Part shown: piece after piece, positions 1-64,000 of the stretch
How the letters are laid out: each line of letters opens with the position of its first letter
How positions within the stretch are numbered: the first letter of the stretch is position 1
Assembly (NCBI RefSeq): GCF_040675875.1
Contig: NZ_JBEGII010000001.1
Span: 1,240,001-1,304,000, forward strand
DNA length: 64,000 nt
Direction: 5' to 3'
From: Microbacterium sp. LWO12-1.2
Lineage (GTDB): Bacteria > Actinomycetota > Actinomycetes > Actinomycetales > Microbacteriaceae
Notes under the pieces: model-generated
What the model was told of the DNA's origin: nothing
The model's input: the letters and a program-made list of their open reading frames with translations, nothing else
The model's database searches: none
Position numbers and translations under genes: made by a program

Positions 1-1203
1 ATCACCTACGTGTTCGACGAGCCCACGATCGGCCTGCACCCGCATGACATCCAGCGTATGAACGGGTTGCTCGTGAAGCTGCGTGACAAGGGCAATACGG
101 TGCTCGTGGTGGAGCACAAACCCGAGACGATCGTGATCGCCGACCACGTGGTCGACCTCGGTCCCGGAGCCGGAAGTGCGGGCGGCGAGATCTGCTTCGA
201 AGGCTCGGTTGACGGCCTCAAGGCGAGCGGTACTCTCACCGGCGACCACCTGGAGGATCGCGCCGCGTTGAAGGATTCCGTACGGAGCGGCGACGGAGCG
301 ATCGAGGTCCGCGGCGCGACGGAGAACAACCTCCAGAACGTCGACGTCGATATCCCCACCGGTGTCCTCACGGTGATCACGGGCGTCGCCGGATCGGGGA
401 AGAGCTCACTGATCCACGGCTCGGTGACACGCAGGGAAGGCGTCGTGGCGATCGACCAGGGAGCGATCAAGGGCTCGCGGCGCAGCAACCCGGCGACCTA
501 TACCGGGCTTCTGGAGCCGATCCGCAAGGCCTTCGCGAAAGTGAACGGTGTGAAGCCGGCACTCTTCAGCGCAAACTCCGAGGGCGCATGTCCCACGTGT
601 AAGGGCGCAGGCGTCATCATCACCGAGCTCGGATTCATGGACTCCATCGAGACGCCGTGCGAGGACTGCGGCGGTAAGCGCTTCCAGGCCAGCGTGCTGG
701 AGTACAAGCTGGCGGGCAAGGACATCACCGAAGTGCTCGATCTGCCCGTGTCGGAGGCACGGGTCTTCTTCTCCGAAGGTGAGGCGAAGATCCCGGCAGC
801 GACAGCGATCCTCGGACGGCTGGATGACGTCGGCCTGGGTTACCTGTCACTCGGTCAGCCGTTGTCGACGTTGTCGGGCGGCGAGCGTCAGCGCGTGAAG
901 CTGGCGATCCAGATGGGTGAGAAGGGCGACATCTACGTGCTGGACGAGCCGACCACCGGCTTGCACCTTGCAGACGTCGACAAGATCCTCGGCCTGCTCG
1001 ATCGTCTTGTGGAATCCGGTAAGACCGTCATCGTGATCGAGCACCACCAGGCGGTCATGGCCCACGCCGACTGGATCATCGACATCGGGCCTGGTGCCGG
1101 ACACGACGGCGGCCGAGTCGTCTTCGAAGGAACGCCTGCCGATCTGGTCGCCGACAAGTCCACGCTGACGGGTGAGCACCTCGCCGCGTACGTCGGTGTG
1201 TGA
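1..1203 (+). CDS. UvrA-like ABC ATPase, 5'-truncated by window edge
   Basis: C-terminal part of a UvrA-family twin ABC ATPase; the reading frame is open to base 1, so the start lies outside the window. Visible in order: the Walker B of the first ABC domain (DEPTIGLH at the very start), the second Walker A (GVAGSGKSSL, about codon 127), a CxxC...CxxC zinc module (CPTC about 196, CEDC about 220), the ABC signature LSGGERQRVKLA (about 291) and the second Walker B LDEPTTGLH (about 314). UvrA proteins scan DNA for damage in nucleotide excision repair. Shorter UvrA paralogues in actinobacteria are often annotated as UvrA2-like or drug-resistance proteins. The compact region after the second Walker A suggests a paralogue rather than the main UvrA, but the missing N-terminus prevents a firm choice. 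Confidence 0.85.
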   Translation: MTYVFDEPTIGLHPHDIQRMNGLLVKLRDKGNTVLVVEHKPETIVIADHVVDLGPGAGSAGGEICFEGSVDGLKASGTLTGDHLEDRAALKDSVRSGDGAIEVRGATENNLQNVDVDIPTGVLTVITGVAGSGKSSLIHGSVTRREGVVAIDQGAIKGSRRSNPATYTGLLEPIRKAFAKVNGVKPALFSANSEGACPTCKGAGVIITELGFMDSIETPCEDCGGKRFQASVLEYKLAGKDITEVLDLPVSEARVFFSEGEAKIPAATAILGRLDDVGLGYLSLGQPLSTLSGGERQRVKLAIQMGEKGDIYVLDEPTTGLHLADVDKILGLLDRLVESGKTVIVIEHHQAVMAHADWIIDIGPGAGHDGGRVVFEGTPADLVADKSTLTGEHLAAYVGV

Positions 1204-1299
1204 GCCGGTGAGCGACCTTCGGATGTCGGCGGACGCTGCGCTCTGACGCAGATCGTCGCCGGTGGCGTGTAGGTGTCGGCCACTCTCGAGTTGTAGCCG

Positions 1300-1313
1300 A
1301 TAATGCACATTAT
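1300..1313. repeat. 14-bp AT-rich palindrome
   Basis: ATAATGCACATTAT is a perfect 14-bp palindrome, and unusually AT-rich for this window. It lies between the end of the UvrA-like gene and the end of the small ORF on the other strand. It could be a protein-binding site; no function is assigned. Confidence 0.4.
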
Positions 1314-1324
1314 GTCAGTTTAAA

Positions 1325-1621
1325 TCAAACAGACTGCACTTCTCGCAATCGCGACGAAGCGGGCAACGCTTCCCCGCTATCCGTAAACGTTCCCTGATCG
1401 TTTACGGATAGCGGGATGCCAGCAACCATTCGACCGCTTTCCTCCACCGACATCTCAGTTCGCGCACCGTCGGGGCCCCACCGGGAGCCGAACAACTCCC
1501 GGTGGTCATTGCGGCTGCAGTTCTTGCGTCGAAGTTCGTAGTAGTCGTCATCGAGATAGACCTCGAACTCATCGGCGAAGGAACCTGAGCGCGGCAGCCG
1601 GGTCATCTTGAGCCAGTGCAC
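1325..1621 (-). CDS. small hypothetical protein, start uncertain
   Basis: A 98-codon frame from a GTG start; not a family I recognise. The protein is acidic in the middle (FEVYLDDDYYELRR). Coding-like sequence (LSLPDPPTVTLRRDDIR...) continues upstream of the GTG with no stop for about 41 codons, back to the TGA that ends the neighbouring gene in the same frame. The annotated GTG is therefore probably not the real beginning. Either the gene starts at a non-standard codon (a CTG at 1678 follows a GAGG), or it lost its start, or the two neighbours were once one gene. A 17-bp perfect inverted repeat lies inside the last third of the frame. It may be a decaying gene. Confidence 0.4.
   Translation of the reverse strand: MHWLKMTRLPRSGSFADEFEVYLDDDYYELRRKNCSRNDHRELFGSRWGPDGARTEMSVEESGRMVAGIPLSVNDQGTFTDSGEALPASSRLREVQSV
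1373..1415. repeat. 17-bp perfect inverted repeat, 9-nt loop
   Basis: Left arm 1373-1389 (CCCGCTATCCGTAAACG) and right arm 1399-1415 are exact reverse complements around the 9-nt loop TTCCCTGAT. The hairpin lies inside the 3' part of a small hypothetical reading frame, so it is either a structured mRNA element or an inserted palindromic repeat. Confidence 0.8.
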
Positions 1622-1744
1622 GACGGCGCGGATATCGTCGCGTCTGAGCGTGACGGTGGGTGGGTCGGGAAGCGACAGCCGTCCTCGGGTTGTGGTGCGA
1701 CTCCCCCGGTGGCTGCACTGACCGCATCGTTCGCCGTGGGCATT

Positions 1745-2176
1745 TCAGGGCCGCAGCCACGGCGCGACCACCGGGGTGCGCGTGGCGGTGAACTGCAGCT
1801 GGGGATCGTCCAGAGTGAAGAACTTCATCCACTGGTCCCGGTCGAAGTTCTCGAAGCCGAGCGCGCGCGAACTCGGATCCTTCGCGACGACCATCAGGGT
1901 GTCAGCCTGGGGATACACCTGGACGTCCACACCTCTATACGTGCCGTCATATGACAGCCTATACGTGTCGATCCGTTCGTCAGCGGTGATCTCATGCGCG
2001 TACCTCGCTGGCGTGTTCTTCGGTGTCTTGAGCTTCGTGAAACCGGGCGCCGGGCTGTGCGACATCAGGACCCAGCGGCCCTTGATGGTGAGGAGTTCGT
2101 ATTCGACCCCCTGCGCGCGTGCATAGAGTCCATCCTTTAGAAGCCGGGGGCTCGCTTTCACTCCGTCATCGCTCAT
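1745..2176 (-). CDS. hypothetical protein, 143 aa
   Basis: Unrecognised soluble protein with no signal peptide or membrane segment. The sequence is compositionally normal for the window and reads like a folded alpha/beta protein (ELLTIKGRWVLMSHSP..., VQVYPQADTLMVVAKDP). It ends at a TGA, after which the same frame stays open into the next small gene, so the two may be related in origin. Upstream is the divergent-facing 3' end of the amidase region, 81 nt away. No function is proposed. Confidence 0.6.
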   Translation of the reverse strand: MSDDGVKASPRLLKDGLYARAQGVEYELLTIKGRWVLMSHSPAPGFTKLKTPKNTPARYAHEITADERIDTYRLSYDGTYRGVDVQVYPQADTLMVVAKDPSSRALGFENFDRDQWMKFFTLDDPQLQFTATRTPVVAPWLRP

Positions 2177-2257
2177 ATAGCGAGCGTACCGATCATGTTC
2201 GTGCCGTAACCCGCGACGCCACCACCCAGCGCGCTGTAGATCGTCGGTGCAGCGGGG

Positions 2258-3028
2258 CTACACAGAGCGCTTCGCGATGAAGATCTGTCGTGCACGGCTC
2301 ACGATGTCATCGAGTCGCGCCTGCAGGTACGGGCCGGGGCATTCGGTACCCGACCAGGTCTCCTGGTGTGTGATGACGTGCTCCCGGTCGATCGTGAACG
2401 ACACCGGTACGCCGTCGAGACTCTTGCCGTCGAAGGTCGCGAGCCACGCGATCATCTGCGAGAGCTCTTCCAACTGCGCCGCCGTCACGGCGTAATCAGG
2501 CGCCCCGGAATGGTCCAGAGTCTCTACCGCCAGGGAGCGCCAGTTCCAGTCGGCTCCGGTTGCGGACGGCTTCGCCCCAGGGCGGATCAGCTCGATGACG
2601 GACCCGTCGTGCCGCAGATAGAAGGTCGGCGCCGAGGATCGCTTGTTGCAGCGCGAGAAGAAGTCCAGCTGGTCATTGGTCGTGCCGGTGTGGTGGATGA
2701 TGAACCGGTCTATGACCGGCGTCACGGCGCGACGGTCGCTTCCCGCCGTGTCACGGCGTGCCCGATCGGTGGGGTGTGCACAGTCCGAGAACCCCAGGGG
2801 TGCTTCGAGTCCTCTCACCGCACGGTCGTAGACGGGAACGTACTCGGTCAGTCCGTTCGGATTGTCGGGATCCACGGCGATCGTCGCATCGCCTGGAGCC
2901 ACGTGGCTCGTAGAGAGCCAGATTCCCGCGGCTGTGGCGGTGACGCCCGCACCCGCGGCGATCAGAAAGCGCCGACGAGAATGCGCTGACGGTTGCGTCG
3001 CGGATCCGGGTGTCTCGGAATGCTGCAT
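2258..3028 (-). CDS. exported N-acetylmuramoyl-L-alanine amidase (PGRP/amidase_2 fold)
   Basis: A 256-aa exported peptidoglycan amidase that would cleave the bond between muramic acid and L-alanine in the cell wall. Residues 18-40 form a Tat-type signal (SRRRFLIAAGAG followed by a hydrophobic run). The catalytic domain covers about residues 100-250. The zinc ligands of the amidase_2 family can be seen as His112 in IIHHTGT, His221 in VITHQE and Cys230 in TECPGP. The sequence also has a typical ITHQETW...CPGP ending with no separate wall-binding repeats. It is transcribed divergently from the membrane protein gene starting at 3102. Confidence 0.85.
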   Translation of the reverse strand: MQHSETPGSATQPSAHSRRRFLIAAGAGVTATAAGIWLSTSHVAPGDATIAVDPDNPNGLTEYVPVYDRAVRGLEAPLGFSDCAHPTDRARRDTAGSDRRAVTPVIDRFIIHHTGTTNDQLDFFSRCNKRSSAPTFYLRHDGSVIELIRPGAKPSATGADWNWRSLAVETLDHSGAPDYAVTAAQLEELSQMIAWLATFDGKSLDGVPVSFTIDREHVITHQETWSGTECPGPYLQARLDDIVSRARQIFIAKRSV

Positions 3029-3089
3029 CTATCTATTCAACCGCTTCGCGTTGCGCGTCCGCGTCGCAGCTGCTCGCAACATGTCGGGC

Positions 3090-3095
3090 TATCGT
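3090..3095 (+). promoter_or_regulatory. -10 box TATCGT at leaderless distance
   Basis: TATCGT matches TAnnnT. Its first base lies exactly 12 nt before the GTG at 3102, so transcription would begin on the start codon. There is no ribosome-binding site in front of that GTG. No clear -35 box is visible. Confidence 0.55.
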
Positions 3096-3101
3096 GATCG
3101 T

Positions 3102-3848
3102 GTGAGCGACGATGCGAGTAGCGAACTGAGAACACAGCGGGCCCAGCGTCGCACCTGGGTGGCCGGCGGTGTTCTGCTGCTGTTGTCTGTGGCTGTCGAA
3201 CTCGCAGCGCGCGGGCCACTCGCAGACCTCTCCCCCGGCAAGGATTGGCTCTTCGCGGCCGCGGTTATTGTCCTGGTGATCGGCATCGGCCGCGGCGGGA
3301 GCATCACGGCAGGACGCTTCGTGGGTACTTTCTCGACCACCCTCCTGGTCGTCGCCCCGCTGACGCAGTCCTACTGGTTCGCCCTCCTTCCGGACAGCAC
3401 GGGTGACCTGAATGCCGAGGAAGACGCGTGGGTGCTGGTCGCGACGGCATACTTCGGAATCCTGGTCCTGCTCGCCCTCATCTCGGTCATCGCGATCGTC
3501 CGCGCCAGGGTGATCCCAGCGCCGTGGCACTGGGCACCCCTGTGGGTCATGATCTGGACGCCCGTGACGTACGCGATCGGACTGGCCTTCTTCTCCGCCG
3601 CACCGCTCGGAACCCCGGTCGCAAGCTTCGGGGCGATCTTCAGCCTCTACGGACCCGCTGCAGGAGTCGCATTCCTGGGCGTCTTGGCGGTCGTGCTCGG
3701 AATGCGATGTGCACCGGCCGCGGCCCCCGATGGGCAGTGGCATCACTGGTTCGACGATGCTCTCCCCCTTGCGCCGCTCCCCCAATCAAACGGCTCCGGC
3801 ACGGAAAGCCCCGGGAACACCGCCGAACGTAGCCGGTCGCAGGACTGA
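3102..3848 (+). CDS. polytopic membrane protein, unknown function
   Basis: A 248-aa integral membrane protein with about six hydrophobic segments: WVAGGVLLLLSVAVEL, WLFAAAVIVLVIGIG, FSTTLLVVAPL, YFGILVLLALISVIAIV, APLWVMIWTPVTYAIGLAFF and GVAFLGVLAVVLG. A short charged N-terminus (SDDASSELRTQRAQRR) and a polar C-terminal tail flank them. I do not recognise the family. GTG at 3102 was chosen over ATG 3081 because a TATCGT box sits at the exact leaderless spacing and neither start has a Shine-Dalgarno sequence. Confidence 0.7.
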   Translation: MSDDASSELRTQRAQRRTWVAGGVLLLLSVAVELAARGPLADLSPGKDWLFAAAVIVLVIGIGRGGSITAGRFVGTFSTTLLVVAPLTQSYWFALLPDSTGDLNAEEDAWVLVATAYFGILVLLALISVIAIVRARVIPAPWHWAPLWVMIWTPVTYAIGLAFFSAAPLGTPVASFGAIFSLYGPAAGVAFLGVLAVVLGMRCAPAAAPDGQWHHWFDDALPLAPLPQSNGSGTESPGNTAERSRSQD

Positions 3849-3966
3849 AGCCCGCGTTCGCGACGATGCGCTCGGCCCTCCGACCACGGGCGGCACTCGG
3901 GCGCCGTGGCAAGGCGGCGCATCAAATATTCCAGTATCGGGATATGTCCTGTGCCACGCTGTCTCC

Positions 3967-4587
3967 GTGAAAAAGGTCACGAAGGCTCGACTCGCCGGCG
4001 TCGCCGCCATCGTGCTGGTCGCCGCCGGTGTGATCTCCGGATGTTCCTGGATCAGCCCGGAAGCGCAGATGGATCGTCAGCTGAAGTCAGAGCTGGCGGA
4101 CATGGTCGAAGGCGCTCAGGATGCCACCTGGCAGTTCCGTGGTGAGCTCGCGGCTGACCCTGAGGCTGCGATACCCGAGGTCGGGGGCATCGCGGACGCG
4201 CGGGCGGCACTGTCAGACCCGACGCTCGAGATCCCTCCCGGCATTTGGACGCTCATCGACCTGGCGAAGACCGACGAAGGAACGGCTCTCACGCTGACGA
4301 CGAAGGTCGACGTCACGCGTGGTGGAGGATTCTTCATCAGTTCCGATGAGGGTCGCGTGTGCTTCGTGCTCCTCGTCTCCCCTGATGGATCGCGCATCGA
4401 TACGCTGCCCGCCGACTGCGGCGACGCCGTGGGCCCGGCGCTCGGCGACGAAGTGCGCGATGACGGCGAGTCGATCGAGGTCTATCTGGATGAGCTCGAC
4501 CTGCGGCGAAGCGTGGACGGCTCCGACTATCGACCACTCCCCTGCCAATGTCACAGCGGCGGCGACTGCGACTGCCCCGGCGGCTGA
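3967..4587 (+). CDS. lipoprotein, unknown function
   Basis: A 206-aa secreted lipoprotein. The N-terminus is a lipoprotein signal: basic KKVTKAR, a hydrophobic stretch, then the lipobox VISGC, with the lipidated Cys at about residue 26. The mature part is acidic and soluble and ends in a short Cys-rich tail (CQCHSGGDCDCPGG) that could bind metal or form disulfides. GTG at 3967 was chosen because it directly precedes the signal peptide. Upstream frame extension has no coding character. The family is not recognised. Confidence 0.75.
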   Translation: MKKVTKARLAGVAAIVLVAAGVISGCSWISPEAQMDRQLKSELADMVEGAQDATWQFRGELAADPEAAIPEVGGIADARAALSDPTLEIPPGIWTLIDLAKTDEGTALTLTTKVDVTRGGGFFISSDEGRVCFVLLVSPDGSRIDTLPADCGDAVGPALGDEVRDDGESIEVYLDELDLRRSVDGSDYRPLPCQCHSGGDCDCPGG

Positions 4588-4629
4588 GCCCAGAGCCCGT
4601 CCGCCGGCGCTCTAGGCGTCCGCGCTCGC

Positions 4630-5127
4630 TCAGATGGAGGGTTCGGGATTCCTCACCATGCACACCAGCCCTGGGCGAGCATCCCATGAAGCGACGCGGA
4701 CGAATCCGAGGGATTCGTAAAGCCTGATCGCCGGTGCGCGCCAGTGCCACACGGTGAGGCTCAGCGGTCCGTCAGACGAATCGATCGCCGCCGCCAGCAG
4801 CGCTCGACCGACACCTCGGCCGCGCGCTCGCGGCTCCGTCCAGAGGCGTTTAATCTCGTGCGTCCCTGCGCCATCGCCCACGATCACCACTCCGGCGGGC
4901 TGCCCGTCGATGTCGGCAATGATGACGCGGCACCCGGCGTACGCCACCGCGGGATCGCCGACTTCGCGCACATAGTTCTCGGGAAGCGAGCCCCGAGGTC
5001 CAGGAGCGACCCCTTCCTCCTGCTTCTCCTGCTCGGTCTTGACCAGGTACGTGCGCACGAGCGCACTCACGACGGCCGCGTCGGGGCCACTCAGATCGGC
5101 CTCGCGAGTGTCGGCTTCAGACATCAT
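4630..5127 (-). CDS. GNAT-family N-acetyltransferase
   Basis: A 165-aa acetyltransferase of the GCN5 fold, transferring acetyl from acetyl-CoA to an unknown amine. The acetyl-CoA pyrophosphate loop is clear: RARGRGVGRALL around residues 100-111, preceded by the beta-strand IKRLWTEP and followed by the usual C-terminal AIRLYESLGFVRV motif. Starts are ambiguous between two adjacent ATG codons (5127 and 5124). A purine-rich GGAGTGGGTGG precedes them. Convergent with the lipoprotein gene to its left. Confidence 0.8.
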   Translation of the reverse strand: MMSEADTREADLSGPDAAVVSALVRTYLVKTEQEKQEEGVAPGPRGSLPENYVREVGDPAVAYAGCRVIIADIDGQPAGVVIVGDGAGTHEIKRLWTEPRARGRGVGRALLAAAIDSSDGPLSLTVWHWRAPAIRLYESLGFVRVASWDARPGLVCMVRNPEPSI

Positions 5128-5282
5128 CCACCCACTCCTGCGCCTCGGCCTACTGTTCTCCGTCGCTGCGGCGACGTCTCCTCCACTTTAGGTCCGGATT
5201 CACATCGGGGTTCGCGGCGAGGGGCCACGTCGCGCGCCGACCCCACAACGACACCCGGATGTGGTTGACTGACTCCCGTTTG

Positions 5283-5288
5283 TATAGA
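5283..5288 (+). promoter_or_regulatory. likely -10 box TATAGA for the lipoprotein gene
   Basis: TATAGA lies 42 nt upstream of the lipoprotein ATG at 5330 and fits a sigma70-type -10 box. A TTGACT occurs at 5265 but only 12 nt away, too close for a standard -35. Directly downstream, 5290-5311 forms a hairpin with 7-bp arms GGCGCTG/CAGCGCC in the 5' leader. Confidence 0.5.
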
Positions 5289-5329
5289 AGGCGCTGTCGA
5301 TCGGCAGCGCCTATGAAGGGGGAATTTTC

Positions 5330-5806
5330 ATGAACCGCCGTATTGCCGCATTGACCATCGCCGCTGTTGCCGTCCTCGGCCTGACCGCCTGCTCGGGTTC
5401 GCCGAGCGCGACCGACGAGTCGTCGACCAAGGGCGAGAACTCGGCTCCTGCCGAGCAGAACACCGACCAGAGCGTTGCCGACGCGTGCACCGAGGCCGGC
5501 ACGAAGGTCCAGGCAGCGTCTCAGGAGCTGTCCTCCCTCGACGTGTCCGCCGCTGCTGCTGACCCGCAGGGCACCGTCGACGCATTCAGCAAGACGGTCG
5601 ACGCGATCGGCGCCGCTGCTGAGTCCGTGGGCAACCCTGAGGTCAAGGCTGCCGTGGGCGACGTCTACGACGACTTCGGCGCTCTGCGCGACGTGCTCTC
5701 GAAAGTCCTGATCGATCAGGACACCTCCGCGGCGTCGGAGATGACCACGATCATGGCTGACGTGCAGGAGTCGTCGACGGCGCTCAGCACGATCTGCGCC
5801 GGCTGA
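5330..5806 (+). CDS. small lipoprotein, unknown function
   Basis: A 158-aa lipoprotein: signal MNRRIAALTIAAVAVLGLTAC with lipobox LTAC, Cys at residue 21, then a Ser/Thr/Glu-rich linker and an all-alpha mature domain of roughly 110 residues. A strong ribosome-binding site (GAAGGGGGA at 5315-5323) precedes the ATG. The gene has its own -10 box and a strong terminator, so it is a monocistronic unit that is likely well expressed. Function not recognised. Confidence 0.8.
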   Translation: MNRRIAALTIAAVAVLGLTACSGSPSATDESSTKGENSAPAEQNTDQSVADACTEAGTKVQAASQELSSLDVSAAAADPQGTVDAFSKTVDAIGAAAESVGNPEVKAAVGDVYDDFGALRDVLSKVLIDQDTSAASEMTTIMADVQESSTALSTICAG

Positions 5807-5819
5807 CACTCGTCACACC

Positions 5820-5860
5820 GGAAGAGGTGCCCCGTGACTCTGTCGCGGGGCACCTCTTCC
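5820..5860 (+). terminator. Rho-independent-type terminator
   Basis: 14-bp perfect stem GGAAGAGGTGCCCC (5820-5833) paired with 5847-5860 around a 13-nt loop, starting 14 nt after the lipoprotein stop and followed by a short T-containing stretch (GTTTCC). It separates this gene from the MFS gene downstream. Confidence 0.8.
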
Positions 5861-5925
5861 GTTTCCGGTGGACTCGTCGGATGCTCGACGGTGTCCAGTG
5901 GCACGAGGCGGCGGACGACGAGGAG

Positions 5926-5931
5926 TAGCGT
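5926..5931 (+). promoter_or_regulatory. -10 box TAGCGT at leaderless distance
   Basis: TAGCGT (TAnnnT) begins exactly 12 nt before the GTG start at 5938 of the MFS gene, so the mRNA would begin at the start codon. No -35 box is evident. Confidence 0.5.
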
Positions 5932-5937
5932 GGAAGG

Positions 5938-7263
5938 GTGCAGCGTGTCCCCCTCTCCCCCGTCTCGACTCCGGGGTGGCGCGCATGGGTGATCTGGTCG
6001 GTCGGCGTCGCCGCCTACGTCCTCGCGATCACCAACCGCACCTCGCTGGGAGCCGTCGGGGTCGAGGCCGCTGACCGCTTCCAGGCGGATGCGTCGACCC
6101 TCGCCCTGTTCGCCGTCGTGCAGCTGGCCGTGTACGGGGGCATGCAGATTCCGATCGGGGTGCTCCTTGATCGCTTCGGCTCGCGTCCGATCATGACCAT
6201 CGGGATGCTGTTGATGGCAGCAGGACAGCTGACCATGGCGCTGTCACCGAGCATCGGCATCGCGGTGTTCGCACGCGTGCTGCTCGGCGCCGGTGATGCG
6301 GCGATCTTCCCTGCCGTGCTCCGGCTCGTGGCGACCTGGTTCCCCGCGCAGCGCGGACCACTCATGGTGCAGTTCACCGGAATCCTCGGACAGACGGGAC
6401 AGCTCATCGCGCTGGTGCCGCTTGCCGCGCTGCTGCATGCGACCACCTGGAGCATCACTTTCGGGAGCATCGCAGGGCTCGGTGTTCTCTTCACGATCCT
6501 CGTCGCACTGGTCATCCGCAATCATCCGCCTGAGCGTGGCGCAGACGTCACTGTGAACACCGACACCGGGGTCATCCGGGTCGTCACCTCGGCGATCGAC
6601 ACCGGCGTCGGCATCCGGGCCGCATGGGCGCATCCCGGAACGCGCCTCGCATTCTGGTCGCACTTCACGACCCCTTTCGCCGGGACGGCATTCGTGCTGC
6701 TGTGGGGAATGCCCTTCCTGACGGCGGCGCAGGGGCTCGACACCGCGCACGCGGCAGGAATCATCTCCGTGTACGTCGTCGCGGGGATGGCACTCGGTCC
6801 GGTGATCGGCGATCTCTCCCGACGGTTGCCCAACCATCGCTCACTCGCGCTCGTGCTCCCCGCCGTGGGCGTGCAGATGGTGGCGTGGCTCCTCGTGATC
6901 GCGCTCCCCGATCCGGCGCCGCTCTGGCTGCTGTACGTTCTCGGGGTGGCGCTCGCAACCGGTGGGCCGGCGTCCATGATCGCCTTCGACCACGCGCGAA
7001 CGCACAACCCCTCGCACCGACTCAGCACCGCGACCGGTGTGACGAATGCCGGCGGGTTCATCGCTGCTCTGATCGCGATCTTCCTGATCGGGCTCGCGCT
7101 CGACCTGCAGGGTGCGGGCACGCCGGAGACCTATTCGCTCGACGCCTTCCGGCTGGCCTTCCTGATGCCCGTGCCTCTCTGGATCATCGGCGTGATCTTC
7201 ATCCTGATCGAGCGGAAACGCACGCGCATCCGCATTGGGCTCGATCCCGACCGTCGCCGTTGA
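5938..7263 (+). CDS. MFS transporter
   Basis: A 441-aa major facilitator transporter with twelve predicted hydrophobic segments. The N-half carries the family's loop 2-3 motif in the form GVLLDRFGSRP (about residues 76-86), and the first helix contains TNRTSLG, typical of the nitrate/sialate-like or general organic-solute branch. The tail is basic (ERKRTRIRIGLDPDRRR). The substrate cannot be read from sequence. The GTG start is supported by a leaderless -10 box; the upstream terminator isolates it from the lipoprotein. Confidence 0.8.
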   Translation: MQRVPLSPVSTPGWRAWVIWSVGVAAYVLAITNRTSLGAVGVEAADRFQADASTLALFAVVQLAVYGGMQIPIGVLLDRFGSRPIMTIGMLLMAAGQLTMALSPSIGIAVFARVLLGAGDAAIFPAVLRLVATWFPAQRGPLMVQFTGILGQTGQLIALVPLAALLHATTWSITFGSIAGLGVLFTILVALVIRNHPPERGADVTVNTDTGVIRVVTSAIDTGVGIRAAWAHPGTRLAFWSHFTTPFAGTAFVLLWGMPFLTAAQGLDTAHAAGIISVYVVAGMALGPVIGDLSRRLPNHRSLALVLPAVGVQMVAWLLVIALPDPAPLWLLYVLGVALATGGPASMIAFDHARTHNPSHRLSTATGVTNAGGFIAALIAIFLIGLALDLQGAGTPETYSLDAFRLAFLMPVPLWIIGVIFILIERKRTRIRIGLDPDRRR

Positions 7264-7293
7264 CCATCTCGTGCCCGCCGGGACGGATCGGTC

Positions 7294-8106
7294 TCAGCGC
7301 AGCAGGTGCTGAAAGGTCTCGAGGATGAGTTCGATGCTCACCCTCTCCGGCACGTCCGCGTCACCGGCCTCGAACTCAGCGAGTTCGACTCCGCGCACTG
7401 CGTCGACAGGGAGCGCCGCGAAGATGGCCGCGATCTGGTGCGGCAAGAGTCCTGCCCCCACGCGGTAGGCAGCGGGGATGTAGCCGGGCTCGAGCACGTC
7501 CCAGTCGACGTGGATCCAGACGGGACGACCGGCGACGAGCTCCGTGATGCGTTCAGGCGTGCTCTCCGCCGGCGGCACCACGGTGACCCCGGCGTTCGAC
7601 AGCAGCTCTCCCTCCATCGGATCGACGTCCCGTCCGCCGACCACGAAGACCTGACGGGGGTTCAGACCAGCCCCGTGTCCGCTGTCCCACAGCCCGCAGG
7701 CTGCGGCGAGGACCATGCCACCGAGATACCCGGAGTCGGTGGATGCCGGAGTGTTGAAGTCGCCGTGCGCGTCGATCCAGAGCACAACGGCATCCGGGTG
7801 CTTCTCCGCCACGGTCGGCAGCGTTCCCAGACTCGCCGCGCAGGTGTTCGTCGCCAAGAGCGGGACTTCTCCGGCGTCGATCGCCAGACGCACCGCGTCG
7901 CGCAGGCCGGTCAGTGTCGACTCGGCCGCAGGCAGTGCCACCGACCAGTCGTCCGTGGACGCAGCGGTCGGGGTGCCGATGACGGTCGGTGTGAGCTTCA
8001 GCAGCGTCGAGAGGGCCTCCGCCGTCCGTCGGGCGCCGACGAGCGCTCCATCCGTACGGTCGGCAACGCGGCCCTGAGAGACGATGAGCGAGAACGGGGA
8101 GGTCAT
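7294..8106 (-). CDS. arginase-fold (ureohydrolase) protein, probably atypical
   Basis: A 270-aa protein of the arginase/agmatinase/formiminoglutamase superfamily. The second and third metal motifs are present: WIDAHGDFNTP around residue 128 (DAHxD) and HVDWDVLEPG around residue 198 (DxD). The first family motif, GGDHS with a manganese-binding His, is not seen. The corresponding stretch reads LLATNTCAASLG. It may therefore bind metal incompletely or act on another substrate, so arginase activity should not be assumed. It lies 48 nt downstream of the FGE-fold gene on the same strand and may be the last gene of that set. Confidence 0.7.
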   Translation of the reverse strand: MTSPFSLIVSQGRVADRTDGALVGARRTAEALSTLLKLTPTVIGTPTAASTDDWSVALPAAESTLTGLRDAVRLAIDAGEVPLLATNTCAASLGTLPTVAEKHPDAVVLWIDAHGDFNTPASTDSGYLGGMVLAAACGLWDSGHGAGLNPRQVFVVGGRDVDPMEGELLSNAGVTVVPPAESTPERITELVAGRPVWIHVDWDVLEPGYIPAAYRVGAGLLPHQIAAIFAALPVDAVRGVELAEFEAGDADVPERVSIELILETFQHLLR

Positions 8107-8154
8107 ATCCTCCAGCCTGTCATCCCGCCGTATCGTCAGGCAAAATGAGCGGTG

Positions 8155-8904
8155 TCAGCGACCGCGTGGCGTCCATCCCGACGGGGTGGGGCCGTCTCCC
8201 GCGGTCGCTCGTTCCCGATCTGCGAGAGCAGACCATCCCTGCGCCTCTCCCGGAGTGTCGAAGTCCCCGCGCGCCAGTCGCAGCCCGACGTCTTCGTGAT
8301 GCATACGGGGAGCTCCCCCGCGCCGCACCGACGCGCGCACGCTCCAGGCATCGTCTGCGAAACCGCCGCCACGGAACACCCGGTACTCGTCATATCGTGC
8401 AGGGTCGAGCAGATCCCAGCACCACTCCCAGACGTTGCCGAGCGTGTCGAACAGCCCGTTCAGGTTCGGCAGTTTCCCACCGACGTTCTGCGGAGTGGCG
8501 GTGCCGTCCGCGCCTGTCCACGCGGCATCGGCCAACGGCGCGTAGTGAGGACCGATCGACCCCGCACGGCAGGCGAACTCCCACTCCGCCTCCGTGGGGA
8601 GCCGGTAGCCGTCTGCCGTCACGTCCCAGGTGACCTCTTCGCCGTCGAACAGGTAGACGGGATCGAAACCCTCCCACTCCGACGCAGCGTTGCAGAAATG
8701 CACCGCGCGCAACCAGCTGACGTCGGCGGCAGGATGTCGCGGGTGTCGCGAAGGTACGCCGAGCACTTCTGCCAGCTGCTCCTCGGTCACCGGATAGACA
8801 CCGATCTGGAACGGCTGAAGCAGCACCCTGCGACGTGTCTTCTCTCGCGCGTCGTGCAACACGACCTCGCCGCCGGCGATGCGCGCCATCTCGATGTCGG
8901 TCAC
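8155..8904 (-). CDS. FGE-sulfatase-fold protein (SUMF1-like), no catalytic cysteines seen
   Basis: A 249-aa protein of the formylglycine-generating-enzyme/SUMF1 fold. Recognisable elements in order: MARIAGGEVVLHD, IGVYPVTEEQLAEVL, GYRLPTEAEWEFACRAG, NVWEWCWD and RGGGFADDAWSVRASVR...GLRLAR. In true FGE the last block carries the copper/catalytic cysteines; here that block has none, so formylglycine formation is unlikely. Other members of the fold act as EgtB-like oxygenases or as binding modules. GTG 8904 was chosen because it forms a 4-nt GTGA overlap with the stop of the YczE-like gene; a longer upstream frame merely overlaps that gene. Confidence 0.75.
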   Translation of the reverse strand: MTDIEMARIAGGEVVLHDAREKTRRRVLLQPFQIGVYPVTEEQLAEVLGVPSRHPRHPAADVSWLRAVHFCNAASEWEGFDPVYLFDGEEVTWDVTADGYRLPTEAEWEFACRAGSIGPHYAPLADAAWTGADGTATPQNVGGKLPNLNGLFDTLGNVWEWCWDLLDPARYDEYRVFRGGGFADDAWSVRASVRRGGAPRMHHEDVGLRLARGDFDTPGEAQGWSALADRERATAGDGPTPSGWTPRGR

Positions 8905-9575
8905 CGCGTCGTCCTGCCCGCGATGTGGATCGGTGAGGTCACGGTTGATTCCGACCCTTCGGATGTCGTCGGTCGATCGAGCGGTACTCGGAACAGCCGC
9001 ATGAAGAACTGACACATCGGTCCCACGAGCAGGGCGAATGCGACCGTTCCGATGCCCACATTTCCCCCGAGCACCCAGCCGACGGCGACGACCGTCACCT
9101 CCAGCCCGGTGCGCACGATCCAGATCGCCCAGCCAGTGCGGCGGTGCAGTCCGGTCATGAGACCGTCGCGCGGCCCTGGTCCGAAGGCCGCTCCGATGTA
9201 CAACCCGGTCGCTGCTGACAGCAGGAGCAGTCCCACCACGAAGAAAGGGACGCGGATCCAGAGCGAGTCCGTTTCGGGGATGAGCAGGAAGCCCACATCC
9301 GCTGAAGGTCCGACGAGAAGGGCGTTGAGCACGGTACCGACACCCGGGCGTTGGCGCAACGGAATCCAGAGCAGCAGCACGACCACGCTGACGAGGATGG
9401 TGATCATCCCGAACGTCAACGGTACGTGACGGGCGATCCCCTGGGTCAGTACGTCCCAGGGGGCGGCGCCGATCGCTGCCCGCACGATGAAAGCGATGCC
9501 GATCCCGTACAGGAAGAGTCCGACGAGAAGCTGCACGATTCGTCGGGGCATCCGCCGTCCGGCGAGTCGGGTCAC
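8901..9575 (-). CDS. YczE/YitT-like integral membrane protein
   Basis: A 224-aa membrane protein resembling the YczE/YyaS family: an N-terminal VQLLVGLFLYGIGIAFIVRAAIGAAPWDVLTQG segment (seen as several shorter conserved parts), a second conserved loop AFGPGPRDGLMTG, and about five or six hydrophobic helices. The function of this family is poorly defined. GTG 9575 overlaps the SGNH hydrolase stop by 4 nt (GTGA) and has a purine-rich GGAGAGGA upstream; an internal ATG at 9551 is the alternative. Its stop overlaps the next start by 4 nt, so the three genes are translationally coupled. Confidence 0.75.
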   Translation of the reverse strand: MTRLAGRRMPRRIVQLLVGLFLYGIGIAFIVRAAIGAAPWDVLTQGIARHVPLTFGMITILVSVVVLLLWIPLRQRPGVGTVLNALLVGPSADVGFLLIPETDSLWIRVPFFVVGLLLLSAATGLYIGAAFGPGPRDGLMTGLHRRTGWAIWIVRTGLEVTVVAVGWVLGGNVGIGTVAFALLVGPMCQFFMRLFRVPLDRPTTSEGSESTVTSPIHIAGRTTR

Positions 9576-10327
9576 GCCGGCGTCCTCTCCACCCACGTCG
9601 GATACTTCGCCGCGCGGCCGTCTCCGGAAGAGGTGCGCGTCACGCGGCGCTTCACCCACGGGCCGACGAACTCCCGGTAGTAGGCGAGACCGGACGGTCC
9701 CGCTGCGGCTGCGGCGGCCGGCGACCACCAGGCTGCCGGAGGCTCGTAGCCGAGGCCGTGCAGCACGCGCGCGGCGACACGATGATGCCCGGCGCTGTTC
9801 ATGTGCAGGCGGTCCTCGGACCAGTACTGCGCACGAGACAGTTCCTGATCCCCCCAGTTCAGTGCGCGCACCACATCGGGGCGATCCTGGACGCGGCGCA
9901 GCACGGCCTCAGAGAGCAGGTCACCCCGCTTCTGCACCAGTGAGCCCATCGGCAGCTGCCTGCTCGGGTTCGCACCGGAGAGCAGTATCAGCGTGACCCC
10001 CTCCTGGTCGCAGCGTCGGAGTACGCGGCTGAACGCGTCGGCGATGTGTTCCAGGTCGGTGCGCGGTCGCAGCATGTCGTTGCCACCGCCGTTGAAGCTC
10101 AAGTGCGTGGGACGAAGGGCCAGGGCGGGTTCGAGTTGCTGCTCGACGATCGGCCAGGCGAGCTTGCCGCGGATGGCGAGGTTCGCGTACTGGATCGGGC
10201 GCCCCGCCGCGTCGGCCCAGCCCTGCGCCGCCAGGTCAGCCCAGCCGCGTTCGCGACCGTCGGGGAGCAGATCGCCCACCCCTTCGGTGAAGGAGTCGCC
10301 GATGGCCACGAAACGTACGTCAGTCAC
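9572..10327 (-). CDS. SGNH/GDSL-family hydrolase
   Basis: A 251-aa esterase-type hydrolase. The SGNH blocks are all present: IGDSFTEG near the N-terminus (catalytic Ser), NLAIRGK (Gly block), FNGGGNDML (Asn block) and DRLHMNSAGHH near residue 190 (Asp and His). There is no signal peptide, so it is likely cytoplasmic. It is the first gene of a coupled set with a YczE-like membrane protein and an FGE-fold protein. The GTG start has a TAGGCT box at exactly the leaderless distance. Confidence 0.85.
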   Translation of the reverse strand: MTDVRFVAIGDSFTEGVGDLLPDGRERGWADLAAQGWADAAGRPIQYANLAIRGKLAWPIVEQQLEPALALRPTHLSFNGGGNDMLRPRTDLEHIADAFSRVLRRCDQEGVTLILLSGANPSRQLPMGSLVQKRGDLLSEAVLRRVQDRPDVVRALNWGDQELSRAQYWSEDRLHMNSAGHHRVAARVLHGLGYEPPAAWWSPAAAAAAGPSGLAYYREFVGPWVKRRVTRTSSGDGRAAKYPTWVERTPA

Positions 10328-10333
10328 CCGACC

Positions 10334-10339
10334 AGCCTA
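10334..10339 (-). promoter_or_regulatory. -10 box TAGGCT at leaderless distance (SGNH gene)
   Basis: Read on the minus strand, TAGGCT lies at -12 to -7 relative to the GTG at 10327. No -35 box is visible. Confidence 0.55.
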
Positions 10340-10365
10340 TTCCCGCCCAGGGCGCCTCAGCATGC

Positions 10366-11727
10366 TCAGCGGTCGTCGAGGGCGATACCGCGACGATCCG
10401 TCAAACCCCAGGCGGCGGCCGCGGCGACGAGGAAGCACGCGCCGAAGATCACGAAGAGGAGCGGAGCCCCACCTGCGAGCAGCAGCACCGGCACCGCGAG
10501 AGGCGCGATGATCGAGGCGATGCGGCCGATACCCGCGGCCCAGCCGGCGCCGGTCCCCCGCAGCGAGGTCGGATAGATCTCCGGAGTGACGGCGTAAAGG
10601 GCGCCCCACGCACCGAGCGTGAAGAAGGACAAGGCCATTCCTGCGCCGATGATGGACGGCTCTGTCGTCGCCGTGCCGAAGAAGACCGCGGACACCGCTG
10701 CTCCGACCAGGAAGACCGACAGCGTCACACGCCGCCCCCATACTTCGATCAGCCACGCGGCGACGGCGTAGCCGGGGAGCTGGGCAAGCGTGATGATCAG
10801 CGTGAAGCCGAAGGAGCGCACCAGGTCGAAGCCGGCGTCGACGAGGATGCTGGGGATCCAGATGAAGGCGCCGTAGTAGGCGAAGTTCACGCACAGCCAG
10901 ACCGCCCAGAGGCAGAGCGTCCGCACCCGGAACTCCGTGTTCCACAGCGTCGCCAGTCGCGCCCGGACCGTCACCGCCATGGCGCGGGACGGCGGTTCCT
11001 TCCGGATCGCCGGTTCGCGCAGGACACCGGCGTCGGCCTCGAAGGCCGAGACGATCCGTTCGGCTTCGGCGATGCGTCCGCGCGAGGCCAGCCAGCGGGG
11101 CGACTCCGGCAGCCCCCAGCGCACGATCAGGGCGTAGACCGCCGGGATTGCTCCGAGGGCGAACGCCCAGCGCCATCCGTCATCGGACGCCGGGATCACG
11201 AAGAAGCCGATCAGCGCTGCCGCGGTCCACCCCACCGCCCAGAACGCCTCCAGGATCACGATCAGTCGACCCCGGATCCGCGCGGGGGCGAACTCGCTCA
11301 CGTACGTCGATGCCACGGGCAACTCGGCACCGAGCCCGAGACCGACGAGGAACCGCAGCACGAGAAGCGCCGCAATCCCGCCGACGAGCGCACTCGCACC
11401 GGTGGCGACGCCGTAGATGAGGAGCGTCAGCGCGAACACCTGCCGTCGTCCGAAGCGGTCGGCGAGCAGCCCGCCCAGCGTCGCCCCCAACGCCATCCCG
11501 ATGAAGCCGACCGAGGCGATCCACCCTGCCTCGCCCTTCGTCAAGTCCCACTGCTGCGTGAGCGCGGCGAGGATGAAGGAGATGAGACCGACGTCCATCG
11601 CATCGAGCGCCCAGCCCACCCCCGAACCGCTCAGCAGTCGAAGGTGGCGCCGGGTGAACGGCAGGTCGTCAAGACGGGCTGCGAGCGACGCGCGACTCGG
11701 CAGATCGTTGGTGGCCATGCTCTTCAT
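10366..11727 (-). CDS. MFS transporter, sugar-porter/aromatic-acid type
   Basis: A 453-aa twelve-helix MFS permease. The loop motif GGLLADRFGRRQVF (about residues 82-95) and the central PESPRWL (about residue 206) place it in the sugar porter-like group that also includes aromatic-acid/proton symporters (it has DAMDVGLISF in helix 1). Substrate unknown. Two ATG starts compete, 11727 and 11718, and both are buried in a 19-bp perfect inverted repeat. It lies 28 nt downstream of the luciferase-like gene on the same strand. Confidence 0.85.
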   Translation of the reverse strand: MKSMATNDLPSRASLAARLDDLPFTRRHLRLLSGSGVGWALDAMDVGLISFILAALTQQWDLTKGEAGWIASVGFIGMALGATLGGLLADRFGRRQVFALTLLIYGVATGASALVGGIAALLVLRFLVGLGLGAELPVASTYVSEFAPARIRGRLIVILEAFWAVGWTAAALIGFFVIPASDDGWRWAFALGAIPAVYALIVRWGLPESPRWLASRGRIAEAERIVSAFEADAGVLREPAIRKEPPSRAMAVTVRARLATLWNTEFRVRTLCLWAVWLCVNFAYYGAFIWIPSILVDAGFDLVRSFGFTLIITLAQLPGYAVAAWLIEVWGRRVTLSVFLVGAAVSAVFFGTATTEPSIIGAGMALSFFTLGAWGALYAVTPEIYPTSLRGTGAGWAAGIGRIASIIAPLAVPVLLLAGGAPLLFVIFGACFLVAAAAAWGLTDRRGIALDDR

Positions 11728-11753
11728 CGTAGGGCGATGAAGAGCATGGCCAC
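11711..11753 (-). repeat. 19-bp perfect inverted repeat over an MFS start region
   Basis: Arms 11711-11729 and 11735-11753 are exact reverse complements (right arm CGATGAAGAGCATGGCCAC) around a 5-nt loop. In the minus-strand transcript the hairpin begins 3 nt after the luciferase-like gene stop and contains both possible MFS start codons. It may terminate transcription after the first gene, or occlude translation of the second. Confidence 0.85.
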
Positions 11754-11755
11754 GA

Positions 11756-12790
11756 TCAGGACTCCTGGGCGAGAAGCGCGCGCACCCGCGGGATCACTTC
11801 GGTGCCATAGAGCTCGATGCTGCGCATCATCGACTCGTGGGACAGGGTGCCGGTCGCGTACTTCAGGTCGAAACGACCGAGCCCCAGGGTGGTGATGGTC
11901 TCAGCGATCTTCGCCGCGACCCGCTCCGGTGATCCGGCGTAGATCGCGCCCTCGGGGCCGATGTCGTTCTGGAATCGTGCGCGGCTGTACACCGGCCAGC
12001 CTCGTTCCCGGCCGATGGTGTTGTTCATCGCTTCAAATCCGGAGTAGGCGGCATCCCAGGCCTCAGCATCCGTGTCGGCGATGTGCCCGGGCGAGTGCAC
12101 AGAGATCGGATGCTCGGTGGTGCCGAAAGACGCGACCGAGCGGTGGTACAGGTCGACGAACGGGCGGAACCGGGCAGCCGAACCGCCGATGATTGCCAGC
12201 ATCAGCCCCAAGCCGTGACGGGCGACGCGCACGACCGACTCAGGACTCCCCCCGACGCCGACCCACGTGCGCAGGCCCTTCTCGGTCTTCGGGAAGACGT
12301 TCGCATTGTCGAGCGACGCCCGCATCGTGCCCGACCAGGTCACCGGTTCCTCCTTGAGGAGCTCGACGAACAGCTCGAGCTTCTGCTCGAACAGGGCGTC
12401 GTAGTCGCGCAGGTCGTAGCCGAACAGGGGGAACGACTCGATGAAGGAGCCGCGACCGAGCACGACCTCCGCTCGCCCGTTCGAGACGGCATCCAGGGTC
12501 GAGAAGCGTTCGAACACCCGAACAGGATCGTCGGACGACAGCACCGTCACCGCGGTGCCCAATCGGATGTGCTCCGTGCGCGCCGCGATCGCCGCGAGCA
12601 CCATCTCAGGCGCGGACACGGCGAACTCCGGGCGATGGTGCTCGCCCACGCCGAAGAAGTCCACGCCGACGGAATCGGCGAGTTCTGCCTGCGCGACGAT
12701 GTTGCGGATCGTCTGTGCTCCCGTGAGGAGCTCCCCGTCCGCGTCGCGGGTGATGTCGCCGAACGTGTCCAGCCCGAATTCGATAGCCAT
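11756..12790 (-). CDS. LLM-class flavin-dependent oxidoreductase
   Basis: A 344-aa bacterial luciferase-like monooxygenase (TIM barrel using reduced flavin). Family features: MAIEFGLDTFGD at the N-terminus, GVGEHHRPEFAVSAPEMVLAAIAARTEHIRLG spread over about residues 46-78, LSSDDPVRVFERFSTLD and GRAEVVLGRGSF. The substrate is unknown. It has a good ribosome-binding site (AGGAAGGG) and the palindrome ATTCACGTGAAT just upstream. It probably shares a transcript with the MFS gene unless the hairpin between them terminates it. Confidence 0.85.
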   Translation of the reverse strand: MAIEFGLDTFGDITRDADGELLTGAQTIRNIVAQAELADSVGVDFFGVGEHHRPEFAVSAPEMVLAAIAARTEHIRLGTAVTVLSSDDPVRVFERFSTLDAVSNGRAEVVLGRGSFIESFPLFGYDLRDYDALFEQKLELFVELLKEEPVTWSGTMRASLDNANVFPKTEKGLRTWVGVGGSPESVVRVARHGLGLMLAIIGGSAARFRPFVDLYHRSVASFGTTEHPISVHSPGHIADTDAEAWDAAYSGFEAMNNTIGRERGWPVYSRARFQNDIGPEGAIYAGSPERVAAKIAETITTLGLGRFDLKYATGTLSHESMMRSIELYGTEVIPRVRALLAQES

Positions 12791-12803
12791 GTCAGCCCTT
12801 CCT

Positions 12804-12815
12804 ATTCACGTGAAT
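12804..12815. promoter_or_regulatory. 12-bp palindrome ATTCACGTGAAT, candidate operator
   Basis: Perfect palindrome whose nearer edge is 14 nt upstream of the luciferase-like gene start, just before its ribosome-binding site, where a bound repressor would block expression. No regulator gene is adjacent. Assignment as operator is inference. Confidence 0.4.
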
Positions 12816-12844
12816 GAACACGCGGAGGCCGGCGGGCATTCCCG

Positions 12845-14521
12845 TCAGCGCGGGAGCAGCGCCGTGCGCAGCGTGTCGAGGCCGACGCCGCCGAGGTCGA
12901 GAGCGCGCTTGTGGAAGTCCTTGAACGAGAACGCGTCACCCTGCGATTCCTGCACCGCGTCGCGCACCTGCTCCCAGATGCGCTGGCCGACCTTGTACGA
13001 CGGCGCCTGTCCGGGCCAGCCGAGGTAGCGGTTGACCTCGAACTGCACGAACTGGTCAGACATGTTGACGTTCTTACGCATGAAGTCGAGCGCGTACTCC
13101 GCATCCCACACTCCTGCACCTTCCAGGCGGGGCTTGCCGAGATGCACGCCGATGTCGAGCACGACGCGAGCGGCACGCATGCGCTGACCGTCGAGCATGC
13201 CGAGACGGTCGGCCGGGTCGTCGAGATACCCGAGCTGCTGCATCAGACGCTCCGCGTACAGGGCCCAGCCCTCGGCGTGGCCCGACGTGCCGGCAAGCAG
13301 GCGCCGCCAGGAGTTGAGCTCTGCACGGTTGTGCACCGCCTGCGCGATCTGCAGGTGATGGCCGGGCACACCCTCGTGATACACAGTCGTGAGTTCACGC
13401 CAGGTGTCGAACTCCGTCACACCCTCGGGCACAGACCACCACATGCGCCCTGGACGCGAGAAGTCATCGGTCGGACCCGTGTAGTAGATCCCGCCCTCCT
13501 GCGTCGGAGCGATCATGCACTCCAGGGTGCGGATGGCTTCGGGGATGTCGAAGTGCGAGGCGCCCAGTTCCGCAACCGCACGATCGCTGGTCTCCTGCAT
13601 CCAGCGCTGCAGCGCCTCCGTGCCCACCAGCTTGCGTGCTGGGTCGGCCTCGAGGTGCGCGACCGCCTCTTCGACCGACGCACCGGGGAGGATCTCGTGC
13701 GCGATCGCGGTCTGCTCTGCCACCATGCGGGCGAGCTCTTCCCTGCCCCACTCGTAGGTCTCGTCGAGGTCGATCGTTGCGCCGAGGAAGCGGCGGGAGT
13801 TGAGCGCGTACAGATCGCGTCCGACGGCGTCGACCTCGTTCGCGGCAGGGGCCAGCTCCTCGGCGAGGAATCGACGCAGTGCGTCGTAGGCGACGCGCGC
13901 CGCGGCCGAGTTGTCGGCGAGTGTCCGTGCAAGGGATGCCGGCAGCTGGCCCTCCTCTGGACCCGCGTCGGCGACGAACGCCGCGAAGAATCCGTCGTCG
14001 GCCGTGTAGCGGTCGATCTGTGTGGCGACCTCGATCACCTGACGACGTGCGGGGGTCACCCCGGCCGCAATGCCCGCCCGGAGGGTCTCGGTGTAGCCGC
14101 GCAGGGCGTCGGGAACAGCGGCGAGGCGAGTCGCGATGACAGCCCAGTCGTCCGCATTCGCGGTCGGCATCAGGTCGAACGCGGCACGCACATCCTGAGC
14201 GGCCGAGGCGATCACGTTCAGGTCGCGCAGATGCCACTGGGCATCGTGGAACTCGAGATCGAGCCGCAGCTCCGAACTCAGGTCCGCCTTCGTCACCTCG
14301 TCGATCGCGTCGACGGGCTCGAGCGCATCGAGCTCCTGGAGAGTCTTGCGCGTCGCGGCGGCGATCTCGTCATGCCCGGCCGGACTCAGATCGCCGAAAC
14401 GGTCGTTCGCCTCGTCGCGTCCGATGTAGGTGCCGAGTGTCGGGGCGAGCACAGCGATCGTGTCGACCCATTCATCGGCGACCTTGTCGATGGCAGAGGG
14501 AGTGCGGGGGGCTGAAGTCAT
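12845..14521 (-). CDS. DUF885-family metalloprotein (putative peptidase)
   Basis: A 558-aa protein of the DUF885 family, putative zinc peptidases. The signature is YHEGVPGHHLQ around residue 380, which gives an HExxxHH-type metal site. The C-terminal conserved segment LGWPGQAPSYKVGQR is also present. No signal peptide, so probably cytoplasmic. ATG 14521 was chosen: it precedes the clear N-terminus MTSAPRTPSAIDKVADEW and follows TAGGCTGGAAGGT, which contains both a -10-like box and a purine-rich stretch. The frame extends further upstream only as antisense of polA's 3' end. Confidence 0.85.
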   Translation of the reverse strand: MTSAPRTPSAIDKVADEWVDTIAVLAPTLGTYIGRDEANDRFGDLSPAGHDEIAAATRKTLQELDALEPVDAIDEVTKADLSSELRLDLEFHDAQWHLRDLNVIASAAQDVRAAFDLMPTANADDWAVIATRLAAVPDALRGYTETLRAGIAAGVTPARRQVIEVATQIDRYTADDGFFAAFVADAGPEEGQLPASLARTLADNSAAARVAYDALRRFLAEELAPAANEVDAVGRDLYALNSRRFLGATIDLDETYEWGREELARMVAEQTAIAHEILPGASVEEAVAHLEADPARKLVGTEALQRWMQETSDRAVAELGASHFDIPEAIRTLECMIAPTQEGGIYYTGPTDDFSRPGRMWWSVPEGVTEFDTWRELTTVYHEGVPGHHLQIAQAVHNRAELNSWRRLLAGTSGHAEGWALYAERLMQQLGYLDDPADRLGMLDGQRMRAARVVLDIGVHLGKPRLEGAGVWDAEYALDFMRKNVNMSDQFVQFEVNRYLGWPGQAPSYKVGQRIWEQVRDAVQESQGDAFSFKDFHKRALDLGGVGLDTLRTALLPR

Positions 14522-14528
14522 ACCTTCC

Positions 14529-14534
14529 AGCCTA
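14529..14534 (-). promoter_or_regulatory. -10-like TAGGCT before the DUF885 gene
   Basis: Minus-strand TAGGCT at -13 to -8 of the ATG at 14521, one base further than the strict leaderless spacing. It overlaps a possible ribosome-binding region GGAAGG. Confidence 0.4.
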
Positions 14535-14561
14535 TCCCCGTCACTCCGACGGCCGCAGACC

Positions 14562-17195
14562 TCAGTGCGCGGCCTCGTTCCAATCGCGACCGCGACCGAC
14601 CTGCACGTCGAGCGGAACTGTGAGCTCGGCCGCATCGCCCATCCGCGCGCGGACGATGCGCTCGGCCGCCTCCCACTCCCCTGGTGCGACCTCGACCACG
14701 AGTTCGTCATGGATCTGCAGCAGCGCACGTGATGCAAGACCCTCGGACCGAAGGTCTTCGTGGATGTGGAGCAGTGCGATCTTCATGATGTCAGCCGCGC
14801 TGCCCTGGATGGGGGCGTTGAGAGCCGCACGCTCTGCGTTCTCCCGCAGGACGCGGTTGGGGCTGGCGAGGTCGGGGAACGGGCGGCGGCGGCCGAAGAT
14901 CGTCTCGGTGTAGCCGACCTCTTTGGCCTTCATGACAGAGGCGCGCAGATAGTCGCGAACCGCGCCGAACCGCGCGAAGTACTCGACCATCAGCTGCTTT
15001 GCTTCGGACTGTTCGATGCGCAGCTGCTTGGACAGCCCGAACGCCGAGAGACCGTAGACGAGGCCGTACGACATCGCTTTGACCTTCGTGCGCATGGCAG
15101 AGGTCACCTCGCTCGGCTCGACGCCGAACACTCGCGCACCGACGAACCGGTGCAGGTCCTCGCCGCTGTTGAACGCCTCGATGAGTCCTTCATCGCCCGA
15201 GAGGTGCGCCATGATCCGCATTTCGATCTGCGAGTAGTCGGCGGTGAGTAGGGATTCGTAGCCCTCCCCCACCTCGAATGCGCTGCGGATCCGGCGAGAC
15301 TCCTCGGTGCGTACCGGGATGTTCTGCAGGTTCGGATCGGTGCTCGACAGGCGGCCGGTCTGGCTCCCGGTCTGGACGTACGTGGTGTGCACACGGTGGT
15401 CGTCGCCGATCGCGGTGTCGAGCGACTCGATGATCTGGCGGAGCTTGGTCGCCTCACGGTGCTGCAGCAGCAGATTCAGGAAGGGATGCGGATTCGTTTC
15501 CTGCAGGTCGGCGAGAACCGCGGCATCCGTCGAATAGCCGGTCTTAGTCTTGCGGGTCTTGGGGAGCTGGAGGTCTTCGAACAGCACCTCCTGGAGCTGC
15601 TTCGGTGAGCCGAGGTTGAACTCGCGCCCGACCGTCGTGAACGCCTCCTGGGCGATGCCCTCTGCCCGTGTCGCGAGCTCACCCGAGAACGTCGACAGCA
15701 CCTCGTGCGAGACCGCCACGCCGGCGACCTCCATGTCGGCCAGCGTCAGGAGCGTCGGGAGCTCGATGTCGACGAGCACCTTCGCCACGGGCTCCGGGAT
15801 ATCCTCACGCAGCGCCTCAGCCACACGGCGCGCGAACCACGCCTCCTGTGACGGAGTCGCCCCTTCGGTCTCGGGGACCAGCTGCGAGGGGTCCGCCTCA
15901 GGCAGCTTCTCACCGAGATAGCGCTCGACCAGGTCGCCGAGCGTCTTGTCGGGGAAGCTCGGACGCAGCAGCCAGCCCGCGAGGCTGGTGTCGTAGGAGA
16001 GACCTCCGAGTCGGACGCCCTGACGCAGCAGCGCCTTCACCTGGGGCTTCGCGTCGTGCAGCACCTTGGCGCTGTCGGATTCGATCCACGCACGCAGCGT
16101 GTCAGCGCCATCGGCGGTCCAGTCGACCTCGCGCAGCTCGGTGGCCGACGAGGCGCCGATACGCACCGGAGCCCCGCCCTGCGTCACAAGGCGAACCGCG
16201 AGCTCCTGCTCCTGCGCTTCGGCCCACGCGACGAACTCGGACGGCGTCACCTGCACGGGCTCGGGGAGCACCACGGCCGAGGCCGGGTCATCGGCGACCT
16301 CGCCCGCGCCGACGGCCTCGAAGACCCGCGGCAGAAGCGTGCGGAACTCGAGCCGCGCGAAGATGTCGCGCACCGCCTGCGCATCGATGGGCGCGACGGC
16401 GAGGTCATCGGGTGCGACCGGAAGCTCGACATCCGTCAGCAGTCGGTTGAGCTGACGGTTCCGACGCACATCGTCCATGTGCTCGCGCAGATTGCCTCCG
16501 ACGACGCCCTTGATCTCCTCGGCACGGGCGAGGAGATCATCGAGCGAGCCGAACTGCGTCAGCCACTTCACCGCGGTCTTCTCGCCGACCTTCGGCACAC
16601 CGGGGAGGTTGTCGCTGGTCTCGCCGACGAGGGCGGCGATGTCGGGGTACTGCTCAGGACGCACCCCGTAGCGCTCCTGCACGGTGACGGGGTCGTAGCG
16701 CTTCAGCTGCGAGACACCCTGCACCGAGGGGTAGAGCAACGTGACGTCGTCGGTCACGAGCTGGATCGTGTCGCGGTCTCCGGACACGACGAGCACGTCG
16801 TAGCCCTGGGCCGCCCCCTGGGAGGCGAGAGTCGCGAGGATGTCGTCGGCCTCGATCCCCTCCTTCGTGAGCACTTGGATCGACATCGCGGCGAGGCAGT
16901 CCTGCAGCAGCGGGATCTGTCCGCGGAACTCCTGCGGAGTCTCGGAACGGGTGGCCTTGTACTCGGGGTACACATCCGTGCGGAACGAGTGACGGGAGGT
17001 GTCGAACGCGATCGCGAGGTGGGTGGGCTGCTCAGCCTTGATGAGGTTCACCAGCATCGACAGGAAGCCGTAGATGGCGTTCGTGTGCTGGTTGTCCTTC
17101 GTCGTGAAGTTCTCGACCGGAAGGGCGAAGAAGGCACGATAGGCGAGCGAATGGCCGTCGACGACCATGAGGGTAGGCTTTGCGGAGTCCGTCAC
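14562..17195 (-). CDS. polA: DNA polymerase I
   Basis: An 877-aa family A polymerase that fills gaps and removes RNA primers during replication and repair. Order: 5'-nuclease domain (VDGHSLAYRAFFALP, EADDILATLA, GDRDTIQLV, VPKVGEKTAVKWL, about residues 1-290); a 3'-5' exonuclease-like region (about 310-480) in which the DxE of proofreading enzymes is replaced (ELAVRLV), so proofreading is probably absent, as is usual in actinobacteria; and the polymerase domain (TGRLSSTDPNLQNIP, LLTADYSQIEMRIMAH, KAMSYGLVYGLSAFGLS, LLQIHDELVVEV). The GTG start has TAGGCT at the exact leaderless distance. It is divergent from the thioesterase gene. Confidence 0.97.
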   Translation of the reverse strand: MTDSAKPTLMVVDGHSLAYRAFFALPVENFTTKDNQHTNAIYGFLSMLVNLIKAEQPTHLAIAFDTSRHSFRTDVYPEYKATRSETPQEFRGQIPLLQDCLAAMSIQVLTKEGIEADDILATLASQGAAQGYDVLVVSGDRDTIQLVTDDVTLLYPSVQGVSQLKRYDPVTVQERYGVRPEQYPDIAALVGETSDNLPGVPKVGEKTAVKWLTQFGSLDDLLARAEEIKGVVGGNLREHMDDVRRNRQLNRLLTDVELPVAPDDLAVAPIDAQAVRDIFARLEFRTLLPRVFEAVGAGEVADDPASAVVLPEPVQVTPSEFVAWAEAQEQELAVRLVTQGGAPVRIGASSATELREVDWTADGADTLRAWIESDSAKVLHDAKPQVKALLRQGVRLGGLSYDTSLAGWLLRPSFPDKTLGDLVERYLGEKLPEADPSQLVPETEGATPSQEAWFARRVAEALREDIPEPVAKVLVDIELPTLLTLADMEVAGVAVSHEVLSTFSGELATRAEGIAQEAFTTVGREFNLGSPKQLQEVLFEDLQLPKTRKTKTGYSTDAAVLADLQETNPHPFLNLLLQHREATKLRQIIESLDTAIGDDHRVHTTYVQTGSQTGRLSSTDPNLQNIPVRTEESRRIRSAFEVGEGYESLLTADYSQIEMRIMAHLSGDEGLIEAFNSGEDLHRFVGARVFGVEPSEVTSAMRTKVKAMSYGLVYGLSAFGLSKQLRIEQSEAKQLMVEYFARFGAVRDYLRASVMKAKEVGYTETIFGRRRPFPDLASPNRVLRENAERAALNAPIQGSAADIMKIALLHIHEDLRSEGLASRALLQIHDELVVEVAPGEWEAAERIVRARMGDAAELTVPLDVQVGRGRDWNEAAH

Positions 17196-17201
17196 CCTGT
17201 C

Positions 17202-17207
17202 AGCCTA
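17202..17207 (-). promoter_or_regulatory. -10 box TAGGCT at leaderless distance (polA)
   Basis: Minus-strand TAGGCT occupies -12 to -7 of the polA GTG at 17195; only AC AGG is present as a poor ribosome site in the few bases between. No -35 box recognised. Confidence 0.6.
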
Positions 17208-17240
17208 ACGAGGACGACAGACACCCGCTGAGGAGGATTC

Positions 17241-17669
17241 ATGAGCGACGTCGCCACGAGCGAAGGACTCGACTGGGCCACGGCCCGCGGGATGGGTGCT
17301 CTGGCCCAGAAGATGGGCATGGAGTTCCTCGAGTTCAGCCTCGAGCGCTGCGTCGCGACGCTTCCGGTGGAGGGTAACACCCAGCCGGTCGGTCTCATGC
17401 ACGGCGGCGCCTACGTCGTGCTCGGCGAGTCGCTCGGATCCATGGCCGCGAACCTGCACGCCGGTCCCGGCCGTCTGGCCGTCGGCGTCGACATCAACGC
17501 GACCCACACCCGCTCAGCCACCTCCGGCGTGGTCACCGGTGTCTGCACGCCCGTGCACCTCGGCCGCAGCATCACGGTGCATGAGATCGTCGTCACCGAT
17601 GATCAGGGCAGGCGCTGCTCCACGATCCGCATCACCAACATGATCAAGGACGCCCCGGCCGCCCCGTGA
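17241..17669 (+). CDS. PaaI-family hotdog thioesterase
   Basis: A 142-aa hotdog-fold acyl-CoA thioesterase. Family marks: GLMHGGAYVVLGESLGSMAA in the middle (catalytic region with the HGG turn), DINATHTRSATSGVVTG and the final strand ITVHEIVVTDDQGRRCSTIRIT. Substrate unknown; phenylacetyl- or hydroxybenzoyl-type CoA esters are possible. Strong ribosome-binding site GAGGAGG. The 3' end overlaps the convergent acetyltransferase gene by 26 nt. Confidence 0.85.
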   Translation: MSDVATSEGLDWATARGMGALAQKMGMEFLEFSLERCVATLPVEGNTQPVGLMHGGAYVVLGESLGSMAANLHAGPGRLAVGVDINATHTRSATSGVVTGVCTPVHLGRSITVHEIVVTDDQGRRCSTIRITNMIKDAPAAP

Positions 17670-18207
17670 CCGGATCCTCCAGCAGACGCTGGAACAGGAT
17701 GTGGTCCTGCCAGGCGCCGGCGATCAGCAGATAGCGCGGGGCGAGACCGATCTGCTCGAAGCCGTTCGCGGCGAGCACGCGCTGCGACGCGGTGTTGTGA
17801 ACCAGCGTGGCCGCTTGCACGCGGTGCAGCATCAGATCCTGCCGCGCGTGTCGGAGCGCTAACTCCACCGCCCGCGTGGCGAGCCCACGGCCCTGTCGTG
17901 TGCTCTCGACCCAGTATCCGAGATCTGCGCTGCAGAACGCGCCGCGCACGATGTTGTTCAGGTTCACTCGTCCGCGGATCTCGCCGTCATCCGAAGCGAT
18001 CACGAGCCGCACGTTTCGGCCGGCGGGAGCATCCGCGACGTACTGGGCGACGTCGTGTTCATGCCAGCCCTCATCGAAGAAGCCGTCATCGCGCACCGGC
18101 TCCCACGGGGCCAGGTGCTCACGATTGCGGCGGTAGGCGCGCGCCAGAGCTGCGCCATCACCGATGCCGACCGGACGCAGCGTGTGTGCGGCGTCGAGAC
18201 GGTCCAC
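17644..18207 (-). CDS. RimJ/RimL-like GNAT acetyltransferase
   Basis: A 187-aa GNAT protein resembling the ribosomal-protein/N-terminal acetyltransferase group: HTLRPVGIGDGAALARAYRRNREHLAPWEP at the start (seen in parts), IRGRVNLNNIVRGAFCSADLGYWV, the acetyl-CoA loop RQGRGLATRAVELAL around residue 112, and NTASQRVLAANGFEQIG. Its GTG start shares one base with the pdtaR stop (TAGTG), so it is translationally coupled to pdtaR. Confidence 0.85.
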   Translation of the reverse strand: MDRLDAAHTLRPVGIGDGAALARAYRRNREHLAPWEPVRDDGFFDEGWHEHDVAQYVADAPAGRNVRLVIASDDGEIRGRVNLNNIVRGAFCSADLGYWVESTRQGRGLATRAVELALRHARQDLMLHRVQAATLVHNTASQRVLAANGFEQIGLAPRYLLIAGAWQDHILFQRLLEDPVTGRPGRP

Positions 18208-18824
18208 TACTTCTTGGGCGCGAGCTGCTCGATGATCGCCTTGGCGACATCCTGCATCGTCAGGCGACGATCCATCGATGCCTTCTGGATCCAGCGGAAA
18301 GCCTCGGGCTCGCTCAGACCCATCTTCTCGTTGAGCAGGCCCTTGGCCCGGTCGACGAGCTTACGGGTCTCGAAGCGCTCGACCATGTCGGCGACCTCGG
18401 CCTCGAGCGTAATGATCTGCTCGTGGCGGGCCAGGGCGATCTCGATCGCGGGAAGAAGATCGTTCGGAGTGAACGGCTTCACGACATAGGCCAGTGCGCC
18501 GGCTTCGCTCGCCCGCTCGACGAGCTCCTTCTGGCTGAACGCGGTCAGCAGCACGACGGGCGCGATGTTGCCCTTGTGCAGCTTCTCGGCCGCGCTGATG
18601 CCGTCGAGCTGCGGCATCTTGACATCCATGATGACGAGGTCGGGGCGCAGCTCGGTCGCGAGTGCGACAGCCGTCTCACCGTCACCGGCCTCTCCGACGA
18701 CGTCGAATCCGTTGTCGCGAAGGATCTCGACGATGTCGAGACGGATCAGCGATTCGTCTTCGGCGACGACGACGCGTCGCGGGGCGGATGCCGTGGGCTG
18801 TTCTGCCATATCTTCCTCGGTCAC
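18207..18824 (-). CDS. pdtaR: ANTAR-domain response regulator PdtaR
   Basis: A 205-aa two-component regulator that binds RNA through an ANTAR domain to antitermination hairpins. The receiver domain (about residues 16-135) has acidic VVVAEDES, phospho-acceptor Asp in LVIMDVKMPQLDG, and Lys in VVKPF. A coiled linker (IITLEAEVADMVERFETRKLVDRAKGLL in parts) leads into the ANTAR domain with EPEAFRWIQKASMD. It matches the actinobacterial PdtaR architecture; the partner kinase PdtaS is not in the window. The GTG start has TAGGAT at the leaderless spacing. Confidence 0.93.
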   Translation of the reverse strand: MTEEDMAEQPTASAPRRVVVAEDESLIRLDIVEILRDNGFDVVGEAGDGETAVALATELRPDLVIMDVKMPQLDGISAAEKLHKGNIAPVVLLTAFSQKELVERASEAGALAYVVKPFTPNDLLPAIEIALARHEQIITLEAEVADMVERFETRKLVDRAKGLLNEKMGLSEPEAFRWIQKASMDRRLTMQDVAKAIIEQLAPKK

Positions 18825-18830
18825 AGACCC

Positions 18831-18836
18831 ATCCTA
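18831..18836 (-). promoter_or_regulatory. -10 box TAGGAT at leaderless distance (pdtaR)
   Basis: Minus-strand TAGGAT spans -12 to -7 of the pdtaR GTG at 18824. No ribosome-binding site is seen in the short interval. Confidence 0.6.
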
Positions 18837-18922
18837 GTCGAGAGCCTCCCTGCAGCGGCCACGCACTGCCCGCGCGGTCGACGACCGCTGCGCTGCGCTA
18901 AAGTCGTAGACGCGACACACGA

Positions 18923-19005
18923 GCCGGCGTGGCGGAATGGCAGACGCGGAGCACTCAAAATGCTTTGTCCGAAAGGGCGTGTGGGTTCGAGTCCCACCGC
19001 CGGCA
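18923..19005 (+). tRNA. tRNA-Leu (CAA anticodon)
   Basis: An 83-nt class II tRNA. Acceptor arm GCCGGCG pairs with CGCCGGC and is followed by discriminator A; the anticodon loop is CTCAAAA (anticodon CAA, reads UUG) on a 5-bp stem; there is a long variable arm, and the T arm is GTGGGTTCGAGTCCCAC. The 3' CCA is not encoded. tRNA-Leu genes are frequent integration sites, and a KAP NTPase with IS remains lies 1.4 kb downstream, though no attachment repeat was found. Confidence 0.97.
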
Positions 19006-19040
19006 CACACAGTATGCGTGGGATGCGGTAGAAATCTCTC

Positions 19041-20294
19041 ATGCACCCGCGCGATTCAGCGGATATCTGGAGCCGCACCCGGCGAGTCCGGCGTGGGTTC
19101 GTCGTCGCGGGTGTCCTCGTAGCCCTGCTGGGCGGGGTGCTCGGCGCCGATGCCATCCGCCGCCACATCGAGGGCGAAGCCGATCTCCAGACGGACCCGG
19201 CGTTCTACACACTCCCCGCTCCCCTGCCTGCAGGGGAACCCGGAACCATCATCCGTGTCGAGGAGATCGCGAGCGCACCACTCGGTTCGACCGCCTGGCG
19301 AGTGATCTACCACTCGCGCGATCTGCACGGTACGGACATCCCGGTGTCCGCTGTCGTGATCGTTCCCGATCTGCCCGCCCCCGCGGAGGGCCGCACGGTC
19401 GTCGCCTGGGGGCATCCGACGACCGGAGCCGCGGCGAAGTGCGCGCCGTCGCTGGGTGTGGATCCGTTCCAGCTGATCGAAGGGCTCCATGAGTTCCTCG
19501 CCGAGGGCTACGCGATCGTCGCGACGGACTATCCCGGGATGGGTGTCGACGGCGCCTCTGCGTACCTTCTGGGGGTTCCGGAGGCGAACAGCGTGCTGGA
19601 TGCCGTCAGGGCCGCCCGTGCCATCGACAAGGCGCAGACGGGTGACGAGTTCGTGCTGTGGGGACACTCCCAGGGCGGGCAGGCGGCCCTGTTCGCCGCT
19701 GAGCGGGCCGCGACGTACGCCCCGGAGTTGACGCTCCTCGGGGTCGCCGTAGCCGCTCCAGCGGCGAACCTCAGCGAGCTCATGAGCGACGACATCGTGA
19801 ACGTCTCGGGCGTCACTATCGCCTCATACGCCATCCCCGCCTACGAGGCTGCCTACGACGACCGGTATCCCGACGGTGAGATCGCCGCGATCCTCACCCC
19901 GGCTGGTTCGGCGGCGACGCCGGAGATGGCCGCACTGTGCCTGCTGTCGCAGAACAAGGAGATCCACGCGATCGCCGATCCACTCATCGGCGGCTATGTG
20001 AGGAGCGACCCGTCCACCACGGAACCGTGGGAGACACTGCTGAAGGAGAACAGCGCCGGGTCGCAGCCTCTCACCGTTCCTGTCTTCGTGGGGCAGGGAC
20101 TGGCCGACGAGTTGGTCAAGCCGAAGGCGACCGAGGACTACGTCACGCTGCTCTGCTCGCAGGGGGCGGACGTCGCCTTCCACCGTTACCCGGGAGTCAC
20201 GCATGGTCTCGCCGCCTATGCGTCGCTGCCCGAGATGCTGCTGTGGCTGTCGACGGTGACGTCCGGACGGACGCCGTCGAGCACCTGCCCCTAG
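19041..20294 (+). CDS. secreted/anchored lipase, alpha/beta-hydrolase (LIP family)
   Basis: A 417-aa alpha/beta hydrolase like the secretory lipase family. A basic N-terminus (RRVRRG) and one hydrophobic segment (FVVAGVLVALLGGVLGA, about residues 20-36) give an uncleaved signal anchor or signal peptide. The nucleophile elbow is GHSQGGQAA around residue 211; YAIVATDYPGMGVDG precedes it; the C-terminal Asp and His are probably in GQGLADELVKP and YPGVTHGLAA. It probably hydrolyses esters outside the membrane. Convergent with the KAP gene. Confidence 0.85.
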   Translation: MHPRDSADIWSRTRRVRRGFVVAGVLVALLGGVLGADAIRRHIEGEADLQTDPAFYTLPAPLPAGEPGTIIRVEEIASAPLGSTAWRVIYHSRDLHGTDIPVSAVVIVPDLPAPAEGRTVVAWGHPTTGAAAKCAPSLGVDPFQLIEGLHEFLAEGYAIVATDYPGMGVDGASAYLLGVPEANSVLDAVRAARAIDKAQTGDEFVLWGHSQGGQAALFAAERAATYAPELTLLGVAVAAPAANLSELMSDDIVNVSGVTIASYAIPAYEAAYDDRYPDGEIAAILTPAGSAATPEMAALCLLSQNKEIHAIADPLIGGYVRSDPSTTEPWETLLKENSAGSQPLTVPVFVGQGLADELVKPKATEDYVTLLCSQGADVAFHRYPGVTHGLAAYASLPEMLLWLSTVTSGRTPSSTCP

Positions 20295-20363
20295 GCCCAG
20301 GCCGCTCATCTGCTGTCGCCGTTAAGTCCACTGGCACACCGGGGCACACCCGGGTTACGAAAC

Positions 20364-21947
20364 CTATGCCCGGGGCGGTCGTGCGCTCTTTCCCGCAGCG
20401 GGCTGAGGACCCGACACGCGGTGCGTGACATCGGCGAGACGAGACTGGCGCTGAGCCATCTTCTCCTTGCGCCAAGCGCTGAGGCCCGCAGAAGACGAGA
20501 GTCGTTCGATCGTCGGTTCCAGCGCTTGCGCATCCGAGATCGGCACATGCGTGATCGTGTGGAATACGGTCTTGGCGCTACGTTTCTTGCCCTGGTTACC
20601 CTGTGTGTACTCGCGCATCTCGATCGCTACACGCTTTCCCCTCAACGCCAATCGAACGATGTGGCCTTGTTCGACATCGTCTCCGGGCTTCCAGATGTCG
20701 AGGTCAACCTCGATCCATCCATGCACTGCGAGCATATGAGCAAGATCTTCGACTTGAACGTCGTAGTCGTCAGTGAACGTGCTTGGTGCGGTCGCTGCCG
20801 CAAGGTGGATGATCTCGAGAAGCGACACTGAGGCGAGTTCATCAAGCAGTGCCTTGTCCAGGAAATCCGCCAGCCCCTGTTCATCTGTGGCCTCAAGGAA
20901 ATAGTCGTGCAGCTCTCCTGCGCGTTCCAGGGCACCTATCGTCACCGCTCGTTGAAGACGACGATAGGCGTCGGGCCACCCGAACTGCAGCCCGAGGACG
21001 ATGAGGAGAAGGGTTCGGTCAGAGTTGGACCTCTGAGCGACGAGAATCCTGTCGAGCACGAGGTACGAATTGACGAGCCGCTTGGCCTGCCTCGGATTAC
21101 CACGAAGCGCCCGCCGAATCACTTCAAGCAAGGTTGACTGGAAACGCTCGTCTTGAAGACTGACAAGACTGTTGAGATTCGGCAGGAGGTCCCGCAGGAC
21201 GTGAGTAGATGCGGTGTTTAGCGGTGGCACTCGGAAGGGAATCTGCACCATCTTCTCAATAAACTCGTGCCCCGACACATGCGGATAGGCAACAGTGATC
21301 GCCTTCACCAACACGTCGTAATCGAGGGCGATCACGAAGACGAACCCTTCCAGATCCATGACATTGTTGATCGTCTCGAGAACGGACACAAGGTTCGAGG
21401 GAGAACATCGATCAAGATCATCGATGAGAACGACGATTCGCTCTCCCGACACGGCGCCTGCCGCAGCGCGCATCTCCTGTATCGCATCGACGAAGTTCAG
21501 AGGCGCACGACTTTGAGAAAGCGCGTCGACCAGGACCCCACCGTCAATGGTGGCCTTGGGTCCCGTGATCTCACCGACGGACAACGAAGTCGCACGCACC
21601 ATGGCTGTGACCACCTGCCAAATCTTCTCACCGAATTCTCTCAACTTCGCGTGTCCGGAGAGCGACCGCGCAATCAATGTCAGTAGAGACGCGACGAGCT
21701 CGCCACCTGGCTGATAGCGCCAGGCATCGAACTCGATGACGACGGTCTTACCGTTATCGCGCAATCCGGACGCCAGAGCTCCTAGTAGGGACGACTTGCC
21801 CGATCCCCAAGGGCCGTAAAGACCTAGCGTGTATTGTGCCGGCTGCCCACCCTCGATCGCATCGATCAGGGCCGAAGCGTAGGACTCGAAACCGAGTTTG
21901 GGATCGCGAGTCGGCTGATCTCCGACGATTGCGAGTCGTGTCTTCAC
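20364..21947 (-). CDS. KAP-family P-loop NTPase, likely accessory
   Basis: A 527-aa KAP NTPase (STAND-related). Walker A GPWGSGKSS at about residues 45-53, IEFDAWRYQPGGEL (the KAP WRY motif), Walker B VVLIDDLDRCSP at about 172-183, then an alpha-helical region with RGNPRQAKRLVNSYL. The usual membrane helices between Walker A and B are absent, so it should be cytosolic. KAP proteins are often found in phage-defence or plasmid settings, but no partner effector is visible here. The base composition is clearly less GC-rich than its neighbours (one counted line, 20641-20700, is 34/60). GTG 21947 was chosen for its GAGGGAG site; a longer frame to 21989 is possible. Confidence 0.8.
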   Translation of the reverse strand: MKTRLAIVGDQPTRDPKLGFESYASALIDAIEGGQPAQYTLGLYGPWGSGKSSLLGALASGLRDNGKTVVIEFDAWRYQPGGELVASLLTLIARSLSGHAKLREFGEKIWQVVTAMVRATSLSVGEITGPKATIDGGVLVDALSQSRAPLNFVDAIQEMRAAAGAVSGERIVVLIDDLDRCSPSNLVSVLETINNVMDLEGFVFVIALDYDVLVKAITVAYPHVSGHEFIEKMVQIPFRVPPLNTASTHVLRDLLPNLNSLVSLQDERFQSTLLEVIRRALRGNPRQAKRLVNSYLVLDRILVAQRSNSDRTLLLIVLGLQFGWPDAYRRLQRAVTIGALERAGELHDYFLEATDEQGLADFLDKALLDELASVSLLEIIHLAAATAPSTFTDDYDVQVEDLAHMLAVHGWIEVDLDIWKPGDDVEQGHIVRLALRGKRVAIEMREYTQGNQGKKRSAKTVFHTITHVPISDAQALEPTIERLSSSAGLSAWRKEKMAQRQSRLADVTHRVSGPQPAAGKSARPPRA

Positions 21948-22235
21948 CGAATGCTCCCTCTCTGGACCGCGATCGGCGGCACCTGTCAAAACTTCCTCAA
22001 ACCTAGCGCTCTGGGTGGGTGGCTAGGCCTTGCGCCACAGCGATCAGTGAGGCACTTCCGGCGGACGCGGATGCCGTCGAGCACGAGGCACAGGCAGGCG
22101 CGGACCGGCGCCGGACAGTCGTGCTCATGCCCTTCTCATCGCCGTGGCTCTCCGCGTAAGCGACACGGGAGTCGTCATCGATCAGGGAGTACCTGTACTC
22201 CGATCCAGGGAAGCAAGGCAGCTGAGGGGGACAGT
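21948..22235. other. intergenic stretch holding an IS remnant
   Basis: About 340 nt separate the KAP NTPase start from the pyk stop. No intact gene is present. The stretch contains a decayed IS481-type transposase fragment (about 22022-22206, minus strand) and the hairpin downstream of pyk. The first 75 nt is the 5' region of the KAP gene with no convincing promoter. Confidence 0.6.
22022..22206 (-). pseudogene. IS481-type transposase remnant (frameshifted DDE core)
   Basis: The minus strand reads EYRYSLIDDDSRVAYAES...GDEKG (frame through 22200-22131), matching the typical IS481/IS3 integrase-core motif Y-x-x-x-IDDxSRxAYxE...DEK with its first catalytic Asp. About 30 codons further, another frame reads VLDGIRVRRKCLTDRCG, matching the family's HGIxVxRVLTDNG segment with the second catalytic Asp. 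A frameshift lies between them, and the N- and C-terminal parts are missing. Recognised by motif only; it was not compared with a database. It marks past IS insertion next to the KAP gene. Confidence 0.6.
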
Positions 22236-22280
22236 GAAGAACGAAGGGGCGGAGCCGATGGCCCCGCCCCTTCGTTCTTC
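22236..22280 (-). terminator. hairpin terminator after pyk
   Basis: Perfect 17-bp stem: 22236-22252 pairs with 22264-22280 around an 11-nt loop, starting 8 nt after the pyk stop on the minus strand. No strong U tract follows, so termination efficiency is uncertain; the symmetry could serve both strands. Confidence 0.75.
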
Positions 22281-22287
22281 CGTCAGA

Positions 22288-23739
22288 TCAGACGGTCGCT
22301 TCCTTGTAGATCGGAGCGGCGCCGTTGACGGCGTCCCCGACCTTGTGGACGCGGATGTCGTTCGTCGAGCCCACGATCCCGGGAGGGGATCCGGAGATCA
22401 CCACGACCTTGTCGCCTTCCTGGGCCAGACCGCTGCCGAGCAGGTAGTCATCCACCTGCAGGTACATCAGGTCGGTGTGCTGCACCATCTCGACCAGCTT
22501 CGAGCTGACGCCCCAGGTCAATGCCATGCGGCGTCGGATGTCGGGATCCGGGGTGAAGGCGATCATCGGGATGCGCGAGCGCAGACGCGACAGACGACGA
22601 GCCGAGTCACCTGACTGCGTGAACACGCAGAGGAACTTCGCGTCGACGAACTCCGCGACCTCGAGTGCGGCCAGCGTGATCGCACCACCCTGGGTGCGCG
22701 GCTTGGTGGTGAGCGGCGCGATGCGCTCCAGGCCGTGCTCCTCGGTGGATTCGATGATGCGAGCCATCGTCTCGACGACGACGACCGGATAGTCACCGAC
22801 GCTCGTCTCACCCGACAGCATCACGGCGTCCGCACCGTCGAGCACCGCGTTGGCGACGTCCGAGGTCTCGGCGCGCGTGGGCACGGGGCTGCTGATCATC
22901 GACTCGAGCATCTGCGTCGCGACGATGACGGGCTTCGCGTTGCGGCGGGCGAGCTCGACAGCGCGCTTCTGCACGATCGGCACGGCCTCGAGCGGCAGCT
23001 CGACTCCCAGGTCACCACGGGCGACCATGATCGCGTCGAACGCGTCGACGATGCCCTCGAGGGCGTCGACGGCCTGCGGCTTCTCGACCTTGGCGATGAC
23101 GGGGACCTTGACACCCTCCTCCGCCATGATCTCGTGCACGCGGGTGATGTCCTCCGCGTTACGCACGAACGACAGCGCGATCAGGTCGGCGCCGATACGC
23201 AGACCCCAGCGGAGGTCGTCCTCGTCCTTCTCGCTGAGCGCGGGGACGTTGACGGCGACACCGGGCAGGTTGATGCCCTTGTTGTTCGAGACGGCTCCGG
23301 CGACGATGACCTTGGTGGTCACGGTGACGCCGTCGGACTCGACGACCTCGACGCGGACCTTGCCGTCATCGATCAGCAGGAAGTCACCGGGCTTGACGTC
23401 CTGGGGCAGACCCTTGAAGGTCGTACCGCAGATGTCCTTGTTGCCGATGATGTCTTCGGTGGTGATCTTGAAGATGTCGCCTTCGGCGAGCTCGTAGGGG
23501 CCGGCCTCGAACTTGCCGAGGCGGATCTTCGGGCCCTGCAGGTCGACCAGGATGGCGACGGCACGGCCGGCGTCGTCGGCGGCGCGACGAACATTGGCGT
23601 AGTTGTTCTCGTGCACGGAGTAGTCGCCGTGGCTGAGGTTCAGGCGTGCGACATCCACACCGGCGTCGATCAGTGCGCGGACAGTCTCATAGGTGGATGT
23701 GGCAGGGCCCAGGGTGGCGACGATTTTCGCGCGTCTCAA
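22288..23739 (-). CDS. pyk: pyruvate kinase
   Basis: A 483-aa pyruvate kinase, the last step of glycolysis (phosphoenolpyruvate + ADP to pyruvate + ATP). Motifs: AKIVATLGPATS at the N-terminus, VARLNLSHGDYSVH, VIAKVEKPQAV (active-site Lys in the IAKVE strand), MVARGDLGVELPLE, and ATQMLESMI...TRAE. The C-terminal allosteric domain is present. The start is an unusual TTG at 23739, chosen because CTGGAG lies at proper spacing and the conserved N-terminus begins right there. It is the last gene of the long minus-strand run, 59 nt after gltD. Confidence 0.95.
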   Translation of the reverse strand: MRRAKIVATLGPATSTYETVRALIDAGVDVARLNLSHGDYSVHENNYANVRRAADDAGRAVAILVDLQGPKIRLGKFEAGPYELAEGDIFKITTEDIIGNKDICGTTFKGLPQDVKPGDFLLIDDGKVRVEVVESDGVTVTTKVIVAGAVSNNKGINLPGVAVNVPALSEKDEDDLRWGLRIGADLIALSFVRNAEDITRVHEIMAEEGVKVPVIAKVEKPQAVDALEGIVDAFDAIMVARGDLGVELPLEAVPIVQKRAVELARRNAKPVIVATQMLESMISSPVPTRAETSDVANAVLDGADAVMLSGETSVGDYPVVVVETMARIIESTEEHGLERIAPLTTKPRTQGGAITLAALEVAEFVDAKFLCVFTQSGDSARRLSRLRSRIPMIAFTPDPDIRRRMALTWGVSSKLVEMVQHTDLMYLQVDDYLLGSGLAQEGDKVVVISGSPPGIVGSTNDIRVHKVGDAVNGAAPIYKEATV

Positions 23740-23798
23740 CAGATGCTCCAGGGTTGTGGTGGGGGAAGGTACTACAGGCGCAAGCGCCGCGGCTCAGC

Positions 23799-25257
23799 CT
23801 ACGCGGGCTGAAGGCCCAGCGCGACATCACTCGGACGCACCGGCTCCGGCAGCACGGTGCTGCCCATCAGGAAGCGATCGACGTTGGCCGCTGCCGCGCG
23901 TCCTTCGGCGATCGCCCACACGATGAGCGACTGTCCACGCCCGGCATCGCCGGCCACGAAGACGCCGGGAACGGTCGACTCGTACGAGGAGTCGCGCACG
24001 AAGGCACCGCGGGCCGTCGTCTGCGGACGAGTCTCGTCGGTGTATCCGTCCTGCTCCGGTCCGGTGAAGCCCATCGCGATGAGGACGAGGTCCGCGGGGA
24101 TCTCGCGCTCGGTGCCGCTCTTGGGCACGCGACGTCCGTCGATGTACTCGGTCTCGGCGACCCGGAGGGCCCGGACCTCGCCGACCTCGTTCGACAGGAA
24201 CTCGACGGTGGAGGCCAGGAAGACCCGCTCACCGCCTTCCTCGTGAGCGGAGGACACCTCGAACAAGGTCGGCATCATCGGCCACGGCTGGTGGTCGGGA
24301 CGCTCGGTGCCCGGCTGCGTGCCGATCGCGAGGTTGGTGACGCTCAGCGCGCCCTGACGGTGGGCGGTGCCGATGCAGTCAGCGCCGGTGTCACCGCCAC
24401 CGATCACGATGACGTGCTTGCCCTCGGCGCTGATCTGATCGGTGACCTTGTCACCGGCGACAGCGTGGTTCGATTCGACCAGGTATTCCATGGCGAAGTG
24501 CACGCCGTCGAGGTCGCGACCGGGGATGGCGAGGTCGCGCGGCACGGTGGAACCCGTCGCGATGACGACCGCGTCGTACCGGGCCCGCAGGTCGGGCCAG
24601 GAGATGTCCTTGCCGATCTCGACGCCGGCACGGAAACGCGTGCCCTCCTCCTGCATCTGGCGCAGTCGGGACTCGAGCTGGCCCTTCTCCATCTTGAAGT
24701 CGGGGATGCCGTAACGGAGCAGACCACCGATGCGGTCGTCGCGCTCGAAGACGGCGACGGTGTGGCCGGCGCGGGTCAGTTGCTGAGCTGCCGCGAGTCC
24801 GGCAGGACCCGATCCGACCACGGCGACCGTCTTGCCGGTCAGTCGTGCCGGCGGCTGCGGCTCCACCCATCCCTTGGCGAAGGCCTCGTCGATGATCGAG
24901 ACCTCGATCTGCTTGATCGTGACGGCCGGCTGATTGATGCCGAGCACGCACGAGCTCTCGCACGGTGCCGGGCACAGGCGCCCGGTGAACTCCGGGAAGT
25001 TGTTCGTCGCGTGCAGACGATCGATCGCGGCGCGACCCTCACCTCGCCACGTCAGGTCGTTCCACTCGGGGATCAGGTTGCCCAGCGGGCATCCGGAGTG
25101 GCAGAACGGCACGCCGCAGTCCATGCACCGGCCGGCTTGACGACGCAGCACGGCCTGGTCTCCGGGTTCGTAGACCTCTTTCCAGTCCATGATGCGGACC
25201 GGAACGGGACGCCGGGCGGGGAGCTCCCGCTCGGTGACCTTCAGAAAACCTTTGGGA

Positions 25258-25265
<8 letters not shown>
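23799..25265 (-). CDS. gltD: glutamate synthase, small (beta) subunit
   Basis: A 488-aa NADPH-dependent oxidoreductase subunit that passes electrons to GltB for making glutamate from glutamine and 2-oxoglutarate. It has an N-terminal cysteine-rich iron-sulfur region ([17 protein letters not shown], about residues 40-57; CPAPCESSC further on), FAD-binding [17 protein letters not shown] (about residue 146) and NADP-binding [13 protein letters not shown] (about residue 285). It overlaps gltB by 8 nt, so the two are coupled. Confidence 0.96.
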
Positions 25266-29835
<4,570 letters not shown>

Positions 29836-29921
29836 CAGTTACCGTCCTCAGATACTCAAGTGACACCGGGGACGACGTTGGCCCGCTCGTTCAATACATG
29901 GTCTCCCGCCACGAGGGCGGC

Positions 29922-30959
29922 TTATCGAGCGCCTGCCTCGCTCGTGGGAGCGGTGCTTGTGGGAGCAGTGCTTGTGGCAGTGGCTCCTGCTGACGTTTCC
30001 TCGGACGGAGGCTCGCTCACGTCCACGAAATCAGAGGGATTGTCCTGCGATTGTACATCAGCGTCCAGATCCTTCCGTCCGCGCCCCGGCTGATAGGGCG
30101 AAGGCTCCAAGCCGGGGTGACGACGAGTCTGAACGATGAGGATCGCGAGGCCTACGAGGATGCCGATGATGGCAGCCCAGACGTTGCTGCGCAGCCCCAG
30201 GATGATCTCGCTCGGATCGATGCGGATCGACTCCCATACGACGCGCCCAGCGCTGTACCAGATCAGGTAGATCGCGAACAGGCGGCCCCACTGGAAGAAC
30301 AGCTTGCGGCCGAGCCACAGCAGCACCAGCACGCCGAGGCCGTTCCACAGCACCTCGTAGAGGAACGTCGGGTGGAACAGCGTGCCCTCGGGCAGGCCCG
30401 GAGGGAATGCGGAGTTCGTCGACTCGATCTCGAGGCCCCAGGGCAGGTCGGTCGGCAGTCCGAAGAGTTCGTGGTTGAACCAGTTCCCGAAGCGGCCCAT
30501 CGCCTGTGCGAGCAGGAGTCCGGGGGCGAGCGCGTCAGCGAAGGTCCAGAAGCGGATGCCCGTCCACTTGCAGCCGAGGTACGCACCGATCGCGCCACCG
30601 ATGAGAGCGCCGAAGATCGCGATGCCACCCTCCCAGATGGCCCACACGGACCCGGGTTCGAACGGGTTCCACGTGTTCTTGCCTTCACCGAAGTAGAAGT
30701 TCGGGTGGGTGAGCACGTGGAAGATGCGCGCGCCGATGATCGCCAGCGGAACGGCGAGGATCGAGATGTCGATCACGACCCACGGCTCTGCACCGCGCTT
30801 GGTGAGACGGTGGTTCGTGATCAGCGTGGCGGCGATGATGCCGGCGATGATGCACAGCGCGTAGAAGTGGATGCGGATCGGTCCCAGGTCGATGTAGGAC
30901 ACGGGAGGGCTCGGGATGCTGGCGAGCACGCCGTTGAAGGTGTGGAGCGCAAGGGACAT
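29922..30959 (-). CDS. lgt: prolipoprotein diacylglyceryl transferase
   Basis: A 345-aa integral membrane enzyme that transfers diacylglycerol from phosphatidylglycerol to the lipobox Cys of prolipoproteins. The Lgt signature GRFGNWFNHELFG is at about residue 160, with seven or so hydrophobic helices. The C-terminal tail of about 65 residues is Pro/Ser/Thr-rich and rich in acidic residues, as is common in actinobacterial Lgt. ATG 30959 was chosen: MSLALHTFNGVLASIPSP begins the conserved region, and TAGAAT overlaps the trpA stop codon just upstream. Its likely substrates include the two lipoproteins near the window start. Confidence 0.95.
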   Translation of the reverse strand: MSLALHTFNGVLASIPSPPVSYIDLGPIRIHFYALCIIAGIIAATLITNHRLTKRGAEPWVVIDISILAVPLAIIGARIFHVLTHPNFYFGEGKNTWNPFEPGSVWAIWEGGIAIFGALIGGAIGAYLGCKWTGIRFWTFADALAPGLLLAQAMGRFGNWFNHELFGLPTDLPWGLEIESTNSAFPPGLPEGTLFHPTFLYEVLWNGLGVLVLLWLGRKLFFQWGRLFAIYLIWYSAGRVVWESIRIDPSEIILGLRSNVWAAIIGILVGLAILIVQTRRHPGLEPSPYQPGRGRKDLDADVQSQDNPSDFVDVSEPPSEETSAGATATSTAPTSTAPTSEAGAR

Positions 30960-30966
30960 GAGTGCG

Positions 30967-30972
30967 ATTCTA
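30967..30972 (-). promoter_or_regulatory. -10 box TAGAAT before lgt, overlapping the trpA stop
   Basis: Minus-strand TAGAAT lies at -13 to -8 of the lgt ATG and includes the TAG stop of trpA. It could give lgt a leaderless transcript independent of the trp genes. Confidence 0.5.
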
Positions 30973-31773
30973 GTTCTCGTGTACGGGGCGTGCCGACGAC
31001 GTGCCGGAGGCCAGGTTTCGGGTGACTTCTGCGAGGGCGGGGATTCCGCCGTCACGCAGGGCGCGGACGAGTGCGGTGCCGACGATGGCGCCGTCTGCGT
31101 ACTCTGACACCCCGGCGATCTGCTCAGCGGTCGAGATGCCGATGCCGACACACGCGCGGGTGGCTCCGTGCGCGCGCAGGCGAGCGACGAGGGTGCGGGC
31201 GGCGCGATCGAGTTCGGCACGCTCACCGGTGATCCCCATGGTCGAGACCGTGTAGACGAAGCCTGTCGACGCCTTCACGACGAGCTCGAGACGCGCATCC
31301 GAAGACGTCGGAGCAGCGAGGAACACGCGGTCGAGGCCGGTGCGCTCGCTCGCCGCGATCCACTCCCCTGCCTCTTCCGGCGTGATGTCGGGCGTGATGA
31401 GCCCCGCACCTCCGGCAGCGAGTAGGTCGTCGGCGTAGCGATCGATGCCGTACTGGAGCACCGGGTTCCAGTAGGTCATGACCAGCACGGGGGCATCGAC
31501 AGCGGCCGTGATGGCTCGCAGCGCGGTGAAGAGGTCAGCTGTCTTGTACCCGGCAGCCAAGGCGAGGGTCGTCGCCTCCTGGATCACCGCCCCATCCATC
31601 ACCGGGTCGCTGTAAGGCGGACCGAGTTCGATGATGTCGACGCCGTTCTGCGCGAGCGCGATCGCGGCGTCGATGCTCGTCTGCAGGTCCGGGAAGCCGA
31701 CGGGCAGGTAGCCGACGAAAACGCTGCGCCCTTCGGCCTCCGCCTTGAGGATCGCTGCTTCGACCCGGCTCAT
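30970..31773 (-). CDS. trpA: tryptophan synthase alpha chain
   Basis: A 267-aa TIM-barrel subunit that releases indole from indole-3-glycerol phosphate. The catalytic Glu and Asp are in [16 protein letters not shown] (about residues 47-62); the phosphate-binding loop is near [13 protein letters not shown] 31773 gives a 4-nt ATGA overlap with trpB; a longer in-frame extension upstream is antisense-like and not coding. Confidence 0.96.
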
Positions 31774-32990
31774 GCGTTGCCGCCGTCGGTCGTCGTTGCA
31801 TCGTACAGGTCGAAGTACTTCGCAGCGGTGTCCATGTCCTTGTCGCCGCGTCCGGAGAGGCAGACGGCGATCACACCATCCGGGCCGAGCTCGCGGCCGA
31901 TGCGCAGCGCGCCCGCCAGCGCGTGCGCGGACTCGATCGCGGGGATGATCCCCTCGGTCCGGCTGAGCAGACGCAGAGCCTGCATGGCTTCGTCGTCGGT
32001 CGCGGGGATGTACTCGGCACGACCGATGTCGGCGAGCCACGAGTGCTCCGGACCCACTCCCGGGTAGTCGAGTCCCGCCGAGATCGAGTGCGACTCGACG
32101 GTCTGTCCATCCTCGTCCTGAAGGACGTACGTGCGGGAGCCGTGCAGCACACCCGGACGACCGCGCTCGATCGATGCTGCGTGCCTCGGTGTGTCGACCC
32201 CGTCACCCGCCGCCTCGACGCCGTAGAGCTTCACACCTTCGTCGTCGAGGAACGCGTCGAACATGCCGATCGCGTTGGATCCGCCACCGACGCAGGCGAC
32301 CACGGCGTCAGGAAGACGTCCGACCTCGGCGAGGAGCTGCTCTCGCGCCTCTTCGCCGATGATCTTCTGGAAGTCGCGCACCATTGCGGGGAACGGGTGC
32401 GGGCCGGCGGCCGTGCCGAAGATGTAGTTGGTGGTCTCGACCGACGCGACCCAGTCGCGGTACGCATCGTTGATCGCGTCCTTGAGTGTGCGTGATCCGG
32501 AGGTCACTGCCACCACCTCGGCGCCGAGCAGGCGCATCCGCGCGACGTTGAGCGCCTGGCGCTCGGTGTCGACCTCGCCCATGTAGATCGTGCAGTCGAG
32601 GCCGAACAGTGCAGCGGCGGTCGCCGTCGCCACGCCGTGCTGGCCAGCACCGGTCTCGGCGATCACGCGTGTCTTACCGAGCCGCTTGGTGAGCAGTGCC
32701 TGACCGAGCACATTGTTGATCTTGTGCGAACCGGTGTGGTTGAGGTCTTCACGCTTGAGGAAGACGCGCGCTCCCCCGGCGTGCTCGGCGAAGCGGGCGA
32801 CCTCGGTGATCGCAGAAGGCCGACCGGCGTAGGAGCTCAGCAGATGAGCGAGCTCGGCGCGGAACTCGGGGTCGGCGACTGCAGCCGTATACGCGGCCGT
32901 CAGCTCGTCGATCGCGGCGATGAGCGATTCCGGCATGAACCGGCCGCCGAAATCTCCGAAGTAGGGACCATGCTGGTCGCGCAGGCTCAC
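31770..32990 (-). CDS. trpB: tryptophan synthase beta chain
   Basis: A 406-aa PLP enzyme joining indole and serine to make tryptophan. The PLP lysine is in [16 protein letters not shown] (about residue 95), and the phosphate-binding loop is [12 protein letters not shown]. The GTG start overlaps the trpC stop by 4 nt (GTGA), so trpC, trpB and trpA are all translationally coupled. Confidence 0.97.
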
Positions 32991-33796
32991 GGTGTCTTCT
33001 TCCTGCCGGGTAGTGCAAGGGATCCGGCCTCGAGGAACCGCGTCAACGTGGCGACTGGGTCGCCCGTGACGAGGGCTTCGCCGATCAGCACCACATCGGC
33101 GCCGGCGGAGCGGTAGTGGGTGACGTCGTCCGGCGTCAGAACAGCCGACTCGGCGATCTTCACCGCGGTGTCGGGAATGCGGTCGACAAGACGCCCGAAC
33201 AGGTCACGATCCAGCTCGAGTGTGGTGAGGTCGCGCGCGTTCACACCGATCAGGGGGGCGCCGAGGTCGATCGCGACCTCGAGCTCATCTGACGAATGCG
33301 TCTCCACCAGCGGGGTCATGCCCAGCTCGGTGATGAAGCCGAACAGCTCCTCCAGCACCGAGCGTTCGAGACCGGCGACGATCAGCAACGCGAGGTCGGC
33401 GCCGGCAGCCCGTGCCTCGAGCACCTGATAGCGGGTGGCGATGAAGTCCTTCCGCAGCACGGGAAGCGAGACCCGCGCTGTCACCGCCTCGAGATCAGCG
33501 AGACTGCCACCGAAGCGGCGTTCCTCGGTGAGCACGCTGATGGCCGACGCACCGCCGGTCTCGTAGAGCGACGCCTGAAGTGCCGGATCAGGGATCGACG
33601 CGAGCGCACCGCGAGACGGGCTCGCCCGCTTGACCTCGGCGATGATCTTCACGCGATCCGCCGGGGCGAGGAACGAGAGGACATCCTTGGCCGCAGGACG
33701 TGCGAGAGCATCGCTCTCGACCTGTGCCAGCGGGCGCGACTGAGAGCGACGCTCGGCGTCAGCGACTGCGCCGGCCGTCAGGTCGGCGAGGACCAC
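32987..33796 (-). CDS. trpC: indole-3-glycerol-phosphate synthase
   Basis: A 269-aa TIM-barrel enzyme of tryptophan synthesis. The signature [13 protein letters not shown] is at about residue 51, [15 protein letters not shown] about residue 118 and VIAESAV...DV in the last third (reads [13 protein letters not shown]). GTG 33796 shares one base with the upstream stop (TAGTG). Confidence 0.95.
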
Positions 33797-34041
33797 TAGT
33801 GCGCCTTCGGCGAGTACTTGGGGCCCTTCACGCCGTAGCCGGCGCGTGCGAGCACCCAGCCCACGAGCGCACCGATCGGGATGAGTGCGGCAGAGACCCA
33901 GATGAGGGCGACCCAGACGGGGCTGAACTCAGCGAGGCAGAACGCCAGCGTGCCGACCGTGAAGCCGACGAGCATGATGATCACGGCGGTCCAGGCCGCC
34001 GGCGAGTGTCCGTGGCCGGGGTCGGCGATCGGGTTGGTCAT
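33796..34041 (-). CDS. HGxxPAAW-motif membrane protein
   Basis: An 81-aa two-helix membrane protein with HGHSPAAWTAV near residue 10, the hallmark of a small actinobacterial family encoded in trp clusters. Two hydrophobic helices (AVIIMLVGFTVGTLAFCLAE and VALIWVSAALIPIGALVGW) are followed by a basic tail. Function unknown; the trp location is the only hint. Confidence 0.85.
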   Translation of the reverse strand: MTNPIADPGHGHSPAAWTAVIIMLVGFTVGTLAFCLAEFSPVWVALIWVSAALIPIGALVGWVLARAGYGVKGPKYSPKAH

Positions 34042-34087
34042 GTTCTCCTCCGGGGACGACTACGGGATCGGGTTCAGTCTATCGGTG

Positions 34088-34678
34088 TCAACGCGTGGGG
34101 TCGGTTCCGCGGGACAGGTCGTCCCAGGAATCGACCGCGTCGATCGGGCCATCGTGTGCCGGCGCATCCGCGGTCGTGGTGCGATAGCGCCGCCCACCCG
34201 CCTTCCACTTCCGCCATGTGACGAGCACCAGCAGTGAGGCGAGGAGCAGGATCATCCAGCCGATCAGTGCGATGACGGGCCAGGCGGTCGGCACGGCGGA
34301 CTGCACGACGTCGGCCAGTGCAGCGCTGCCGGCGAGCCCTGTCGCCTCCGTGACCGTCGGGCCGATCGCCGACTCCGGCACAGAGATGAGCAGCTGCAGC
34401 GTCGACCAGCCGAGGAACACGGCGCATGCGCCGGCGAGCACACCGAACACGAGTCGCACGGGGCGTCCTGCGATCGAGAGCGCCGCGCCGAGCGCGAGCA
34501 CCGCGAGGCTGAGCGGCGCGAGAAGCACCAGTGCCGAGGCACCGGGTACGAGGATCGCCTCTCCGGCATCCGCACGCTCCACCGTGACCCATGTCTGCGT
34601 GGAGGAGATGATCCCGATCGCTCCGGCGAGCAGGAATCCGAGTACCGAGAGTGAACGACCGCGTCGGGCGATGCTCAT
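34088..34678 (-). CDS. Trp-biosynthesis-associated membrane protein
   Basis: A 196-aa membrane protein of the actinobacterial trp-operon-associated family. Four hydrophobic helices: [52 protein letters not shown] and [20 protein letters not shown]. The conserved QTWV after the first helix is present. The C-terminal tail is hydrophilic. ATG 34678 overlaps the hisI stop by 4 nt. Function unknown. trpE, normally found just upstream of this gene in related genomes, is absent here. Confidence 0.8.
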
Positions 34679-35034
34679 GCCGTGGTGCTTCCTGCGACGG
34701 CCTCGAGGTCCGTCGTGTCGAAGCAGGTGCGCGTGCCGGTGTGGCAGGCAGGTCCGGTCTGGTCGACGCGGAGCAGGATGGCGTCTCCGTCGCAGTCCAG
34801 ACGCGCATCGTGCACGACCTGGATGTTGCCGGAGGTGTCGCCCTTGCGCCAGTACTCCTGGCGGGAGCGGGACCAGTAGGTCACGCGGCCGGTGGTCAAC
34901 GTGCGACGCAGCGCCTCCGCATCGACCCAGGCCAGCATCAGCACCTCGAGCGTGTCCCACTGCTGCACGATCACCGGGGCCAGGCCGTCGGCGTTCCAGG
35001 CGACCTGTGCGATCCGCGTCTCGATGTCGCTCAT
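34675..35034 (-). CDS. hisI: phosphoribosyl-AMP cyclohydrolase
   Basis: A 119-aa HisI that opens the purine ring of PR-AMP in histidine synthesis. Typical motifs: [36 protein letters not shown], and the metal ligands in [25 protein letters not shown] 35034 gives an ATGA overlap with hisF; a longer frame upstream is not coding. The stop overlaps the Trp-associated gene start by 4 nt. Confidence 0.96.
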
Positions 35035-35792
35035 CGGACGATCACTCCCTCTGCGCGCAGCGCGTTCTTGACATCGCCGACCGTGAGCGCGCCGGTGTGG
35101 AAGACGCTCGCGGCGAGCACGGCATCCGCGCCCGCCTTGATCGCCGGGGCGAAGTGTTCGACCAGACCGGCACCGCCCGAGGCGATCACCGGAACGGAGG
35201 CGGCTTCGCGCATGAGTCGCACAAGTTCGAGATCGAATCCGTCGCGGGTCCCGTCGGCGTCGATCGAGTTGACAAGGAGCTCGCCGGCACCACGCTCGGT
35301 GGCCTCGCGCGCCCATTCCACGGCGTCCAGCGTCGTCTGCGTCCGTCCACCGTGCGTCGTGACGACGAACCCGGACGGCGTGGTGTCGGCTCGCTTCACA
35401 TCGAGCGAGAGCACGAGCACCTGCGCACCGAATCGGTCGGCGATCTCGCCGATCAGCTCGGGACGCGCGATCGCCGCGGAGTTGACACCCACCTTGTCGG
35501 CGCCGACCGAGAGCAGCCGTGCCACGTCATCGACGCTGCGCACTCCCCCGCCGACGGTCAGTGGCACGAAGACCTGCTCTGCGGTGCGCTGCACCACGTC
35601 GTAGGTCGTGGCGCGCGCGTCGACCGTGGCCGTGACGTCGAGGAAGGTGATCTCGTCAGCACCCTGTGCGGCATAGTGCCTGGCGAGTTCGACAGGGTCA
35701 CCCATGTCGCGGAGGTTCTCGAAGTTGACGCCTTTGACCACGCGGCCGTCGGCCACGTCGAGGCACGGGATGACACGGCTGGCGAGGGTCAT
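35031..35792 (-). CDS. hisF: imidazole glycerol phosphate synthase, cyclase subunit
   Basis: A 253-aa TIM-barrel cyclase. The catalytic aspartates are in [16 protein letters not shown] (about residue 11) and LSLDVKR (about residue 130); phosphate loops are VGGGVRS and ASGGAG. Its glutaminase partner HisH is not in the window. ATG 35792 overlaps the hisG stop by one base (TGATG). Confidence 0.96.
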
Positions 35793-36634
35793 CAGAGCCT
35801 CGCGTTGTGGATGGCCGTGACCAGGATGGCCCGCGCGCCGAGCGCGTACAGCGCGTCCATCACGGGGTTGACCCGCGCGCGTGCCACCATCACCCGCACA
35901 GCCACCCACTCCGGGTCGCGCAGCGGCGAGACGGTCGGCGACTCGACGCCGCCCGCGATCTTCACGGCGTCGTCGAGCAGGGCGAGGGGAAGGTCGTAGT
36001 CGATCATCACGAAACGACGAGCCACCATCACGCCACGCAGACGGCGCAGCAGCGTCTCCGCACCATCGGCGTCGACGGGACCGGCGATGAGCACGGCCTC
36101 GGACTGCAGGATCACAGGACCGAACACGTCGAGCCCGGCCTGACGGAGCGTGGTTCCGGTCTCGACGACGTCGGCCACAGCATCCGCCACACCGAGCCGC
36201 ACGGCGGACTCGACTGCACCATCGAGCGGAACCAGATCGACCGCGATGCCGCGTTCGTCGAGGAAGGCGTCGACGAGGCCCGGATAGGACGTCGCGATGC
36301 GCAGTCCGTCGAGCTCGGACACATCCGTGTAGCGTCCGGAGGGGGCGGCGAAGCGGAACGTGGAACCGGCGAAGCCCAGTGCCTCGATCTCGCGGGCGCC
36401 GGGCATCCGGGCGTCCAGCAGCAGGTCACGGCCCGTGATGCCGACATCGATCGCGCCGGATCCGACGTAGGTGGCGATGTCCTTGGGACGCAGGAAGAAG
36501 AACTCGACGTCGTTGTCGGCGTCGATGACGTGCAGGGTCTTGGGATCGCGTCGACCGGCGTAACCGGCCTCTGCGAGCATCTCAGCGGCGGTCTCGGAGA
36601 GAGAGCCCTTGTTGGGAACGGCGATGCGCAGCAT
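35792..36634 (-). CDS. hisG: ATP phosphoribosyltransferase, long form
   Basis: A 280-aa HisG, first enzyme of histidine synthesis. The start is [16 protein letters not shown], followed by [10 protein letters not shown] and [11 protein letters not shown]; the C-terminal about 75 residues form the ACT-like regulatory domain of the long form, so histidine feedback is expected and HisZ is not required. It lies 38 nt after hisE. Confidence 0.96.
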
Positions 36635-36672
36635 GAACAGCTTTCAGTTCGAAGGAGAAGGAGCGGAGCGCG

Positions 36673-36936
36673 TCACAGATGTCGGTAGACGTCCTGCAGG
36701 CTGAGACCCTTCGCGATCATCATCACCTGCACGTGGTAGAGCAGCTGCGAGATCTCCTCGGCAGCCGCCTCATCGGACTCGTACTCGGATGCCATCCAGA
36801 CCTCGGCGGCCTCTTCGACGATCTTCTTGCCGATCGTGTGCACACCGCCGTCGAGCTCTGCGACAGTGCCGGATCCCTCTGGGCGGGTCTCGGCCTTGAC
36901 GCTGAGCTCAGCGAACAGCTCGTCGAAAGTCTTCAC
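36673..36936 (-). CDS. hisE: phosphoribosyl-ATP diphosphatase
   Basis: An 87-aa MazG-fold enzyme hydrolysing PR-ATP. The metal-binding [13 protein letters not shown] and the second Glu/Asp helix [19 protein letters not shown] are clear. There are tandem GTG codons at 36939 and 36936; the second was chosen because it forms a GTGA overlap with the rpe stop and begins the conserved VKTFDELF. Confidence 0.94.
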
Positions 36937-37613
36937 CACTCAAGGCTAGCGGCTCGCGCGCGGTCCCTGAGCCGAGTGACCGCCGCCTCGATGTCTTCCG
37001 CTCCATAGATCGCGGATCCGGCGACGAAGGTGTCGGCTCCCGCCGCGGCCGCCTGCTCGATCGTGGCGTCGGAGATGCCGCCGTCGACCTGCAACCAGAC
37101 CTGGGAGCCACGTCGCCGGGCCTCATCGGCCAGTGCGCGCAGCTTCGGCATGGTCTCGGGCATGAAACCCTGCCCGCCGAAGCCCGGCTCCACCGTCATC
37201 ACCAGAATCTGGTCGAACTCGTCCAGCACGCTGAACAACCCCTCGACAGGTGTTCCCGGCTTGACCGCGACCCCGGCGCGGGCGCCGATGTCGCGCAGAC
37301 GACGCGCGAGCGACACGGGGTCGGCGGCGGCCTCGAGGTGGAAGGTGACGCTCGCAGCGCCGATCTCCGCATACCCCGGCGCCCACCGATCCGGGTCGGT
37401 GATCATCAGATGCACGTCGAGCGGGATCGGGCTGGTCGCCTGGATGCGCTCCACCATCTGCGGACCGAACGTGAGATTCGGGACGAAGTGGTTGTCCATG
37501 ACGTCGACGTGGGCGAAGTCCGCCGTCGCGATGCGGGCGAGATCCGCCTGCATGTTGACGAAGTCCGCCGCGAGGATGCTCGGGTTGATACGGGGGGCGC
37601 GGGGCAGATCCAT
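36933..37613 (-). CDS. rpe: ribulose-phosphate 3-epimerase
   Basis: A 226-aa TIM-barrel epimerase of the pentose phosphate pathway, providing precursors for PRPP. Motifs: [49 protein letters not shown] and VDGGIS. ATG 37613 was chosen: the conserved region begins there, 4 nt after the rsmB stop, with GGGAGAG as a ribosome site. Confidence 0.96.
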
Positions 37614-37617
37614 GGTT

Positions 37618-39087
37618 CTACTCTCCCTGTGGTGTGCGCTGCAGCAGCGCGAGGAACATGGCATCGGTGCCGTGGCGGTGCGGCCAGAGCTGCACCGTTC
37701 CGGATTCGGAGCGACCGTCGTCTGCGAGGTCGATCGGTGCGAGTGCGACCCCGGAGACCACGGCGCGCGCATCGAGCATGCGCAGGTCATCGCGCGAACG
37801 GAGCACATCCTGCACCACACCGGTGGTCTCGGCCAGGTGCGGTGAGCACGTCACGTACGCGACGATGCCGCCCGGCGCCAATGCCTCGACGGCGGCGCTC
37901 AGGAGCTCCACCTGCAGGGGTACCAGCTCGGCGACGTCGGCCGGGCTCTTCCGCCACCGGGCCTCCGGGCGTCGACGCAGCGCACCGAGGCCCGTGCACG
38001 GCGCGTCGACCAGGATGCGGTCGAACTCGCCTGCTCGTGAGGTCGCGAGTTCGCGGCCATCCGCCTCGTGCACCACAACATCGCCTGGCACGCCGCGCAG
38101 TGCATTGCGCACCAGCCGCGCGCGGGTCGGGACGACCTCGTTCGCCTCGACGGTCACGCCATGCTGATGAGCCACTGCTGCCAGCAGTGCGGTCTTGCCG
38201 CCGGGCCCTGCGCAGAGGTCGAGCCAGCGCTCGCCCTCGCCGATCGGCGCAGCTGCCGCGAGAGCGAGCGCGACGAGCTGAGAACCCTCGTCCTGCACCC
38301 GCACCGTTCCGCCGGATCCGGCGACGATCCGATACGGGTCCCCACCCGGAGAGCCGTAGGCCGTCGCGGCGTACGGTCGTCGTGGGTCGTCCGGCTCGGC
38401 GAGACCCGGTAGCGCGACGAGAGTCACCTCGGGCGAGACGTTGTCGGCCTCGAGCAGCGCCTCGAGCTCATCGACGCGGCCCTCGGCGGCCAGAGCGCGC
38501 CGGAGCGCGCGGATGATCCAGACCGGGTGCGCCGAACGCAACGCCAGCCGCTCATCGTCGGAGCGGGCTTCGCGCTCGATCTGCTCCTGCCAGTCCTCGG
38601 GACTCTGCCGGGTGATCCTGCGCAGCACCGCGTTCGCGAAGCTCGACGCCCCGCGACCGACCTCGGTCGCGACGAGGTTCACCGACTCGTTCACTGCGGC
38701 GTGGGATGCCACTCTCGTGGCGAGCAGTTGATGCACTCCGAGGCGCAGCGCATCCAAGACGGCAGGGTCGATACCGTCTGTACCGCGATCAGCCGCTGCA
38801 GCGATGATCGCGTCGTACGTGCCCCGGCGCCGCAGCGTGCCATAGGTGAGCTCGGTCGCAAGCGCCGCATCCTGCGGATTCAGTCCCGCTTCCGCGATCG
38901 CGGTGGGAAGCACGAGGTTCGCGTAGGCATCGGAGTCCGAGACGGCACGCAGCACGTCGAACGCCACGCGGCGCGCAGCCTGGACCGTGCGCACCGGCCC
39001 ACGGGACTGCGCTGGTGCCGAGCGCCCCGTTCCGCCGACACGCCCCTGCGGACGCCTGTTCGGGCGATTCTGCTGACCGTCGCTCAT
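37618..39087 (-). CDS. rsmB: 16S rRNA (cytosine(967)-C(5))-methyltransferase
   Basis: A 489-aa rRNA methyltransferase. An N-terminal NusB-like helical domain (about residues 40-180) precedes the SAM domain with LDLCAGPGGKTALLA (about residue 290), catalytic DAPCTGLGALRRRPEARW (about residue 365) and the second Cys in YVTCSPH. The first about 35 residues are basic and low-complexity. It overlaps fmt by 4 nt. Confidence 0.94.
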   Translation of the reverse strand: MSDGQQNRPNRRPQGRVGGTGRSAPAQSRGPVRTVQAARRVAFDVLRAVSDSDAYANLVLPTAIAEAGLNPQDAALATELTYGTLRRRGTYDAIIAAAADRGTDGIDPAVLDALRLGVHQLLATRVASHAAVNESVNLVATEVGRGASSFANAVLRRITRQSPEDWQEQIEREARSDDERLALRSAHPVWIIRALRRALAAEGRVDELEALLEADNVSPEVTLVALPGLAEPDDPRRPYAATAYGSPGGDPYRIVAGSGGTVRVQDEGSQLVALALAAAAPIGEGERWLDLCAGPGGKTALLAAVAHQHGVTVEANEVVPTRARLVRNALRGVPGDVVVHEADGRELATSRAGEFDRILVDAPCTGLGALRRRPEARWRKSPADVAELVPLQVELLSAAVEALAPGGIVAYVTCSPHLAETTGVVQDVLRSRDDLRMLDARAVVSGVALAPIDLADDGRSESGTVQLWPHRHGTDAMFLALLQRTPQGE

Positions 39088-40004
39088 GACCCGGCACGCA
39101 CCCCTTCAGCTCCTCGTTGCCCACGCCACCAGTCAGCGGCGTTCATCGCTCCCTTGCCCGCAGGCTGCACCCGCGTGACGGCGAGCGGCGCGGAGGCCGT
39201 GCCGAACAGCACCGCAGCCTTCGTCGCCACGATCGCACCGGGCTCGAGGGACTCGGCCTCGGGTGCCGGTGACGCCTCGAGGATCTTGAGGCGCTGTCCG
39301 TCGAGCGTGGTGTGCGCGCCCGGCTCCGGCGTCACGCCCCGGAACCGCGCGAACACCTCTTCCACGGGTCGCGACCAGTCCAGGAGTCCGTCGGGCAACG
39401 ACAGCTTGGGGGCGAACGTCGCCTCTCCCTCTTGCGCGACAGCGCGCGCCGTGCCTGCAGCGATCGCCGCCACGACCTCCGCTGTGAGCTCGGCCCCGTC
39501 GATCGCCAGCGCCTCCAGTGCGACGTCGGCGGTCGCGCCGGCCGGGACGTCGACCACGCGCGAAGCGAAGACAGCTCCCGCGTCGAGCTCTGCCACGAGC
39601 TGGAAGACGCTCGCGCCGAGCTGCGCGTCACCCGCGATCAACGCCCTCTGCACCGGTGCCGCGCCACGCCACTGCGGAAGCAGCGAGAAGTGCAGGTTGA
39701 TCCACCCCGCATCCGGTGTCGACAGCAGCGGTTCACGCACCAGTCCCCCGTAGGCGACGATCACGCCGAGTTCGGGCCGCAGCGCTGCGATGCGCTGCGT
39801 CGCCTCGTCGTCCAGACGCGCAGCGGTGATCACCGGTATGCCGAGTTCACCGGCGGCCTGCGCGACAGGAGAAGGCGTGAGGACCTTCTTGCGCCCGAGT
39901 GGCGCATCGGGTCGAGTGACGACCGCGATGATGTCGTGGTCGCGCGCCAGACGGCGCAGAGTGGGAACGGCCGCAGAAGGCGTGCCGGCGAAGACGAGGC
40001 GCAT
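39084..40004 (-). CDS. fmt: methionyl-tRNA formyltransferase
   Basis: A 306-aa enzyme formylating initiator Met-tRNA. MRLVFAGTPSAAVPTL at the N-terminus, INLHFSLLPQWRGAAPVQRALIAGD at about residues 100-125 (catalytic His in NLHFSLLP, shown in parts), then the C-terminal tRNA-binding beta domain. It lies 18 nt downstream of priA. Confidence 0.95.
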   Translation of the reverse strand: MRLVFAGTPSAAVPTLRRLARDHDIIAVVTRPDAPLGRKKVLTPSPVAQAAGELGIPVITAARLDDEATQRIAALRPELGVIVAYGGLVREPLLSTPDAGWINLHFSLLPQWRGAAPVQRALIAGDAQLGASVFQLVAELDAGAVFASRVVDVPAGATADVALEALAIDGAELTAEVVAAIAAGTARAVAQEGEATFAPKLSLPDGLLDWSRPVEEVFARFRGVTPEPGAHTTLDGQRLKILEASPAPEAESLEPGAIVATKAAVLFGTASAPLAVTRVQPAGKGAMNAADWWRGQRGAEGVRAGS

Positions 40005-40022
40005 GAAGGTACTCCGGAAGGA

Positions 40023-41981
40023 TCAAAGCTCTGGATCGAGGATATCGAGGCGAACCGAGAGAGCGCTCCTCGGATTGCGGCCCCGGCCGCGGCGACTGGC
40101 CACCGCTTCGGCCACGACCGCCGCGCGCAGCACGGTCGCCACGCGGCTTCCGGCTGCGTACTCGAAGCGCACCAGCGCCCTGACTCGCGGCGGCACGTCA
40201 TCGGACTCCATCGGTACGGGGCCCAGCACGGCATCGGCCGGGAGGGCGAGTTCGCCCAGTGCGATCAGCGCGCGCGAGACCGCCGCGGCCGTCCCTTCGA
40301 CCAGCGCCACCCGTGTGGTCGGCGGCATGTGCAGCGGGGCTCTGCTCTCGAGCTCCGACCGTGCATAGCCGGCCTGATTCCACGTCGCGAGAGCGCGGGC
40401 CGTGCCGCCGTCGACACCGACCAGGTGCACGGGCGCTCCGGGAGCGGCGAGGGCTGCCGCGTTCGACCACCACCGCAGACACGATTCGCCGACGCGCAGA
40501 TCGGGCGCCTGCAGCATGCGGGGCCCATCGAGGAGCACGACAGCGCGGTAACCGCCATCTGCGAGTGGTTCAGCGCCGCGGGTGGCGACCACGAGAGCGG
40601 GCTTCGCATCGACACGTTCGATCGGATGAGCGCTGTCGGCGACGATGACCCGCACACCGGGGAACGCTCGTCCGAGCTCATCCGCCGTGCGCTCGCTCCC
40701 GGATGATGCAAGTCGCAGTTTCGTCGAGGAGCACGACGGGCACGCCCAGGCCCGCGCTCCCCTGCCGCACCAGCCGCACACCGGGACCGCGCCGCGGTGA
40801 CGCGCGCCGAGAGGACCTCCGCAGTGCGCGCACCGCGCGGGTGCGCGGCACTCGGCGCATACCAGGGACGGCGAGAAACCCGGGCGGGACACCTGCACGA
40901 GCACCGGCCCCTCTGCCGCAGCGGTCCGCGCCGCGAGGAACGCCGACGAGGGCAGACGTTGCGCGGTCGGTTGCTCCATCTCCTGAGGAGTGCTCAGCAC
41001 CACTCGGGGAAGGACGCGGCGGGTCGCCCGCACGTCCTGCAACCACCCGTGCGCGACCAACCGCTCGACGTCGGTGGTGCGGGTGTGGCCGACGAACAGG
41101 AGCGCGCTCTCCTCCTGCTCCTGACGCAGCAGCGCGGCGTCGCGGGCGTTGACATAAGGGGCCAATGGCTCACCCAGAAGTGGATCGCCGTCATCCCATA
41201 TCGCGACGAGCCCGGCGTGCACGGGGGCGTACACGGCAGACCGATTGCCGACGACGATGCAGGGCGCGTCCTCGAGCGTGCGGAGGAACGAGCGGTACCG
41301 GGCCGGATTCGTCTGCCGAGAGTCGTACCGGATGATCGTCTCTTCGGGCGCGATCTGCGCGAGTGCGGTGAGCAGTCGATCGAGGTCACGATGATCGGGG
41401 ACGATCAGGATCGACGACTCCCCCGCCGCCAACGTCTGCACGGCAGCGGCGGCGAGGAGCGACGCCCAGAGCGGCCCGTCAGCGCGTACCCCCGGAACCG
41501 CTTCCACAGCCGCGCGGCCGTGGTTCTCGAGCACGCTGAGCAACCCGTCGTAGGTGTCGAGCACTCCCGTAGCGTGCGCCAGTGCTGCATCGTCGGGCCC
41601 GACGGTGGGCGAATCCGCAGTCCAGGCCTTCTCGACGCGCACCTGACGCTTGGGGATCACGAGCCGGAGGATGTCGGATTCCGACCCCGCAGCCCGATCA
41701 GCGACGCGTCTGGCGAGGCGATGCAGGCGCTCCGGCAGCACCGACACCGGAGACACGATGCTGTCGACCTCGGAGAGCGGACGATCCGCATCGTCTTCGA
41801 CACCGAGCTCGACGACATAGCCGTCGATCACGCGCCCCGCGGTGCGTAGCGGAACCTTGATCCGAGCGCCCAGCGGAACGTCACCGAGTTCGGCCGGGAG
41901 CGAGTAGTCGAAGAGACGGTCCAGTTGTGGCAACGGGGAGTCGAGGAGCACCCGCGCGATGCGACGGCTCTCCGAACTCAT
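40023..41981 (-). CDS. priA: PriA-like primosome protein, helicase motifs degenerate
   Basis: A 652-aa PriA homologue. The N-terminal DNA-binding domain (VLLDSPLPQLDRLFDYSLP; GARIKVPLR...IDGYVVEL) is intact. The helicase core lacks the Walker A GxTGSGKT, and the DEEH box is replaced by WDDGDP. The zinc-binding region is kept (CAECRAPARCAHCGG, CGWCGRG, CPSC). Actinobacterial PriA proteins are known to lack ATPase motifs, so it may recruit the replisome without unwinding. ATG 41981 (MSSESRRIARVLL) was chosen; the upstream frame is an antisense extension over metK. Confidence 0.9.
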   Translation of the reverse strand: MSSESRRIARVLLDSPLPQLDRLFDYSLPAELGDVPLGARIKVPLRTAGRVIDGYVVELGVEDDADRPLSEVDSIVSPVSVLPERLHRLARRVADRAAGSESDILRLVIPKRQVRVEKAWTADSPTVGPDDAALAHATGVLDTYDGLLSVLENHGRAAVEAVPGVRADGPLWASLLAAAAVQTLAAGESSILIVPDHRDLDRLLTALAQIAPEETIIRYDSRQTNPARYRSFLRTLEDAPCIVVGNRSAVYAPVHAGLVAIWDDGDPLLGEPLAPYVNARDAALLRQEQEESALLFVGHTRTTDVERLVAHGWLQDVRATRRVLPRVVLSTPQEMEQPTAQRLPSSAFLAARTAAAEGPVLVQVSRPGFSPSLVCAECRAPARCAHCGGPLGARHRGAVPVCGWCGRGARAWACPSCSSTKLRLASSGSERTADELGRAFPGVRVIVADSAHPIERVDAKPALVVATRGAEPLADGGYRAVVLLDGPRMLQAPDLRVGESCLRWWSNAAALAAPGAPVHLVGVDGGTARALATWNQAGYARSELESRAPLHMPPTTRVALVEGTAAAVSRALIALGELALPADAVLGPVPMESDDVPPRVRALVRFEYAAGSRVATVLRAAVVAEAVASRRGRGRNPRSALSVRLDILDPEL

Positions 41982-41997
41982 GAGAACCGAAGCCCCA

Positions 41998-43191
41998 TCA
42001 GAGACCGGCAGCGCGGCGCAGCTCTTCGACGCGGTCGGTGCGCTCCCAGGTGAACTCCGGCAACTCGCGTCCGAAGTGTCCGTAGGCGGCGGTCTGCGCG
42101 TAGATCGGGCGCAACAGATCGAGCTGGTCGATGATCGCCTGCGGGCGCAGGTCGAAGACCTCGTTGATCGCGCGCGTGATGATCTCGTCGGACACCCTGC
42201 CGGTGCCGAAGGTCTCGACATACAGGCCGACTGGACGGGCGACCCCGATCGCGTACGCAACCTGGACCTCGAGCCTGTCGGCGAGCCCTGCGGCGACGGC
42301 GTTCTTCGCGACCCAGCGGGTCGCGTAGGCGCCCGAGCGGTCGACCTTCGACGGGTCCTTGCCGCTGAAAGCGCCCCCACCGTGACGCGCGGCGCCACCG
42401 TAGGTGTCGATGATGATCTTGCGGCCGGTCAGTCCGGCATCGCCCTTGGGGCCACCGGTCACGAAGGGGCCGGCGGGGTTGATGTAGAACGTGACGTCGT
42501 CGAGGTCGAGACCCGTGTTCTCGAGGATCGGCGCGATGACGTGCTCGCGCACCTGCTGCTGCAGGTCTTCCTGCGAGATGTCGGGGTGGTGCTGCGTGGA
42601 CACGACGACCGCGTCGACGGTCTTCGGGGTGAACCCGTCGTAGCCGAGCGTGACCTGGGTCTTGCCGTCGGGGCGCAGGAACGGGAGGAGTCCGCTGCGG
42701 CGCACCTCGGCGAGTCGCTCGGCGATGCGGTGCGCCGTCCAGGCGGCCATCGGCATGAGCTGCGGGGTCTCGTTGGTCGCGAAACCGAACATGATGCCCT
42801 GGTCACCCGCGCCGAGGCCGTCGAGCGGGTCGACGGAAGAGCCGTCGCGATGCTCCTGCGCGTTGTCGACGCCGTGGGCGATGTCGGTGGACTGCTCTCC
42901 CACCGAGATGCTCACTCCGCACGAGTCACCGTCGAATCCGGTGTCGCTGGACGTGTAGCCGATGCCGTTCACGACCTGTCGGACGATCGTGGGGATGTCG
43001 ACGTACGCCTCCGTGCGGATCTCGCCTGCGACATGGACGAGTCCGGTCGTGACGAGCGTCTCGACGGCGACGCGCGATTCGGGGTCTTTGTCGATGAGGC
43101 CGTCGAGGATGCTGTCCGAGATCTGGTCACAGATCTTGTCCGGATGTCCCTCGGTGACGGACTCGGACGTGAACAGACGCAGGGCGCTCAT
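41998..43191 (-). CDS. metK: S-adenosylmethionine synthetase
   Basis: A 397-aa MAT enzyme making SAM from methionine and [22 protein letters not shown] at the N-terminus, hexapeptide [10 protein letters not shown] (about residue 128) and [16 protein letters not shown] (about residue 275). CTGGAG lies upstream of the ATG. No SAM riboswitch is apparent in the 91 nt before it. coaBC, commonly found between rpoZ and metK, is absent. Confidence 0.97.
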
Positions 43192-43243
43192 CGATACTCC
43201 AGAACGGGATGGGTGAGAAGAAGGGCGGATACACCCATTCTGA

Positions 43244-43274
43244 ACCGCGCCTCGGACAGAGTGCGAGGCGCGGT
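43244..43274 (-). terminator. hairpin after rpoZ (weak terminator)
   Basis: 11-bp perfect stem ACCGCGCCTCG/CGAGGCGCGGT with a 9-nt loop, 8 nt after the rpoZ stop on the minus strand. No U tract follows, so it may only attenuate transcription into metK. Confidence 0.5.
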
Positions 43275-43282
43275 CCGGAATA

Positions 43283-43540
43283 TCACTCCGCGTGACGCAG
43301 GCGGAGCTTGTCCTCGTTGATCTCGTGCAGAGCGATCGTGAGCGGCTTGTCCTCGACCGAGGAGTCGACCAGCGGTCCCACGTTGTCGAAGAGGTTGCCT
43401 TCGTGCAGGTCGGAGTAGTAGTCGTTGATCTGACGGGCGCGCTTGGACGCGTAGATCACGAGCTCGTACTTGGAATCGACTCGATCCAGCAGGTTGTCGA
43501 TGGGGGGATCGATGATGCCCTTGTTGTGGTGTCCGGCCAT
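43283..43540 (-). CDS. rpoZ: RNA polymerase omega subunit
   Basis: An 85-aa omega subunit, which helps assemble beta-prime. The family core is [17 protein letters not shown], preceded by [20 protein letters not shown] 43540 was chosen because GGAGGTCAACC precedes it and the conserved [13 protein letters not shown] begins there; a longer frame is not coding-like. In the actinobacterial order it follows gmk. Confidence 0.93.
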
Positions 43541-43596
43541 GGTTGACCTCCTGATCAGGCGACGGGATCGTCGCGAAGACGGTGCTGCAGGCACGC

Positions 43597-43651
43597 GACC
43601 CTTCGACAAGCTCAGGGGCCCAGGTGGCCCTTCGACAGGCTCAGGGACCCA
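43597..43651. repeat. two tandem copies of a CCCTTCGACAxGCTCAGGG repeat
   Basis: Copy 1 (43597-43622) reads ..CCCTTCGACAAGCTCAGGGG.. and copy 2 (43626-43651) reads ..CCCTTCGACAGGCTCAGGGA.., about 29 nt apart. The CCCT...AGGG ends are self-complementary. Short elements of this form are common dispersed repeats in high-GC genomes. It lies between gmk and rpoZ, so it may affect their shared transcript. Confidence 0.7.
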
Positions 43652-43661
43652 GCTCAGCGGG

Positions 43662-44570
43662 TCAGCGTGCAGAGCTTGAAGACAATTCTACGACCTCAGC
43701 GGCGGCATCGGCGACGTTCTCGTTCACGATGAGGTGATCGAACTCGTTCTGGGCGGCCAATTCGACCTTCGCGGTGCGCAGTCGTCTGGCGCGTTCCTCG
43801 GCGCCCTCAGTGCCTCGACCGACCAGTCGCTGCACGAGTTCGTCCCAGCTCGGCGGCAGCAGGAAGATCAGCGTGGCGGCTGGTTCTGCTGCTCGCACCT
43901 GGCGCGCACCCTGCAGATCGATCTCGAGCAGGACCGTCTTCCCCTCGGCCAACGCGGCATCGATCGGTGGGCGCGGGGTGCCGTAGCGTGAACGGTTGTG
44001 CACGACGGCGTACTCGAGCAGTTCGCCGTGCTCGATGAGCCGGTCGAACTCGGCGTCGTCGACGAAGTAATAGTGCACGCCGTCGATCTCGCCCGGGCGT
44101 GGCGGGCGCGTGGTTGCCGAGACCGACAGGTGGATCTCGGGGTGGTTCTCACGGATGTGGGCCGCCACTGTTCCCTTACCCACGGCGGTGGGGCCGGCGA
44201 GCACGAGCAACCGGCTGCGCGCTCCGCGCGGGGACAACGGCGGGAAGCGTCCGTCGAGCCAGTGCTCGAGCACGACCCGTTGCCGGGCGCCGAGCCCTCC
44301 GAGCCGTTTCACCGGCGAGATCTGGAGGTCTTCCAGCACACGGTCGCGCTTGCCCGCACCGATCGCTGGCAGGGCGAGCAGGAAGTCGGTGATCCGCATG
44401 GATCCCTCGACCGAGTCCGGATCTTCGATCGCTCGATGCAGCACGGCCTGAGGCGTGATGACCCGCATGGTCAGGTCGCGCTTGAGCGAGGCACGGGCGC
44501 GTCGACGCTCGACGGCCTTGCGCGCGGCAGCGGCCCGATCGACCTCGGGGATGACTCGTGTCTCAGCCAC
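43662..44570 (-). CDS. gmk: mIHF-guanylate kinase fusion
   Basis: A 302-aa two-domain protein. Residues 1-105 match actinobacterial integration host factor (mIHF): [53 protein letters not shown] (shown in parts), a DNA-binding helix-two-turn-helix. Residues 120-302 are guanylate kinase (GMP to GDP): P-loop [56 protein letters not shown]. In mycobacteria mihF and gmk are separate adjacent genes. No stop or ribosome site separates them here. GTG 44570 starts the mIHF N-terminus, overlapping pyrF by 8 nt. Confidence 0.93.
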
Positions 44571-45405
44571 GTGCGGCCTCCTGGTATTGCGCGACGCGCG
44601 CTTCGATCGCTGCGGCGATGCCTTCCGGTCCGGCACCGAGGATGCTGCGGCTCTCGCTGGCGATGACGCACGCCGCCATAGCGCCGAAACGGTCAGCGAG
44701 GTCGGCCGGCTCCGCGCCCTGCGCTCCGAAGCCGGGGGCGAGGATGGGCGCGTTCGGAGCGAACGCGTCGATACCGGCAGCCGACCAGTCGACGGTGGCG
44801 CCGATGACCACACCGATGCTCCCCCACTCCCCTGAGGCGACCGCTGCCTCGTTCCTGGTCGACACCTCGGCGAGAACTCCCGCCGCGACCGAGCGATCAT
44901 CGCCACGCGAACGTTGCAGCGGTTCGGCTTCGGGATTGCTGGTGGCGGCGAGCACGAAGACGCCCTTGCCGTGCTGTGCGGCGAGAGAGAAGGCCCCGTC
45001 GAGCGCGCCGACGCCGAGGTACGGACTGACCGTCAGCGCATCGGCTTCGAGTGCGGAGCCCGGAGTGAGCCAGGCGGCGGCGTACGCATCCATCGTCGAG
45101 CCGATGTCACCGCGCTTGGCGTCGGCGATCACGATCAGACCCGCGGCACGCGCGGCCGCGAGCACCTCTTCGAGCGCGACGAACCCGGCGGATCCGAAGC
45201 GCTCGAAGAACGACACCTGCGGCTTGACGATCGCCACTCGGCCGACCGCCGCGTCCACCGTGCGCAGACCGAACTCCCGCACACCGGCGGCGTCCTGCGT
45301 CAGACCCCAGGCGTCGAGAAGCGCCGCATGCGGGTCGATCCCGACGCAGAGCGGCCCGGACGAGCGGAGTGCCGTCCGGACGCGCTCACCGAAACCTGCG
45401 CTCAC
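44563..45405 (-). CDS. pyrF: orotidine 5'-phosphate decarboxylase
   Basis: A 280-aa long-form (type 2) OMP decarboxylase, last step of UMP synthesis. [16 protein letters not shown] at the N-terminus; catalytic Lys region [20 protein letters not shown] at about residues 88-107; [12 protein letters not shown] and [11 protein letters not shown] for phosphate binding. The GTG start overlaps the carB stop by 4 nt. Confidence 0.95.
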
Positions 45406-48400
45406 ACCGTCGCCTTCCGGTCCAGCGCGTACTCCTGGAGGCTCTTGACGTCGAAGCCCTCGTGCGCGGCGTCCATACCGCTGACGGCTGCGCCGAGCAC
45501 CGCCATGGTGGTGAAGAGCGCCTTGTCGGCCGCGACGGCCGCCGCACGGATCTCGTAGCCGTCCGCACGCGCTGCTCCACCCGAAGGCGTATTCACGACG
45601 ATGTCGATCGAACCGTCGTTGATCAGATCGACGACGTTCTGCGCACCGCTCTCCTGGGTCTCGCTGTACTTCTCGACGACCGTGACCGCGATGCCGTTGC
45701 GCGAGAGGATCTCGGCGGTACCCTCGGTCGCGACGATCGTGAAACCGAGCTGCTGCAGACGGTGAGCGGGCAGGATGACCGCACGCTTGTCAGAGTCGGC
45801 GACCGAGATGAAGACGGTGCCAGAGGTGGGCATTCCGCCGTACGCTGCGGCCTGGCTCTTCGCGAACGCCGTCGGGAAGTCCTTGTCGATTCCCATGACC
45901 TCACCGGTCGAGCGCATCTCCGGGCCGAGCACGGAGTCGACGATCTTCCCGTCCTTGGTGCGGAAGCGCTTGAACGGAAGCACCGCTTCCTTCACAGCGA
46001 CCGGTGCACCCAGGGGCACCCGCGAGCCGTCGTTCTCGGGCAGCAGGCCCTCGGCCTTCAGCTCGGCGACGGTGGACCCTGCCATGATGCGGCTGGCCGC
46101 CTTGGCGAGGGGGATTCCCAGGGCCTTCGAGACGAACGGCACCGTGCGGCTCGCGCGCGGGTTGGCCTCGATCACGTAGAGCACTCCGGCGCTGATCGCG
46201 AACTGTACGTTCAGCAGCCCGCGCACGCCGACGCCCTCGGCGATCGCGAGAGTCGCGATGCGCACCCGGTCGATGTCGGAACGGCCCAGCGAGATCGGCG
46301 GCAGCGTACAGCTGGAGTCGCCGGAGTGGATGCCGGCCTCTTCCAGGTGCTCCATGACGCCGCCGATGTAGAGGTCGGTGCCGTCGTAGAGCGCGTCGAC
46401 GTCGAGCTCGATCGCGTCATCCAGGAAGCGGTCCACCAGCAGCGGCTTGCCCGGTTCGATGATGACCTCGCCTGCCGTGCGCACGAAGTAGTCGCGCAGG
46501 CTGGGCGAGTCGTAGACGATCTCCATGCCGCGACCGCCGAGCACGAAGCTCGGGCGCACGAGCACCGGGTATCCGATGTCCTCGGCGATGCCCACGGCAC
46601 CGTCCACGTCGATGGCCGTGCCGTGTCGCGGGGCGACGAGGCCGGCGGCGTCGAGGATGCCGCTGAAGAGCTCGCGTTCCTCGGCGAGGTCGATCGCCTC
46701 GGGGCTGGTGCCGAGCACGGTGTACCCGGCGTCCTGGATGCCCTTGGCGAGTCCGAGCGGCGTCTGGCCACCCAGCTGGCACACGACGCCGAGGATGGTG
46801 CCGCTCGCGGCCTCCGCATCGAGCACCTCGAGCACGTCCTCCAGCGTGAGCGGCTCGAAGTAGAGCCGGTCGGAGGTGTCGTAGTCGGTCGAGACGGTCT
46901 CCGGGTTGCAGTTGACCATGATGGTCTCGAACCCGGCATCCGACAGCGCGAACGAGGCGTGCACGCAGGAGTAGTCGAATTCGACACCCTGGCCGATGCG
47001 GTTCGGTCCCGAGCCGATGATGACGACCTTCGTGCGCTCGGAGGGCGTGACCTCGGTCTCAAAGTCGTAGCTCGAGTAGTGGTAGGGAGTGAGGGCGGGG
47101 AACTCCCCTGCGCAGGTGTCGACCGTCTTGTAGACCGGACGGATGCTCAGGCTGTGGCGGAGTCCACGGACCTCGACCTCGCTGATGCCGCGGATCTCGG
47201 CCAGCTGGGCATCGGAGAAGCCGTGTTCCTTGGCGTAGCGGAGGGTCGCGGCATCCAGTTCAGGAGCGGTGCGCACGATCTCGGCGACCTCGTTGATCAG
47301 CACGATCTGGTCGAGGAACCACGGGTCGATCGCGGTGGCGTCGAACGCCTGCTCGATGGTCGCGCCCTTGCGCAGCGCCTGCTGCAGCACCACGATGCGG
47401 CCATCGGTCGGGGTCTTCGACACCTCGAGCAGCTCCTCCAGGGAGCGCTCTTCTGCACCCCAGTGGAAGCTCGATCCGCGCTTCTCCAGCGAACGCAGCG
47501 CCTTCTGCAGCGCCGTCGCGTAGTTGCGACCGATCGCCATCGCCTCGCCGACCGACTTCATGGTCGTCGTCAGGGTCGGGTCGGCGGCCGGGAACTTCTC
47601 GAACGCGAAGCGCGGCACCTTGACCACGACGTAGTCGAGCGTGGGCTCGAAGCTCGCAGGGGTGACGCCCGTGATGTCGTTGGGGATCTCGTCGAGGCGG
47701 TAGCCGAGGGCGAGCTTGGCCGCGAGCTTCGCGATCGGGAAGCCCGTCGCCTTCGAGGCCAGTGCGCTCGAACGCGAGACGCGCGGGTTCATCTCGATCA
47801 CGATGATGCGGCCGTTCTCGGGGTTGACCGCGAACTGGATGTTGCAGCCACCCGTGTCCACCCCCACAGCGCGGATGATGTCGATGCCGATGTCGCGCAG
47901 CTTCTGGTACTCACGGTCGGTGAGCGTCAACGCCGGGGCGACGGTGATCGAGTCACCCGTGTGCACGCCCACCGGGTCGACGTTCTCGATCGAGCAGACC
48001 ACGACCGTGTTGTCGGCCGTGTCGCGCATGAGCTCGAGCTCGTACTCCTTCCAGCCGAGGATCGACTCCTCCAGGAGCACCTCGTTGGTCGGCGAGTCGT
48101 GCAGGCCGGCGCCGGCGATGCGGCGCAGGTCCTCCTCGTCGTACGCGAAGCCGGAGCCCAGGCCGCCCATCGTGAAGCTGGGACGCACCACCAGGGGGTA
48201 GCCGAGCTCGTCGGCCGCGGCGAGCACCTCGTCCATGGTGTGCGCGATGCGGGAGTCGGCGACGTCGGCGCCGGCGTCGAGCACCAGCTGCTTGAAGATC
48301 TGACGGTCCTCGCCCTTGTTGATCGCCTCGAAGTTGGCGCCGATGAGCTCGACGTCGTACTTCTCGAGGATCCCGTGGTTGTGCAGCTGGATCGCCGCGT

Positions 48401-48689
48401 TCAGTGCGGTCTGACCGCCGAGCGTCGGAAGGATCGCGTCGGGACGCTCCTTCGCGATGATCGTCTCGATGACCTGCCAGGTGATCGGCTCCACGTACGT
48501 CGCATCGGCGAAGTCGGGGTCGGTCATGATGGTGGCGGGGTTGGAGTTCACCAGAATCACGCGCACGCCCTCCTCACGGAGGACGCGGCACGCCTGGGTG
48601 CCGGAGTAGTCGAACTCGCAGGCCTGACCGATGACGATCGGGCCGGAGCCGATGACGAGGACGGAGCGGATATCGTCGCGCTTGGGCAT
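45402..48689 (-). CDS. carB: carbamoyl-phosphate synthase, large subunit
   Basis: A 1095-aa synthetase making carbamoyl phosphate for pyrimidines and arginine. Two ATP-grasp halves: first [21 protein letters not shown] (start), [20 protein letters not shown]; second [20 protein letters not shown] (about residue 560), [18 protein letters not shown]. The C-terminal MGS-like domain ([15 protein letters not shown] onward) carries allosteric control. ATG shares one base with the carA stop (TAATG). Confidence 0.97.
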
Positions 48690-49834
48690 TACTTGGCGTC
48701 CTTCTTGGTGGCCACGACCAGGTCGCGGAACCGGTCGAAGAGGTAGTTGGCGTCGTGGGGGCCGGCTGCGGCCTCGGGGTGGTACTGCACGGAGAATGCG
48801 GGGATGTCGAGGGCTCGCAGTCCCTCGACCACGTTGTCGTTCAGGCCCACGTGGCTGACCTCGACCTTGCCGTAGCCGTTCGGGCTGTCGAAGGAGCCCT
48901 CGAGTGGGGCCTCGACGGCGAACCCGTGGTTGTGCGCGGTGATCTCCACCCGGCCGGTGGTCTTGTCGAGCACCGGCTGGTTGATCCCCCGGTGTCCGAA
49001 CGGCAGCTTGTAGGTGCCGAGGCCGAGCGCACGACCGAGCAGCTGGTTTCCGAAGCAGATGCCGAAGAAGGGCAGTCCGTCGTCGAGCACCGCACGCAGC
49101 AGCTCCACATGCCCGTCGGACGCGGCCGGGTCGCCGGGGCCGTTGGAGTAGAACACCGCGACGGGGTCGATCGCGCGGATCTCCTCGATCGTGACGTTCT
49201 GGGGCAGCACGTGCACGTCGAACCCGCGCGCCGCGAGGTTGTCGATCGTCGCCTGCTTCACGCCGAGGTCCAGCACGGCGAGGTTGCCCACGCGCTCACC
49301 GATCCCTGTGGTGATGGTGGCGACGTCGACCGAGACCTCGGCCGAGAGGTTGCGACCAGCCATCTGCGGAGCCTCACGCACGATGCGCACCTGCTCCTCG
49401 GCGTCGAGCGCTGCGGCGTCACCCGAGAAGATCCCCCCGCGCATCGAGCCGGCTGAGCGGATGTGGCGCGTGATCGAGCGGGTGTCGATGCCGCTGATGC
49501 CGACGATGCCGTCCTGAACGAGGATCTCGTCCAGCGAGGCGTTCGCCCGCCAGTTCGACACCACGCGTGAGGGGTCGCGCACGATGTAGCCGGCGACCCA
49601 GATGCGACGGGACTCGGTGTCTTCGTCGTTCATGCCGGTGTTGCCGATGTGCGGCGCGGTCTGCAGCACGATCTGCCCGGCGTAGGACGGATCGGTGAGC
49701 GTCTCCTGGTAGCCGGACATGCCGGTGGCGAAGACGACCTCGCCGAGGGTGGTTCCGCGGGCGCCGTAAGCGCGGCCGACGTGGCGGGTGCCGTCCTCGA
49801 GGACGAGTACGGCGGGTTCGGGCAGAGCGGTCAT
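48689..49834 (-). CDS. carA: carbamoyl-phosphate synthase, small subunit
   Basis: A 381-aa glutaminase subunit supplying ammonia to CarB. N-terminal [32 protein letters not shown]; class I amidotransferase domain with nucleophile Cys in [19 protein letters not shown] and His/Glu in [16 protein letters not shown] overlaps the previous stop by 4 nt. Confidence 0.97.
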
Positions 49835-50343
49835 CGTGTGGCTCCTGTGTCGGGGGCAGCGGGGACGAGCCGCTGCAGATCAGAGATGAGGGTTCGGGGA
49901 TCGCCGGTGGCGAGACGGAGGTACGAGTCGACGATCGTCTCGTCGTCCGCGTTCCAGGCGATGCGGATGAGGCCGCCGGGTTCGACCACACGGTCGATCG
50001 TGACCGTGGCTCGATCGACCGCGACGAGTCGCGAGGAGGCCAGGAACACGGTGGGCGCTCCGTCGAGGCACAGCGCGACACCGCGATCGGTCACGGCCAG
50101 CTCACCGCGGGCGCGGTACTCCAGCGGCGACACCGTCACGCGCTCGAGCGGCTGCTCGTGCCGGGTCGTCGAGACGTAGAGCACCTCGTCGCGGCGGGCG
50201 ACCTCGGCATGCTCCGGCACTCCGAGCGGAGCGCTGAGCGCCGAGTCGCGTCGGAGTCGTCGTCGCCAGGCGAGGAGCATCGTCAACAGCACCAGCAGCG
50301 CCACGGCGATCGTGATCGCGATGGCGAGATCGCGTGTGCTCAT
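49831..50343 (-). CDS. PH-like-domain membrane protein in the pyr operon
   Basis: A 170-aa protein: one N-terminal membrane helix ([20 protein letters not shown], residues 6-25), a basic RRRLRR stop-transfer, then a soluble PH-like beta domain ([38 protein letters not shown] in parts). The same kind of gene sits between pyrC and carA in many actinobacteria; its role is unknown. Both ends overlap neighbours by 4 nt. The longer upstream frame is not coding. Confidence 0.75.
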
Positions 50344-51644
50344 GCGTTCAGCTCCTCGACCACGGAGCCGGAGTCGACGGTCACGATGCCGCCGTGGACG
50401 GTGAACTCCACGCGACCGGGCAGGGCGCGCCCCAGGTACGGCGAGTTCACACTGCGCCCGTGCAGGTCGGCCTCGGTGAAGACACCGTCGATCGAGGCGT
50501 CGTAGAGCGCGATGTGACCGGGCTGTCCGACTTCGAGAGGCGTGCCGTGTCCGGCGAGCTGACCGATCCGTGCCGGCGTGGCGCTCATGACGCGTGCGAC
50601 ATCGCTCCAACCGATCAGGCCGGTCTGCACCATCGACTGGTGGACCACGCGCAGGGCACTCTCGAGCCCCACCATGCCGTTCGCGGCTGCCTGCCACTCG
50701 CAGGCCTTGTGCTCGCTGGGGTGTGGAGCGTGATCCGTGGCGACGATGTCGATGGTGCCGTCGGCCAGGCCTTCGCGCACGGCGAGCACGTCTTCTTCGC
50801 GGCGCAGCGGCGGGTTCACCTTGAACCGTGCGTCGTACCCGCGCACGAGCTCGTCGGTCAGCAGCAGGTGATGCGGCGTGACCTCGGCCGTCACCGCGAT
50901 CCCGCGCTTCTTCGCCCAGCGGATGATGTCGACCGATCCCGCGGTGGACAGGTGGCACACGTGCAGCTTCGAGCCGACGTGCTCTGCGAGCAGGACATCG
51001 CGGGCGATGATCGACTCCTCGGCGACGGCCGGCCAGCCGGCGAGGCCGAGCTCGGCCGACACGATGCCCTCGTTCATCTGGGCGCCCTCGGTCAGGCGAG
51101 GGTCCTGCGCGTGCTGAGCGATCACGCCGCCGAACGACTTCACGTACTCGAGGGCGCGGCGCATGATCAGCGGGTCGAACACGCAGAAGCCGTCGTCGCT
51201 GAAGACGCGCACCTTCGCCCGGGAGGTCGCCATGGCGCCCAGCTCGGCGAGACGTTCGCCCTTCTGCCCGACGGTCACGGCGCCGATCGGCTGCACGGTC
51301 GCGTACCCCGCCGCCTCGCCGAGCGCGAGCTCCTGCTCCACGACACCGGCCGTGTCGGCGACGGGCGAGGTGTTCGGCATCGCGAACACGGCGGTGAAAC
51401 CACCGGCGGCCGCTGCCCTGGTACCGGTGAGGATCGTCTCCGAAGCCTCGTACCCCGGCTCGCGCAGATGCGTGTGCAGGTCGACCAGACCGGGAAGGGC
51501 GACCAGGCCGTTCGCGTCGATGACACGGGCTCCCGCCCTGCTGAGCCCGGTGCCGATCTCGGCGATCACACCGTTCTCGATGATGATGTCGGCGCTCTCG
51601 GCGCCCACCAGCTGTGCACCGGTGATCACGAGGGTCTCGCTCAC
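50340..51644 (-). CDS. pyrC: dihydroorotase
   Basis: A 434-aa amidohydrolase closing carbamoyl aspartate to dihydroorotate. Zinc motif [17 protein letters not shown] at about residue 56, NTSP, and [14 protein letters not shown] about residue 300. The GTG start makes a GTGA overlap with pyrB, and the stop overlaps the PH-like gene by 4 nt. Confidence 0.96.
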
Positions 51645-52606
51645 AGGTCTCCCCCTCGTTCGTCGTCTCGTTCTCCTGCCAGCAGCAGGTACAGCACCGC
51701 CATGCGGACGGATACTCCGTTCGCGACCTGCTCCAGCACCGTGGAACGGGCGGAATCGGCAGCTGCGGAGGAGATCTCCAGCCCGCGGTTCATGGGTCCG
51801 GGGTGCATCACAATGCTACCGTCCGGCAGACCGGCCACACGCAGTGCGTCGAGCCCCCAGCGTCGCGAATACTCCCGCTCAGTGGGGAAATACGCGGCGT
51901 TCATCCGCTCGAGCTGGATACGCAGCATCATCACTGCGTCCGGCTCGTCGGCAAGGGCGACGTCGAGGTCGTAGAGCACGCGTACAGGCCACTGCGACAC
52001 GTTCTGAGGCACGAGCGTCGGCGGGGCGACGAGCGTGACGTCGGCGCCGAGCGTCGTCAGCAACCAGACATTCGATCGCGCGACCCGGGAGTGCAGCACG
52101 TCACCGACGATCACGACCCGCAGGCCGCCGAGATCCCGGCCGCGGCTGTCCGCCCCGAAGCGGCGCTTGCGGATCGTGAACGCGTCGAGGAGCGCCTGCG
52201 TGGGGTGCTCGTGCGTGCCGTCTCCCGCGTTGACGACGCCGGCGGAGATCCAGCCGCTCGTCGCGAGCGTCTGCGGCGCTCCGGAGCTCGGGTGACGCAC
52301 GACCACCGCGTCGGCGCCGATCGCCTCGAGCGTCTGGGCGGTGTCCTTCAGGCTCTCACCCTTGGAGACGCTCGATCCCTTCGCCGCGAAGTTGATCACG
52401 TCGGCGGAGAGGCGCTTGGCTGCGGCCTCGAAGGAGATGCGGGTGCGGGTCGAGTCCTCGAAGAAGAGATTGACGACGGTCTTGCCGCGGAGGGTCGGCA
52501 GCTTCTTGACCTCGCGGGACTGCGTGTCCGCCATGTCCTCGGCGACATCGAGGATGCGCAGCGCGGTGGCCTTGTCGAGGGTGTGGGTGTCGAGAAGGTG
52601 CCTCAT
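51641..52606 (-). CDS. pyrB: aspartate carbamoyltransferase catalytic subunit
   Basis: A 321-aa transcarbamoylase (carbamoyl phosphate + aspartate). Carbamoyl-phosphate site [19 protein letters not shown] at about residues 49-67; [20 protein letters not shown] near the end. No pyrI is present, so regulation is probably at transcript level through PyrR. Overlaps pyrR by 4 nt. Confidence 0.97.
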
Positions 52607-53133
52607 GCGCCGATCGTCACCTCTTCGGCCCCATCGTTCTCGAACAGTCGAACGTTGACCCGCTCGGTGCGGGCGGAGGGGATGTTCTTGCCGACGAAGT
52701 CGGGACGGATGGGCAGCTCGCGGTGGCCCCGATCGACCAGGATCGCGAGCCGCACGACAGCGGGGCGTCCGATCGACTGGATCGCGTCGAGTGCGGCCCG
52801 GATGCTGCGCCCGGAGAAGAGCACATCGTCGACGAGCACGACCGTCTTGCCGTCGATGCCGCCGACCGGGATCTCCGTCGGACGAGGAGAGCGCGTCGGA
52901 TGCTTCGAGAGGTCGTCGCGGAACAGGGTCACATCCAGCGCACCCACGGGAACGGACTCCTGGGCGATCTCGCTGATCAACGTGCCCAGGCGGTGTGCGA
53001 GAGTGACGCCGCGGGTCGGAATGCCCAGCAGGACGAGGTTCTCAGCGCCCCGATTCGATTCGAGGATCTCATGAGCGATGCGGGTCAATCCCCGCGAGAT
53101 ATCGGCTTCTTGCAGCACAGTGCGCGTGCTCAT
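52603..53133 (-). CDS. pyrR: PyrR regulator / uracil phosphoribosyltransferase
   Basis: A 176-aa bifunctional protein that binds pyr mRNA when UMP is high and also salvages uracil. The PRPP loop is [20 protein letters not shown] (about residues 97-116); [17 protein letters not shown] and [11 protein letters not shown] are typical. ATG 53133 was chosen over an upstream extension because the ribosome site GGAGAAGGGA and a PyrR-binding sequence lie immediately upstream. It is the first gene of the pyr operon. Confidence 0.96.
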
Positions 53134-53149
53134 CTGCCGCTCCCTTCTC

Positions 53150-53163
53150 CGCCTCACAGGACG
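53150..53163 (-). promoter_or_regulatory. PyrR-binding site in the pyrR leader
   Basis: The minus strand reads CGTCCTGTGAGGCG, matching the PyrR anti-antiterminator consensus ARUCCNGNGAGGYU at 12 of 14 positions. It lies 16 nt upstream of the pyrR ATG and abuts the ribosome site GGAGAAGGGA, so bound PyrR would likely block translation, as described for mycobacterial pyr leaders. The consensus is recalled from the literature; the match is read by eye. Confidence 0.7.
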
Positions 53164-53187
53164 GTGTTAAAGGTTGCTTGTGAGTCG

Positions 53188-53193
53188 AGTCTA
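53188..53193 (-). promoter_or_regulatory. candidate -10 box TAGACT for pyrR
   Basis: Minus-strand TAGACT, 55 nt upstream of the pyrR ATG, would give a leader of about 48 nt containing the PyrR site. No good -35 box is seen. Confidence 0.4.
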
Positions 53194-53233
53194 TCGGAGA
53201 CGCTCAGACTCCGACGACGTCAGTCCGTGCCGG

Positions 53234-54811
53234 TCAGCTCGCCGTCTCCACCAGCTCGTCGGCGACGTTCTCCGCCTTGGTCGCGCGGATCGGGTGACCG
53301 CTCGTCGACAGGCAGCTTCCCGTCTTCAGGTCCCATTTCCAGTCATGCATGCTGCAGGTGAGCACGCCATCCTCATCGACCTTGCCGGTCTTCGTGAGGT
53401 CGGCGCGCAGATGCGGGCAACGGCGCTGCACGACCCAGTCGCCGATCACGGCGTCCTCGTTCTGGTCGGTCTGCTCCTGGTACCAGTTCTCGACATACTC
53501 GATCCGGTCCACCGACAGGCACTTGAGGAACGTGGTGAGGAACTCGTTGAACTTGCCGCTGCGACCCACCTGGAACTGCATCGACAGGAAGATCGAGTTC
53601 GACCAGTCGATCTCATGGTCCTGGATGTTGGTCGACACGAGATCAGCGGGGATCGTGTACCAGTACACGCACTCCTCCCCTGCGTACTCGCGCACCTTGG
53701 CGCGGGGGAAATCGACGACCATGTCGAGCTCGCCGATGCGGAACCGCACGTTGCCGCCGACGCCGAGGCGGATGGTGCGCGACTTCTTCAGCAGGGGCTC
53801 CCACCACTCCTTGATCGCCGCGAGCATCTCGTCCGGAGGGATGATTTCGGCGCGCGACGCCTCCTCATCGAGGATCTCCTGCTGACGGCTGGCTCGCTGC
53901 TCCTCGAGATAGTCCCACTTCTCGTCGAAGATGTGCGTGAGCTCGGCCTCGCTGTAGAGCGTCTGCTCCGTCGTCACCTCGCCACCGTCGACCGTGACGA
54001 GCGTGCCCGGCACGAACAGATGACCGTCGTACTGCGGAGACAGCTCCTTCATGTGCGCGAGGAACTGCTTCTGATCCGTGAAGATCGACTCGCCGTTCTT
54101 GCCCAGTCCGTTGAAGTCGAACAGGTCGTCACGCAGGAACATGGGCGGCCCGGCCATCGGGAACACATGTGGTGCGTCGACCTTGTCGATGTAGTACATC
54201 GCACGCTTGTTCTGCGAGTCGCGCTTGAGCTGCGCGAAGTTCTGCTTCGCCTCCAGCGGCAAGTCGTAGACCATGGGCCACCAGATCGCGCCGGACACCT
54301 GCGTGAAGTAGGCATCGGGCTTGCCGAAGTGGAGCAGCGAGTCGAGGTCGAGCGGATGCGAGTCGTTCTGGTTCAGCATCGAACCGGTACCGTCATCGAC
54401 GCTCAGCGAGGAGTCCCCGATGGGCCCGTCACTGGGTGCACGCAGCGGGGTGATCATGATCTTGAGCGCGCCGCGCTGGATGATCTCGCCGGCGGGGGCG
54501 TACGTGATGTTCGAGAACCCGAGTGCACGGATGTCGCGCTCGAGGTCGTCAATCGGGTACTCCGGAAGCAGGACCTCGATGTCCTTGGAGATGTAGCGCT
54601 CGAGGAGCTTCGGGTCGAAGTGATCGCGGTGACGATGCGAGATGTAGAGGAAATCAGCCTCACGCCCGAAGCGCTCCCAATCGAGGCCCCGGTTGTCGGG
54701 GAACGGGAACCAGGAGCCGAAGAAGGACGGACCGAGCACGGGGTCGCAGATGATGTTGCCGCCGACCGTCTCGATGAACATCCCGGCGTGACCGAGTCCC
54801 GTGATCCGCAT
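53234..54811 (-). CDS. metallo-beta-lactamase-fold / Rieske [2Fe-2S] fusion protein
   Basis: A 525-aa multidomain protein. The N-terminal MBL-fold domain (about residues 1-250) opens with MRITGLGHAGMFIET and has the metal motif SHRHRDHFD at about residue 60. The middle (about 290-430) is an SCP2-like or uncharacterised region. The C-terminal Rieske domain has CPHLRADL and CSMHDWKW (CxH and CxxH cluster ligands, about residues 450-490). The domain set recalls CMP-sialate hydroxylase, which has Rieske first; here it is last. Substrate unknown; no sialic acid genes nearby. Good ribosome site GGAGGAGCGCA before ATG 54811. Confidence 0.85.
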   Translation of the reverse strand: MRITGLGHAGMFIETVGGNIICDPVLGPSFFGSWFPFPDNRGLDWERFGREADFLYISHRHRDHFDPKLLERYISKDIEVLLPEYPIDDLERDIRALGFSNITYAPAGEIIQRGALKIMITPLRAPSDGPIGDSSLSVDDGTGSMLNQNDSHPLDLDSLLHFGKPDAYFTQVSGAIWWPMVYDLPLEAKQNFAQLKRDSQNKRAMYYIDKVDAPHVFPMAGPPMFLRDDLFDFNGLGKNGESIFTDQKQFLAHMKELSPQYDGHLFVPGTLVTVDGGEVTTEQTLYSEAELTHIFDEKWDYLEEQRASRQQEILDEEASRAEIIPPDEMLAAIKEWWEPLLKKSRTIRLGVGGNVRFRIGELDMVVDFPRAKVREYAGEECVYWYTIPADLVSTNIQDHEIDWSNSIFLSMQFQVGRSGKFNEFLTTFLKCLSVDRIEYVENWYQEQTDQNEDAVIGDWVVQRRCPHLRADLTKTGKVDEDGVLTCSMHDWKWDLKTGSCLSTSGHPIRATKAENVADELVETAS

Positions 54812-54869
54812 TGCGCTCCTCCTGTGCATCCCGGGCACCCGATCCGGATGCCTCGTATGGACGCGCTCG

Positions 54870-54875
54870 ATTCTA
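54870..54875 (-). promoter_or_regulatory. candidate -10 box TAGAAT upstream of the MBL-Rieske gene
   Basis: Minus-strand TAGAAT, 59 nt before the ATG at 54811, in the gap after the helicase gene. No matching -35 box is visible. Confidence 0.35.
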
Positions 54876-54922
54876 CCGGCGGCATGCTGGACGAGCCGTC
54901 TGACCGGCCGTGAGAAAACCGC

Positions 54923-57900
54923 TCAGTCGTCGAACAGCCCGCGGATGTCGTCGGCCGTGAGCGACTGAGCGAACAGCGCCTCGTCGTCCATGACGGCGGT
55001 GAACAGGCGTGCCTTGCGCTGTTGCAGCTCGCGGACCTTCTCCTCGATCGTCCCGGCGGAGATCATGCGATACACGAAGACCTGACCGGTCTGGCCGATG
55101 CGATGCGTGCGGTCTATCGCCTGCGCCTCGGCGGCAGGGTTCCACCACGGGTCGAGCAGGAACACATAGTCCGCCTCGGTGAGAGTGAGCCCGAAGCCAC
55201 CGGCCTTCAGGCTGATCAGGAACACCGGCTGCTCCCCTGCTCTGAAGCCCTCCACGACGTCCTGTCGACGGCGCGTCGACCCGTCGAGGTGGGCGTACGG
55301 AATGCCCGCCTCCTCGAGCCGCGCGGCCGCGAGGTCGAGGAACGACGTGAACTGGCTGAACACCAGCGCACGGTGCCCTTCGGCCTGCAGCTCCGCCACG
55401 CGCTCGAGGAGCGTGTCGAGCTTGCTGGAGCCGATGTCGGCGTCGTTCTCGTCGACGAGTCCCGGTGCGAGGCTCAGCATGCGCAGCAGGGTCAGAGAAC
55501 GGAAGACGATGAAACGGTTGCGGTCGAGGTCGTCCAGGAGGCCCAGGACCTTCTGCCGCTCCCGCTGCAGCACCACGTCGTAGAGGGACCTATGGGCCGC
55601 GCTCAGTTCGACCTCGAGCACCTGCTCCTGCTTCGGCGGCAGATCCGGAGCGACGAGTTCCTTCGTGCGGCGCAGCATCAGCGGTCGGATGCGGCGACGC
55701 AACTGCGCGAGCCGGCGCTGGCGGTACTCCCCGCCCTCTTCGTTCTCGGGGACCTTGCCCTTCTCGATCGGCTGGATGTAGCGATCGCGGAACTTCCGAG
55801 CGGACGGGAAGAGGCCAGGAGCCGCGAGCTTCAGCAACGACCACAGATCCGAGAGGCTGTTCTCCATCGGTGTTCCTGTCACGGCGTACGTGACGTCGGC
55901 GTGGAATGTCGAGATCGCCCGATGCAGCTTGGTCTTCGGGTTCTTGACGAACTGGGCCTCGTCCAGGATGAGCCCGGCCCATTCGACCGCGCCGAACTCC
56001 TTCTCGTCGAGCCGCGCGACCGTGTACGAACTCACGATGACGTCGGCGCCAGCGGCAGCATCAGCCAGGGTTCCGCGACGCGTTCCGCTGGTGCTCTCCA
56101 CGATGGTCACCCGGAGCTCTGGCGTGAATCGCGCTGCCTCCGTCCTCCAGGTGCTGAGCACCGAGGTCGGCGCGAGCACGAGGAACGGGCGCCGCTCCCC
56201 CTGGTCGCGCGTGTGCTGCACGAAGGTCAGCAGCTGGAGCGTCTTGCCGAGCCCCATGTCGTCGGCCAGAATGCCGCCGAGCCGGTGTCGCCACAGGAAG
56301 GCGAGCCAGTCGAATCCGGACTTCTGATACGGACGCAGCTCAGCGCGAAGCCCCGAGGGCACAGGAGTCGACGGCACACCGGTCGCCTGGCGCAGGCCCT
56401 CTGCGGTGGAGCGCCAGCTCACGGCGGGCTGCGCTTCATCCGCGAGATCCTCGAACTCCTCCCAGAGATCGGTCTGATAGCGGCTGATGCGCGGCCCGGT
56501 CTCCCACTCGTCGAGTTCACCCGCCTCTTCGATCAGCTCGCGCAGTCGGTCGAGCGCCGGATGGTTCAGGGGGAAGTAGCCGCCGTCGGACAGCAGCAGC
56601 TTCTTCTTCCCCTTGCTGAGCGCGGAGAACAGCGGGCCGAACGGAATGCTCCTTCCGTCGATCCTGACGATGATGCCGAGATCGAACCAGTCCGCGTCCG
56701 TTGTCTCAACCGTCGACACGGCCACCTCGGGCGTGCCGGTGAGTTCCCGATACTCCTTGCGCACGCCGGTCGTGACGACGGTGACTCCCACTCGTTCGAA
56801 CGCAGGCACGACCTGGGCGATGAAGGCCGCGGCATCGATGTCGTGGAACGAACCGGCAGCCCGGAACCGAGTGGCCATGTGCTCCTGCCACACGCTTTCG
56901 AGCTCGGCACCACGCACCTCTTCGGCTTCCGGATCGCGCACCGCCGCGTGGCTGGACGCGAACGGCACGGTACCGAAGCCGCGATACGACCACACGAACG
57001 AATAGCTGACGACGTCCCCCCTCTCGAAGGCGACGTTCAGAACGGGTTCCGGCGGCGGGATCACCGGCAGCGCCACATCCCCGATCGCCTGCACGACGGT
57101 ACGACGTGCGAGCAGCGGATAGGCCTCAGCGACGAAGGCCTCCTCCTCCTGCGTCGGCACGACGATCGGGCGCCGCGCCTCCAGCAGCGCACGCACCTGG
57201 GTGCTCAGGGGTGCCTCTGCAAGCGTGATCTGGATCCGACTGCCGAGCTGAGTGGCCGCGTACACTCCCGAGCGCCCGATGGGGTGGACGTCTGCGGCGG
57301 GGACATCCGTCCCGTCGATCATCACGGTGGGAGCGAGAGTCAGCGCCCTCTCGTCGTCCCTGCTGATGCGCGCGGAGATCTCCGCCGTGTCTGCCAGGCG
57401 CACGGTCGAGCTCTTCTGATTGGCCACCAGGGGAATGCCGAGAGCCGCTCCTGCGCGCAGATGGCCCCACAGGAGTCCGGACTCGATCTGGTCCAGCACC
57501 AGCCAGTCGCCGGCGTTGCCCGACAGCAGCGAGTCGCGCGAGATGCTGAGCAGGTCGCCGAACCAGCGGTTCTGCACGCGGCCGAACTGAGATGCGTCGC
57601 GTCGCACGATGTCCCACGTGGCGTGTCCTTGGATCCACGCTCCGCTCTGATGGCTGCGCATAAGCGGGCGGATCGCCAGGAGAAGCTCGCCCGTGCCTCT
57701 GGCGAGGTCTCGCGGAGTCGCCGGACGCACCGCCCGTGGACCCCAGTGGTTGTCGCCGCGCGGCTCGCGATGGCGCAGCTCGACGCCGAGGGCCAGCGGG
57801 CGCGTCTGTGCGGTGGCCGTCTGATCCACCAGCGCCCGCCATGACGGTGCCGCCGGTGGCGTAGCAGGTGGCGTCGACGCGGCGGGCTCTACCGTGATCG

Positions 57901-58213
57901 CTCCGCTCTGCTGCGAGTACTCATGCACGTTCGACGCGAGAAGCGCCGCGACCACATGCTTGCATCCGGAACGGACAGGGCATGAACACCGCGTCGAGCG
58001 CGCGTGACTCTTGCCGTTCGACGACACGAATCCGACCTCGACGAGGTACGTCGCGTCGCGGCTGCCCCTCACGTGGGCTTCGAGCTCGTGCCTGTCCTCG
58101 TCCCAGACGACGTCGAGGACGTTTCCCTCGCGGAAGTACGCCAGCCCGCGTGCGTAGCCACCGGCATCCGTGATCTGCATGAGATGACGGAGGTCGACGT
58201 GAGGTGCGGGCAT
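54923..58213 (-). CDS. SWIM-zinc-finger SNF2-family helicase
   Basis: A 1096-aa Swi2/Snf2 ATPase. The SWIM zinc finger is near the N-terminus (CSCPVRSGCKHVVAALL, about residues 68-85). A long middle region follows. The helicase core starts around residue 630: LADDMGLGKTLQLLTF (Walker A), LILDEAQFVKNPKT (DEAQ box), VTGTPMENSLSDLWSLL, and the C-terminal lobe with QAIDRTHRIGQTGQVFVYRMI. It probably remodels DNA-protein complexes. ATG 58213 (MPAPHVDLRHL) was chosen, with AAGGATGG upstream. It lies between nusB and pyrR, which are normally adjacent. Confidence 0.93.
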   Translation of the reverse strand: MPAPHVDLRHLMQITDAGGYARGLAYFREGNVLDVVWDEDRHELEAHVRGSRDATYLVEVGFVSSNGKSHARSTRCSCPVRSGCKHVVAALLASNVHEYSQQSGAITVEPAASTPPATPPAAPSWRALVDQTATAQTRPLALGVELRHREPRGDNHWGPRAVRPATPRDLARGTGELLLAIRPLMRSHQSGAWIQGHATWDIVRRDASQFGRVQNRWFGDLLSISRDSLLSGNAGDWLVLDQIESGLLWGHLRAGAALGIPLVANQKSSTVRLADTAEISARISRDDERALTLAPTVMIDGTDVPAADVHPIGRSGVYAATQLGSRIQITLAEAPLSTQVRALLEARRPIVVPTQEEEAFVAEAYPLLARRTVVQAIGDVALPVIPPPEPVLNVAFERGDVVSYSFVWSYRGFGTVPFASSHAAVRDPEAEEVRGAELESVWQEHMATRFRAAGSFHDIDAAAFIAQVVPAFERVGVTVVTTGVRKEYRELTGTPEVAVSTVETTDADWFDLGIIVRIDGRSIPFGPLFSALSKGKKKLLLSDGGYFPLNHPALDRLRELIEEAGELDEWETGPRISRYQTDLWEEFEDLADEAQPAVSWRSTAEGLRQATGVPSTPVPSGLRAELRPYQKSGFDWLAFLWRHRLGGILADDMGLGKTLQLLTFVQHTRDQGERRPFLVLAPTSVLSTWRTEAARFTPELRVTIVESTSGTRRGTLADAAAGADVIVSSYTVARLDEKEFGAVEWAGLILDEAQFVKNPKTKLHRAISTFHADVTYAVTGTPMENSLSDLWSLLKLAAPGLFPSARKFRDRYIQPIEKGKVPENEEGGEYRQRRLAQLRRRIRPLMLRRTKELVAPDLPPKQEQVLEVELSAAHRSLYDVVLQRERQKVLGLLDDLDRNRFIVFRSLTLLRMLSLAPGLVDENDADIGSSKLDTLLERVAELQAEGHRALVFSQFTSFLDLAAARLEEAGIPYAHLDGSTRRRQDVVEGFRAGEQPVFLISLKAGGFGLTLTEADYVFLLDPWWNPAAEAQAIDRTHRIGQTGQVFVYRMISAGTIEEKVRELQQRKARLFTAVMDDEALFAQSLTADDIRGLFDD

Positions 58214-58268
58214 GCCACCATCCTTCCCGCAGAGTCCGACATGGGCCCGACGGCCCGGACGAGAGGGG

Positions 58269-58679
58269 TCAGGCGGAGCGCGAGACGCGCGCGAGCACGC
58301 CGTGCACGAACGCACCGGAATCGTCGGTCGAGAACTCCTTGGCGAGCTCGACCGCCTCATCGATGGCTACGGCTGTCGGCACCTCGTCGTTGTAGAGGAT
58401 CTCCCAGACGCCGATGCGCAGCAGAGCGCGGTCGACGGCGGGCATGCGCTCGAGCTTCCAATCACGACTGTGCGTCGTGATCTGCTCGTCGATCTCGTCG
58501 CGGTGATCGACGATGCCGTCGACGACCTCGCGGGCATACAGCCAGGAGGCCTCACGGGCGGGTTCGCTCGCGGCTCGCTTCGCCTCCGCGGCGAGGGCCA
58601 CAGTGACCTCGTCACCACGGACGTCGGCGGAGAACAGGATGTCGAGAGCGCGCTTGCGCGCCTTCGTGCGGGCGCCCAC
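58269..58679 (-). CDS. nusB: transcription antitermination factor NusB
   Basis: A 136-aa all-helical NusB that joins NusE for rRNA antitermination. Typical N-terminus GARTKARKRALDILFSADVRG (shown across two parts: GARTKARKRALDILF, then SADVRG) and C-terminal DEVPTAVAIDEAVELAKEFS. The GTG start lies 3 nt after the efp stop. Confidence 0.95.
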   Translation of the reverse strand: MGARTKARKRALDILFSADVRGDEVTVALAAEAKRAASEPAREASWLYAREVVDGIVDHRDEIDEQITTHSRDWKLERMPAVDRALLRIGVWEILYNDEVPTAVAIDEAVELAKEFSTDDSGAFVHGVLARVSRSA

Positions 58680-58682
58680 GCC

Positions 58683-59243
58683 TTACTTCTCGCGGCCGAG
58701 GTAGCCACCCGTGCGCGTGTCGACCTTGACCTTGGTGCCGGCCTCGAGGAACAGCGGAACCTGCATCTCGTAGCCGGTCTCCAGAGTCGCGGGCTTCGTG
58801 CCTGCGGAGGAGCGGTCGCCCTGCAGGCCGGGCTCGGTGTAGGTCACCTCGAGCACGACGGAGGCCGGCAGGTCGATGTACAGCGGGTTGCCGTTGTTGA
58901 GCGCGATCGTGACCTGCTGGTTCTCCAGGAGGAAGTTCTTCGCATCTCCGACCGTGGCGGCGCCGACCGTGATCTGGTCGAAGTCGGTGGCGTCCATGAA
59001 GACGTAGCCGTCGCCATCGGTGTAGAGGTAGGTGTAGTCGCGGCGGTCGACGTTCTCGATGTCGATCTTCGCACCGGCGTTGTAGGTGCGGTCGACGACC
59101 TTGCCCGAGACGACGTTCTTGAGCTTCGTCCGCACGAACGCTCCGCCCTTGCCAGGCTTGACGTGCTGGAACTCGATGACGCTCCAGAGCTGACCGTCGA
59201 TGCTGAGGACGACGCCGTTCTTGATGTCTGCGGTAGATGCCAT
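58683..59243 (-). CDS. efp: elongation factor P
   Basis: A 186-aa EF-P that relieves ribosome stalling at proline runs. The modification loop is [15 protein letters not shown] around residue 30, with a conserved Lys at the tip. The following OB domains and the C-terminal GGYLGREK fit the family. There is no clear modification enzyme (YmfI or EpmA type) in the window. It is first read after aroQ with its own leader of about 65 nt. Confidence 0.96.
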
Positions 59244-59314
59244 GCGCTGCGGGTTCCGTTCGTGTGTGGTTTTTTCGGCCGCCCTTCCCCGAGGACAGGG
59301 TGGACCGACAGTCG

Positions 59315-59320
59315 ATTCTA
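59315..59320 (-). promoter_or_regulatory. -10 box TAGAAT for efp, overlapping the aroQ stop
   Basis: Minus-strand TAGAAT includes the TAG stop of aroQ and lies about 72 nt before the efp ATG. It could give efp-nusB a promoter independent of the aro genes. No clear -35 box. Confidence 0.5.
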
Positions 59321-59755
59321 CGGGATGAGCGCGAGCAGCTGCCGCACGGCGTTCGCGTAGCCGTCCACGCCCTCGCCGATCACCCGCACTGCGGCGACAT
59401 CGTGCAGGTACGAATGGTGCCGGAACTCCTCGCGGGCGTAGACGTCGGAGATGTGCACCTCGGCGAACGGCAGGCTCACCCCGGTGAGCGCGTCACGCAG
59501 CACGACGGAGGTGTGCGTGAGCCCTCCGGGGTTGATCACGATGCCCTCGCAGTCCGCGCGGGCATCGTGGATCGCGTCGATCAGCACGCCCTCGTGGTTG
59601 CTCTGCACCGCGCGCACCTCGAACCCCGAGTCCGCCGCTGCAGCTCCGGCGATCGCCTCGACATCGGCAAGCGTCGCGGTGCCGTAGATGTCCGGCTCCC
59701 TGGAGCCGAGCAGATTGAGGTTCGGGCCGTTCACGAGCAGGAGACGGCGTGTCAT
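59318..59755 (-). CDS. aroQ: 3-dehydroquinate dehydratase, type II
   Basis: A 145-aa dodecameric-type dehydratase of the shikimate pathway. [20 protein letters not shown] at the N-terminus (active Tyr in the last positions), [30 protein letters not shown] and [14 protein letters not shown] with the catalytic His. It overlaps aroB by 4 nt. Confidence 0.97.
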
Positions 59756-60840
59756 GCGCCGACCTCCTGGTAGGCCGCGAACAACAGGGACTCGTCTGGC
59801 GCCTGCAGCACGGTCGGCTTGGCGATGTCATCGAGCAGGATGAAGCGCAGCATGCCGCCGCGGCTCTTCTTGTCGCGCTGCATCGTGGCGAGCAGCGCCG
59901 GCCATGCCCCCGCCCGGTACGAGGTGGGCAGTCCGAGCGACTCGAGGATGGTGCGGTGGCGGAGCGCCGCCGCATCGGGAAGCCGGCCGGCGAGACGTGA
60001 GAGTTCAGCGGCGAAGAGCATGCCCACCGAGATCGCCGCACCGTGACGCCACTTGTAGCGCTCGGAGTGCTCGATCGCGTGTCCGAGCGTGTGCCCGTAG
60101 TTGAGGATCTCGCGCTGACCCGCCTCGCGGAAGTCGTCGGACACGACCTTGGCCTTCATGTCGATCGCGAGCTCGACCGCGCGGCGGAACTCATCGGTCG
60201 TCGTGTCGATCGCCCGCGCCGGATCGGCCTCGATGATGTCGAGGATCTCCGGCGCCCAGATGAATCCGGCCTTGACCACTTCGGCGAAACCGGCGGTCGC
60301 CTCGTTCGGGCTCAGGCTGGCGAGCTCGTCGAGGTCGCCGATCACGGCACGCGGAGCCCAGAAGGCCCCGACCAGGTTCTTGCCCTCGGCGGTGTTCACA
60401 CCGGTCTTGCCGCCGACGGAGGCGTCGACGAGCCCCAGCACGGTGGTGGGAACCTGCACGACTTCGATGCCGCGCAACCAGGTCGCGGCGACGAAACCGG
60501 CGAGATCGGTGACGGCGCCTCCGCCGTAGCCGATGACAGCGTCGGTGCGGGTGAAGTCGGCCTGGCCCATGACCTGCCAGCAGAAAGCGGCGACCTCGAT
60601 GCGCTTGCCCTGCTCGGCATCGGGGATCTCGGCGAGCAGCACCTCGCGGGGGCCGTTGGCGGTGTCGGCGAGCAGCCGGTCGCGCAGCTCGCCGGCGCGT
60701 GCGGCCAGCGTCGGCGGGTGCACCACCAGGATCTTGCGCACAGCGGGCGAGAGCGCCGCCGAGACGCGGTCCAGGATGTCGCGTCCGATCGTGATGTCGT
60801 AGGGGTCGTTCCCGGTGACGCTGATTGTCGTCGTGCTCAT
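59752..60840 (-). CDS. aroB: 3-dehydroquinate synthase
   Basis: A 362-aa NAD- and zinc-dependent enzyme forming the carbocycle of shikimate. IGYGGGAVTDLAGFVAATWLRG (NAD site, seen in parts), TTVLGLVDASVGGKTGVN, LNYGHTLGHAIEH (zinc His) and HGAAISVGM. ATG 60840 was chosen because it gives an ATGA overlap with aroK; the longer frame adds only a short basic leader. Confidence 0.96.
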   Translation of the reverse strand: MSTTTISVTGNDPYDITIGRDILDRVSAALSPAVRKILVVHPPTLAARAGELRDRLLADTANGPREVLLAEIPDAEQGKRIEVAAFCWQVMGQADFTRTDAVIGYGGGAVTDLAGFVAATWLRGIEVVQVPTTVLGLVDASVGGKTGVNTAEGKNLVGAFWAPRAVIGDLDELASLSPNEATAGFAEVVKAGFIWAPEILDIIEADPARAIDTTTDEFRRAVELAIDMKAKVVSDDFREAGQREILNYGHTLGHAIEHSERYKWRHGAAISVGMLFAAELSRLAGRLPDAAALRHRTILESLGLPTSYRAGAWPALLATMQRDKKSRGGMLRFILLDDIAKPTVLQAPDESLLFAAYQEVGA

Positions 60841-61355
60841 CGCTGCTCTCTTCTCCATGCCACGATCTCGTCCGCGATCCTCTGCATCGGTCTGCGGGAC
60901 GTGTCGAATGTCGTCGACGAGACCTCGTCGTACCAGCCGCGGCGCTCCTCGAAGATCGCTTCCCAGCGCGCCAGCGGGTCCTCTCCGGACAGGAGCGGTC
61001 GACTGCTCCCCCGGATCCGATCGGCGACCGCATCGGCAGAGACCGTGAGGAACACGACGGCGTGCTCACGCAGCAGTTCACGTGTGCCCGCGTCGGTCAC
61101 GGCTCCGCCGCCGAGCGAGATCACGCCGCCCTCCGCGAGCGCGGCAGCAACAGCCGCACGCTCCAGATCGCGAAAATGCCCTTCACCGTGCTCGGCGAAG
61201 ATCGCCGGGATCGGACCGTGCTCGGCGACGATGCGCTTGTCGGTGTCGATGAACGCCACGCGCAGTCGTCGAGCCACCCGGCGACCCACGCTGGTCTTGC
61301 CCGCGGCCATCGGGCCGACGAGGACCAGCGTGAGGGGCTCAGCCTCGCTCGTCAT
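60837..61355 (-). CDS. aroK: shikimate kinase
   Basis: A 172-aa P-loop kinase. Walker [16 protein letters not shown] (about residues 14-28), DTD in [10 protein letters not shown] for shikimate binding, [10 protein letters not shown], and the LGGGAVTD loop. It overlaps aroC by 17 nt and aroB by 4 nt. Confidence 0.95.
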
Positions 61356-62568
61356 GCGCGATGAGCGCCGCCTCGGACGCCGGGGTCGTACGCAGCTCCT
61401 CCGGGATACCGGCGAGGTACCCCTCGAGGTTGCGCCGCGTCTCGCGGATGCTGTCGCCACCGAACTTCTCGAGCACGGCGCGTGCCAGCTCGACCGCGAC
61501 CATGGCCTCGGCCACGACACCCGCCGCGGGGACAGCGCAGACGTCGGAACGCTGGTGGTGGGCGGTGGCTTCGTCGCCGGTGGCGATGTCGATCGTGCGC
61601 AGGGCGTGCGGCACCGTGGCGATCGGCTTCATGCCCGCGCGCACGCGCAGCACGGTGCCGGTCGACATGCCGCCCTCGGTGCCACCAGCGCGGTCGGAGC
61701 CGCGGGTGATGCCGTCGGCGGTGGCGAACAGCTCGTCGTGGGCTGCAGAGCCGCGACGGCGGGTGGTCTCGAATCCATCGCCGACCTCCACGCCCTTGAT
61801 GGCCTGGATGCTCATGAGCGCCTGTGCGAGCCGCGCGTCCAGGCGACGGTCCCAGTGCACGTGCGAACCGAGTCCCGGCGGCAGACCGTAGGCGAGCACC
61901 TCGACGATGCCGCCGAGCGTGTCGCCGTCCTTCTTGGCATCGTCGACTTCGGCCACCATAAGCGCCGAGGTGGCGGGGTCGAAGCAGCGCAGCGGATCGG
62001 CGTCGAGCAGGTCGACATCGTCCGGCGTCGGGAGCACGGAGCCATCGGGCACACGGACGGGTCCGATCGACAACGTGTGGCTGACGAGGCGGATACCCAG
62101 CTCGCCGAGGAACGAGCGGGCGATCGCGCCGAGGGCGACGCGCGCGGCCGTCTCCCTGGCGCTGGCGCGCTCGAGGATGGGCCGCGCCTCGTCGAAGTCG
62201 TACTTCTGCATGCCGACCAGGTCGGCGTGGCCGGGGCGAGGGCGGGTCAGCGGAGCGCTGCGGCCTCGCGACTTGTCGGTGAGCTCGACGGGCTCGGGGT
62301 TCATGACCTCGATCCACTTCGGCCACTCGGTGTTCCCGATGCGCAGGGCGATCGGGCTGCCCAACGTCTTGCCGTGGCGCACGCCGCCGGAGATGCTGAG
62401 CTCGTCCTGCTCGAACTTCATCCGTGAGCCACGTCCATAGCCGAGCTTGCGGCGGGCGAGATCGGCCTGAATGGCCTCGGAGGACACCGGGACGCCTGAG
62501 GGCAGTCCTTCCATCACAGCGATGAGTTCTGGGCCGTGCGATTCGCCGGCAGTGAGCACGCGGAGCAT
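61339..62568 (-). CDS. aroC: chorismate synthase
   Basis: A 409-aa FMN-dependent synthase giving chorismate for tryptophan, tyrosine and phenylalanine. [18 protein letters not shown] at the start, [35 protein letters not shown] and [13 protein letters not shown] are family marks. It opens the aroC-K-B-Q cluster, 84 nt after aroE. Confidence 0.97.
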
Positions 62569-62652
62569 TGCTCCAGTCTCCCATGGGTTGCGGTCCTTGA
62601 CGCGCCGCGTGTCGCCGTGCCGCGATGTGGGCGTGAGCCCTCGGGTGCCGAA

Positions 62653-63465
62653 TCAGAGCGCGGCGCGCATCGCGGCCAGCACTCGTCCCTCGTCAGGCAG
62701 CTCCACGAGAGGGTCGCCGTGACGGAAGACCCGGATCTGGCGCACGGCCTGATGCAGCAGCATCCCGAGGCCGGAGACCACGGGCCGCTCGCCCCATGCC
62801 GAGGCCAGGGCCGATGGCCAGGGCGCGTACGCGGCGTCGAAGAGCGCTCCCCCGTCGTCGGCCAGTCGAGCCGAGACGGACGCATCGAGGTCGGTCCCGC
62901 TGGGCAGAGTCGCGAGCGTGAGGTCCACCCGTGCGGCCGGCGCGTCGAATGTGTCGATCGTGACGCGCACGCCGAGCGACTCCCCCAGAGCCACGAGCCC
63001 TGCGGCCCTCTCCGGACGTCGTGCCCGCACGTCTGCCCTGGTCGCGCCGAGTTCGGCTGCCGCGAGCAGGGCGGATGCCGCTGTGGCTCCCGCACCGAGG
63101 ATGCGCACGGTCTCGACGGCCATGATGCCGCTCTCGGCGAGGGCATCGACGATGCCACCCACATCCGTGTTGAAGCCCGCCGGCTCGGTGCCGAGCAGCA
63201 GCGTGTTCACGGCGCCGCTGAGTTCGGCATGGCGATCACGGGTCACCGCAGCGCGGAAGGCCTCCTCCTTGAGCGGCATCGTGAGCGACAGCCCACGCCA
63301 GGAGGAATCGAGGGAAGCCAACACCTCGCGGAACGAGGGCGCAGACACCTGACGGCGCCCGTACTCCCAGTCCAGACCGAGCACGTCGTACGCGGCTGCA
63401 TGAAGAGCCGGCGACTTGGAATGCGCGATCGGATCGCCCCAGACCGCGAGACGTGACACGGTCAC
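62653..63465 (-). CDS. aroE: shikimate dehydrogenase
   Basis: A 270-aa NADP enzyme reducing dehydroshikimate. The N-terminus LAVWGDPIAHSKSPALHAAAY, catalytic Lys in LSLTMPLKEEAF (about residue 61), GFNTDVGGIV, and the nucleotide-binding VRILGAGATAASALLAA fit the family. Start is uncertain: GTG 63465 (VTVSRLAVWG) is 4 nt after the mltG stop and matches the usual short lead; ATG 63483 (overlapping mltG by 14 nt) and GTG 63459 are alternatives. Confidence 0.92.
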   Translation of the reverse strand: MTVSRLAVWGDPIAHSKSPALHAAAYDVLGLDWEYGRRQVSAPSFREVLASLDSSWRGLSLTMPLKEEAFRAAVTRDRHAELSGAVNTLLLGTEPAGFNTDVGGIVDALAESGIMAVETVRILGAGATAASALLAAAELGATRADVRARRPERAAGLVALGESLGVRVTIDTFDAPAARVDLTLATLPSGTDLDASVSARLADDGGALFDAAYAPWPSALASAWGERPVVSGLGMLLHQAVRQIRVFRHGDPLVELPDEGRVLAAMRAAL

Positions 63466-63469
63466 GATG

Positions 63470-64000
63470 TCAGCATCCGGCATCGGGGTTGTCCCGGCAC
63501 CATGCCTGCCACTTCTCGATCCCCGCCTGGTGCTCCTCGTACGTCTCAGAGAACTGCGTCTCACCCGTCGCCAGGTTGATCGTCACGAAGTAGAGCCACG
63601 GTCCGTCCGCCGGATGCATCGCGGCATCGATGGCGGCGAAGCTCGGGCTCGCGATCGGCGTGGCCGGGAGACCGGTGATGACGTAGGTGTTCCAGTCGTT
63701 CTGGTCCGCGAGGGCCTCGGCCGAGCTGGACACCACGCCTTCGTGCAGCGAGCCGTAGCCGTACTGCGCGGTCGAGTCCATCTGCAGCTTCATGTCGATG
63801 TCGAGGCGGTTCTGGATGACCCTCGACACCTTGGCGAAATCGTCGGTGCGTCCCTCGCGCTGGATGATCGACGCGATCGTCAGGACGCGCTCTGCATCGG
63901 CATCAGGCACACCGGCCTCCGTCAGCGCCTGGCGGGTGCGATCCACCATCCTCTGGATGACCTGCACGGCTGTGACCTCGGGATCGAAGGTGTAGACGGC
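63470..64000 (-). CDS. mltG: endolytic murein transglycosylase MltG, 5' end outside window
   Basis: C-terminal 176 codons of MltG (YceG family), a membrane-anchored enzyme that ends peptidoglycan strands. The catalytic Glu region is LTIASIIQREG, followed by VIQNRLDIDMKLQMDST, DWNTYVITGLPATPIASPS (seen in parts) and the final DGPWLYFVTINLATGETQFSETYEEH. The frame remains open to base 64000. In related genomes it precedes aroE as here. Confidence 0.95.
   Translation of the reverse strand, partial: AVYTFDPEVTAVQVIQRMVDRTRQALTEAGVPDADAERVLTIASIIQREGRTDDFAKVSRVIQNRLDIDMKLQMDSTAQYGYGSLHEGVVSSSAEALADQNDWNTYVITGLPATPIASPSFAAIDAAMHPADGPWLYFVTINLATGETQFSETYEEHQAGIEKWQAWCRDNPDAGC

Follow-up and report, generated by a model that had tools for sequence, protein, structure and literature searches.

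The window, meaning the whole 64,000-nucleotide stretch of DNA that was analysed, contains on its minus strand a 302-codon frame that starts with a GTG at 44570 and has its stop ending at 43662. As the preliminary description had stated, no internal stop interrupts it. The frame encodes an mIHF-type domain followed by a guanylate kinase (Gmk). The gene, its parts and its neighbours were located as follows.

43662..44570, minus strand: fused mIHF-Gmk gene, stop included; GTG start; assigned from domain profiles and model
44241..44543, minus strand: mIHF-type (S13-like H2TH) domain, approximately residues 10-110; assigned from NF041260, 6TOB (sequence) and 6BEK (model)
44289..44309, minus strand: loop KRLGGLG, residues 88-94 (RRxRGLG in separate mIHF); from alignment
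44217..44240, minus strand: linker, residues 111-118, of low model confidence (mean pLDDT 63 for residues 111-120)
43677..44216, minus strand: guanylate kinase domain, approximately residues 119-298; from profiles and model
44172..44195, minus strand: P-loop GPTAVGKG, residues 126-133; from sequence
44577..44582, minus strand: AGGAGG, Shine-Dalgarno-like, 6 nt before the GTG of the fused gene; read from sequence
44563..44570, minus strand: 8-nt overlap of the fused gene start with the pyrF end; from coordinates
44563..45405, minus strand: pyrF (orotidine-5'-phosphate decarboxylase), upstream neighbour; TIGR02127, 274.2 bits
43283..43543, minus strand: rpoZ (RNA polymerase omega), downstream neighbour; TIGR00690, 72 bits

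Between the fused gene and rpoZ, at 43592-43649, lie two tandem copies of a 29-nt repeat (CCCTTCGACARGCTCAGG). Copies of its core number 56 across the genome (27 forward, 29 reverse; none for the reversed control) and are often clustered in tandem; the repeat is a dispersed REP-like element.

Domains and product of the fused gene

Both domains named in the preliminary description were recovered by profile search. NCBIfam actino_IHF (NF041260) matched residues 10-101 at 64.7 bits, just exceeding its cut-off of 60, and guanyl_kin (TIGR03263) matched residues 120-296 at 213.1 bits (cut-off 160.45); the kinase is complete and carries its P-loop at the residues given there. Pfam also recognised the two halves above its cut-offs, as H2TH_5 (43-101) and Guanylate_kin (119-295). 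By sequence, residues 8-101 matched solved mIHF 6TOB (E 1.6e-12) and residues 7-102 matched the SCO1480 structure 4ITQ (E 1.4e-8). An AlphaFold2 model (pLDDT 92.4, pTM 0.67) contained both folds with a flexible linker between them. Model residues 14-110 matched 6BEK, so that the S13-like H2TH fold is present, and the kinase domain showed the P-loop and fold of solved Gmk, with 52% identity to 1S4Q when aligned. P-loop residues G126, P127, V130, G131 and K132 were invariant in 65 sequences.

In a 26-genome subset, nine exceeded the actino_IHF cut-off and the most strongly reduced of the fused genomes fell somewhat below it. Actinobacterial IHF is otherwise an abundant free protein of about 105 residues that binds and bends DNA and has an RRxRG loop; here the domain sits in a 302-codon frame and the loop reads KRxGG. 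Membership of the N-terminal half in the mIHF family rests on family score and fold.

The window genome (4.1 Mb, scored 100% complete) gave a single actino_IHF match and a single Gmk match, both to this gene, and no second mIHF or Gmk was found in it at E 0.001. Because the sole Gmk match of so complete a genome is the fusion, GMP kinase activity is expected of it.

The preliminary description had also seen no obvious internal start for a separate kinase. Residues 100-122 were scanned in 85 fused genes, and no conserved internal start with a good Shine-Dalgarno motif was found; the window gene does, however, hold weak in-frame GTG100, TTG112, TTG121 and GTG123 codons, which make internal starts possible. 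An ATG was present at residues 100-122 in only 3/85 genes. Start codons of any kind occurred there in 49, of which 13 had a Shine-Dalgarno score of at least 4, at scattered positions. GTG123 was present in 67/85 genes and reached this score in only five, and initiation at that codon would cut into the kinase's first strand. Production of a free kinase by internal initiation was rejected on the rarity of ATG and the lack of a conserved position with a good motif. Across 24 Microbacterium genes, dN/dS was 0.24 in the mIHF part, 0.19 in Gmk and 0.47 in the linker between them; the linker is therefore translated.

That the gene also makes a free kinase, through an internal start or cleavage of the linker, is considered very improbable. 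The scattered start codons speak for it, as do database gene calls that begin at V123 (P0138 and P0177; P0197 at or one residue before), but the start position is not fixed and the linker is constrained as protein. A single two-domain product would be made in the cell. The same three gene calls drop the mIHF half, so some database annotations hide the fusion.

Distribution of the fusion and loss of mIHF

A search of 199 Microbacteriaceae genomes gave matches in 195, and every matching genome was viewed. The gene was fused in 182 and frameshifted in one, and Gmk occurred without mIHF in 12. The fused set includes G153, with a longer linker, and G147, in which a contig end breaks the gene and the junction lies on one piece; G088, for which a stop was reported in the match, was counted by its open frame. 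Internal stops in the matches of G140, G192, G042 and G097, and of G273 in the order-level search, were rejected: once fetched, each frame reads uninterrupted through both domains, and the reported stop is consequently the terminal one. The preliminary description had allowed for a neutral oddity of one lineage. Instead, the fusion is the usual state of the family, with an altered mIHF half and secondary losses, and since both domains share one open frame in 182/195 matching genomes, the arrangement is more than chance.

In the frameshifted genome, G009, the mIHF and Gmk halves do not share a frame, and its locus matches that of Pseudolysinimonas kribbensis (L053 / L158) exactly. This may be an assembly error, because the genome scores 86% complete. 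The P. kribbensis frameshift lies inside the conserved loop.

Fetched family loci had exact counterparts among named records of Humibacter, Agrococcus, Pseudolysinimonas, Homoserinibacter and Curtobacterium. Both domains shared one ORF in 64 of 80 named loci, all titled as Microbacteriaceae except L151, whose title reads only 'Actinomycetota bacterium'. The remaining 16, in which they did not, comprised Pseudolysinimonas and 15 non-family loci (Kocuria, Rothia, Brevibacterium, Kribbella, Nocardioides, Arthrobacter and Cellulomonas).

At the level of the order (139 of 149 genomes outside the family, 18 families), none of the 137 matches listed spans both domains without a stop; 13 non-family matches among them span mIHF and Gmk with a stop between. 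At the level of the phylum (296 genomes, 6 from the family), no non-family match among the 150 listed spans both without a stop. On the matches listed, the mIHF-Gmk fusion is a Microbacteriaceae trait.

The 12 Gmk-only genomes, in which the kinase part alone matches, fall in five genera (g11, g14, g66, g71 and g82). All 12 keep the order pyrF, gmk, rpoZ; carB was observed upstream in 11 of them, and the interval between pyrF and gmk holds no mIHF match in any, although one of the 12, L050 (g71), is less clean than the others. Relocation of mIHF elsewhere in these genomes was rejected, as the mIHF profile gave only matches of 12-20 bits, presumably ribosomal protein S13. Completeness is 99% or higher for nine of the 12; the absence is less sure in G081, G144 and G065, which are 78-84% complete.

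A tree was built from pyrF, Gmk and rpoZ with 120 rows, 12 of them Gmk-only, with near-duplicates L008, L017, L028, L029 and L060 omitted and L053 left out of the fused/lost count. Two changes suffice on this tree, one in g11, g14 and g82 (among fused genera) and one in g66 and g71 (near the family base). Outgroup row L113 (branch 1.66) fell inside the family, so that no single branch separates the outgroup; L055 likewise has a long branch. mIHF was probably lost after the fusion, twice. As the tree does not settle the family base, g66 and g71 might have lost it before the fusion.

Of 13 genomes of g11, g14, g66 and g71 (10 tested as mIHF-less), 12 gave an HU match and 2 an Lsr2 match; the figures for 13 fused control genomes were 13 and 4. 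The single genome without an HU match is 83% complete. In sampled genera near Rhodoluna (g11) and in g14 (L041-L052), mIHF and Lsr2 were not found, so that HU alone was present of the three nucleoid proteins sought. Relatives of the g11 protein number at least 120, all listed being kinase-only; Rhodoluna (76% identity) is the only named source among the matches listed.

Several further observations were made among kinase relatives. At L050 (g71) the pyrF match is in two pieces, approximately 300 nt before gmk. P0125, a relative from in or near g71, carries a long N-terminal extension rich in Ala, Pro and Thr. P0126, P0133 and P0136 are kinase-only proteins of 201 residues, one on a 3.76-Mb contig, and are nearest to mIHF-less G065 (85%). 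P0123, a 301-residue guanylate kinase of metagenomic origin, has its kinase domain partly duplicated in tandem.

Changes accompanying the fusion and their interpretation

The start of the fused gene overlaps the pyrF stop in 76/85 genes, most commonly by 4 nt (30 genes) or 8 nt (29 genes). In separate loci the pyrF-mihF gap is 41-329 nt (median 131.5; 24 of 35 measurable), and only a short interval separates mihF from gmk (median 17.5, from 32 of the 35 loci). Start codons for these measurements were chosen by script. The promoter of the fused gene may lie inside pyrF.

With one shared set of 120 rows for the mIHF and Gmk trees, fused and separate proteins were divided by a branch of 0.81 in mIHF and 0.14 in Gmk. 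In the mIHF tree this stem is the longest internal branch and the split is clean; in the Gmk tree L113 is misplaced. Between the two groups, identity averaged 35.5% in mIHF and 64.2% in Gmk; within groups it was 52-58% and 69-71%, respectively. The loop is RR-x-RG in 31/35 separate proteins and KR-x-GG in 72/85 fused ones; its arginines are taken here to be DNA contacts in mIHF. K18 is present in 35/35 separate proteins and 4/85 fused ones, the window gene being one of those four. R23, R26, K30, G71 and Q97 of the domain are unchanged in 120/120, and its median net charge in the two groups is +8 versus +7.

Relaxed constraint, with DNA binding lost, may account for the long mIHF stem. On that reading the mIHF half no longer binds DNA and persists as a leftover or as a stabilising N-terminal extension of Gmk, as the rapid stem change relative to Gmk, the replaced loop arginines, the absence of K18 from 81/85 fused proteins (yet not from the window gene) and the missing domain in five genera would allow. 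This is nevertheless unlikely: the dN/dS of the mIHF half indicates purifying selection, the fold, the basic invariants and a net positive charge are all kept, and the fusion is retained in the 0.93-Mb genome G015. DNA binding would rather have been kept in a changed form.

A chance joining, with both halves in unchanged roles as separate proteins, is less likely still. Joining would have been easy, since mihF and gmk were already adjacent and often overlapping, and the modelled flexible linker and pTM suggest independent domains. A silent join, however, needs neither the coincident loss of the pyrF-mihF gap nor the loop change nor the long mIHF stem, and a one-to-one ratio with an enzyme is hard to square with an unchanged abundant nucleoid protein.

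The reading preferred here, held with moderate confidence, is an ancient single fusion that produced an enzyme carrying a DNA-binding module at enzyme dosage, with the module later dropped in two lineages. The older gene order would have been pyrF-mihF-gmk-rpoZ with mihF separate. The contrast with mycobacteria drawn in the preliminary description is correct: in M. tuberculosis a separate mihF lies upstream of gmk and rpoZ (PMC6155035). The mihF stop would have been lost once, in the ancestor of Microbacteriaceae, from the already adjacent mihF-gmk pair. The pyrF-mihF gap, a possible site of a separate promoter, would have disappeared with the fusion, so that the fused gene begins inside the pyrF end. 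The mIHF half would then have evolved fast on the stem branch, its loop passing from RRxRG to KRxGG, and been conserved in the new form. The predicted product is a two-domain chain in which an mIHF-type domain with putative DNA binding is joined by a short, flexible linker to a complete guanylate kinase, the two halves acting largely independently. It would no longer be an abundant architectural nucleoid protein, its nucleoid role being reduced or changed, and two lineages would later have lost the DNA-binding module.

Fused mIHF is probably less abundant than separate mIHF. The lower dosage is argued from the overlap of the fused gene with pyrF and from the one-to-one stoichiometry of mIHF and enzyme. 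Codon adaptation relative to EF-Tu, compared in 15 fused and 15 separate genomes, showed no expression drop of the mIHF half (Mann-Whitney p 0.51); the medians of IHF minus Gmk were -0.015 and 0.026, respectively.

Guanine supply may conceivably be linked to chromosome binding, as the preliminary description suggested. One form of such a link would be a nucleotide-responsive chromosome protein, in which kinase-bound GMP, GTP or (p)ppGpp alters the grip of mIHF on DNA and KRxGG is a retuned contact; this is considered highly improbable. If true, guanine supply would directly set nucleoid structure or transcription in Microbacteriaceae. Such a link is not obligatory, because some lineages retain Gmk without mIHF.

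Significance and comparison with known systems

The architecture is already in databases, since at least 120 proteins are found there and all those listed carry both Pfam domains; the source-named ones are called guanylate kinase. Proteins labelled merely as such thus hold a nucleoid-protein domain. No description of the fusion was found in the titles and abstract starts of the open-licence papers listed. mIHF is reported (PMC6155035, PMC3724605) to be essential and among the most abundant proteins of M. tuberculosis. Most of Microbacteriaceae tied this protein one-to-one to an enzyme, lost the upstream gap and altered the loop, and five sampled genera dropped it. The natural series of separate, fused and absent mIHF offers a direct way to ask why the protein is indispensable to some actinobacteria and not to others.

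The closest known systems are mIHF of Mycobacterium (Rv1388) and sIHF of Streptomyces (SCO1480), described by NF041260 and PF22525 and by structures 6TOB, 4ITQ and 6BEK. These are free proteins of about 105 residues, whereas here the same domain forms the N-terminus of Gmk, has KRxGG for RRxRG and is encoded from a start overlapping pyrF. Bacterial Gmk (TIGR03263, PF00625; 1S4Q of M. tuberculosis) shares the full domain, the P-loop and 52% identity; in contrast to it, the Microbacteriaceae fusion adds an N-terminal nucleoid-protein domain. Eukaryotic MAGUKs (PSD-95, MPP and others) likewise hold a guanylate-kinase-like domain within a multidomain protein; they act as scaffolds, with SH3 and PDZ domains as partners. 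The fusion differs from them in that its kinase is the only Gmk match in the genome and its partner is an mIHF-type, putatively DNA-binding, domain.
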